A stretch of 41,251 bases of DNA, taken from Helicobacteraceae bacterium (lineage in GTDB: Bacteria; Campylobacterota; Campylobacteria; Campylobacterales; Sulfurimonadaceae). Made by a program: the position numbers and the translations under genes. The stretch is taken from the NCBI GenBank assembly GCA_013138865.1, contig WTBY01000043.1, positions 1-41,251 on the forward strand. The letters are read 5' to 3'. The notes below the pieces were generated by a model. The model saw only the letters and a program-made list of their open reading frames with translations. It was not told the DNA's origin and did no database searches. Every line of letters begins with the position of its first letter. The stretch's first letter is position 1. Shown here piece by piece: positions 1 through 41,251 of the stretch.

Positions 1-82
1 TAACAGTATTAGAAATTGGTATGAGATATTTCCTCAACTTAGTATATTTTTTAGTGAAATTATGTCAAAATATACTAGGTAG

Positions 83-529
83 TTTAGATATATAAGGTGG
101 GTTTACACAGTTTATTTTACGCTCTCCACTACTATTAAAATAATATTTGAAATAACAGAAACTAGCACTACCAATGATACTAAAACACTTATAAACATTA
201 TGAATGAACTTTTAAAATATAATATATCATTCTCAATGGATGATTTTGGTACAGGTTACTCTTCTCTTAGTTATTTAAGGGATTTACCTCTAAGTGAATT
301 AAAAATAGATCAGTCGTTTGTAGCACAAATAGCAAATGATAAGCAAGCAGCAGTTGTCAAAACAATTGTAAATATTTCTAAAAATTTGGATTTAAGTATA
401 GTTGCAGAAGGAGTAGAAGAAGATTATCAAGAAGAATTTTTAAAAGATTTTAATTGTGATATTTTTCAAGGTTATCTCTACTCAAAACCAATATCTAAAG
501 AAGAGTTTGAGAATTTTTGTATTACTTAA
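83..529 (+). pseudogene. C-terminal remnant of an EAL-domain c-di-GMP phosphodiesterase
   Basis: The frame is open from just after a stop at 80-82 and encodes the second half of an EAL domain: FEITET, then DDFGTGYSSLSYL, LKIDQSF, AEGVE and QGY near the C terminus. These are conserved metal-binding and structural motifs of cyclic-di-GMP phosphodiesterases. The N-terminal part of the domain, including the E-x-L motif and any GGDEF, PAS or membrane region, is missing. The first ATG (200) lies inside the domain and has no Shine-Dalgarno sequence. An EAL domain is about 240 residues and about 149 remain, so this is read as a decayed gene. The same frame is also open from 2 to 79, but that peptide does not look like EAL sequence. 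Confidence 0.75.
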
Positions 530-579
530 TATTTTATATTTTCTATTCTAATACCAAGTAAAATTGCATCAAAAATTGA

Positions 580-585
580 TATAAT
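580..585 (+). promoter_or_regulatory. Possible -10 element for the hydrogenase operon
   Basis: A TATAAT lies 25 bp upstream of the start codon at 611, inside an AT-rich gap. No convincing -35 box sits 16-18 bp upstream. The call rests on the -10 match and its position alone. Confidence 0.35.
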
Positions 586-610
586 AAGTTATAACAGATA
601 AAGGTTTTTT

Positions 611-3031
611 ATGAGAGTAGTAATTGTTGGTGGTGGAATAGCGGCTGTTTACGTAGCAAATAAGTTAAAAAAACTTGACTCTACTTTAGATGTTACTGTT
701 TTAAGTGAGGAAAAATATGCTCCTTACGATCGCATACACCTCTGTCGTTTAGTAGATGAGAGTAAAAGTATAGACGATATTGCTCTACAACTTGACCCTA
801 TGGTACAACTTGAGCTAAATCAAAAAGTAACGAAAATAGATAGAGATGCTAAAAAAGTATACTCAGAACATGGAATGTTTAGTTATGACAAACTCATACT
901 AGCAACTGGATCTAAACCAACATCACTATTTGATATAAGTGAACTTAGTAATTGTGCAGTTTTTAGAAGCGCGCAAGATTGTGAACTTATTCGTAATAGT
1001 GTTACTCAAAGAGAAGTCGTGATCGTAGGAAGTGGACCTATTGGACTTGAGCTTCTTGAAACTTTGAACACTATGCAAGAAGTTAAAAAAATAACTCTAC
1101 TTATTCGGAGAAAACATCTCTATTCTAAACACCTTTCAGTTGAGTCTATAAAAACTATAGAAGAGTGTTATACAAAGAGTGGAAAAGTTGAAATATCTTA
1201 CGAAGATGAGATTGTAGACAAAATAGTAACTGATGGTGCGATCGTAACACTAAAAACTAAAAAGCTAACTATTCAAAACCCATTTATTATTTTTGGAATA
1301 GGTATAAAGCCTAATATAGAGTTCTTTGCAGATACACTTAAAAGCAACAAAGGTATTTTAACTTCTACTTTTATGCAGAGCGAAGATGAAAATATTTACG
1401 CGGTAGGGGAGTGTGCTGAAGTTGAAGAGTATAACTTTTGCGTCGGGCATGTAAAAGAGTGTACCTCTCAAGCTGACTCTGCTATTTCACATATATTAAA
1501 TATAGAGCCAAAAGAGTATGAGAGAGAAATTAGTATAGATATGTTAAAAGTAGGGGAGTTTGATCTAGTAGAAGTTAGCTCACCTCTGTTTAAAAGTGAA
1601 GATGAAAAAGTACTTATCACCTCAAAAGATGACAATAGAATAGATGAGTATTTTTTAAATGATGACAAATTAACTCACTTTATAGGTATAAACTCAAATG
1701 TTGATGTTGGCTATATTGAGACACTTATAAATACTAAAGAGGCAGTTGATATTAACTACCTTTATGAGAATAGAACTGTTGGTGAGAGAGGTAGGCTCAT
1801 TTGTAGTTGTGAGCATATTTATCATCAAGACCTTGTAGATATTGTAGTTGAAAGTGGGATCGCTTCATTTTCGCAGCTTAGTGCTTTTAGTGAAGCTGGT
1901 AGAGTTTGTGGTAGATGTAAAGAGATGGTTAAAGATGTCATACATGAGTCGCAACATTTAATAGACCCAAATATGCCAAGAAAAACTCCTGCTGATATTA
2001 AAAAAGCCAAAGAGGTTAAAAAAGCTCAACAAAGAGTTGATAAGTTTAACTCTCTTCATGCTAGAAATGAGTTAAGTGTAGATAACTTAGAGTCTGCTAT
2101 GGCAATGGTTGACATCGCTAAAAGTGAAGTAAACAGTTGGATCTCTATGGTTACTGCAAACATGCAACTACATCCTAGTTTTGAAAATGTAGTTGAAAAA
2201 GGGGTTAAAACTCTCAACAAAGTTCCTATTGTTTGGTTAGAGTTAAGCGATTGTAGTGGAAACTCAGAAGCGTTTATAAAGTCTTCTAACCCCTCGATCG
2301 AGGATCTTATATTTGACTATATTTCACTCGATTATCATGAGCTTTTAATGAGTGCTAGTGGCGATCAAAGTGAGTCCATACTAGAAGATATTATTACAAA
2401 GCAAAAAGGTGAATATATCTTGATCGTAGAGGGTGCAGTTCCTCTTGGACTTGATGGTAAATTTTTAAGAATTGGTCCAAAAGGTGAAACAGGAGTAGAA
2501 CTATTGCGTAAGTGTGCAAAAGATGCGGCGTTAGTGATCGCGGTCGGAAGTTGTGCATTAGATGGTGGGATCGTAGCAGCTGAGCCAAACCCAACTGGAG
2601 CAGTTGGAGTGGCAGAAGCACTGAAAAGAGATGACATCATAAATCTACCTGGTTGTCCTACTAACCCTACTAATATAGTTGGAACTCTTCTTTCGTATAT
2701 AATGTTTGAGGAATTGCCTCTACTTGATAAGCTAAACCGTCCTCTATGGGCATATGAGGGCAGGGTACATGACAACTGTGAGCGACGAGGTCACTATGAA
2801 CTTGGAGAGTTTGTAGAAGAGTGGGGAGACGTTGGTGCTAAGAAAGGTTGGTGCCTTTTTGAAATGGGTTGTAAAGGTCCATATGCAAATGTAAACTGTC
2901 CAACTATGAAGTTTAATAATGGAACTAGTTGGCCAGTTCAAGCTGGACATGGTTGCATGGGATGTACTGAGCTTGGCTTTGCAGATAAGTTTGCAAATGA
3001 GAGAAAATATGTTGAGGGTGAAGAGTCATGA
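611..3031 (+). CDS. Fusion of NirB-like FAD/NAD oxidoreductase, BFD-like [2Fe-2S] domain and [NiFe]-hydrogenase small subunit
   Basis: This 806-residue protein joins three modules. Residues 1-300 form a two-Rossmann flavoprotein (GGGIAAVY near 7, second dinucleotide motif GSGPIG at 140-145). Residues 396-445 hold a BFD/NirB-like [2Fe-2S] site (C398, C400, C433, C436). Residues 535-790 form a [NiFe]-hydrogenase small subunit. The proximal-cluster motif is CSGN (C548, N551) where classical enzymes have CxxC; CSGN also occurs in cyanobacterial HupS, pointing to group 2. The other ligands are present: C648, C682, H720, C723, C748, C754, C763, C782 and C785. There is no Tat signal, so it should be cytoplasmic. 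The large subunit follows with an ATGA overlap. A likely role is to pass H2 electrons to NAD(P) or another low-potential carrier through the flavin; that is inference. AAAGG precedes the ATG. Confidence 0.9.
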   Translation: MRVVIVGGGIAAVYVANKLKKLDSTLDVTVLSEEKYAPYDRIHLCRLVDESKSIDDIALQLDPMVQLELNQKVTKIDRDAKKVYSEHGMFSYDKLILATGSKPTSLFDISELSNCAVFRSAQDCELIRNSVTQREVVIVGSGPIGLELLETLNTMQEVKKITLLIRRKHLYSKHLSVESIKTIEECYTKSGKVEISYEDEIVDKIVTDGAIVTLKTKKLTIQNPFIIFGIGIKPNIEFFADTLKSNKGILTSTFMQSEDENIYAVGECAEVEEYNFCVGHVKECTSQADSAISHILNIEPKEYEREISIDMLKVGEFDLVEVSSPLFKSEDEKVLITSKDDNRIDEYFLNDDKLTHFIGINSNVDVGYIETLINTKEAVDINYLYENRTVGERGRLICSCEHIYHQDLVDIVVESGIASFSQLSAFSEAGRVCGRCKEMVKDVIHESQHLIDPNMPRKTPADIKKAKEVKKAQQRVDKFNSLHARNELSVDNLESAMAMVDIAKSEVNSWISMVTANMQLHPSFENVVEKGVKTLNKVPIVWLELSDCSGNSEAFIKSSNPSIEDLIFDYISLDYHELLMSASGDQSESILEDIITKQKGEYILIVEGAVPLGLDGKFLRIGPKGETGVELLRKCAKDAALVIAVGSCALDGGIVAAEPNPTGAVGVAEALKRDDIINLPGCPTNPTNIVGTLLSYIMFEELPLLDKLNRPLWAYEGRVHDNCERRGHYELGEFVEEWGDVGAKKGWCLFEMGCKGPYANVNCPTMKFNNGTSWPVQAGHGCMGCTELGFADKFANERKYVEGEES

Positions 3032-4695
3032 GTAAAAAAATAGTTATAGATCCTATTACTAGAATAGAGGGTCATCTTCGTGTTGAAGTAGAGCTTGATA
3101 AGGAAAATGTTGTAAAAGATGCATTTGTAAGTGGGCAACTATTTCGTGGAATAGAGGTTATACTTAAAAATAGAGACCCACGAGATGCGGGACTTTTAGC
3201 TGGTCGTATTTGTGGAGTTTGTACCAACTCTCATTTTCGTGCGGCAGTTAGCTGTGTTGAAGATGCGTACTCTCTGGAAGTTCCTAAAAATGCAGAGATT
3301 ATACGTGACTTAATGGCTATGGCACTCTTTATTCAAGACCATGTTGTTCATTTCTACCACTTACACTCTCTTGACTTTGTAGATGTTGTTAGTGCTTTGA
3401 GCGCTGATCCTCATCTGACTTCTAAAGAGGCACATAACTACTCTAAAAAACCATTTAGAAACTCACATTCTCACTACGAGAGTGTGATGACTAAGTTACA
3501 AACCTTTGTAGATGCAGGAAAATTAGGACCTTTTAGTAATGGTTATTGGGGACACAGTGAGTATAAACTATCACCAGAGCAAAACCTTATTTTAATTTCT
3601 CATTACCTAGAAGCTCTGAAGTTTCAAACAAATATATCTAAAGCTGTTGCCATTTTTGGTGGTAAAACTCCACACCCTCAAAGTATAGTTGTAGGTGGTG
3701 TAACAAGTGTTGCAGATATGTTAAATCCTCAACGTTTAAATGATTATCTTTTTATCATAAAAGAGGCAAAAGACTTTATAGATAGAGCGTACCTACCTGA
3801 TATGAAACTTCTTTCAACTGCTTATAGATCTGAGATCAAAGAGGGACAAGGTCGAGCAAATGGTAACTTTATTTGTGTTGGTGGTTATGAATTTGATGGT
3901 TTAACACCTCTTTTTAGTGCCGGTATTATTCGAGATCATAACTTCTCAAACATAGAAGTTTTTGATGAGTCTAAAATAACAGAAGAGGTTGACCGTGCTT
4001 GGTATGATGGTGACGATCACAAAGTGCACTATACGGACTTAAATGATGATGGAACTCTTAAAACAGAAAAAAATAGTGACAAATACTCATGGATAAAAGC
4101 ACCTCGCTATGGTGGTGAAACAATGGAGACAGGTCCAGTAGCTAGAGTGTTAGTTAGCTACTTGAGTGAAAACAATTTGATTAACCCATTTGTAGATGAG
4201 TTCTTGAGCGATACTAACTTAGATTTAAAAGACTTTTCAACCTCGATCGGACGAAATGCTGCAAGAGCGATCGAAAGTAGTTATGTTTGTGAGTATATTT
4301 TTAAACTTGTCTCTAACCTTATTCAAAATATTAAGTATTATGATACTGAAACTTGGTGTAAGTTTGACTTTGAAGAGATGCCTAAAAATACAAAAGGAAG
4401 AGTATTTTTAGAAGTACCTCGTGGTATTTTATCTCATTTTGTAAATATAGAAGATCAAAAAATATCTAACTTTTCTGTGATCGCTCCAACAACTTGGAAT
4501 GCAACACCTAGGAACTTTGATGCTAAAAGAGGAGCTTATGAAGAGGCATTGGTAGGTATTAAAGTTAGCGATCCTACAAAGCCGTTAGAAGTTTTAAAAG
4601 TGATCCACTCATTCGATCCATGTTTAGCGTGTGCGGTTCATGTTATTGACACACAAGGTAAAGAGTTGAGTAAGTATAGAGTTAAGGCTTTTTAA
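3028..4695 (+). CDS. [NiFe]-hydrogenase large (catalytic) subunit, cytoplasmic group 2 type
   Basis: The 555-residue protein carries both nickel-binding motifs: RICGVCTNSHF (C62, C65) near the N terminus and DPCLACAVH (C532, C535, H538) near the C terminus. Seventeen residues follow H538. They match the tail that a HupD/HyaD-type endopeptidase removes after nickel insertion. The start overlaps the stop of the fused small subunit by four bases, implying coupled translation of a stable heterodimer. The end overlaps the convergent ruvX gene by 14 bp. No hyp maturation genes or membrane cytochrome b are present, so maturation must be encoded elsewhere. Related cytoplasmic enzymes in Aquifex and Sulfurimonas have been proposed to feed the reductive TCA cycle; that role is inference here. 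Confidence 0.93.
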   Translation: MSKKIVIDPITRIEGHLRVEVELDKENVVKDAFVSGQLFRGIEVILKNRDPRDAGLLAGRICGVCTNSHFRAAVSCVEDAYSLEVPKNAEIIRDLMAMALFIQDHVVHFYHLHSLDFVDVVSALSADPHLTSKEAHNYSKKPFRNSHSHYESVMTKLQTFVDAGKLGPFSNGYWGHSEYKLSPEQNLILISHYLEALKFQTNISKAVAIFGGKTPHPQSIVVGGVTSVADMLNPQRLNDYLFIIKEAKDFIDRAYLPDMKLLSTAYRSEIKEGQGRANGNFICVGGYEFDGLTPLFSAGIIRDHNFSNIEVFDESKITEEVDRAWYDGDDHKVHYTDLNDDGTLKTEKNSDKYSWIKAPRYGGETMETGPVARVLVSYLSENNLINPFVDEFLSDTNLDLKDFSTSIGRNAARAIESSYVCEYIFKLVSNLIQNIKYYDTETWCKFDFEEMPKNTKGRVFLEVPRGILSHFVNIEDQKISNFSVIAPTTWNATPRNFDAKRGAYEEALVGIKVSDPTKPLEVLKVIHSFDPCLACAVHVIDTQGKELSKYRVKAF

Positions 4696-5074
4696 GAAGC
4701 CATCGCTCTAAAATTATTTTAGCTGCAATCGAGTCTATTCGACCATCTTTTTTCTGTTTTATAGATCCACGCATAAGCTCTTCTGCTTCAAGAGAGCTGT
4801 CAGCCTCATCTTGATAAAAAACTTCACCATCAAACTCTACTAAACCCATAAAATGTTTAACTCGACGACGCATCTCATCTTCGCTTGAACCACCTAAAGG
4901 AATTCCGATCACAACAGTGTCTATTTCCCACTCTTTAATGGCTTCTTTTACTTCGTCTGAGGCTTGATTCCTATTTTTACGAATAATAGCAGTAAGGGGT
5001 GTTACTATGCTTTTGTTCATACTTATAGCTAGACCAATTCTTTTTAGTCCTAAGTCAATTGCTAAAATTTTCAT
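4682..5074 (-). CDS. ruvX: YqgF/RuvX-family putative Holliday junction resolvase / pre-16S rRNA nuclease
   Basis: The 130-residue protein has the RNase H-like fold signature of the YqgF family: ILAIDLGLKRIGLAIS at the N terminus with the first catalytic Asp, VVIGIPLGG in the middle, and a late acidic motif (DSIAAKIILE). In E. coli the homologue acts in 16S rRNA 5' maturation; Holliday-junction resolution was proposed from the fold. It is the last gene of the minus-strand rpmH-to-mnmE run, one base after mnmE, and its 3' end overlaps the hydrogenase large subunit by 14 bp. Confidence 0.88.
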   Translation of the reverse strand: MKILAIDLGLKRIGLAISMNKSIVTPLTAIIRKNRNQASDEVKEAIKEWEIDTVVIGIPLGGSSEDEMRRRVKHFMGLVEFDGEVFYQDEADSSLEAEELMRGSIKQKKDGRIDSIAAKIILERWLLKKP

Positions 5075-5075
5075 T

Positions 5076-6413
5076 TTATTTACCTAAACAGAAACTGCCA
5101 AACATTTTGTCTAGCATCTCATCATTTTCAAAAGGTCTTGTGATCGAGCTTATTTCATTAATAGCACTATTTAGATGAAAAGATAAGAACTCTAACTCTT
5201 GATCCATTAAAGGGACTTTTGCTTCTGCTATAGCTTTTACAGCACTCTTTACAGCTTCGATCTGACGTGAAGAGATTAGCATGATTTCATCGCTTATATT
5301 TTTTGAGTCCATAATATTTTTTAAAATATATATAAGTTCATCGCTTCCCTCTTTTACATTTAAACTTAAAGGAGTGTCTAGAAGTTCTTTATTAAACTTA
5401 CTCTCTAAATCACACTTGCTTAAAATAGTAATAAAATCTTTTTTATCTTCATATTTTTTCACTAACTCTAAAATTGCGCTGTCTTCATTGTCACTTTCTC
5501 GTGAGTTGTCAAAAAGTGCGATCACTATATCACTTTGCTCTATAGAGTCTATACTTCGCTCAATTCCTATTCTCTCGATCTCATCTTCACCTTCACGAAT
5601 ACCTGCCGTATCAACTATACGAATAAGGTGAGTTCCAACACGAAGTTGCTCTTCTATAGTGTCACGAGTTGTTCCTGCTATGTCACTTACGATTGCACGT
5701 TCATATTTAAGAAGTGAGTTTAAAAGAGAACTTTTTCCTACATTTGGTTTACCTATAATGCTTACACGAAAGCCCTGCATTAGTCCACGTCTACTTTCAC
5801 TACTAATAAGTGCTGAGTTTAGTTTATTTGTAATGGTGTCAAGTTTTTTACTCATTGACTCTATTAGATCTTGCGGTAAATCCTCTTCTGCATAGTCTAT
5901 ACTAACTTCTGAATAGGCTAGAATTTCTAAAAGTTGATCGCGAAGAAGCTCTATTTGAACTTTAAGATCACCCTTCATTTGAGTAGCAAGAATTTTTACA
6001 GCGTCTTCACTTTTTGCTTCTATAAGTTGTGATATTGCTTCAGCTTCGCTCAAGTCTATTTTTCCATTGAAAAAAGCTCGTTTTGAGAATTCACCAGCTG
6101 TTGCCAACCTAGCACCATTCAAGAGTAATTCTTGTAGTACCATGTCTGCAACTATGGATCCTCCATGACACTGAAACTCAACTATATCTTCACCAGTAAA
6201 ACTGAGTGGTGCTTTAAAATATATTGCGATCGCTTGATCTATAAGGGAATTTTGAGAGTTTTTTATGGAGCTTAAAGTTGCAACTCGAGGTTCTAAATTT
6301 TTGTTAAGAAGTTTTTTAGATATTTGCAGGGCTTCTTCACCACTAAGGCGAAGAATAGAGATCGATCCAACTCCTGCAGCAGTCGCGATCGCAGCTATTG
6401 TATCACTAGACAC
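5076..6413 (-). CDS. mnmE: tRNA modification GTPase MnmE (TrmE)
   Basis: A full-length 445-residue protein. The N-terminal formyl-THF-binding domain (residues 1-118) is followed by a helical domain with an inserted G domain: P-loop GKPNVGKSS at 221-229, DIAGTTRDT at 244-252, DTAG at 268-271. The C-terminal CLGK carries the conserved Cys. With MnmG (not in the window) it makes the cmnm5 modification of wobble U34 in tRNAs reading two-fold split boxes. It lies downstream of jag and upstream of ruvX in one transcription unit; jag beside mnmE is a common bacterial arrangement. Confidence 0.97.
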   Translation of the reverse strand: MSSDTIAAIATAAGVGSISILRLSGEEALQISKKLLNKNLEPRVATLSSIKNSQNSLIDQAIAIYFKAPLSFTGEDIVEFQCHGGSIVADMVLQELLLNGARLATAGEFSKRAFFNGKIDLSEAEAISQLIEAKSEDAVKILATQMKGDLKVQIELLRDQLLEILAYSEVSIDYAEEDLPQDLIESMSKKLDTITNKLNSALISSESRRGLMQGFRVSIIGKPNVGKSSLLNSLLKYERAIVSDIAGTTRDTIEEQLRVGTHLIRIVDTAGIREGEDEIERIGIERSIDSIEQSDIVIALFDNSRESDNEDSAILELVKKYEDKKDFITILSKCDLESKFNKELLDTPLSLNVKEGSDELIYILKNIMDSKNISDEIMLISSRQIEAVKSAVKAIAEAKVPLMDQELEFLSFHLNSAINEISSITRPFENDEMLDKMFGSFCLGK

Positions 6414-6422
6414 TATAACTCG

Positions 6423-7382
6423 TTAGTAGTTGTTATAGTCGTTAATAATAATATATTTATTACCATCTCTAGTTGTTCTGATGGCAACATATTTATCTTC
6501 ATAACGATTTCTTAACTCTTTTAGTGCAATCTGAATAAGAACACCATCAAGAATTTTAGTTTGAGCACGTCCATCTTTATTAATATTTTCACAAACACCA
6601 TCAAGATATTTCATAATATTCTCTTCTTGATTTTTCAAAAATTCTGCGATCTCAAGACGAAGTTGCATGTTGTATTTTGTATTAATCCAGTTAAATATCA
6701 TATATGAAAGAGCTTTGTATCTATAACCCTCTTTACCTATAAGAAGTGCAGCATCCGCTCCACTAAATTCAACTAAAAGAGTATTCTCATCATGTATCTC
6801 AACTGTGATCTCATTTATTTCAAAACATAAATTTTTAAATAGTGAATTTAGCTCTACTTTTACATTTGCTACTATATCTTCTGGTGAAATATCATCATTA
6901 AAAAAGTCATCAACTATTTGTGATTTGACCTGAGTGTAACCTGTTCTATAAGGAGAATCCTCATCATCGATTTCAATATCATTCTCATCTGAATCATAAT
7001 CAAGTTCATCTTCATGATCGTCTTGACCAGTAACAAACGAGGCTGGCATAATAGTGTCATTACGAGTTTCAAAAGGTTTTTTACTCTCTTTTGGTACTTT
7101 TACTTTTATCTCTTTTTGTTTATCTACTTTTACTTCTACTTTTTTCTTTTCTTTTATCTCTTCTTTTGGAATTTCTATCTCTTCAGTAACTTCAGTAGTT
7201 ATTGAAGTAGTAACACCCTCTTTTTTTGTTGCAACTATTAGTGCACTCTTTTTAAATAGTCCTAAAAAACCACTACTAGGGTGTTGAATAATTTCAACAT
7301 TGATTTCAGTTACAGAACATGAAAGTTTTTCTGCAGCTTCACTATATGCACTCTCTAGAGTAATAGACTCAATTTTTACCAT
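6423..7382 (-). CDS. jag: Jag/KhpB-like RNA-binding protein (Jag-N, KH, R3H)
   Basis: The start chosen is the ATG at 7382, because it has AAGGA about 8 bases upstream and the conserved Jag-N domain begins there (MVKIESITLESAYSEAAEKL). This gives 319 residues. Residues 1-52 are the Jag-N domain. A long acidic/lysine-rich low-complexity linker follows, then a KH domain with the GKEGYRYKAL loop and a C-terminal R3H domain. The start overlaps the end of yidC by 14 bp, suggesting coupling. In other bacteria KhpB/Jag binds RNA with KhpA. An upstream ATG at 7418 exists but would translate a repeat inside yidC and is not favoured. Confidence 0.88.
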   Translation of the reverse strand: MVKIESITLESAYSEAAEKLSCSVTEINVEIIQHPSSGFLGLFKKSALIVATKKEGVTTSITTEVTEEIEIPKEEIKEKKKVEVKVDKQKEIKVKVPKESKKPFETRNDTIMPASFVTGQDDHEDELDYDSDENDIEIDDEDSPYRTGYTQVKSQIVDDFFNDDISPEDIVANVKVELNSLFKNLCFEINEITVEIHDENTLLVEFSGADAALLIGKEGYRYKALSYMIFNWINTKYNMQLRLEIAEFLKNQEENIMKYLDGVCENINKDGRAQTKILDGVLIQIALKELRNRYEDKYVAIRTTRDGNKYIIINDYNNY

Positions 7383-9027
7383 TTTCTTTGTCCTTACTAT
7401 CTTCTTTGTCCTTACCATGATGCTTCTCAGCTAAGTGTTGCTCATGACGATCTTTTTTCATTTTGTCAAACGCTTTATTAACCATAAATTGTTGAGCAAT
7501 TGAAAGAATATTATTAACAGCCCAGTAAAGAACTAGTCCAGCAGGGAAAGTTATAAAGAAGAATGTAAATATTACTGGTAAGAATTTAAATACTTTCTCT
7601 TGTAGAGGATCTGTAAAGTTATTAGGTGTGATTTTTTGTTGGTAGTACATAGTAGCACCCATAAAAATTGGTAAAATGTAAGTTGGATCCATCTTAGCAA
7701 GGTCAGTTATCCAGAAGATCCAAGGTGCACCTTGAAGTTCAACTGCATTTAAAAGTACACGGTAAATTGCAAAGAAAACAGGAATTTGCAGTAAAAGTGG
7801 TAGACATCCACCTAGTGGGTTAGCACCATGCTTTTTATACATATCCATAACTGCAACATTCATACGTTGCGGATCACCTTTATATTTTGCTTGAACTTCT
7901 TTAACTTTAGGTGCAATATCTTTTAGTTTTGCCATAGACAACATACCTTTGTATGTCAATGGGTATAAAAGTATACGTACAATAATAGTCAGTGCTATAA
8001 TAGCCCAACCCCAGTTTCCAAAAATACCATTTAACCATAAAAGAACAGCAAAAAGTGGCTTAGCAGCGAATGTAAACCAACCATACTCAATAGCATTAAC
8101 TAAAACTGGATCGATAGTTTTTAATGTAACATAGTTTTTAGGACCTGAGTAAGCACTAAAGTTAAAGTTTTTACTACCATCCATATAAGTAATAGGGTTG
8201 TTGTCACGATCACGCTCTACTAAAATATTTACATCAGGATTAACGTTATAAAAAATATTTGCATAGTACTGATCAAATGCACTAAGTAAGTGAACATCGT
8301 TAAAAGTTGTACGACCCTCAACATCTCCATCTTCATAAATAGTTGTGAGTCCATCACCTGCATAGATCATGTTACCCATAACAGTCATCATCTGATCAGA
8401 AACGTTTGGACGTTGCCCTAGGTAGACGAAGTAACGTTTGTCATTTGATAGTTTAATAGCTACATCATAGTGACCATCATTAAAGAATGTTAATGTTTTT
8501 TCAATTGTTACTTCAGGAAGTGTTTGAGTTAAAACAACTTTTACAGGTTTAGTCTCTGTTATGACAGCTTGCTCAACTGTTGTAGTATACGGTGTACTTT
8601 GAGATGTGTTATTTACTATATCATCAGCAAAACGAATTTGTAGTGGTTTTGCACCATTTGGAGTGATCATCTGTGCGATTTTGTCACTTGCACTGTTAAA
8701 ATACTTTTCATCACTTAAAATATTTGAAGAGATACGACCAAGTGTGTCTATTGTTAAAGTAAATTTATCACTTGTAAGTGTAACTAGTGTATTTGAAGAA
8801 GTTGCAGATACTTTTTCTAGTGAGTTTATCTCGTGCCCAACATTAGCTTTTGCTTTTGTTTCTGTTGGAGCTACTTGAGAATCTGCTTCTTTAAGAGCTA
8901 CTTTTTCAACTTTACTTTCTTCTTCAACTGGTGGAGGTGGAAAAACTGTTGTATAAGCTATAAAAAAGACAAATGATAGCGCTAGTGCTATTATTAATCT
9001 TTGATTTGGTGACATTTTTTCTAACAT
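7369..9027 (-). CDS. yidC: Membrane protein insertase YidC
   Basis: The 552-residue protein has the Gram-negative YidC layout. An N-terminal membrane anchor (residues 9-29) is followed by a large periplasmic domain to about residue 330. A five-helix insertase core follows, including the GMLSMAKLKDIAPKVKE coiled-coil hairpin and the GGCLPLLLQIPVFFAIY segment. The C-terminal tail is very rich in Lys, Asp and Glu and could contact ribosomes. It inserts proteins into the inner membrane alone or with SecYEG. It follows yidD by three bases and overlaps jag. Confidence 0.97.
   Translation of the reverse strand: MLEKMSPNQRLIIALALSFVFFIAYTTVFPPPPVEEESKVEKVALKEADSQVAPTETKAKANVGHEINSLEKVSATSSNTLVTLTSDKFTLTIDTLGRISSNILSDEKYFNSASDKIAQMITPNGAKPLQIRFADDIVNNTSQSTPYTTTVEQAVITETKPVKVVLTQTLPEVTIEKTLTFFNDGHYDVAIKLSNDKRYFVYLGQRPNVSDQMMTVMGNMIYAGDGLTTIYEDGDVEGRTTFNDVHLLSAFDQYYANIFYNVNPDVNILVERDRDNNPITYMDGSKNFNFSAYSGPKNYVTLKTIDPVLVNAIEYGWFTFAAKPLFAVLLWLNGIFGNWGWAIIALTIIVRILLYPLTYKGMLSMAKLKDIAPKVKEVQAKYKGDPQRMNVAVMDMYKKHGANPLGGCLPLLLQIPVFFAIYRVLLNAVELQGAPWIFWITDLAKMDPTYILPIFMGATMYYQQKITPNNFTDPLQEKVFKFLPVIFTFFFITFPAGLVLYWAVNNILSIAQQFMVNKAFDKMKKDRHEQHLAEKHHGKDKEDSKDKENGKN
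7384..7415 (-). repeat. 18-bp-period tandem repeat in the yidC tail supplying the jag ribosome-binding site
   Basis: The 14-bp unit GTAAGGACAAAGAA occurs twice, at 7402-7415 and 7384-7397, with an 18-bp period. It encodes the repeated KDKE of the YidC C terminus. The copy nearer jag also provides the AAGGA that precedes the jag ATG. Confidence 0.8.
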
Positions 9028-9030
9028 AAT

Positions 9031-9360
9031 TTATTGACCTTCATAAGTGAAATTTTTGATAATAAAAAAAGATTGCTCTTCTTTGGGAACTAACCAATAC
9101 TTAATAGAATTTATACTTAATTGGCTTGGTTTTTGTTTAAAATGTTGGAGATATGGATACTCAACTCCACCATCGAACAGTTGGTTACATCTGAGTATTC
9201 TTAAAAATGAGTGATATAGTGCGTAAAAAATTGAGTTTTGTTCAAACTGCCATTTAGCATATTCTGAACATGTAGGATAGTAGCGACAACTTCCAAACCC
9301 TATAAGAGTAAAAAAGCGTTGATATAGCCAGAGAAGCTTAAGAAGCGACTTTTTGATCAT
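9031..9360 (-). CDS. yidD: Membrane protein insertion efficiency factor YidD
   Basis: The 109-residue protein shows the YidD signature: a basic amphipathic N terminus, then GSCRYYPTCSEYA (C25, C31) and ILRCNQLFDGG. It is a small membrane-associated factor that helps YidC-dependent insertion. Its start lies inside the end of rnpA (23-bp overlap), and yidC begins three bases after its stop, fitting the conserved rnpA-yidD-yidC order. Confidence 0.95.
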   Translation of the reverse strand: MIKKSLLKLLWLYQRFFTLIGFGSCRYYPTCSEYAKWQFEQNSIFYALYHSFLRILRCNQLFDGGVEYPYLQHFKQKPSQLSINSIKYWLVPKEEQSFFIIKNFTYEGQ

Positions 9361-9688
9361 TTACTAATCCACCTAAACGTGTTAAAACTTTTTCAAAATC
9401 TTGTTTTAATACATCATAATTAACATCATTCATTGCAACTTTTGCAACAAAAATATATTTACCATCTTTTAAAGAAGATGAGTACTCTTTAAAAAGTGCT
9501 CTAAAACGACGTTTGCAACTATTTCTCTTTACCGCATTACCAACTTTTTTTGTGGCAGTAAAGCCAACTTTGTTAATTTGCGATTTTGAAGAGTAGAATA
9601 GTACACAAGAGTTGCTATGTGCGCTCTTAGATTGTTTATAAACATACTGAAACTCACGATGTTGTTTCAGTATTTCAAAACTACTTAT
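9338..9688 (-). CDS. rnpA: Ribonuclease P protein component with a non-canonical start codon
   Basis: The frame encodes a clear RnpA of about 116 residues, with [15 protein letters not shown] followed by [12 protein letters not shown], the basic RNA-binding signature. It lies exactly between rpmH and yidD, as expected. There is no in-frame ATG, GTG or TTG before the conserved core; a stop (TAG) closes the frame five codons upstream. The best candidate start is ATA at 9688-9686, whose bases overlap the rpmH TAA stop much like an ATGA junction. A CTG at 9670-9668 is the alternative. The protein binds the RNase P RNA and promotes 5' processing of tRNA precursors. Identity is very likely; the exact start is uncertain. 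Confidence 0.9.
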
Positions 9689-9819
9689 ACGCTTAGACGT
9701 TTTCTACCCTTTGCACGACGTGCATTGATTATTTTACGACCATTTGGAGTTGACATACGCTTTCTAAATCCATGAGTACGTTTACGTGGAGTAGAATGTG
9801 GTTGATAGGTTCTTTTCAT
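9685..9819 (-). CDS. rpmH: 50S ribosomal protein L34
   Basis: The 44-residue, very basic protein begins [19 protein letters not shown] and ends KGRKRLSV, the standard L34 sequence. The start at 9819 is fixed by AAAGGA seven bases upstream; a longer in-frame ATG at 9870 would add a non-homologous leader and is rejected. It is the first gene of the rpmH-rnpA-yidD-yidC-jag-mnmE-ruvX unit. The conserved start of this chromosomal block is often near oriC, but no dnaA or DnaA-box cluster was seen here. Confidence 0.97.
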
Positions 9820-9855
9820 AAGAAGTCCTTTAAATTTATATAATTTTAGGTCGCA

Positions 9856-9861
9856 ATTATA
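9856..9861 (-). promoter_or_regulatory. Probable -10 element for the rpmH operon
   Basis: On the minus strand a TATAAT lies about 37 bp upstream of the rpmH start, in the gap divergent to the gene at 10007. A second TATAAT-like sequence is found further upstream. No strong -35 box was seen. Confidence 0.4.
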
Positions 9862-10006
9862 TTTAAACATTCCTTAATGAAGCATTAGAATCTGAATATT
9901 CCTATTTATATGGCTAAATTATAGCTAGGAATGGTTTGTGCTTGTTTTAAAAATTAAATAACTTATGTCGATTTAGATGTAACTAAAAACTATTAAAGGC
10001 TATATT

Positions 10007-10537
10007 ATGATCTCATCTTCAGCTCAAATGCAATCGTACAAATCACATGACCTAGATATTATGATGAAAACAAGTAGTGGCGATGTTATTAACTTAAATA
10101 TGTCAAATATGACTGAAATGAATGCCGAACTTAATAAAGATGAAAAAGGTGCTAATGGCATGTTTTCATTTACTACTATGCAAAGTTTTAACTTCGATAT
10201 ATCTAGTGAAAATGGCATAGATGAACAAGATAAAAAAGAGATCGAAGAGTTTATGAAAATTGCACAACCTCATATAGATGGTTTTATGGAAGAGTTAGAA
10301 GAACAAAAACAGACAACTCCTATGAACCAGATAGCTCAAGAGATCTCTTCACTTTTTGCTCCACTAAAAGAGAAACCAGAAGATACTCAAAACTTTGCAA
10401 AAAATGAGATTGTAAAACTATTTGACAACTCAATAAAACCTTACGAAGAAAAAGAGAATAAACTAGAAGATAGTATAACTCTCTTAAACAAAATTTTAGA
10501 CTCATTTAAAGAGCTTTATAAACCTATTTATGCGTAA
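10007..10537 (+). CDS. Hypothetical protein, helical, function unknown
   Basis: I do not recognise this 176-residue protein. It has no signal peptide or membrane segment. The first 70 residues contain alternating polar stretches with many Met and Asn and two repeats of a D-I-x-x-x-x-S-S pattern (about 16-25 and 64-69). The rest is acidic and predicted helical, with a Glu/Lys-rich stretch around 80-110. AAAGG lies about 10 bases before the ATG. It is divergent from rpmH and convergent with the cytochrome gene. The codon use looks native. Confidence 0.65.
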   Translation: MISSSAQMQSYKSHDLDIMMKTSSGDVINLNMSNMTEMNAELNKDEKGANGMFSFTTMQSFNFDISSENGIDEQDKKEIEEFMKIAQPHIDGFMEELEEQKQTTPMNQIAQEISSLFAPLKEKPEDTQNFAKNEIVKLFDNSIKPYEEKENKLEDSITLLNKILDSFKELYKPIYA

Positions 10538-10577
10538 GATTTAAAGGTAGTAACTTCATAATTTTTTAATTAGAAGT

Positions 10578-10625
10578 AAGTAAAACACGCTTTGCGTAGA
10601 AATTGATAATTTCTATGTTTTACTT
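10578..10625. other. 48-nt nested inverted repeat (three-way junction), probable bidirectional terminator
   Basis: A 10-bp outer stem (AAGTAAAACA at 10578-10587 with TGTTTTACTT at 10616-10625) encloses two back-to-back hairpins: CGC-TTT-GCG (10588-10596) and TAGAAAT-TGATA-ATTTCTA (10597-10615). All bases outside the loops are paired, so the strand can fold as a cloverleaf-like three-way junction. It lies between two convergent genes and covers the stop codon of the cytochrome gene. Confidence 0.7.
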
Positions 10626-10970
10626 AAAAAGAAAATCTTTTAAAACTTTTTTGCTGGATTGGTATGCAGGTTCTTGCACTGAAAAAGCTTTTTCTTTTAG
10701 TTTCATGTGGCAATCTCTACACTTTACAATTACTTCATGCTCTTTAATCTGTTTACTCATTTTTTCTACATTATGACATGAATAACAGTCACTTCCACAC
10801 TCTGCCATTGACTCAGGATCTGCTTTATGACACTTTATGCAGCCAAGCATTGCGACGTGGCGATCATCATTTAAAATATTTTCTTTGAGTGCAGGGTGAC
10901 AACTCATACAGTCGCCGGTACAAGCTAAAGTGTAACTTAAAATAGCAAAAATTAAAATAATTAGTTTCAT
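10620..10970 (-). CDS. Small periplasmic tetrahaem cytochrome c
   Basis: The 116-residue precursor has a short hydrophobic signal peptide (residues 1-16, likely cut before CTGD) and four CxxCH haem-binding motifs: CMSCH (21-25), CIKCH (44-48), CYSCH (62-66) and CRDCH (84-88). H39 and H78 are candidate distal axial ligands. It should be exported by Sec and loaded with haem c in the periplasm, then carry electrons between membrane-bound and periplasmic redox enzymes; its partner is unknown. A 6-bp inverted repeat (10972-10987) sits directly upstream where a Shine-Dalgarno sequence is expected and none is obvious. It is transcribed divergently from the WD40 gene. Confidence 0.85.
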   Translation of the reverse strand: MKLIILIFAILSYTLACTGDCMSCHPALKENILNDDRHVAMLGCIKCHKADPESMAECGSDCYSCHNVEKMSKQIKEHEVIVKCRDCHMKLKEKAFSVQEPAYQSSKKVLKDFLFK

Positions 10971-11051
10971 AAAGATAACTTTATCTTAATTTTGTTCTAT
11001 TTTTGATAAAATAGTCGATATTTATAAGTATAAAATAATGGAAGGTAAGAT

Positions 11052-13223
11052 TTGGTTGAAGTAACTCATAATGCTCAATGTCATGGTAGTATTTTATCTA
11101 TTGGACATGGGAAAAAATATCTTTTTATTATGGATAATCAGTACAACCTTACACTTCTTAATAATACTACACTGGGATCAGTTACCAATGTAGCACTTAA
11201 AAAAGCAAAAAGACCTCTTCAAAATTTTTCAAAAGCAATGGCAGTTGATGATAATAACAATTTTATATATGCTTTAACAAATGTCTCAAAAGTATTTCAA
11301 TATAAAATAACAAAAAAAGTTGAGTGTATATCAGATAAAAAATGGCATGAAAAAAACATAGGTGCTGTAACAATTGATCTAACTGGAACATACTGTGCAA
11401 GTGGTGGAGATGATGGTAAAGTTCATCTGTATGATTACTTTAGTGGCTCTTGGTTAACTTCTTTTGATTTTAGACCAGATTATATTTCAAAGCTAACTTT
11501 TTCTAAAGATGGTAAGTTTTTGCTTTCAGGAGCTTATGATAGAAAAGTTTTTGCTTATAACTTACAAAACTATGAAACTATTGCAGAGTTTGCTGTTTCT
11601 GGAGTACCTGAAGATAGCCTATTCTTTGATGAAAATAAAAAAATAGCAACTGTTACTCGTGAAAAAACATTAGAAATTTACTCACTTGAGAGTGAAGAGA
11701 CTATTTATAACAAAGAAATTTTTAAAGATTGGCCTACTGTTGCTATAACTGATGAATCTCAAAGATATTTAATAGTAGGAACAAAAAGTAATTTACTATA
11801 CCTTTTTGATTTAGATACTTTAACATTGATAGAAGAGATCTCATTAAGTATTGCGGGTGTCTCTTCTCTTAAAATAACTACAAATTCTCTTTTAGTGGGA
11901 GGAGTTGATGGGAATTTACTAAAAATTGATCTTTTTTCACATTGTGAAATTTTTGAGACTTCTTTGAAACTGAAAAAATATGACGAAGCTGATAAACTAT
12001 TTGCTAAAAATGTTTTTCTATATTTAAGTAAAGAGATGGAACTGTTTCACAAAGGTTGGGTTGAAGTTCTTGAGATAGCAAAAACACTTTTATCGGCAAA
12101 TAAACTATCACAAGCACAAGAGTTAGTTAACCCTTTTACCCTTAAAAATCCTAAGTATGAAGCTGAATTCACAGCTTTACTTAAAAATGCAAAAGAGATT
12201 AAAGAGTTGCTCTTTTATGTAAGACATAAAAAGTTTAAACAAGCATATGCATTAGTTGATGAGTATCCTATACTGTTGGAATTACAACCATATCAACAAC
12301 TAGAAGCACACTGGTTTAGTGCACTCTCTAAAGCGAGGGCACTGATAGCTTCTGGAAGTAGTGATAACAAGCTTAAAGCACTTGATTATCTAAAAAATTT
12401 TAATGATATAGAGACAAAGAAAAAACTTATTAGTCTACTTTTTACAAATCAAAAGATATTTGAAAAGACTCAAGAACTTGTTAAGAAAAAAGAGTTTGTT
12501 GCGTATTTTCAAATTGTTGAGTCATATCCATTTTTAAAAGAGGTAGACCTTTATCAAAAAACTATTACATTAAGTAACTCTCTATATGATCGTGCTCTTA
12601 CTTTAGAACAGTCAAATAAGTTTGATAAAGCCAAACAGGTATATGAACTTGTAGCACCATTTCCTCATCTACAAAAGCTTACTCGTGCTAAACTTATAAG
12701 TATTGATAACTATTTACAATTTAAACAACTTGTTAAAGATGGAAATATACAAGCTGCATATAAAAAAGCAGAAGGTGACTCATATATATTAAATAGTGAG
12801 CTGTTTCAATCACTGTTGGTTAAGTTTAATGATGAATATACAAAAGCTCAAGAGATTGCAGAAACTGGTAAACCCTCATTTGTATTAACTGATCTACAAA
12901 TATATTTTGGAATTAAATTCTGGAATGAAAAAACAAAAAATATTATGAGAAGTGCTTATATAAAAGAGATGTTACTAGCTTCATCCGAATCATCACTTAT
13001 TAATTGGGAGAAGACACTATCTGAGTATATAGCCCTTTTTGGTAAAGACACTCTATTAACTCAACTCTTTAAAGATAACGATAGTATGCCTAAGTCAATT
13101 TTAAATGACATAGATGATAACCCAAACACGAAAGAAGAAATTAACTATAGTAAATATTTAGAGAGTGTAGTTACATATATGAATCCGGACGATGAGAATA
13201 AAGAGGTTGCAGAAGACATTTAA
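11052..13223 (+). CDS. WD40-repeat / beta-propeller protein with helical C-terminal half
   Basis: The 723-residue protein has WD40-like blades over roughly residues 1-300, for example GGDDGKVHLYDYFSGSW and SGAYDRKVFAYNLQ. A long helical, Lys/Glu/Leu-rich region follows, resembling tetratricopeptide or alpha-solenoid repeats. No signal peptide or membrane segment is visible, so it is probably cytoplasmic. The TTG at 11052 is the likely start because AAGG lies about eight bases upstream and the ATG at 11038 is in another frame that closes quickly. The fold suggests a scaffold or interaction role; no function can be assigned. It is divergent from the tetrahaem cytochrome gene and convergent with clpB. 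Confidence 0.75.
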   Translation: MVEVTHNAQCHGSILSIGHGKKYLFIMDNQYNLTLLNNTTLGSVTNVALKKAKRPLQNFSKAMAVDDNNNFIYALTNVSKVFQYKITKKVECISDKKWHEKNIGAVTIDLTGTYCASGGDDGKVHLYDYFSGSWLTSFDFRPDYISKLTFSKDGKFLLSGAYDRKVFAYNLQNYETIAEFAVSGVPEDSLFFDENKKIATVTREKTLEIYSLESEETIYNKEIFKDWPTVAITDESQRYLIVGTKSNLLYLFDLDTLTLIEEISLSIAGVSSLKITTNSLLVGGVDGNLLKIDLFSHCEIFETSLKLKKYDEADKLFAKNVFLYLSKEMELFHKGWVEVLEIAKTLLSANKLSQAQELVNPFTLKNPKYEAEFTALLKNAKEIKELLFYVRHKKFKQAYALVDEYPILLELQPYQQLEAHWFSALSKARALIASGSSDNKLKALDYLKNFNDIETKKKLISLLFTNQKIFEKTQELVKKKEFVAYFQIVESYPFLKEVDLYQKTITLSNSLYDRALTLEQSNKFDKAKQVYELVAPFPHLQKLTRAKLISIDNYLQFKQLVKDGNIQAAYKKAEGDSYILNSELFQSLLVKFNDEYTKAQEIAETGKPSFVLTDLQIYFGIKFWNEKTKNIMRSAYIKEMLLASSESSLINWEKTLSEYIALFGKDTLLTQLFKDNDSMPKSILNDIDDNPNTKEEINYSKYLESVVTYMNPDDENKEVAEDI

Positions 13224-13231
13224 CTCCTTCA

Positions 13232-13258
13232 CTCTTCCATTCCTTTATGAAAGAAGAG
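13232..13258. terminator. Weak hairpin between convergent WD40 gene and clpB
   Basis: CTCTTC (13232-13237) pairs with GAAGAG (13253-13258) across a 15-base loop covering the clpB stop codon. There is no good U-tract, so the terminator function is uncertain. Confidence 0.3.
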
Positions 13259-15773
13259 CTACTATTTCACCATCTTTAACATCAAAAAGAACTTTACTTC
13301 CTTCTTTAACTTTTCCACTTAAAATTAGCTCTGCTAACTCATCTTCTACGATCTCATAAAGTGCACGTTTTAGTGGTCTAGCTCCATAATCAGGATCAAA
13401 ACCTGCTTCAGCTATATACATTTTAGCACTTGGACTTAGCTCTAAAGTTATATTTCTACTTTCAACTTTTTTAGAAATATCTCTAAAGAAAATATCAACA
13501 ATAGCCTCTATTTGCTCTTTAGCTAATGAGTTGAATTTTACTATATCATCAAGACGATTTAAAAATTCTGGTTTAAAGTGAGTTTTTAAATTTTCCTCTT
13601 TTATATTTGAAGTTAAAATTATGATCGTATTTGTAAAGTCAACTGTAACTCCTTTGCTATCAGTTAACCTGCCATCGTCTAAGACTTGAAGCAATATGTT
13701 GAAAACATCAGGATGAGCCTTTTCAACTTCATCAAAAAGTATAACGGAGTATGGTTTACGTCTTACCGCTTCTGTTAACTGTCCACCCTCTTCATAACCA
13801 ACATAACCTGGAGCTGCACCTACAAGGCGAGAAACAGCGTGTTTTTCCATATACTCACTCATATCTATTCTTGTGAGTGCTTCCTCACTGTCAAATAAAA
13901 ACTTAGCTAAAGTCTTAGCACTTTGAGTTTTACCAACACCTGTAGGTCCTAAAAATAAGAAGCTACCTATAGGTCTATTGGCATCAGAGAGTCCTGCTTT
14001 ATTCCTTTTGATCGCACGAGCAATTGCGTGAGTAGCTTCAACTTGACCTATTACATCAGCATTTAACTCATCTTCAATACCTAAAATTTTATCTTTATCA
14101 CTTTGAAGCATTTTTTGAACATTAATACCAGTCCAACGACTTACTACTCCTGCGATCGAGTCCTCATCTACACTATTTTTAAGTAGAGTACCCTCTAAGA
14201 GCATATTGTCCCATTTTATTTGAAGCTCTTTCTCTTCTTCATGTAATTTAGGTATATCTCCATACTCTATTTCTGCAGCTTTATTGAAGTCACCACTCTG
14301 TTTAGCCATTTGAGCTTCTCTTTTTTTAGCTTCTACTTCACCTTTAATAGAAGCAGATCTATCAAAAACCTCTTTTTCTAAATTAAACTGAGCTTCTAAA
14401 GTACGTTTCTCTTCACTAAAGTCAGCTAGTTCTCTCTCTATCTCTACTAAACGTTTAGTGTTAGCTTCACTACTCTCCATTTTAAGAGCTTCACGTTCAA
14501 CTAACAACTCTTGAATAGTTCTCTTGATTTTTGCCAATACATTTGGCTCGGACTCTATCTGCATTTTAAGTTCTGCTGCAGCCTCATCTATTAAGTCAAT
14601 AGCTTTGTCTGGTAAAAACCTATCACTTATATAGCGATCAGAAAGGCGTGCAGCTGCTATTAATGCGCTGTCAGTAATAGTTACATTATGGTGAGTTTCT
14701 AGTCTCTCTTTTATACCTCTTAAAATTTGAAGAGATTGGTTTAGTGAAGGTTCTGGTACAGTAACTGGCTGAAACCTTCTTTGAAGAGCTAAATCTTTTT
14801 CAAAATATTTTCGATACTCCTTAAGTGTAGTAGCACCAATCGTTTGTAGCTCTCCACGAGCAAGAGCAGGTTTTAAAATATTAGCAGCGTCCATACTACC
14901 CTCACTAGCTCCAGCACCTATGATCGTGTGAATTTCATCAATAAAAAGAATTATTTTTCCATTCTCTTGAACTTCTTCGATCACAGCTTTTAAGCGATCT
15001 TCAAACTCTCCTCTATATTTTGCACCTGCAATCAATGCACTCATATCAAGTGCGATCAGACGTTTGTTTTGAAGTGAACTTGGTACGTCGTTAGCTATAA
15101 TTTTTTGTGCTAAACCTTCTGCTATGGCAGTTTTACCTACTCCCGGTTCACCTAAAAGAATAGGGTTGTTTTTAGTTTTTCGTATAAGAATTTGCATCAT
15201 ACGGTTGATCTCTTCGTCACGACCTATTACAGGGGCTAACTTACCCTCTTTTGCTTGAGTTGTAAGATCAATACCATATTTTTCTAAAGATTCTAAAGTA
15301 TCATCCGAACTTTGTGACTCTATTTTTTTTCCACCACGAATAGTCTCTAACGCTTTTTTAAGCTCTGAGAGATCAACATACTTACCTAAAATAGTTTTAA
15401 ATATTTCACTATCCATGTTAGAAATTAAGTAACTATCAATTGCTAAAAATGAGTCACCATTTTTAATCATTTCTCCCTCACCTTTTTGTAGTGTTTGTAA
15501 AAAGTTACGCGAAATTTTTATATCTTCTTTATTTATAGAAGAGACTTTCGGATATTTCTCAACTATACTTTTAACTTCTAGCTCGATCGCTGCTTTATCA
15601 ACTCCCATTTTATTAAATGCTTGATTTAGAACTGAACTAGATGTTGAAATCATCGCCCATAAAAAGTGAGTTGACTCTATTTCGCTGTTTTTATTGTGTA
15701 AAGCTAACGAAGCTGCACTCTCAAGTGCTGCACTCATTTGGTGTGTTAATTTATCAAAAATATTTGTACTCAT
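13245..15773 (-). CDS. clpB: ATP-dependent disaggregase chaperone ClpB
   Basis: A full-length 842-residue Hsp100. The N domain (1-145) is followed by AAA+ module 1 with Walker A GEPGVGKT (208-215), the long coiled-coil middle domain that distinguishes ClpB from ClpA, and AAA+ module 2 with GPTGVGKT near 608-615. The LTSN sensor and the [12 protein letters not shown] sensor-2 motif are present. There is no ClpP-docking loop visible. It forms hexamers that extract proteins from aggregates with DnaK. The promoter carries HspR-type operators (15813-15846), suggesting heat-shock repression. Confidence 0.97.
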
Positions 15774-15802
15774 AATGTATTCCTTTTGTTTATATATTAA
15801 GA

Positions 15803-15832
15803 ATTATAGCAAGTTGAGTCATTTAATGTCAA
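15803..15832 (-). promoter_or_regulatory. Consensus sigma-70 promoter of clpB
   Basis: On the minus strand TTGACA (15832-15827) and TATAAT (15808-15803) are both perfect and separated by 18 bp. Transcription would start near 15796, giving a leader of about 22 nt before the clpB ATG. A perfect -35 box is unusual in this lineage, where -35 elements are weak. Confidence 0.8.
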
Positions 15833-15846
15833 GTATATTGACTTGA
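15813..15846 (-). promoter_or_regulatory. HAIR-like HspR operator plus overlapping palindrome on the clpB promoter
   Basis: On the minus strand CTTGACA-N7-ACTCAAC matches the HspR HAIR consensus CTTGAGT-N7-ACTCAAG at 11 of 14 positions and lies across the -35 box and spacer. Directly adjoining and partly overlapping is a perfect palindrome, TCAAGT-N6-ACTTGA (15829-15846). HspR represses chaperone genes including clpB in several Campylobacterota, so repression of clpB by HspR is the likely function; the hspR gene is not in the window. Confidence 0.65.
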
Positions 15847-15913
15847 ATAGAGTTAGATATGTAATTATGAAGTTTTATTTTTGACTCTTTTATGGAGTTT
15901 TATATTATAGTGC

Positions 15914-15919
15914 TATAAT
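15914..15919 (+). promoter_or_regulatory. Extended -10 promoter for the PflB-like/fliL/acpS unit
   Basis: TGCTATAAT combines a TGn extension with a perfect -10 hexamer 41 bp upstream of the start at 15960. There is no good -35 box, as expected for an extended -10 promoter. No sigma-54 or sigma-28 flagellar promoter was recognised. Confidence 0.55.
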
Positions 15920-15959
15920 ACTTTTAAATAAAATTATATTAAAGAGAGTCTAAAAAAGA

Positions 15960-18332
15960 ATGGCTAAAGACGAATCGCTAGATGATGATTTAGGAACTAT
16001 TGATGAAGATGGCGATGAAGATATTGTCATTATTGAAGAGTCTGCTGCCGCTGGTGAAATCTCTGAAGAAATAGTTGATGATGAAAAACCAAAACTAGAT
16101 TTAAAAAAAGTTGCTATTGCAGTTATAGCACTGCTTTTTTTAATACTTCTTGGTATTTTAATTTATCTTTTAAGTTCAAATGATGAAGAAGCACCTAAAG
16201 AAGATCTTGTAGTAGCCAAGACAAAACTTAAAAAATATAAAGAGATTATTGATCCTTCTAAAATTGAAAAACTAATATCTAAAGCAAACTATTTATACAC
16301 AAGTGGAAATAAAGAAGAAGCACTTAAAATTTATGAAAAAATTGCTATTTTTAGTGAGTCTATTAGTGATTACAACTTAGGTGTTGCACAGATAAAAGAG
16401 AAACAGTACCAAAAAGCAAGAGATAGTTTTAAAAAGTCTATTGCAAATAATGAAAATATTTGTGTAAGTGCACTTAACTCAGCGGTATGTTCACTATACT
16501 TAAAAGATAAAGAGAGTTTTGACTATTATTTAGGCTTAGCAACTGCTTACTTGCCAAAAGAGAGCGGAGCTAGACTATACTCTTACTATTATGCACTTAT
16601 TAACTATTACAAAAGTAACTATATAGAGACACTTAGTGCACTTAAACATCCAACTTCACAAGACTATTTAAAAGAGAAATCAGTTGTTCAGGCTGAGGTT
16701 CAGACTATTTTAGGTGATTATTATGGAGCTGTTGATACCATAGATAATTTTAAAGAGAGCAAAAAAGATTTTATGCTTGGTTTAGAATATGCAAATATTG
16801 GTGACCTTACTTTAGCAAAGAAGTATTTGAGTCAAGCTAAAAGTTCAAACCCTAATGGCATTAAAGAGAACCTTGCTTTAGGCTTTATTCTTCTCAAATC
16901 TGGACAGTATAAAAAAGGTGCTACGGCACTAAAGAAACTAACAGAAAAGTACAAAGAGAAAGTATATGAGCCATACCCTATAAAGGTTTTTTTAAAAGAG
17001 ACACTCTTTATTCCTGATGATGCACAAAAACACTACAGAAATAATACACAAAGCTCTAACTATATTAAATATCAAAAACTATTCTATTTTGCTCCATATA
17101 AAGTATTTAACGCAAATAAAACTATTAGCTATATAAGAAAAGGTAGTGCCAACATCTATATAGATGATATTGCAAGTGCAAAAGAGTACCTAAAAAAAAG
17201 TGCAAGCTCTTCAAAAATAAACTTTTCTATTGCAAGTGCTATAGAAAAAGCACTTAATTTTCAACTTCGTGATGCTAATAAAGAGTTAGTGAAAATGCTT
17301 GAAATTTACCCTAAACACTCAATTTTACAGTATAACATAGGACTTACATATGCACAAATGGGTGACTTTGTAAATGCATATAAACATTTTTTACTATCCT
17401 TTCATCAAGATGCAAAAAATTATTTATCTGGAATATTTGCTATTATGAGTGCTCAAATTATAGAAGTAGACCATATTCGTCTTACTAATTTAGTTAGAGA
17501 AAACCTTATGCATGAAGATGAGTCAGATAGTATGGTTCTTTATAGAACGCTACTCTCTGTGACAAACGATAACTATGTTAATGGTATGATGTGGTTAGAT
17601 AGAGATCTTAAAAAACGTTCTTTACACTTAATGTTAAATGTTTTAATCGCTTCTGATCTTGAACTTGAAACTATAGCAAAGCAGTCAGCTAAAAATTTAT
17701 GTTATCAACACCCTAATGATATTTTACCACGCATAATTTATATTGATACTCATTTTAATAAAGAGAATACAAAAACATATGCAAAGTCAGTTCTTGATTA
17801 TTTAAATAAGCAGAAATTTACGTTTGATGACCTATATTTTGGACCTTTTATTACTCGTTATGTTTACACTCAAATGGCACTTTTAACTGGTAGGTTATAC
17901 CCACTTCGAGAACAGTTAAAATATAAACTTGAGACCACAACTCAAAATGCTGATGATATTATTGCTGCCTTGGCATTAGCATCTATCTACTCAAAAGATT
18001 TTGAAAATTCATATACTCTTTATAACCAGTTAATAGATGAGTATAAAATACAAGACTCATTAACGCTGTTTTTAGCAGCTGTTGCATCAACTGGGGCCGA
18101 CCATCATGCGAATGCTATAGCACTCTTAAAACTTGCAAATATTAAGTTTAAAAATAATAAAGAGAGTCGTTATGCACTAGGTGTACTTTACATGGAAGCT
18201 AAAAATAATTTAGGTGCTTCAATAGAGTTAAAACATATTGGAGATAGTGGATTTATCAGTGCTTACTTTAACTTTAAAGTAGATACTGATTTATTACTTT
18301 TTAATAAAGAGAAAAAAAGTAGTGACTACTAA
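15960..18332 (+). CDS. Membrane-anchored TPR protein, PflB-like flagellar motor component
   Basis: The 790-residue protein has an acidic cytoplasmic tail (1-48), one transmembrane segment (51-71) and a very long helical periplasmic part made of TPR-like repeats, for example ALKIYEKIAIF and ILQYNIGLTYAQMGDFVNAYKHF. This layout and length match PflB, which with PflA forms the periplasmic disk scaffold that widens the stator ring of the Campylobacter flagellar motor. The fliL gene 44 bp downstream supports a motor role. PflA is less likely because it has a cleaved signal rather than an internal anchor. The assignment rests on architecture and context. Confidence 0.65.
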   Translation: MAKDESLDDDLGTIDEDGDEDIVIIEESAAAGEISEEIVDDEKPKLDLKKVAIAVIALLFLILLGILIYLLSSNDEEAPKEDLVVAKTKLKKYKEIIDPSKIEKLISKANYLYTSGNKEEALKIYEKIAIFSESISDYNLGVAQIKEKQYQKARDSFKKSIANNENICVSALNSAVCSLYLKDKESFDYYLGLATAYLPKESGARLYSYYYALINYYKSNYIETLSALKHPTSQDYLKEKSVVQAEVQTILGDYYGAVDTIDNFKESKKDFMLGLEYANIGDLTLAKKYLSQAKSSNPNGIKENLALGFILLKSGQYKKGATALKKLTEKYKEKVYEPYPIKVFLKETLFIPDDAQKHYRNNTQSSNYIKYQKLFYFAPYKVFNANKTISYIRKGSANIYIDDIASAKEYLKKSASSSKINFSIASAIEKALNFQLRDANKELVKMLEIYPKHSILQYNIGLTYAQMGDFVNAYKHFLLSFHQDAKNYLSGIFAIMSAQIIEVDHIRLTNLVRENLMHEDESDSMVLYRTLLSVTNDNYVNGMMWLDRDLKKRSLHLMLNVLIASDLELETIAKQSAKNLCYQHPNDILPRIIYIDTHFNKENTKTYAKSVLDYLNKQKFTFDDLYFGPFITRYVYTQMALLTGRLYPLREQLKYKLETTTQNADDIIAALALASIYSKDFENSYTLYNQLIDEYKIQDSLTLFLAAVASTGADHHANAIALLKLANIKFKNNKESRYALGVLYMEAKNNLGASIELKHIGDSGFISAYFNFKVDTDLLLFNKEKKSSDY

Positions 18333-18376
18333 TATGCTATACTATCAAATAAATTTTTATGAAAAAGGAATTTCAT

Positions 18377-18952
18377 ATGGCTGAAGAAGAAGAAGCAGAA
18401 GGACAAGAAGGCAAAGAAGAGGTTAAAGAGACCTCAGGAGAGAAAAAATCTCCTATGATGATGATCATTATTGCCGTTGTTGTAGTTTTATTAATTTTAA
18501 TAGGTGCAATTGTATTTGTTTTAATGTCTGGTGATGAAGAAGATCTAGCAGCACCAACTACAGTAGCACAGCAAGCTACCGGTACTCAGTCTAAGAGTGT
18601 TGTAACAGCAACAAGTTCTAATATGGGACCAGCTATTCCATTCTCAGAAATGGGTGCACTATTTCCTTTAGACTCTTTTACTATAAATTTAACTAGTAAT
18701 GCTGGTAAGCGTTATCTTAAAATTGAGATGAGTTTAGAGCTTAGCGATCCTGCTGTTGCTGCAGAATTAGACACTCGTCAAGCAGCTATACGTGATCTTA
18801 TAATTAGACTGTTGTCTTCAAAATCACTTGAAGAGATCTCTACTACTAAAGGTAAAGATAAGTTAAAAGGTCAAATTATAGGTGAGCTTAATATGAGACT
18901 AAAAGACGGTAAAATTAATAATATTTACTTTACCACATTTGTTATTCAGTGA
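18377..18952 (+). CDS. fliL: Flagellar basal body-associated protein FliL
   Basis: The start at 18377 (MAEEEEAEG) is preferred over an ATG six codons earlier, because AAGGA lies about seven bases before it and the earlier ATG has none. The 191-residue protein has an acidic cytoplasmic tail, a transmembrane helix (about residues 28-50), a Thr/Ala/Ser-rich linker and the periplasmic FliL domain, including FPLDSFTINL and RYLKIEMSLEL. FliL rings surround the stators and affect torque. The stop overlaps the acpS GTG start (GTGA). Confidence 0.93.
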   Translation: MAEEEEAEGQEGKEEVKETSGEKKSPMMMIIIAVVVVLLILIGAIVFVLMSGDEEDLAAPTTVAQQATGTQSKSVVTATSSNMGPAIPFSEMGALFPLDSFTINLTSNAGKRYLKIEMSLELSDPAVAAELDTRQAAIRDLIIRLLSSKSLEEISTTKGKDKLKGQIIGELNMRLKDGKINNIYFTTFVIQ

Positions 18953-19299
18953 TTGGTATAGACCTTATTAAGGTTGAACGTATGAAGCGCTTAATGGAGC
19001 GCTTTAACGATAAAGCTCTACAAAAATTTTTAAATCCTTCAGAAATAAAACTTATTAAGAATCATAAAACAGCATCAGGTTTTTGGGCAGCTAAAGAGGC
19101 TTGCTCTAAAGCATTAGGGACTGGTATAGGCTCTGAATGTAGTTTTCATGATATAGAGATCTCAAAAACACTTAAAGGTGCACCAGTTATTACTTTAAGT
19201 GAAAAAATTGTTAAGAAGTTTAGTATTGAAGATGTATCACTATCTATTACACATGATGGTGATTATGCGATTGCAGTTGTTGCTATACAGAGAGTTTAA
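18949..19299 (+). CDS. acpS: Holo-[acyl-carrier-protein] synthase
   Basis: The 116-residue protein carries the AcpS motifs GIDLIKVERM (metal-binding Asp5) and FWAAKEACSKALGTG, and the late SITHDGDYAIA segment. It transfers 4'-phosphopantetheine from CoA to apo-ACP for fatty acid synthesis. The GTG start overlaps the fliL stop, so translation is probably coupled. The gene is convergent with thiS. Confidence 0.95.
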   Translation: MIGIDLIKVERMKRLMERFNDKALQKFLNPSEIKLIKNHKTASGFWAAKEACSKALGTGIGSECSFHDIEISKTLKGAPVITLSEKIVKKFSIEDVSLSITHDGDYAIAVVAIQRV

Positions 19300-19317
19300 A
19301 AGGTTGTAAACTCAACC
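19292..19317. terminator. Two mutually exclusive hairpins between convergent acpS and thiS
   Basis: GAGTTTA (19292-19298) pairs with TAAACTC (19307-19313), while GGTTG (19302-19306) pairs with CAACC (19313-19317). The arms overlap, so only one can form at a time. The structure spans the acpS stop and ends at the last thiS codons. It probably ends transcription weakly in both directions. Confidence 0.4.
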
Positions 19318-19512
19318 ACCACCTACAAAATCAAGCAGCTCTATTTTATCATTTTCATTTAAAATAGAGTTACCCCATTCATTTTGTTTAACAATATTCA
19401 TATTTACAGCAGCTGCCATAATTTGTGACTCTAAGTTAAGTTCTTGAATAAACTTTAAAAGTGTTATAGAATCTTTAACCTCTTTTTTGTCACCATTAAT
19501 AATGACTATCAT
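19312..19512 (-). CDS. thiS: Sulfur carrier protein ThiS
   Basis: The 66-residue protein has the beta-grasp ubiquitin-like pattern and ends VGGG, the Gly-Gly tail that ThiF adenylates and that becomes a thiocarboxylate to supply sulfur for the thiamine thiazole ring. Other thi genes are not in the window. Its ATG overlaps the stop of the upstream gene by four bases. Confidence 0.9.
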   Translation of the reverse strand: MIVIINGDKKEVKDSITLLKFIQELNLESQIMAAAVNMNIVKQNEWGNSILNENDKIELLDFVGGG

Positions 19513-20267
19513 TTCTTAGGAACCCTTTTGAAGCTCATAGGTTTTTTATTTCTATTAAAGTCAGGTTTTTCTCTTGGTTCTTCATCTTTCTTACCAAAAG
19601 GTTTATTTTTTGGTGTACCATCATATTGGTGGTTACGATCACCAGTTTTTCCAGAGAACATAGCTTTATCATTCTCATCTCTACCCATATATTTAGACTC
19701 TTTTTTCTCTTTCTTTTCCCAAGGTTTGCGATCGCCACCTTTTTTAGAACTAAAGTCTCTCTCTTTAGGGCGATCACCACTACTGTTTTCCCAAGGACGA
19801 CGTTCTTCTTCAATAGTGATTGTTGACTCTCTTTTAAACTTTGGTCTTGCTGCTTCTTCGATATCCATATCTACTTTAGGTTCATAACCAGTAATGATCT
19901 CTTGAATAAGTGTACGACCTAAAAGACCTTCTATCTCGTAACGTTTAGGTTGCTCTATTGGATCAACTAAAATAAGTGCTACATCAGATGCATATACAAG
20001 TCTTTCTATGTATGTCTTAGGGTTTTCAGGAAGATCATAACTAATTAAAAGATCAAATTTTTGATCTTTTAAATCTTTAATATCTACATCATTTGAGGTA
20101 GTAACTTGTTCATTATTAACATTTAGTATATTCTCAGAGCTAATAATTAATATATTTGAATCACTATTTCTTAATATTAACTGTTCTAAAAGAGCATCTT
20201 TTCTACTATTTATACATGGGTGAATACGGTGGTTGTGTCTTTTGACAGAGATTAGATCAGCTAACAT
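19509..20267 (-). CDS. Helicase C-terminal-domain-like protein with a disordered basic tail
   Basis: The 252-residue protein begins with about 125 residues that resemble the second RecA-like domain of a DEAD-box helicase: FDLLISYDLPENPKTYIERL echoes the INYDLP-x6-Y-x-HR region. The HRIGRxGR arginine-finger motif is replaced (RLVYASDVAL) and the first RecA domain with Walker motifs is absent, so it should not be an active helicase. Residues 140-252 are a Lys/Arg/Asp-rich, Gly-containing disordered tail with repeated RPWE/KPWEK segments, typical of RNA-binding tails. AAAGGA precedes the ATG. Translation is coupled to thiS. The function is unknown. Confidence 0.65.
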   Translation of the reverse strand: MLADLISVKRHNHRIHPCINSRKDALLEQLILRNSDSNILIISSENILNVNNEQVTTSNDVDIKDLKDQKFDLLISYDLPENPKTYIERLVYASDVALILVDPIEQPKRYEIEGLLGRTLIQEIITGYEPKVDMDIEEAARPKFKRESTITIEEERRPWENSSGDRPKERDFSSKKGGDRKPWEKKEKKESKYMGRDENDKAMFSGKTGDRNHQYDGTPKNKPFGKKDEEPREKPDFNRNKKPMSFKRVPKK

Positions 20268-20349
20268 TAATATCCTTTTATATGCGAAGTATACCTAAAA
20301 ACTATAATTTTGATAGAATTAGGTAAAAAAATGAAGATTGGTATTATTG

Positions 20350-21243
20350 ATGAATATAGAGCAAATAAAAGAAGAGCGTAAAAAATGGATGACATGGAAA
20401 AATATAGCTCCACTTCGTCAAAAACTAGATGAACTCAAAAAGTATGAATGTGATGTTGAGCTAGGTGATACTATTAAAATAACAGCTAAAAATGAAGTTG
20501 ATCATGAAAAAATAGAAGAGATGGCAAAAGCACTTATGCCTTGGCGCAAAGGTCCTTTTGATATGTTTGGACTATTTATAGATACTGAGTGGCAGAGTTT
20601 TATGAAATATAACTTATTGCGACCATATTTTAACCTTGAAGGAAAAAAAGTAGCAGACATAGGTTGTAATAATGGTTACTATATGTTTAAAATGCTTGAA
20701 GATAAACCTGAGTTACTTGTAGGGTTTGATCCGTCTGCTGTTTATAAAACACAGTTTGACTTTATTAACCATTATGTAAAAAGTGATATTGTTTATGAAC
20801 TTTTAGGAGTTGAACACTTACCATCTTATGAGACTAAATTTGACACTATTTTTTGTTTGGGCGTTCTCTACCATAGAAGTGATCCTGTTGCAATGCTTAA
20901 ACAACTTTTTAAAGCATTAGAAAAAGATGGAGAGGTTATTCTTGATACTTTTATGATCGATGGAGAAGATGAGATGGCACTATGTCCAGAGGGTAAATAC
21001 TCGAAAATACCTAATATTTACTTTGTACCTACTATTAAGGCTTTGAAAAACTGGTGCTCTCGTGCTGGTTTTAACAGTTTTGAAGTTTTAACAACAGCGG
21101 TTACAACTATGGATGAGCAGAGAAAAACTTCTTGGATTGAAGGTGAGTCTCTTGAAAACTTTTTAGATCCTGTCGATACTAGTAAAACAGTAGAAGGCTA
21201 CCCCGCACCTAAACGAGTATATGTAAAGCTAAAGCAGGAGTAG
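20350..21243 (+). CDS. cmoB: tRNA U34 carboxymethyltransferase CmoB
   Basis: The protein of about 297 residues has the CmoB signature [19 protein letters not shown] followed by the SAM-binding motif [12 protein letters not shown] and the [10 protein letters not shown] segment. CmoB uses carboxy-SAM (made by CmoA) to convert ho5U34 to cmo5U34 in tRNAs that read four-fold codon boxes. The ATG at 20350 is chosen; four upstream codons from a TTG are also open. The Shine-Dalgarno is weak for both. The C-terminal AYKRVYVKL-type ending is present ([13 protein letters not shown]). Confidence 0.93.
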
Positions 21244-21264
21244 TCTTAAAACAAGAGGTTTAAG

Positions 21265-21777
21265 ATGCTAAAAGGTCTAGACGGTACAGAAGAAAAATAC
21301 GAAGAGAGTCCCGAAGAAGATTTTGGTGACGAAGTACTACTAAATACTCATGCAGATGTATCTTCTATGTTATTTGGTGAGATTGAGAAATTAGCTGATG
21401 GACACTCTTTGGTTCGATTACAAACAACTTCAATTATGACTACTGACAAGAGTGGTATGATTCACTCTGGTTTTCTATTTAATTCAGCTGATTATGCTGC
21501 TATGATTTCTATTAATGAAAGAAATGTTATTTTAATAGGTTCTAGTACAACTTTCTTCTCACCAGTTAGACTTGGAGATGTTGTTGAATTTGAAGCAACA
21601 GTCCGTCATAAAGAGGGACGAAAACGAGATATAAGTGTTGTGGGAACCGTTGAGGGAATAAAAGTTTTTAAAGGCGAGTTCAGGGTTGTAATTACTGATA
21701 CTCATATATTAAATATAGACCTTATTGGTATTGTTGAAAAAGGTATAGGCAGAAAAATAGAACAAGATAGAATTTAA
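21265..21777 (+). CDS. Hotdog-fold thioesterase-like protein
   Basis: The 170-residue protein has an acidic N-terminal extension, then a hotdog domain: MIHSGFLFNSADYAAMISIN resembles the HGG-x-x-x-x-x-D-x-A helix of PaaI/FapR-type thioesterases, followed by the strand VILIGSSTTFFSPVRLGD and the VEFEATVRHKEGRKRDISV sheet. A substrate is probably acyl-CoA or acyl-ACP but cannot be named. AGAGG precedes the ATG. It lies 22 bp after cmoB and may be co-transcribed. Confidence 0.75.
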   Translation: MLKGLDGTEEKYEESPEEDFGDEVLLNTHADVSSMLFGEIEKLADGHSLVRLQTTSIMTTDKSGMIHSGFLFNSADYAAMISINERNVILIGSSTTFFSPVRLGDVVEFEATVRHKEGRKRDISVVGTVEGIKVFKGEFRVVITDTHILNIDLIGIVEKGIGRKIEQDRI

Positions 21778-21794
21778 CTCTATCTAACTTGTTC
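21760..21794 (-). terminator. Terminator hairpin for the minus-strand MBL hydrolase gene
   Basis: GAACAAG (21760-21766) pairs with CTTGTTC (21788-21794), with an inner ATAG/CTAT pair. On the minus strand the stem is followed by TATTTTTCT, a U-rich tract. The left arm is inside the 3' end of the thioesterase gene, so two convergent genes share the structure. Confidence 0.55.
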
Positions 21795-22376
21795 TAACCA
21801 AAAAGATACATTACGTTGTTCCTCTTTTATAGATGTAGCTTCACCATGACCTGGATATATTATTCGATCATAATCTAAAAGTTTAAATTTTTTAAGACTC
21901 TCTCTCATATCTTGAGCACTCGAAAATGGGAAGTCCCATCTACCAATAGAGCCTTTAAAAATAAAATCTCCACTAAACATAGCTTCGCCAATTTCGATCA
22001 CACTACAACCAGGTGTATGTCCAGGAAAGTGAGTAAACTTTACTTTAATACCATCTACGTCGACCTCTTCATCACCCTCTATGGCAAAGTTTGGGTAGGA
22101 TGATTGAAGTTCTGGAAAAAATTCAGACTTTTCTAACATAAAAGCATCATCTTTGGGAGCATATATAGGAACACCTAGTTTCTCATGGAGTTCAGCATTG
22201 CACCAAACATGATCAAAATGTCCATGAGTATTCAAAATAGCAACAGGGTTCGTAGTATTGGCTATAACCCATGAAGTCGATTCAACGCCTGGATCAATAA
22301 TAAGATCTTTTTTATCAATAGTAACTATATAACAGTTTGTTTGATACTCACCCATAGGTTGTCTTTTAATATCCAT
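21780..22376 (-). CDS. Metallo-beta-lactamase-fold hydrolase, glyoxalase II-like
   Basis: The 198-residue protein has the full dinuclear metal set of the MBL superfamily: THGHFDH (H51, H53, D55, H56), H120 in FPGHTPG, D137 in FSGDFIF and H177 in YPGHGE. The length and motif order match the YcbL/glyoxalase II-like group, which hydrolyse thioesters such as S-lactoylglutathione; some relatives act on persulfides. The exact substrate is not determinable. It is divergent from the large subtilase gene. Confidence 0.85.
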   Translation of the reverse strand: MDIKRQPMGEYQTNCYIVTIDKKDLIIDPGVESTSWVIANTTNPVAILNTHGHFDHVWCNAELHEKLGVPIYAPKDDAFMLEKSEFFPELQSSYPNFAIEGDEEVDVDGIKVKFTHFPGHTPGCSVIEIGEAMFSGDFIFKGSIGRWDFPFSSAQDMRESLKKFKLLDYDRIIYPGHGEATSIKEEQRNVSFWLEQVR

Positions 22377-22499
22377 AAAATCTCACTTTTTATCAAATTA
22401 TAGCAAAATACTTTTTTAAACAAAAAAGAATAATTAAATTAAATATTACTTAAATATACTAATAATATTAAACTAATTAATATTTTAAGATATGATTTA

Positions 22500-22528
22500 T
22501 TTACTATTTACTCTCTTTAGAGTATAAT
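22500..22528 (+). promoter_or_regulatory. Promoter for the subtilase lipoprotein gene
   Basis: TTTACT (22500-22505) and TATAAT (22523-22528) are separated by 17 bp, with a small hairpin (ACTCT-CTTT-AGAGT) in the spacer. The start would be near 22535, giving a 45-nt leader before AAAGGA and the ATG at 22580. Confidence 0.5.
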
Positions 22529-22579
22529 GTTACATAAAACTATCAATATGTCGTTATATCGATTATAAAAGGACTTATA

Positions 22580-25500
22580 ATGAGACTAAAAAAGTTATAT
22601 TTTTTTCTACCTATTTTATTTATTTTCCTAGGATGTGGAACAACAAATGGGAATGTTTCTAGTAACACTACTAGCGCTAGTACAGCATCGGGAACGAGTG
22701 GTGTAGTATCTGATCCATATATATCAGATGCAGTATTTTTTTGGGATAAAAATAAAAATGGAACCCAAGAAGGCAATGAAGCCATTTCAACTAAGAGTAA
22801 TGAAAAAGGTGTATTTACTTTTAGTGTAGAAGTTGCAGTTGGCGAAGAGATCGTTATGACAACGTCAAATAGAGGTATACATAATGGAGAAGCTTATACG
22901 GGTCAGCTAAAATCAATAATTACTGCAGGTGCTGTTGTCTCTCCTTTAACAACATTAGAATATGAGTATAAAGATGATTCCAATGCTTTAGCAACAATGC
23001 TTTCGACTTTAGGAATAACTACAGATGATATTCATAAAGACCCTATGGCAAGTGGTGGAACAATTGATCCAAAGCTTATGAAAGCATCAATAGCAGCTGA
23101 CACTTATTTAAAGTTAGAAAATAAGGCGGGAATAACAACATTAAAAGATATAAAAGCTATTATAGATGAAGCAATAGGCAATGATGTTGATTTAGACAAT
23201 ATTAAAGCTACAGTATCTATAGCAAACTTTATGACCAAAGACGGAAATTTAACTAACTTAAAAATATTTAAAAATAAAACATCAGAAATTGCTGCCGCTA
23301 AAGAAAAAGTTAAACCAGACTCAGATGGTAAACCAAAGAAACTATCTTATAACGGTACATTTAGTGGTGTAGAAGCTAAACCAGATTTTGGTACATTAAA
23401 AAAATTATTAGTCTCATTTTCAGCTACTCCAACGTTAAGTAAAGAGTCTTCTATTAGTATGGACCTAAATATATCTACTAGTGATACCGTTACGTGGAGT
23501 GTACTTAAAGAACCAACTAAAGGTACTCTAAAACTAGTAGTTTCAAGCGATCAAAAGAGTGTTACTTTTACACCTTCAGAAGTAGGGGCTTTTGAACTAA
23601 AAGTAGATTTGTCAAATAGTACTTCATCATCATCTAGAATTATTACATTTGGTGTTGCAAAAGTTTTAGCGTTAAGTATGCAAAATATTAAAGAAGAGAA
23701 AACTGATGCAGTTTCAAAAAACCTTGGAGATATTGAAGGAACAGCAATTAATCTTGATGAGAGTAAATCTTATTTATGGTTATTCTCAACAACAAGTAAC
23801 AATGAAGCTGCACTAAAAACACTCTTAACTAGTAGTAATTTTAAATCAGTAGGCTATGACTCTACAAAGGGTCTTCTTGTTGAGTATGATTCATCTGCTA
23901 GTAACATAGAGAGTGATTTGAGTTCACTTAAAGCAAACTCAGGCATCTCAACTTTAAGTACTGCAACAATTGGTAAAATTGATAACCAATCTTGGGTATA
24001 CTCTAAAACATTAACTGAAGCACAAATTACAGCTATTGTTGAAAAAGATGCTTATAGTGCTTTCACTAAAAAAGGTTTTGATTCGCTAAATGGTGTGTTA
24101 GTTCAATATACACCAGGTTCAGCTGCAAAAGAGCAATTAGCTTCTATAAAACTTGAACTAAATATAGATGATGTAAATAGTCGTGTTTATTTTGGTCAAG
24201 ACTCTATTGGCTCTTTTGCACTTTATCCTGATGATAATGGCGCATTTAATGATGGTGGTGCAAACTGGCACTTAGAGAGTATTAATATGCCAGAAGCTTG
24301 GGAGTACTCAACAGGAAGCGATGACTTTTTAATAGGTGTTTGCGACGGTGGTTTTGATAATAAACATTTAGATGCAGTTGGAAGATTTGCCGCTATTTTA
24401 AACTCACAAAAAAGTGATCACGGTTTAGGTGTTGCTGGTGCATTTGCTGCAAATAGTAACAACGGTATAGGTATCTCTGGAATTAACTGGACTACCCAAG
24501 TTATAGCTGGTTACATGAATAGTGGTAACTGTATAGTGGATGTTATTGAGACTGTTAAAGATTCTAAAGAGGTTAAATTAATTAATAACTCTTGGGGACA
24601 ACACCTTCCCTCAACATTTGACCCAACTAATGCTTCGATCGCACAGTCTAGGTTAAAACAACTACACTACTACTCAGCACACTATAGACAAGTTGTAAAA
24701 CATTACTCTGAAAAGCTATTTTTATGGGCTGCTGGTAATGGAGTTGGTAATGGCCTTTCTAAAACAGGCTTTTATGGTGTTGACGCTAAGTTTGATAATG
24801 GGGCACTTCAGTATAAAAATGAAATTTTAAATAAGTTAGATAACTTAATAATAGTTGCTGCTGTTGACAATGATAATAAACTAACATATTACAGTGAATA
24901 TGGAGAGTCCGTAGATATAGCAGCACCTACTCATTTTGACTCTTTAGCGCTTAATAATAAAATTTATAAATCTTTTGGTGGAACTTCTGCTGCAACACCT
25001 GTTGTAACTGGTGTCGCATCACTTATTTTTTCTATTAACCCTAATTTGAGCGGTGCTCAAGTTAAACAAATTTTAGTAGATAGTGCAACTACTAAAATAA
25101 CAGAGCGTCAACAAACTCCTTATAACAAAACAGGAGAAACTTTAGCACACCCAATTCCATACTTAAATGCTCAAAAAGCTCTTGAAATGGCAACAGCAAC
25201 AGTAAGTGGAAAAGTTCATGCAGTAGCTAAGATAGAGAGCATAAGTACTCCAACGCTTAAGTTGGACTTTTCTACATTTAATTCTAAATATAGTATAGAG
25301 TCTATTGCAAGTAATGTGAAAAGTTCTTTAACAAATAGTGGTTATGGTAGTCTAAATAGTGCTTCTAGTGATACAAATATATTAACTATAACACTAGATC
25401 CAAATAAAAGATTTCATGAAATAACTTCTACACTAACTCTAAAGTATAACCCAACAGGTGAGAGTTCTACAATAGAGCATACGGAACTATTTAGTTATAG

Positions 25501-26767
25501 TGATGTAAATATTACTACACTAAATAGTATGACATTAGATGAGTTAAGTTCAACAGACCTTAGTGTTACAATGCTAAATTCAGATGGTAGTGCAAAGAGT
25601 GTAACTACTGATGCAAATGCAAATGCTAAAATATATTTGCAAGAAGGAAATTATCGAATTAGCAGTAATAAGGCTGGTTTTTTACCTTCTGCAAAAGATA
25701 TAACTATTCAAAAAGAGAGTTCACAAAGCATAGATATTTTCTTAACTGGAACATCACAAAGTACACTTGGTACTCTAAGTGGTATAGTAAGTCAAGAAGA
25801 TGGTATAGGTATGCCAGGTGCTACTGTACGTATCTCTGGTGGAGCTTTAACGCAAGGCTACTTTGCTTCTGCTGTAACTAATGAAATCGGATATTATAAA
25901 ATAACTCAAATAGACAAAATTGGTAATGATGGAGAAACTCCTATTGTTGATTTTAACCTCTCTGTATCACTTATGAGTTATGAAGATATTCTTCGTGAAG
26001 AGGTTATCGTTTTAGCAGGTAAAGAGCTAAGCGAAAACTTTACTTTAATTCAAGAAGAGACAATTGCAGATAGTGAATTTATTTTCATAGATGATTTAGA
26101 AGGTGATGTAAGTGATTGGAATGCAACAGGTTTATGGCACCAACAAAACTTTTCTACAACTGATATAAATAATACTTTTGTAGATGCTAATAATACTGCA
26201 CTATCACCAGATGAGAAACTAAGAGGTTCACTTCCAACTGCTGCAAGTGGTTCTGAAGCTTTTTGGTGTGGTTCATCAGATACTGGTTCTTATATAGGAA
26301 CAGCTCATGCAACACAATCAACACTACCTGATAATACATCATCAGGTGGTAGATCAACAGTAGAAATTGATGCTAATTTAACAACTCCAGCTTTTAGTAT
26401 TCCTGCTAATATAAGTGCAACATTTAGTTTTGCTACATGGTGGGAGATAGAGGGGCAAGACCCTAGTCTTGACTACGATCGTATGAGAGTTTATGTTATT
26501 CAAGCTGATGGAACTACAACAGAGGTGAAAAAATTAAACCCACAGATTGCGCCAAAAATAGATCCTAGAAAAAAGAAAAACTTCTCAACAGCAGGGTTTA
26601 ATAGAGCACCTATCTGGTCTAAAGAGGAGATCAACTTGAGCTCTTATGCAGGTGAAACTATTAAAGTAATGTTCCGTTTTGATACTAGAGATGGACTATA
26701 CAACGGTTTTAGAGGTTGGATCATAGACTACGTAAGAGTTTATAATAACAAACTGTTTAATAAGTAG
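22580..26767 (+). CDS. Large secreted S8 (subtilisin-family) peptidase lipoprotein
   Basis: The 1395-residue precursor starts with a lipoprotein signal (hydrophobic core, lipobox FLGC). Residues 50-130 contain a D-x-N-x-N-G acidic loop followed by a domain common in surface lipoproteins (WDKNKNGTQEG). A cadherin-like beta region follows around 280-370. The S8 protease domain spans about 570-880 with the triad D589 (CDGGFD), H614 (DHGLGVAG) and S803 (GTSAATP), and the oxyanion Asn near 720 (AAGNG). C-terminal modules are a carboxypeptidase-regulatory-like beta domain (GTLSGIVSQEDGIGMPGATV) and a final MAM-like jelly-roll domain. It probably acts on extracellular or outer-membrane substrates; none can be named. 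AAAGGA precedes the ATG. Confidence 0.88.
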   Translation: MRLKKLYFFLPILFIFLGCGTTNGNVSSNTTSASTASGTSGVVSDPYISDAVFFWDKNKNGTQEGNEAISTKSNEKGVFTFSVEVAVGEEIVMTTSNRGIHNGEAYTGQLKSIITAGAVVSPLTTLEYEYKDDSNALATMLSTLGITTDDIHKDPMASGGTIDPKLMKASIAADTYLKLENKAGITTLKDIKAIIDEAIGNDVDLDNIKATVSIANFMTKDGNLTNLKIFKNKTSEIAAAKEKVKPDSDGKPKKLSYNGTFSGVEAKPDFGTLKKLLVSFSATPTLSKESSISMDLNISTSDTVTWSVLKEPTKGTLKLVVSSDQKSVTFTPSEVGAFELKVDLSNSTSSSSRIITFGVAKVLALSMQNIKEEKTDAVSKNLGDIEGTAINLDESKSYLWLFSTTSNNEAALKTLLTSSNFKSVGYDSTKGLLVEYDSSASNIESDLSSLKANSGISTLSTATIGKIDNQSWVYSKTLTEAQITAIVEKDAYSAFTKKGFDSLNGVLVQYTPGSAAKEQLASIKLELNIDDVNSRVYFGQDSIGSFALYPDDNGAFNDGGANWHLESINMPEAWEYSTGSDDFLIGVCDGGFDNKHLDAVGRFAAILNSQKSDHGLGVAGAFAANSNNGIGISGINWTTQVIAGYMNSGNCIVDVIETVKDSKEVKLINNSWGQHLPSTFDPTNASIAQSRLKQLHYYSAHYRQVVKHYSEKLFLWAAGNGVGNGLSKTGFYGVDAKFDNGALQYKNEILNKLDNLIIVAAVDNDNKLTYYSEYGESVDIAAPTHFDSLALNNKIYKSFGGTSAATPVVTGVASLIFSINPNLSGAQVKQILVDSATTKITERQQTPYNKTGETLAHPIPYLNAQKALEMATATVSGKVHAVAKIESISTPTLKLDFSTFNSKYSIESIASNVKSSLTNSGYGSLNSASSDTNILTITLDPNKRFHEITSTLTLKYNPTGESSTIEHTELFSYSDVNITTLNSMTLDELSSTDLSVTMLNSDGSAKSVTTDANANAKIYLQEGNYRISSNKAGFLPSAKDITIQKESSQSIDIFLTGTSQSTLGTLSGIVSQEDGIGMPGATVRISGGALTQGYFASAVTNEIGYYKITQIDKIGNDGETPIVDFNLSVSLMSYEDILREEVIVLAGKELSENFTLIQEETIADSEFIFIDDLEGDVSDWNATGLWHQQNFSTTDINNTFVDANNTALSPDEKLRGSLPTAASGSEAFWCGSSDTGSYIGTAHATQSTLPDNTSSGGRSTVEIDANLTTPAFSIPANISATFSFATWWEIEGQDPSLDYDRMRVYVIQADGTTTEVKKLNPQIAPKIDPRKKKNFSTAGFNRAPIWSKEEINLSSYAGETIKVMFRFDTRDGLYNGFRGWIIDYVRVYNNKLFNK

Positions 26768-26814
26768 AAAAATGTTATCATCTTGCTAACTTATTAAGAT
26801 AGCGAGATAATATA

Positions 26815-28050
26815 ATGGATAATTTTTTAAAAAAAGCTGCTGCTTCAGCAAGAGAGTTAAATGAGTTAAGTGCAAAAGTTAAAAATGCTGTTTTACTTGA
26901 AATGGCACAAGCACTTAGAGACAACACAGCAAAAATATTACAAGCAAATAGTATAGATATGAAAAATGCAGATGAGAATAACCTAACATCTGCACTTAAA
27001 GATCGTCTCTTTTTAGATGAAAGTAGAGTGGATGGTATGGCTGTCGCAATCGAAGAGATCTCTGCACTTAAAGAGCCAGTTGGTCGTGTACTTGATGGCT
27101 GGATGACTGATGACGGTCTAAAGATCGAGAAAGTCTCAGTTCCTATTGGTGTGATTGGAATTATCTATGAGTCTCGTCCAAATGTAACAAGTGATACAGC
27201 AGCTCTATGTTTTAAAAGTGCAAATGTTTGTGTACTAAAAGGTGGAAAAGAAGCGGAAGCGTCTAACGTTGCGATCGCAGAAGTCTTAAAAGAGGTACTT
27301 ATTAAAAATTCTCTCTCTCATGAGATGATCTCACTCCTACCAGATAGTTCACGTGAGGGTGTTGCTAAACTTATAAAAATGGATAAATATGTCGACTTAA
27401 TAGTTCCTCGTGGTGGAGAAGGACTTATTCGTTACGTTAGTGAGAATGCTTCAGTCCCCGTGGTTAAACATGACAAAGGTCAGTGTCATACATATATAGA
27501 CAAAGATGCAAATATAGATAATGCGATAAGAATAGCTATTAATGCTAAGTGTCAAAGAAGTGGTGTGTGTAACGCTATGGAGACTCTTTTAGTTGATAGT
27601 GCGATCGCAGAGTCACTACTTCCTAAAATAAAGAGTGCTTTTGACGCTGAAGGAACAGAGTTAAAAGGTTGTGATACTACCCGCAAAATTTTAAATGGTT
27701 TAGCTCACGCAGGAGATACAGAGTTTCATACAGAGTACTTAGCTAATATTTTAAATATACGTGTAGTTGATGGTGTTAGTGGTGCGATTGATCATATTAT
27801 AGAGTATGGTTCAGGTCACTCTGAAGCAATCATAAGTGAAAATATTACAACTGCTGAGAAATTTTTAAATGCGATCGATGCGGCAGCTGTTTATGTTAAT
27901 GCATCAACACGCTTTACTGATGGTGGAGCTTTTGGTTTTGGTGCTGAGGTTGGAATTAGTACTAACAAGCTTCATGCTCGTGGACCTATGGGTATAGAAG
28001 GACTTACAACTTATAAATTTAAAATATATGGATCTGGTCAAAGTCGTTGA
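26815..28050 (+). CDS. proA: Gamma-glutamyl phosphate reductase
   Basis: The 411-residue aldehyde-dehydrogenase-fold protein contains PIGVIGIIYESRPNVTSD, the catalytic-Cys region KCQRSGVCNAMETLL, and the C-terminal GPMGIEGLTTYKF that are diagnostic of ProA. It reduces glutamyl-5-phosphate to glutamate semialdehyde with NADPH in proline biosynthesis. The stop TGA overlaps the TTG start of the next gene. Confidence 0.97.
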   Translation: MDNFLKKAAASARELNELSAKVKNAVLLEMAQALRDNTAKILQANSIDMKNADENNLTSALKDRLFLDESRVDGMAVAIEEISALKEPVGRVLDGWMTDDGLKIEKVSVPIGVIGIIYESRPNVTSDTAALCFKSANVCVLKGGKEAEASNVAIAEVLKEVLIKNSLSHEMISLLPDSSREGVAKLIKMDKYVDLIVPRGGEGLIRYVSENASVPVVKHDKGQCHTYIDKDANIDNAIRIAINAKCQRSGVCNAMETLLVDSAIAESLLPKIKSAFDAEGTELKGCDTTRKILNGLAHAGDTEFHTEYLANILNIRVVDGVSGAIDHIIEYGSGHSEAIISENITTAEKFLNAIDAAAVYVNASTRFTDGGAFGFGAEVGISTNKLHARGPMGIEGLTTYKFKIYGSGQSR

Positions 28051-28619
28051 GCGAAATTTTAAACGTCTCAAATATAGACTTTGGTTACGATCGTGAGAAC
28101 CTTCTTTATAAAAACTTCTCTCTTACTTTAGAAATAGGGCAAATTAAAGCGATCGTCGGTAAAAGTGGAGTGGGTAAAAGTACTCTATTTGAGCTTATTT
28201 TAAAAAATATAGATCCTTTTAGTGGAACTATAAAAGCAGAAAATATTTCACAAGTATTTCAAGATCCTTACAGTTCATTTCACCCTAGTTTTACAATAAT
28301 TGATCAAATTAAAGATGTTGCTCCTATTGATGGAATAGATAAACTATGTGAGCAGATGAACTTGGAGAAAGATCTTTTAGAGGTACTACCACATAAACTA
28401 TCAGGTGGTCAACTACAACGTTGCTCCATCATAAGAGCAATGCTTATGAAGCCATCACTACTACTCCTTGATGAGCCAACATCTGCACTTGACAATATAA
28501 TTCAACTTGATGTTATGAAAATGTTAGTGAAAAATTTAGACACCATGGGTATGTTACTTATAACGCATGACCTTGACCTTGCTTCTTGGTGTGCAGATGA
28601 TATTATTGAGCTTTTTTAA
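28047..28619 (+). CDS. Orphan ABC-transporter ATP-binding protein, DppF/nickel-peptide type
   Basis: The 190-residue ATPase has Walker A GKSGVGKS (38-45), the Q-loop VFQDPYSSFHP, the signature LSGGQLQR, Walker B LLLLDEPTSA and the switch His in THD. The VFQDP-x-SSF-P Q-loop is typical of peptide/nickel transporters, but at 190 residues it is much shorter than the usual 260-330 and lacks the C-terminal oligopeptide domain. No permease or binding protein is nearby. The TTG start overlaps the proA stop by four bases; no strong Shine-Dalgarno is visible, so coupling is likely. Confidence 0.8.
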   Translation: MSEILNVSNIDFGYDRENLLYKNFSLTLEIGQIKAIVGKSGVGKSTLFELILKNIDPFSGTIKAENISQVFQDPYSSFHPSFTIIDQIKDVAPIDGIDKLCEQMNLEKDLLEVLPHKLSGGQLQRCSIIRAMLMKPSLLLLDEPTSALDNIIQLDVMKMLVKNLDTMGMLLITHDLDLASWCADDIIELF

Positions 28620-28697
28620 ATTATTTTAAATCATTTAACATTTATTAACCAAAATTCATATATAATAATTGCTCTTAAATAAAATTATAGGTTTATA

Positions 28698-30005
28698 ATG
28701 AATAATAAAAAATATTTTACATTGGGTTTTGTTTCAGTAGTTGTGATGATTTCACTTCTTTTCTCAACATCATTTGCTTCAGATGAGAAGAATCAGTCTG
28801 AAAAAGATGCTTCACGTCTGGAATCTTTAGCTAAATTTACTAAAGTTTTATCTATTGTCGAGCGTTATAATGTTGACAAGTTAACTATTGAAGAGCTTAT
28901 GGATAAAGCTATGTCAGGGATGTTAGGTAATATAGACGCGCACTCTAGTTATTTAGACACTAAAAAATTCAAAAATATGCAAGTTAGTACAAAGGGTGAA
29001 TTTGGTGGATTAGGGATTACTGTAGGTATCCGTGATGGTGCTTTAACTGTTATATCGCCAATTGATGGTACACCGGCAGATAAAGCAGGTCTTGAAGCTG
29101 GTGATATTATTTTAAAAATAGATGATAAATCATCACTGAATATGACAATAGATGAAGCGGTATCACATATGCGCGGTAAAGTTGGTGATCCAATAGAGTT
29201 AGCAATTGTGCGTAAAAGTGAAACTAGACCTCTTACTATTCATATAATTCGAGATATTATTAAAATTGACTCAGTATATGCAAAACAGATCGGTAAAGAT
29301 ATTTTATATATCAGAGTTGCTTCATTTGATCGTAAGGTTGTTAAAGATGTTAAAAAAGCTATTAAAAAATATTCTCACGATAAGGGTATAGTTTTAGATC
29401 TTAGAAATAACCCTGGTGGTTTACTTGATCAAGCTGTTGGACTAGTTGATCTTTTTGTTAACAATGGTGTAATTGTTTCACAAAAAGGTAGAGATAAAAG
29501 TGATGAAAAAAAGTATAAAGCTAGTAGTTCTAAAACATTAACAAGTTTACCTTTAGTAGTTTTAATAAACGCAGGTAGTGCTTCTGCTTCGGAGATTGTA
29601 AGTGGTTCTTTGCAAGATCATAAACGTGCAGTAATTATAGGTGAAAATACATTTGGAAAGGGAAGTGTACAACTCGTACTTCCTGTTACAGATGAAGAAG
29701 CTATTAAATTAACAATTGCTCGTTATTACTTACCAAGTGGCAGAACTATTCAAGCTGTTGGTGTGAAACCAGATATTGAAGTAGCTTCTGGTGAAGTTAA
29801 AAATTATGATAACAACTTCTCTATAAAAGAAGCAGATCTTAAAAAGCATCTTGAGGGTGAATTAGAAAAAATAGCACCTAATGACAAGAAAAAAGATGAA
29901 AAGAAAAAAGATGACAAAATAATAACAAAAGAAGATTTACGTAAAGACATCCAACTTAAAGAGGCTGTTGATATTTTAAAAGCTTTAATAATAATGAAAG
30001 GGTAA
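28698..30005 (+). CDS. Periplasmic S41 C-terminal processing protease (CtpA/Prc-like)
   Basis: The 435-residue precursor has an N-terminal signal/anchor, an N-terminal helical segment, a PDZ domain (about 100-180, GGLGITVG) and the S41 protease domain. The Ser-Lys dyad is S296 (GSASASEI) and K321 (FGKGSVQ). A Lys/Asp/Glu-rich tail precedes the C terminus. This family degrades or processes periplasmic proteins from their C termini. It lies four bases before purC. Confidence 0.93.
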   Translation: MNNKKYFTLGFVSVVVMISLLFSTSFASDEKNQSEKDASRLESLAKFTKVLSIVERYNVDKLTIEELMDKAMSGMLGNIDAHSSYLDTKKFKNMQVSTKGEFGGLGITVGIRDGALTVISPIDGTPADKAGLEAGDIILKIDDKSSLNMTIDEAVSHMRGKVGDPIELAIVRKSETRPLTIHIIRDIIKIDSVYAKQIGKDILYIRVASFDRKVVKDVKKAIKKYSHDKGIVLDLRNNPGGLLDQAVGLVDLFVNNGVIVSQKGRDKSDEKKYKASSSKTLTSLPLVVLINAGSASASEIVSGSLQDHKRAVIIGENTFGKGSVQLVLPVTDEEAIKLTIARYYLPSGRTIQAVGVKPDIEVASGEVKNYDNNFSIKEADLKKHLEGELEKIAPNDKKKDEKKKDDKIITKEDLRKDIQLKEAVDILKALIIMKG

Positions 30006-30008
30006 AAA

Positions 30009-30719
30009 ATGGAAAAAAGAGAACTACTATATGAGGGCAAAGCGAAGAGACTTTTTCTAACTGATGATGAAAATTTAGTAATTTCAGAATTTAAAGATGA
30101 CTTAACAGCGTTCAATGGTGCACAAAAGTCAAGTGAGGCTGGAAAAGGTGCTCTAAATAACAAAATTTCTACTGAGCTTTTTAAACTTTTAGAAAAAAAT
30201 GGTATAAAAACACACTTTGTTAAAATGTTAGATGACAACCATATGTTACACACTAAAGTAGATGTAATTTTAATAGAGGTTATTGTTAGAAATATTGCTA
30301 CAGGATCACTTACTCGTAACTTAGGTATCAAAGATGGTACAGTTCTTCCTTTTACTCTGGTAGAGTTTGATTACAAAGATGATGATTTAGGTGACCCTAA
30401 ACTTAACGATCAACATGCACTTATTTTAGGACTTGTTGAATATCAAGATGAGTTAGACAAACTACGTCGTATGGCAAGAGAAGTTAATGATGTACTTCGT
30501 CCTTTCTTTGCAGCAAAAGGTCTTAATTTAGTTGACTTTAAACTAGAGTTTGGAAAAGATAAAAATGGTAACATCATTTTAGTTGATGAGATCAGTCCTG
30601 ATAATTGTCGTTTTTGGGATATGGAAAGTGGTGAGAAATTGGATAAAGACCGTTTTCGTGAAGGTTTAGGTGGGCTAAAAGTAGCTTATGAAGAAGTACT
30701 TAATAGAATTTTAGGATAA
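30009..30719 (+). CDS. purC: Phosphoribosylaminoimidazole-succinocarboxamide synthase
   Basis: The 236-residue protein begins with [19 protein letters not shown] and contains [12 protein letters not shown], the SAICAR synthetase signatures. It joins aspartate to CAIR using ATP in purine synthesis. AAAGGG precedes the ATG. It opens the purC-purS-purQ run, with six bases to purS. Confidence 0.97.
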
Positions 30720-30725
30720 CAAAAT

Positions 30726-30968
30726 ATGAAAGCAATTGTAAATATTTCACTTAAAGCTGGTGTATTAGACTCACAAGGTAAAGCTGTTCATCATGCACTT
30801 GACTCTTTAAAGTTTGATGGTGTTGAAGATGTTAGAGTTGGAAAACAAATTATTATGAAACTAAGTTCAACTGATGAGACAACTGCACGCGCAGAAGTTA
30901 CTAAAATGTGTGAAGATCTTCTTGCTAACACGGTGATCGAAGATTATGAGATAGAGTTAATTAAATAA
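30726..30968 (+). CDS. purS: FGAM synthase subunit PurS
   Basis: The 80-residue protein matches PurS: VNISLKAGVLDSQGKAVHHAL, then FDGVEDVRVGKQI. PurS bridges PurQ and PurL in the three-part formylglycinamidine synthase. Its TAA overlaps the purQ ATG by one base (TAATG). purL is not in the window. Confidence 0.95.
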   Translation: MKAIVNISLKAGVLDSQGKAVHHALDSLKFDGVEDVRVGKQIIMKLSSTDETTARAEVTKMCEDLLANTVIEDYEIELIK

Positions 30969-31642
30969 TGAAAGTCACAATTATTCAATTCCCGGGTACT
31001 AACTGTGAATATGACACTGAATATGCTTTTAAAAGATTAGGCTGTGAAACTCAGATCATTTGGCATAAAGAAGAGAGTGTACCTGCTGGAACTGATTTAC
31101 TTGTTGTTGCTGGTGGTTTTAGTTATGGAGATTACTTAAGAAGTGGTGCGATCGCAAAGTTTAGCCCTATTATGAATGCAGCAAAAACTTTTGCTTCTAA
31201 TGGTGGAAAAATTTTAGGTATTTGTAACGGTTTTCAAGTTCTAACAGAAGCTGGTTTACTTCCGGGAGCACTAAAAAGAAATGATAACTTGCATTTTATC
31301 TCTAAACATCACCATTTGAAAATTGAAAATACGGATAATACTTTTTTATCTAAGTGTGAGAAAGATAGTGTTGTAAATATACCTATTGCTCATCATGATG
31401 GTAATTACTATATTGATCAAGATGGTTTAGCTGATTTAAAAAAGAATAACCAAATTTTACTGACTTACTGCGATAAAGACGGTAGTGAAATTAACCCTAA
31501 TGGTTCAGTTGCGTCAATTGCAGGTATTACAAATATACAAAGAAATGTATTTGGTCTTATGCCTCACCCTGAACGTGCAATGGAAAGCCTTTTAGGAAGT
31601 GCTGATGGTGTAAAAATGCTTGAGGGCTTTTTAGAGCTGTAA
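30968..31642 (+). CDS. purQ: FGAM synthase glutaminase subunit PurQ
   Basis: The 224-residue class I glutamine amidotransferase has the nucleophile Cys in GICNGFQVL and the His-x-Glu in MPHPERAME. It supplies ammonia to PurL in purine synthesis. The stop overlaps the start of the next gene by one base. Confidence 0.97.
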   Translation: MKVTIIQFPGTNCEYDTEYAFKRLGCETQIIWHKEESVPAGTDLLVVAGGFSYGDYLRSGAIAKFSPIMNAAKTFASNGGKILGICNGFQVLTEAGLLPGALKRNDNLHFISKHHHLKIENTDNTFLSKCEKDSVVNIPIAHHDGNYYIDQDGLADLKKNNQILLTYCDKDGSEINPNGSVASIAGITNIQRNVFGLMPHPERAMESLLGSADGVKMLEGFLEL

Positions 31643-32727
31643 TGCGTCTTCTTTTAGCTCTACTCCTTTTTATAGCTTCACTCTCATTTGCTGAAGAGGA
31701 GTATAGCGATACTCCTGAAGTTAAACAGAAAGTTTTATATACTTCTTATGAGAATATTCCTAAAAAACTTTTTGAAGATCAAATTTTTACTATCACTATA
31801 AAAACACTTTCTACTCTTGAATATTTTGATGATATTCATTATGAATTTAAAAATTATAAGGGATTAAAAATTTTAAGTGATAAAGCACATCGTGTTATAA
31901 GTGGTCAGTACTATTTTGATACTTTTTATTTTTTATGTACTTCTACAGAGTTTAAAACTCCTGATATAATAACTTCGCATATTTTTAATAATACGCATAA
32001 AGAGAATGAAACAATGCTCTTAGGTGAAAATATAAATGTATTTAAACTAAATCCAAATAGTAAGTTTTCTAAAATTATTGCTAAAGATTTTACACTAAAA
32101 GAGTATAAAACCACGTCTTACAATAAAGAGTATAATATAGTAGTTTTTAGTGCTGAAGCTATAGGCTCTAACATAGAAACATTTAATATAAGTAGTGCAA
32201 TTAAGCAAGGCTTTGAGTCAATAAAGCCATCTGTACAACTCTCTACTATGACGTACTACGCTATTATTCCTTCAAAATTAGAAGAGCTAGAGTTTAATTA
32301 TTTTAATTTAGACTCTAAAGAGTATGTTGATGTTATATTACCAATTATAGTAGATAATGACATGGTGTCAACACAGAGTGATCTTAAACCAATTGATAGA
32401 CGTTTTCAAATGATTAAGTTGTCTGTTGCAAGTGGAGTTGTATTACTGCTTTTAGTTCTAATTATTTTTAGAAAAAAGTTTATCTATATCTTTTTAATAA
32501 TTCCACCACTTGTTTATTTAGTATATCATCTAAAACCAACAGAATATGCCTGCGTTAAAGCATCTTCAAATATTTATCTTTTACCAATTGAGCAGAGTAC
32601 TATATTTGAAGCGGTTAAAATAGATGACTCTTTTGAAGTTCAAGGCAAAGTTGATGGCTATTTAAAAATAAAACTACATAATAATAAAATAGGATGGGTG
32701 AAAAATGAAGATACTTGCTCTAATTAG
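31642..32727 (+). CDS. Periplasmic/inner-membrane protein with C-terminal bacterial SH3 domain
   Basis: The 361-residue protein has a signal peptide (1-17, ending SLSFA), a periplasmic beta-rich region of about 235 residues, two adjacent hydrophobic segments near 257-276 and 281-297, and a C-terminal SH3b-like domain (ACVKASSNIYLLP to GWVKNED). The order periplasmic domain, membrane, SH3 resembles BatD/BatE-like proteins, but no specific family was recognised. It overlaps plsC by 23 bp. Confidence 0.7.
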   Translation: MRLLLALLLFIASLSFAEEEYSDTPEVKQKVLYTSYENIPKKLFEDQIFTITIKTLSTLEYFDDIHYEFKNYKGLKILSDKAHRVISGQYYFDTFYFLCTSTEFKTPDIITSHIFNNTHKENETMLLGENINVFKLNPNSKFSKIIAKDFTLKEYKTTSYNKEYNIVVFSAEAIGSNIETFNISSAIKQGFESIKPSVQLSTMTYYAIIPSKLEELEFNYFNLDSKEYVDVILPIIVDNDMVSTQSDLKPIDRRFQMIKLSVASGVVLLLLVLIIFRKKFIYIFLIIPPLVYLVYHLKPTEYACVKASSNIYLLPIEQSTIFEAVKIDDSFEVQGKVDGYLKIKLHNNKIGWVKNEDTCSN

Positions 32728-33403
32728 TTTTTACTATGCGACTATTATGATCTTTGTCTCTATGACATTTATGATTATTTTGTTTTACTTTCTTCCTAAA
32801 CCATATGCAGTAAAAGTAAGTGCTTGGCTTATTAGATTTTTACTGTTTATTCCGATTAATAAAAAAGGTATTGAAGACAAAGAAGCACAAATGTTTTTAG
32901 TTAATCATCAAAGTGATATTGATATAGGGGTAATGGAGACAATTACATCCCAAGATCTTGCTTGGGTTGCTAAAAAAGAGTTGTTTGATGTTCCTTTTTT
33001 TGGTCTACTTTTAAAATTACCTAATGACATAGCAGTTGATCGAGAGAGTAAAACCTCATTAGTAAAACTTTTACGTGATGCAAAAGATAGAATTGATGCT
33101 AAAAGAACAATAGTTATTTTTCCAGAGGGTACAAGAAGCTCAAAAGGGAAAATGCTTCCTTTTAAAGCTGGTGCGAAAATGATTGCTAATAAATATAAAC
33201 TTCGTGTTCAACCTATAGTACTTATAAATACTGCCTCACGTTACAATATTAAAACAAAACACTATAACCCATCAACTATTACAGCTATATATATGGACTC
33301 TTTTATAGCCGATAAAAGTGATAAAGAGTGGTTAAATAGTACAAGAGAAAAAATGCAAAAGGTTTATGATGATGAGTTGGCAAACTCTTCTAGCGATCGG
33401 TAG
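32705..33403 (+). CDS. plsC: 1-acyl-sn-glycerol-3-phosphate acyltransferase
   Basis: The 232-residue protein has an N-terminal membrane segment and the acyltransferase motifs NHQSDID (H68-x4-D73) and FPEGTRSS, plus the later VQPIVL motif. It acylates lysophosphatidic acid to phosphatidic acid at the inner membrane. A purine-rich AGGATGGGTGA precedes the ATG. Its 3' end overlaps crcB. Confidence 0.92.
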   Translation: MKILALISFYYATIMIFVSMTFMIILFYFLPKPYAVKVSAWLIRFLLFIPINKKGIEDKEAQMFLVNHQSDIDIGVMETITSQDLAWVAKKELFDVPFFGLLLKLPNDIAVDRESKTSLVKLLRDAKDRIDAKRTIVIFPEGTRSSKGKMLPFKAGAKMIANKYKLRVQPIVLINTASRYNIKTKHYNPSTITAIYMDSFIADKSDKEWLNSTREKMQKVYDDELANSSSDR

Positions 33404-33758
33404 TGGAGGTTTTATAGGTGCAGTAAGTCGTGCCTACTTAAATGGTTACTTCACAACTAAATTTCCACATGATTTACCTTTTGGTACAGTTGGTGTAAAT
33501 GTACTAGGTAGTTTTTTAATGGGTATTTTATTTGCCTACTTTATGTACACTACGATTTTTAGTACAACTATAAAGTCATTTCTATCAACAGGTCTTTTAG
33601 GTGCTCTTACAACATACTCTACTTTTGCAATAGAGAGTTTTGTTCTTCTTCATAACGGTCATGTCGTATTAGCATTAAGTAATATACTACTAAATACTTT
33701 TGGATCTATTATAAGTGCTGGTATAGGCTTTTATAGTGCTTCTACGTACTTGAAGTAA
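33372..33758 (+). CDS. crcB: Fluoride ion channel CrcB/FluC
   Basis: The protein of about 128 residues has four hydrophobic helices and the Fluc motifs GGFIGAVSRAY, FGTVGVNVLGSFLMG and GLLGALTTYSTF, which line the fluoride pore. Fluc channels are dual-topology dimers that export fluoride. Three consecutive ATGs occur; with AAGG at 33359-33362 the second or third is best spaced, and the third is used. It overlaps plsC by 32 bp. No fluoride riboswitch was recognised. Confidence 0.92.
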   Translation: MSWQTLLAIGSGGFIGAVSRAYLNGYFTTKFPHDLPFGTVGVNVLGSFLMGILFAYFMYTTIFSTTIKSFLSTGLLGALTTYSTFAIESFVLLHNGHVVLALSNILLNTFGSIISAGIGFYSASTYLK

Positions 33759-33761
33759 TTA

Positions 33762-34442
33762 ATGCAAGAGTTAGAACAACTTTCATTAAAAGAGAGAGAA
33801 AAACTATTTACTTACTTAAGAATTTACGTAACACACACCTCTAGTTCCCTAGATGGTGCTACGATAACACTTGCTCAAACTAAAGAGTTATTAACTACTA
33901 AATGTGTAAATAACATGTCAGCTAAACATGAACAGCTGATTATATTAGGTTTTGCAAAAGCTTATGATCTAATTATTAAAAGAGCAGTGAAAACGAAACT
34001 TCCTCTTGATGCAAAATTCTTAAAATTGATACACAATACTATTTATCAAGAGGCACTTAATAAAACACCAGATATGATCAGTAATCATATTGGAGAGTTT
34101 AAAGTTTTAGATGAAAATATGTTAGATCTTGGAGTGGAAGTTCCAGTAAGTGAAATGATACATGAAGATATTAATGATCTATTCAAAAAAACGAGTTGTA
34201 GTACCATGAGTTTGGTAAATATTTTTAAATTTCATGTTGAATTGAAAGAGATAAAGCCCTTTACGTGTGGTAATATACAGGTTGCAATGTTAGTTATGTT
34301 ATATCAATCAATACAAAATAACATTGTCCCCATATTGATAACACCTGATAAGTATAGAGCATATTTGAAAGCAGTTGAAAATAATAAAACTATATATGTG
34401 TTTCTTGATGAATGTACTAAAAATAGTATGAAGTTAATCTAG
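33762..34442 (+). CDS. Fic-fold protein with a degenerate active site (probable pseudoenzyme)
   Basis: The 226-residue protein follows the Fic domain plan. An inhibitory-helix-like motif SSSLDGATITL (27-37) is followed by SNHIGEFKV near 108-114 and the catalytic-loop region FKFHVELKEIKPFTCGNIQ. Active Fic enzymes have HPFxxGNGR; here the catalytic His is Lys165 and the NGR becomes N171-I172-Q173. The phosphate-binding and catalytic residues are therefore lost and AMP transfer is unlikely. It may be a decayed enzyme kept as a binding protein. It lies three bases after crcB with no frame disruption. Confidence 0.7.
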   Translation: MQELEQLSLKEREKLFTYLRIYVTHTSSSLDGATITLAQTKELLTTKCVNNMSAKHEQLIILGFAKAYDLIIKRAVKTKLPLDAKFLKLIHNTIYQEALNKTPDMISNHIGEFKVLDENMLDLGVEVPVSEMIHEDINDLFKKTSCSTMSLVNIFKFHVELKEIKPFTCGNIQVAMLVMLYQSIQNNIVPILITPDKYRAYLKAVENNKTIYVFLDECTKNSMKLI

Positions 34443-34495
34443 TTTTTTTTTACTTATAATTTACTCTTCAAGAATTTTTATTTTATCTTTTTGGG

Positions 34496-34525
34496 AATTA
34501 GTGCTTGATTTTTGTTGTACTAATT
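34496..34525. repeat. Inverted repeat in the gap upstream of the SET-domain gene
   Basis: AATTAGT (34496-34502) pairs with ACTAATT (34519-34525) in the 224-bp gap between the Fic-like and SET genes. It may be a terminator for the first or a regulatory site for the second; no U-tract follows directly. Nothing else is seen in this gap. Confidence 0.35.
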
Positions 34526-34666
34526 TCTTAGGGTATTATATCAAGATTACTATTTAAAGTTTAAAATTAGTGAGTTATAATTTTAATAAATTATTTGGGT
34601 ATTTGCTACAAAATATCGAGAATTTCTTAATGAAACCGTTCCAGAATAGAAGATAAAGGCTATAAA

Positions 34667-35092
34667 ATGAATAATATAAAAGACGAAATATCCAACAACG
34701 ACTGTGCACAGATATGCGTATCTCAAATAGATGGAAAAGGCAGAGGTGTACTTGCTATGACGAAAATTAAAAATGAATCAGTTGTTGAAGTTGCTCCATT
34801 ACTTCTTGTTCCTAGAGATGAACTTTTAGGCACAATGCTAAGGGAGTATTGTTTTTCATATAAGAGAGACAGAAGTCTATCTGCAATAGCACTTGGATAT
34901 GCTTCATTATATAATCATGCATTTGAGCCAAATGCTAAGTATAGCATTAAGAAAAATAGTGTTGTAATCACTGCATGCAGAGATATAGAAAAAGGTGAAG
35001 AAATTTGTATTGACTACAATTGGAGTCCTAGGAAGTGTTATTCAAAAGGTCTGATAACAAAAGAAGAATTTGAATTAATGAGCGAAGATTGA
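34667..35092 (+). CDS. SET-domain protein (putative protein-lysine methyltransferase)
   Basis: The 141-residue protein is a compact stand-alone SET domain: GKGRGVLA near 23-30, the AdoMet-binding LYNHAFEPNAKY (N83, H84) and the catalytic GEEICIDYNW (Asp116, Tyr117). There is no pre-SET or zinc cluster. SET domains are mostly eukaryotic; scattered bacteria carry acquired or ancient copies. The target cannot be predicted. AAAGG lies about eight bases before the ATG. It sits at the start of the accessory region, next to a truncated ATPase and IS remnants, and has no GATCG motifs. Confidence 0.8.
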   Translation: MNNIKDEISNNDCAQICVSQIDGKGRGVLAMTKIKNESVVEVAPLLLVPRDELLGTMLREYCFSYKRDRSLSAIALGYASLYNHAFEPNAKYSIKKNSVVITACRDIEKGEEICIDYNWSPRKCYSKGLITKEEFELMSED

Positions 35093-35177
35093 TATCGAAT
35101 ATTAACATTTCTGAGTCGAATCCACCTTTTAACAAACTTTAATAAAAAACTAATACTCTTAAAATGATAAGTTTTTT

Positions 35178-35223
35178 ACTTAGAATTGGTTAATTCTGTG
35201 TATGAATATATGTTACCACTCCA
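35178..35223 (-). mobile_element. Remnant end of an IS3-like element, inverted relative to the one at 41129
   Basis: These 46 bases match the reverse complement of 41129-41174 with about six mismatches, including the terminal TTACCACTCCA and a central palindrome. The element's end would be the CA at 35222-35223, right where the pseudogene sequence starts. No transposase reading frame remains to the left, so this is a solo end. Confidence 0.7.
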
Positions 35224-35817
35224 GATACCGTAAGCATGAAGCTTGCGGAAGCAATAAATAAAACCATAGATATTGATTAACTAAAAATATATAATATAGA
35301 CCCTAAGAAGCTAAGAAATATAAAAAAGATACTTACGCTTCTTTGTAGTTCTGTTCCATATAAACTAAACATCACAACATTAGCAGCATCTGTAGAAGTT
35401 GATCCTAAGACACTCTATGTCTATCTTGATGCTTTGCAAAAAGGTAGAATTATAAGAATGATATCAGCAACATCGAGAGGTGAAGCAATCATTAAAAAAC
35501 CAGAGAAAATATACTTGGATAATCCAAATATGTTTAAAGTACTTTGTCAAACACCAGATATAGGAACACTAAGAGAGAGTTTTTTTAGTGGTATAGTTTG
35601 TAATGCAGAGCATAGTATAACAGCATCTAAAAAGGGTGATTTCATAATTGATGAGAAATATACCATTGAAGTCGGTGGGAAAAGCAAGAGTTTTAAACAG
35701 ACCTCGGTGCCCCTTGAGGGTATAAAAGATATGGATAACTCTTATGTAGTAGCAGATGATATGGAAGTAGGGAGTGGTAATAAAATACCTTTGTATTTGT
35801 TTGGATTTTTATATTAA
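35224..35817 (+). pseudogene. 3' part of an AAA-ATPase/DUF4143 protein, truncated and with an internal stop
   Basis: The frame running from the IS remnant encodes the C-terminal half of the AAA + DUF4143 family: LCSSVPYKLNITTLAASVEVDPKT (winged-helix-like), then IYLDNPNMFKVL, GTLRESFF and FIIDEKYTIEVGGKSK (nuclease-like DUF4143 part), ending PLYLFGFLY. An in-frame TAA at 35278-35280 interrupts it, and the N-terminal AAA domain with Walker motifs is missing. A TTG at 35434 opens a 127-residue frame but is inside the domain, so it is not a real start. Confidence 0.75.
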
Positions 35818-35969
35818 GATCTCTACATTGATAATAAATAGAGGAGTGTGAGATGACTAAGGCAATTGGACTTAATTAAGTCGAAATAGGTTAGAAAATA
35901 ATTTTGAAGTTTTTTTAAAGTCTCTAAAAGTTCATTGCTTAAGTTGTTTCAAGAGATTTAATTGTTTGA

Positions 35970-36022
35970 TGGTGCACCTGAGAAGATTTGAACTTCCACA
36001 CCGTTAAGTACGAGCCCCTCAA
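35970..36022 (-). pseudogene. 3' half of tRNA-Leu(GAG), probable attL of an integrated island
   Basis: On the minus strand the sequence contains an anticodon loop TTGAGGG with GAG, a class II variable arm CGT-ACTTA-ACG, the T-loop TTCAAAT, the acceptor half CAGGTGC, discriminator A and an encoded CCA (35972-35970). The 5' half (acceptor GCACCTG, D-arm, 5' anticodon stem) is absent, and similarity stops at the anticodon loop. Integrases commonly recombine within the anticodon stem-loop and duplicate the tRNA 3' end. The integrase gene starts about 160 bp to the right, fitting an att site. The other 35818-36179 sequence holds only an 8-codon frame (35853-35879). Confidence 0.75.
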
Positions 36023-36179
36023 AACTGTGGAGACATTCATACATATTTTCAAATAAAATTACAAATCCCCTATTTATAGGGATTACACTCGTTTTTAGTA
36101 TATTTAGACTAACACATTTTTAACTTTAAATAGATATAATAGACACATAACTTTCTACATAACTTTTCAAAGGTGTAAA

Positions 36180-37367
36180 ATGGCAAGGAAACATCAACCT
36201 AAACGAACGAAGTACACTAACATATACGAGCTTGAAATGTCTAATGGAGAGAAGCATTACCTAGCTAAATTTGCTCATAGTGGCACAAGATACTCAGATA
36301 AGAACCTCACTAAGTTGTTTGGTGCAAAAACTGCCAAGATTGCTTTTGAAAAATTAAGTGACATAAGAATTCAGTTATCAAAAGGTATAGATGTCTTTTC
36401 TTCGAAGTCAGATAAAGTCGATGAGCTGGTCTATGCATACTTAGGTACAAGAAATGAAGAATATAAAAAGGCTACTACATTTCATTATAATAAACATATC
36501 AAACCTATCATTGGTCATCTCTTAATTTCTAAAGTTACTAAAGAGCATTTTCTAAAAATTAAAAAGAATATGGAAGATTTGGGACTAGCTTCATCAACTA
36601 TAAAAAAAGTTAGAACAATTTTATTTCCTATTTTTGAAGAAGCTTACAATAATGAAATCATTCCAAGAAACACTATAAAATCTGTTCAAATGGGTATGCA
36701 TGGAACAAAGCCAAAATTAACAGATAGAATTGATGAACCACTAACAACCGCAATCAGAAAAATTTACAAAACAGCTTTAAAAGAAGAATATGACTATAAT
36801 ATTTTCTTTCTTATATCTATCATGTGTGCTAGAAGATTTGGTGAAATAGCAGAACTAAAATACGAAGATATAAGAGATGGCACTGTTCATGTCAGAGCTT
36901 CAACTACCAAAACATATAAACATTTACATGCTGAAATGATAGTAGAAACCTACCCATTGCCTGAAGAAGTGCTAAGTCTTATTCAAACTAGTACTGGTAG
37001 GTTATTTCAACATTGGCATAGAACATATATGGATAGATATGCAACAATGATGAAAGAAAAAGTAAATTTAAAACTAAGACCACTAGCTAAAGATTTTCCT
37101 ATTCGCTCTCATGATAATAGAAATTTTTTACAGAGTTTACTATCAAAAAGATATGGAATTGATTATGTTGGTGCGGCTTGCCTAAGCCATAGAGAAGAAA
37201 AATCAAACATAAATGCTAGATACACAAGTATGGAGTATGAAGATAAACTTGAGCTATATGAAACATACTGGGCAATTTTAAGAAAAAATGAGTTTGTAGA
37301 ACTTACTAAAAATGCTATTGAAGAGCAAGTTTCTCAACTTTCTAAAGAAAGCATAGCTAGTGAATAA
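36180..37367 (+). CDS. Tyrosine-family site-specific integrase
   Basis: The 395-residue protein has a core-binding SAM-like domain (about 80-170) and a catalytic domain with the expected residues: R219 in ARRFGEI, H311 and R314 in SHDNR, H337 in CLSHREE and the nucleophile Y348 in ARYT. K244 is a plausible catalytic lysine. A Shine-Dalgarno AAAGG precedes the ATG and a TATAAT lies at 36135-36140. Its position next to a partial tRNA-Leu suggests it integrates an island into that tRNA. The codon use is more AT-rich than the core and lacks GATCG. Confidence 0.9.
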   Translation: MARKHQPKRTKYTNIYELEMSNGEKHYLAKFAHSGTRYSDKNLTKLFGAKTAKIAFEKLSDIRIQLSKGIDVFSSKSDKVDELVYAYLGTRNEEYKKATTFHYNKHIKPIIGHLLISKVTKEHFLKIKKNMEDLGLASSTIKKVRTILFPIFEEAYNNEIIPRNTIKSVQMGMHGTKPKLTDRIDEPLTTAIRKIYKTALKEEYDYNIFFLISIMCARRFGEIAELKYEDIRDGTVHVRASTTKTYKHLHAEMIVETYPLPEEVLSLIQTSTGRLFQHWHRTYMDRYATMMKEKVNLKLRPLAKDFPIRSHDNRNFLQSLLSKRYGIDYVGAACLSHREEKSNINARYTSMEYEDKLELYETYWAILRKNEFVELTKNAIEEQVSQLSKESIASE

Positions 37368-37374
37368 AATCACT
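37359..37374 (+). terminator. Hairpin after the integrase gene
   Basis: AGTGA-ATAAAA-TCACT spans the integrase stop codon and is followed by TATTTTCT. The right arm covers the stop codon of the convergent abiEii gene. It is short, so the terminator call is tentative. Confidence 0.35.
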
Positions 37375-38290
37375 TATTTTCTAAAACAGCTTGCAGTTTT
37401 TTTATAGCCTCAGTTCGACTTGTATCATTCATTTTACTTAGGTTAATCTCTTTCCACTTTATAGATGGAAGTTCTTTAATATTTTTAAATGGTAAAAGAC
37501 TCCAATCTGCTTGACCTTTTTTAAAGCCGATTAGAAACTCTTTATGTGCTGGTGTAAGTTTTTTATTTACAGTTTCTATAAGTTCTTCTCTTGTTTGAAG
37601 TAGCACTTCTAGTTCAACGGGGACAGTTGTCATACCAACAAATTGTTCTTCATAAGTATGGCTAATATCTATACGATTAGGATTTAACAATTTTGAAATT
37701 GGCTGATTTCCACTTATAAGATATACGATAAAGACATCCATTAAGTTATCACTAATCCCCTCATTATCAAGCAGTCCTCTTATGTCATAAAAATCTCTTG
37801 GGTGTTGTCTATCAAGTGCCGCACACATTTTTCCAGCATATAAATCATCTATATGTACAACAGTTGTAGATACAAAACCAAATAGGTCTTGAACTTTTGT
37901 AGTATTTTGCATTAATATTGGTTCTCTTACTGTTCCTCTAGTAACGGGTGAAGCTTCTATTTTTATTCTAACACCTTTTCTTTCAACTTGAAGCTTTGAA
38001 AGTTTTCCATCACCTCTTTGATAGAGTTTATGAACTTTTGTAAATTTCATACTTGACTCAATAGTATTAGACATATCTTCAAATATTTTTGCAATATTTG
38101 ATAAGCTTTCATCTCTAGGCTCAATAGGAAGATACATAAGGTCAATATCTACCGATAATCTCGGCATATCTCTTACAAATAAGTTTATAGCAGTTCCACC
38201 TTTAAGTGCAAAATATTTATCCATTATTACATAGGGTAAGACTTCAACTAAAAGCTGTACTTGCTTGAAATATATACTATTTTGATTCAC
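37370..38290 (-). CDS. AbiEii/AbiGii-family nucleotidyltransferase toxin
   Basis: The start is set at GTG 38290, because AAAGGAC lies eight bases upstream and the coding overlap with the antitoxin gene is then 14 bp; an ATG-like opening at 38341 would add 17 residues with no Shine-Dalgarno. The 306-residue protein has the DNA polymerase-beta-like nucleotidyltransferase motif ALKGGTAINL (31-37) and SVDIDL (D48, D50). AbiEii toxins are nucleotidyltransferases that stop growth; a homologue modifies tRNA acceptor ends. With the adjacent AbiEi protein it forms a type IV toxin-antitoxin system giving abortive phage defence. Target here is unknown. Confidence 0.85.
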   Translation of the reverse strand: MNQNSIYFKQVQLLVEVLPYVIMDKYFALKGGTAINLFVRDMPRLSVDIDLMYLPIEPRDESLSNIAKIFEDMSNTIESSMKFTKVHKLYQRGDGKLSKLQVERKGVRIKIEASPVTRGTVREPILMQNTTKVQDLFGFVSTTVVHIDDLYAGKMCAALDRQHPRDFYDIRGLLDNEGISDNLMDVFIVYLISGNQPISKLLNPNRIDISHTYEEQFVGMTTVPVELEVLLQTREELIETVNKKLTPAHKEFLIGFKKGQADWSLLPFKNIKELPSIKWKEINLSKMNDTSRTEAIKKLQAVLENK

Positions 38291-39053
38291 TTGTGTAGTC
38301 CTTTGGTATGGTGATAAGATATTTTTTATTAAGTGTGCCACCTTTTACAATTTGCATTTTTCCAGTTCCCATATCAATATTATCTATCTCTATAAATTTA
38401 TTCCATGGATGGTTAAAATATTCCATAAAAAATACAAATAATCTTTTCACTTTTTTACTTTCACACTCCTGTAAAAGCTCATTAATGATATTTGGTCGTA
38501 ATGTAGTAAGTCCTTCAAATATTTCTGACACAAAGCCAAAACTTATTCCATCTTTTTCAACCAAATAAAGAAGCTCAAATATAGCTCTTTCTGGCGAAGA
38601 TACTTTTAAATCATAATCCTTGATGTTTGAGCTAAAACTTTTTAAACCTATTGAGTCATAGTATGGTTTTTTTTGTAGTACTAATTTATAATCTATGTTT
38701 AGATTTTTAAGCCAAGCAGGTAGGTTTTTTGTACCATAAAGAGTTATTTTGTTTTCATTTCCTATTGGTAAGTAATGTGCAAATCCTTGAAGCTCAAGTG
38801 CTTTTAACCCACCTATATGATATGATAGCTTTACAAATTGTTGGATACCAATTAGCAATCCTTCCCATGTAAAGCTTTGTGGATTTATTATATAAGCACT
38901 TTTACCTACCGTATGAAGCCATTCACTTTGTAGATACTTATACCGTAGTTGTCTTGATACACCATTCTGTTCAAGCCAAGAAGCTGATACAACAACTTCT
39001 TTTGGTAAGAGTTGATAAAGTTGTTTTAATTTTAAATCATTATGTAAACTCAT
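38277..39053 (-). CDS. AbiEi-type antitoxin/transcriptional repressor
   Basis: The 258-residue protein begins MSLHNDLKLKQLYQLL and has an N-terminal winged-helix-like DNA-binding region (about 5-60, SASWLEQNGVSRQLRYKYLQ) followed by the AbiEi C-terminal domain, including FVKLSYHIGGLKALELQG and SPERAIFELLYL. AbiEi neutralises the toxin and represses its own promoter. The ATG at 39053 is chosen over those at 39062 and 39089, since the promoter (39061-39089) would start transcription almost exactly at 39053, giving a leaderless mRNA. Two palindromes upstream fit autoregulation. Confidence 0.82.
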   Translation of the reverse strand: MSLHNDLKLKQLYQLLPKEVVVSASWLEQNGVSRQLRYKYLQSEWLHTVGKSAYIINPQSFTWEGLLIGIQQFVKLSYHIGGLKALELQGFAHYLPIGNENKITLYGTKNLPAWLKNLNIDYKLVLQKKPYYDSIGLKSFSSNIKDYDLKVSSPERAIFELLYLVEKDGISFGFVSEIFEGLTTLRPNIINELLQECESKKVKRLFVFFMEYFNHPWNKFIEIDNIDMGTGKMQIVKGGTLNKKYLITIPKDYTSESK

Positions 39054-39060
39054 AGTTGAC

Positions 39061-39089
39061 ATTATAGTATATATTGAAACAAATATCAA
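39061..39089 (-). promoter_or_regulatory. abiE promoter producing an apparently leaderless transcript
   Basis: On the minus strand TTGATA (39089-39084) and TATAAT (39066-39061) are separated by 17 bp. Transcription would begin around 39054, one or two bases before the abiEi ATG at 39053. No Shine-Dalgarno precedes that ATG. Confidence 0.6.
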
Positions 39090-39136
39090 TATATAGTTTC
39101 TTTTTAAGAATATATGTAAACTAACAGTTTACATAT
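39068..39136 (-). promoter_or_regulatory. Two perfect palindromes, likely AbiEi operators
   Basis: The first is TATATATTG-N10-CAATATATA (39068-39095) and covers the -35 box and spacer. The second is ATATGTAAACT-AAC-AGTTTACATAT (39112-39136), 17 bp further upstream. AbiEi of Streptococcus agalactiae represses its promoter through two inverted repeats, so a similar negative autoregulation is likely. The two palindromes differ in sequence, so binding to both is inference. Confidence 0.6.
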
Positions 39137-39167
39137 TAATAAATTTTACAAACTATATTACTAATCA

Positions 39168-39500
39168 TTATTTTTCAATAATCAATACTATACTTGCTAG
39201 AACTAAAAGAGATTGTGTAATCCCTAATTCTTGACTATAAAAGTTTAGCTTATTAACTACCATACTGGGTAGAGTAAATATCTGCTCTGTTATATTTTTG
39301 TAATTATCAGATTTGTATCCTATTCTCCCAAATTCATTTAACTCCTCTTGAAAAATATCAAGACTATACATAAGTGCATTTTCAATAATTTTTGATTGAG
39401 TTATTTTAATATTTTCAGTAAGTTTCATGAGTTGCATTATCTCCATTTCTAATATAATATTTTCAGGCAATGAGTAGCAGACTTTTTTATATATTTTCAT
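39168..39500 (-). CDS. Hypothetical protein, possibly tandem ribbon-helix-helix DNA-binding
   Basis: The start is placed at 39500 (MKIYKKVCYSLPENI), where GGAGA lies nine bases upstream; an earlier ATG at 39554 lacks one. The 110-residue protein repeats a strand-helix-helix pattern twice: KVCYSLPENIILEMEIMQL with ITQSKIIENALMYSL, then EQIFTLPSMVVNKLNFYSQ with ITQSLLVLASIVLII. Both repeats share -LP- after the strand and an ITQS helix start, as in CopG/Arc-type ribbon-helix-helix proteins. It may be a dimer-like monomeric regulator. This is pattern-based. Confidence 0.55.
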   Translation of the reverse strand: MKIYKKVCYSLPENIILEMEIMQLMKLTENIKITQSKIIENALMYSLDIFQEELNEFGRIGYKSDNYKNITEQIFTLPSMVVNKLNFYSQELGITQSLLVLASIVLIIEK

Positions 39501-39747
39501 TTTTAAATTCTCCAATATGTTGTTATCTATAATATTTATATTTGATGAAAACAACTATGTAGTTAAGTAATCAAGACACTAGCTCAGTCAAGCTATAAAC
39601 CTATATTTATAAGGGCTTAGAAAGTAATGTACATTGAGTCGCAAAATGTATATTTCCACCATTATGTTAGCTGTCAAATATCCTTACTCAGTATATGGTA
39701 AATCAAAATTTCCTTCCCTTCAAATTAAATTTCCTCTATAATTACTG

Positions 39748-40104
39748 ATGATAATCATATATTTAAATCCTAATCAATCACAGAAAAAATACAATGAGAA
39801 GCTGAATGAAATGCTAAATATAATTGAATTTTACCATTTTGGCGATATAACCGTAGTTACCGATAAGAGTCTCCATGTTATTCGAGATATAGTGAGTTTT
39901 TACAAGCCTTATCAATTTACAATTCACTCAGTACATGAATTTGACTCATCGCCAACAATGGTAAGCGAACTGATTTTGTACATGGTTAATAAGTTAGATA
40001 TAACTTTTACAAGCATAAATGACAAGCTTTATTTTGACCAAGATAATATTTTAGAGATATATCCAAAAGTATTTGAGCAGTTTAAAACACCTAAAGAGAG
40101 TTGA
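39748..40104 (+). CDS. Hypothetical protein, possibly a degenerate serine-recombinase-like domain
   Basis: The 118-residue protein is not confidently recognised. It has the strand/helix spacing of a resolvase N-terminal domain: IIIYLNPNQSQKKYNEKL where active enzymes have YxRVSTxxQ, and a late segment LDITFTSINDKLYFD like the GVxFxSLxExxD strand. The catalytic Ser and Arg would be missing. TATAAT lies five bases before the ATG and there is no Shine-Dalgarno, so it could be leaderless. It is convergent with the next gene, overlapping 14 bp. Confidence 0.45.
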   Translation: MIIIYLNPNQSQKKYNEKLNEMLNIIEFYHFGDITVVTDKSLHVIRDIVSFYKPYQFTIHSVHEFDSSPTMVSELILYMVNKLDITFTSINDKLYFDQDNILEIYPKVFEQFKTPKES

Positions 40105-41092
40105 TTTTCTCTATGAACTCGCTAAGTGTCTGTTGTATATCTCCGAGTGTTGGCTGATACTCATAAAAATTGTTTTTGGTAGCTTCTAAGTTATAAAGTT
40201 CTTTTGGTAATTTTGTATTATTAAGTTTGATATATTCATCAAGTCTAGACTTATTTCCTCTTTGTCCTATGTTGAAAATTCTAGTTTTTAATCTGTTTGT
40301 TTTTTGGTGGACTTTTTGAGCTAAAAATTTAATCTGAGTAGGCTCAAAAGTAAGTTCATGTACTTTATCAAATTTATTTACAAATTCCGTTCTTATCCAG
40401 TTGTTCCTATCTTGTAGTTCAAACTCATCGTACTCGTTTTCATCTGTAATATATTGATTCTTAAATTCAGTAACAATACTCTCTATATGCTCATTGATAA
40501 AATTTTCATTATAACCTTTAGATAAATATCTTTTAAATTTATTGTAGTGCTTGATTAGGCTTCTTTGTGAGCTTTTTAGCGATATATCTTTAACATTTCC
40601 ATTTTCAAAAAATGGGTTATAATCAATATTGTAATCACCAGCACTAATAAATCTGTTGATTTTCTCTAAGTGCTTTTGTTCTTGAATTTTAAATAGTATA
40701 TGAGTGTGGTTTTTATCCCTTATTTTAAAGGACTTATAGGCTGATAAAAGACTCGCACCAACATATTGTATATTATCCTCATTTTTCTCTATTATCTTTT
40801 TGATTTTCTTTACTAATATTTTATGTTTTTTGTTATCAGGGATAACAATATTTGTTGTGCCAATTCCACTAAGATTTATATAATCACTTTGCAGTTGCTC
40901 TCTTGGAGATACATGAAACCTACTTGTACTAGTCTTATATACAGAGCTAACTCTATCTTTTGCTAGTCCAAATAAATCGATATTAAAATCTAGCTGTCTG
41001 ATAATGTATGTGTAATTCTTAAATAAATTTTGCAGTATCTTTAGTTGTGCTTCACACTCATTAATTTGATTGAGTCCATATAGAGTTATCAT
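40091..41092 (-). CDS. Hypothetical protein of the island, possible replication/relaxase-like
   Basis: The 333-residue protein is basic, helical and Asn/Lys-rich, with no signal or membrane segment. The segment NHTHILFKIQ near residues 132-141 resembles the metal-binding HUH motif (two His around one residue, then hydrophobics) of rolling-circle Rep proteins and relaxases, but no clear catalytic Tyr motif was identified. AAGGGG lies close before the ATG. Its place between an IS and other island genes fits a mobile-element gene. The function is unknown. Confidence 0.5.
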   Translation of the reverse strand: MITLYGLNQINECEAQLKILQNLFKNYTYIIRQLDFNIDLFGLAKDRVSSVYKTSTSRFHVSPREQLQSDYINLSGIGTTNIVIPDNKKHKILVKKIKKIIEKNEDNIQYVGASLLSAYKSFKIRDKNHTHILFKIQEQKHLEKINRFISAGDYNIDYNPFFENGNVKDISLKSSQRSLIKHYNKFKRYLSKGYNENFINEHIESIVTEFKNQYITDENEYDEFELQDRNNWIRTEFVNKFDKVHELTFEPTQIKFLAQKVHQKTNRLKTRIFNIGQRGNKSRLDEYIKLNNTKLPKELYNLEATKNNFYEYQPTLGDIQQTLSEFIEKINSL

Positions 41093-41128
41093 ATCCCCTT
41101 GTAACCTACCTATGGAAGTCCCATGATT

Positions 41129-41251
41129 TGGAGTGGTAACATAAATTCATACTTAGAATTAACGCATTCTAAGTTAAAATAAAAATGAATAAGGGTTACA
41201 ATGAGAACAAGTAAATATAGTAAAGAGTTTAGGGATTCAACGGTGCAGTTG
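41129..41251 (+). mobile_element. Left end of an IS3-like insertion sequence, cut by the window edge
   Basis: The end begins TGGAGTGGTAAC. A perfect 9-bp hairpin (ACTTAGAAT...ATTCTAAGT, 41151-41174) follows, then AAGGG and the start of a transposase at 41201. The first 46 bases recur, inverted, at 35178-35223. Confidence 0.65.
41201..41251 (+). CDS. IS3-family transposase OrfA, N-terminal fragment at window edge
   Basis: The 17 codons visible read MRTSKYSKEFRDSTVQL, matching the start of IS3-type OrfA proteins (K/R-YS-EF-x-x-x-V-x-L), which continue into a helix-turn-helix. AAGGG lies five bases before the ATG. The rest lies beyond the window. Confidence 0.65.
   Translation, partial: MRTSKYSKEFRDSTVQL

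Follow-up and report, generated by a model that had tools for sequence, protein, structure and literature searches.

A three-way-junction fold between convergent genes is probably the 3' module of a dispersed modular palindromic repeat

Background

The window, a stretch of 41,251 nucleotides (contig WTBY01000043.1 of the Helicobacteraceae draft assembly GCA_013138865.1), contains at positions 10578-10625, between two convergent genes, a sequence that can fold into a three-way junction (3WJ). The first-pass annotation of this DNA proposed that it might be a bidirectional terminator, a processing site or a small structured RNA. The question raised by the locus is therefore what such a fold represents, and whether it has a role that is specific for this site.

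The fold and its surroundings

The described anatomy, a 10-bp stem that encloses two adjoining hairpins with every non-loop base paired, proved exact, in its coordinates as well as in the pairing of all 42 non-loop bases. The stem AAGTAAAACA/TGTTTTACTT closes two hairpins with a loop of 3 nt each, and the position between convergent genes was confirmed:

10007-10537, + strand: left convergent gene, encoding a conserved protein of unknown function (gene calls; relatives)
10578-10587, + strand: left arm of the outer stem, AAGTAAAACA (fold)
10588-10596, + strand: inner hairpin 1, CGC-TTT-GCG (fold; altered in two sister copies)
10597-10615, + strand: inner hairpin 2, TAGAAATT-GAT-AATTTCTA (fold; stem kept in both sister copies)
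10616-10625, + strand: right arm of the outer stem, TGTTTTACTT, which holds the stop codon (10620-10622) of the - strand gene
10620-10970, - strand: right convergent gene, encoding a small multihaem c-type cytochrome-like protein (CxxCH in the translation; below the Pfam cut-offs)

The 48-nt junction has a minimum free energy (MFE) of -11.8 kcal/mol and a z-score of -3.24 (about -3.2), with one of 200 shuffles equally good, and it is the MFE fold on the + strand, on the - strand and as single-stranded DNA (ssDNA) alike. For the 87-nt stretch 10544-10630 the z-scores were -2.9 (+ strand), -4.2 (- strand) and -5.8 (ssDNA). Among the 10301 48-nt frames of the window a fold of this type occurs once. 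The structure continues leftwards into a second, bulged hairpin at 10553-10577.

The element and its copies

Family members in the window's own genome (3.03 Mb) were collected by a BLAST search with positions 10540-10660, and with a consensus, a hairpin pattern and a covariance model that were derived afterwards. In this way around 38 copies were recovered at around 32 places, with BLAST E-values down to 4e-16; the counts are those of the searches, with tandem units and opposite-strand echoes merged by hand. The pattern ACTTCNTAATN{1,16}ATTAGAAGTA yielded 17 exact copies genome-wide, against 0 for a backwards control. Since several draft contigs break off within a copy (L032 on C1, L033 on C65 and L036/L045 on C48), the true copy number may exceed this count.

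The junction constitutes the 3' module, termed C, of an 80-base element, in which it is preceded by the bulged hairpin, termed B:

10547-10626, + strand: the whole dispersed element, modules B and C(3WJ) without A (R1 covariance model match 1-80/80, 35.2 bits; BLAST copies)
10553-10577, + strand: module B hairpin, ACTTC-(A bulge)-TAATT-TTTT-AATTA-GAAGT (fold; family pattern)
10558, + strand: unpaired bulged base of hairpin B, A here and A, G or T elsewhere (19-copy alignment A2)

Other copies start with a 5' mini-hairpin such as CCC-TACG-GGG (module A), which is missing from the window copy. The loops of module A are mostly of the form C-UNCG-G with a varying N (TACG, TGCG, TTCG; e.g. L002, L022, L083, L132), UNCG being an RNA-type tetraloop. 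Module B has the general form ACTTC-N-TAATTC..GAATTA-GAAGT and is kept across the family; the consensus ahead of it is AATGTGACTTC / AAGGTGACTTC, and the window copy has GTAGTAACTTC, unlike the other copies. Module C consists of a stem AAGTAAACTC..GAGTTTACTT with an interior that varies between copies: AGCACAAGCC..GGCTTTGCACT, AATTGTAGCC..GGCTATCAATT, ACTCATAGC..GCTAAAGAGT, or the 3WJ. The latter is found in two further copies, at C39:24598-24653 (before mtnN) and C5:41475-41531, next to unrelated genes; inner hairpin 1 reads CGC-AA-GCG and TAC-TTT-GTG in these sister copies.

Nested or inserted extra hairpins occur in copies on C40, C76 and C77, and tandem copies on C41, C48 and C65. The copies on C40 (L099) and C76 (L096) have in common an additional hairpin, GTGTTCTATGC..GCATAGAATAAC, placed between modules B and C, which suggests module exchange or insertion, and the copy on C77 (L090) carries a hairpin within the loop of B. 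At G000:C41:50562-50820 (L041, L035, L029) a tandem array of truncated units with a period of 62 bp ends in one complete copy, and at G000:C41:52469-52560 (L060) the B hairpin is followed by a long near-perfect hairpin CGCTTTAGTTACACAAAATATG..CATATTTTGTGTAACTAAAGCG, which makes a C-type module quite unlike the others. On grounds of anatomy, an attC/integron reading (attC consensus not seen) and a CRISPR-repeat reading (no spacers) were dropped.

Placement of the copies and empty sites in relatives

The copies sit either at stop codons or a short way upstream of Shine-Dalgarno (SD) sequences. In nine of the 11 convergent-type copies, which were chosen as adjacent, the stop of the opposite gene falls within the last 7 nt of the element. 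About a dozen copies lie between co-directional genes, in the same orientation and typically 10-15 nt before the start codon. The genes downstream of these intercistronic copies include ones that we take, by sequence recognition, to be groEL, glnB, fabG, rpoZ and the malic enzyme gene; the identities of mtnN, the CN hydrolase and fabD have Pfam support.

The convergent gene pair of the window is conserved side by side in ten relatives. In nine of them the two genes share 4 bp at their stop codons and in the tenth they abut, whereas in the window they are separated by 82 bp, which is close to the length of the element. Given this difference, the window element is a lineage-specific insertion. 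A second empty site was found at the CN hydrolase/mtnN junction. Among 19 listed relatives, 18 have a junction of 11-21 bp and the remaining one (L152) has a different spacer of ~110 bp; in this genome (C39) the junction is filled by an A-B-C(3WJ) copy. The usual stop of the CN hydrolase gene upstream of mtnN (L100/L173) is missing here, and its reading frame runs on for a few residues to a TAA that the element supplies.

The ends of the element, which are approximate, differ between copies (left CCCTRCGGGG or TAAGGTGAC; right TTTACTTA or TTTAAGCA), and neither terminal inverted repeats nor a clear target-site duplication were found at them. The window site may have had a TTAA-like target, with no duplication established.

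Distribution beyond this genome

Of the 151 family genomes searched with the R1 covariance model, 4 had the repeat, one of them being the window's own genome. In a pattern scan of 84,980 species genomes a Sulfurimonas MAG was the one true relative; in three further matches the remainder of the element was missing, and these are probably chance matches. The sister genus that appears to contain this MAG was searched with model R3, which detected the element in 5 of 135 genomes. The 3WJ model R2, run over 39 relatives, returned the three own copies and one weak match in a distant genome (E 0.005), which we treated as chance. None was found in the viral contigs searched. A literature search gave no description of this repeat family, most subscription papers being outside its coverage.

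All five sister-genus carriers have the element at the identical fis-like/fabD junction (L105, L106, L132/L167, L103/L168 and L174, in scattered genomes) and almost nowhere else, one of them having a second copy. In most relatives, the nearest neighbours included, this junction is short and clean, and in the window's own genome it is empty as well. On a FabD tree with four carriers, 4 state changes were required, of which 3 were forced by well-supported branches. The pattern would fit either an old insertion that was lost repeatedly or a site that was hit repeatedly.

The first-pass annotation had suggested a search for covarying copies in the same genome and its relatives. Such copies do exist in the own genome (three with the 3WJ, ~38 of the family), but the same site is empty in relatives.

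Covariation of the arms

Within alignment A2 (19 copies) both sides had changed in 16 of the 31 pairs. Cells with two-sided changes numbered 63, against 21.8 +/- 3.3 in shuffles; considering that the copies are related, these are cells and not events. Of all cells 90.8% were paired, a figure that dropped to 39-45% when the partner was slid by one column. On the coding strand there were 521 Watson-Crick, 5 G-U and 30 A-C cells. The scarcity of G-U is general across the family; the excess of A-C constitutes weak strand evidence, as it stems mostly from a few columns common to one subfamily. For 16 of 21 copies the better fold is that of the opposite strand, and in copy C53:66666 the loop TTT has been inverted to AAA within GCC..GGC.

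Template switching between arms is expected to leave two marks, instant two-sided changes and loop inversion (PMC8794818). Considering the two-sided Watson-Crick changes with almost no G-U, the alignment suggests that the palindrome may be maintained at the DNA level, more likely than by RNA selection.

Discussion

Our preferred reading, which we consider probable, takes the 3WJ for the 3' module of a palindromic repeat of ~80-100 bp that is modular, dispersed and non-autonomous, REP/MITE-like in character, and that in this lineage was inserted where two convergent genes meet end to end. The copy number, the modular anatomy, the two-sided Watson-Crick covariation, the empty site in relatives and the positioning at stop codons and SD sequences all count for it, as do the tandem and nested arrangements. 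Against it count the five sister-genus genomes with one identical site, which resemble a retained leader more than a roaming repeat, and the UNCG-type loops of module A, which hint at an RNA role. The search for terminal inverted repeats, for a clear target-site duplication and for a plausible mobilising gene, which found none of them, counts against it as well, as do ends that are only approximate.

A role of the palindrome as a bidirectional terminator or 3'-end stabiliser for the convergent pair, in which the hairpin formed by either transcript would halt RNA polymerase or keep 3' exonucleases out, seems unlikely. The fold is good on both strands, the window copy lies in a convergent position, and many copies sit exactly at convergent gene ends. 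Nevertheless, a scan for a GC-rich stem followed by a U-tract found none on the + strand and, on the - strand, one weak site with a 5-bp stem, which is at chance level (1 found, 0.4 +/- 0.7 expected). Moreover, ten relatives have no intergenic space at all in the same gene pair, so that no terminator is needed there, and many copies lie in operons just before an SD sequence, where a strong terminator would be harmful. By the first-pass annotation's own rule for refutation, the empty site likewise speaks against a conserved, site-specific role of the kind that had been proposed, be it as bidirectional terminator, processing site or small RNA; any activity in termination or processing could be incidental to the inserted repeat.

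Somewhat less likely still is a cis-acting structured leader RNA, by which the intercistronic copies would regulate translation or processing of the downstream genes (fabD, fabG, groEL, glnB, rpoZ, mtnN and others), with the window copy being a displaced one. The dozen or so copies that precede a start codon by 10-15 nt in the same orientation would fit such a role, and so would the shared site before fabD in five sister-genus genomes, the frequent RNA-type UNCG loop of module A and the strong covariation. However, the downstream genes have no pathway in common, and most relatives, even the nearest, lack the element at the fis-like/fabD junction, with about 4 state changes on the FabD tree. 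G-U pairs are nearly absent and on the coding strand rarer than A-C (5 versus 30), the opposite strand mostly folds better, and an Rfam match is lacking: nothing relevant was found in the window at the gathering threshold, nor at eight loci at E<=1. Finally, although the sequence is short and AT-rich and the z-score of the single fold only about -3, a chance fold of an AT-rich spacer is refuted by the genome copies and their covariation, and hardly deserves further consideration; when the whole window was dinucleotide-shuffled five times, no equal fold turned up.

If the dispersed repeat is accepted, the element would move in the form of hairpin DNA, by means of an enzyme provided in trans, and its arms would be kept alike at the DNA level through selection on the hairpin DNA substrate and/or template-switch repair between the arms. 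No plausible mobilising gene was seen in the draft assembly; the sole lead is a broken Y1/IS200-type transposase fragment (L073, G000:C54:136654-136884), a single PF01797 match with a 104-aa open frame and one internal stop. Insertion at the window site would be tolerated since the ends of the element carry stop codons, which makes landing on touching stop codons harmless. With the insertion, each of the two convergent mRNAs would gain a hairpin at its 3' end, so that both transcripts would end in, or run through, a strong hairpin. A bolder version, to which we give little credence, holds that this is a new element of interchangeable nested hairpins, with arms that are rewritten together at the DNA level, which returned to the fis-like/fabD junction in separate Sulfurimonas lineages and burst to ~38 copies here. 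If true, it would imply an unrecognised site-choosing enzyme that acts on hairpin DNA, with the 3WJ as an alternative shape of the substrate.

Some generalizations can be made. A perfectly paired and seemingly functional intergenic RNA/DNA fold can be an inserted repeat. The covariation observed here could arise without RNA selection, which calls for caution in covariance-based RNA discovery. The ~38 copies and the empty sites form a compact natural set for testing how palindromes keep their arms matched, and how a repeat that provides stop codons can enter overlapping convergent genes harmlessly.

Comparison with known repeat families

The element resembles REP sequences and REPINs, which are small, dispersed, extragenic and palindromic with unpaired bases, and occur singly or in clusters (PMC3733652, PMC3116915). 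REPs are found mainly between co-directional and convergent ORFs (PMC3733652), and REPs and REPINs are mobilised by RAYT (TnpA-REP) tyrosine transposases (PMC3733652, PMC3116915). The element shares with them the extragenic location between convergent or co-directional ORFs and a copy number within the range of tens to hundreds. However, it comprises 80-100 bp with two or three different hairpins, where a REP is one palindrome of 20-40 bp, and it has about 38 copies. The conserved GTAG/CGTC tag is missing, also from the consensus ahead of hairpin B. Apart from the broken Y1 fragment, no RAYT or Y1 (HUH) transposase was found in this draft assembly.

A second likeness is to the MITE-like repeats NEMIS/Correia, ERIC/RU-1, RUP and CIR (PMC2229807), which are about 100 bp long and intergenic, have a strong secondary structure and leave empty sites. 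According to Table 1 of PMC2229807, CIR too forms a pair of independent stem loops that lack terminal inverted repeats. Dispersed copies and empty sites in relatives are a further likeness of the element to this group. It differs from the MITE-like repeats in that terminal inverted repeats or a target-site duplication are not visible, hairpin interiors are exchanged or nested, and the sequence is unrelated.

The double-hairpin elements of fungal and algal mitochondria are tandem hairpins dispersed in spacers; here the location is a bacterial chromosome and the sequence is unrelated, and the likeness is a resemblance only. Because the GTAG tag, a RAYT, terminal inverted repeats and a target duplication are lacking or not established, we place the element with the REP/MITE-like repeats but in no named family. 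It is best read as a new family of modular palindromic repeats that are REP/MITE-like and non-autonomous.
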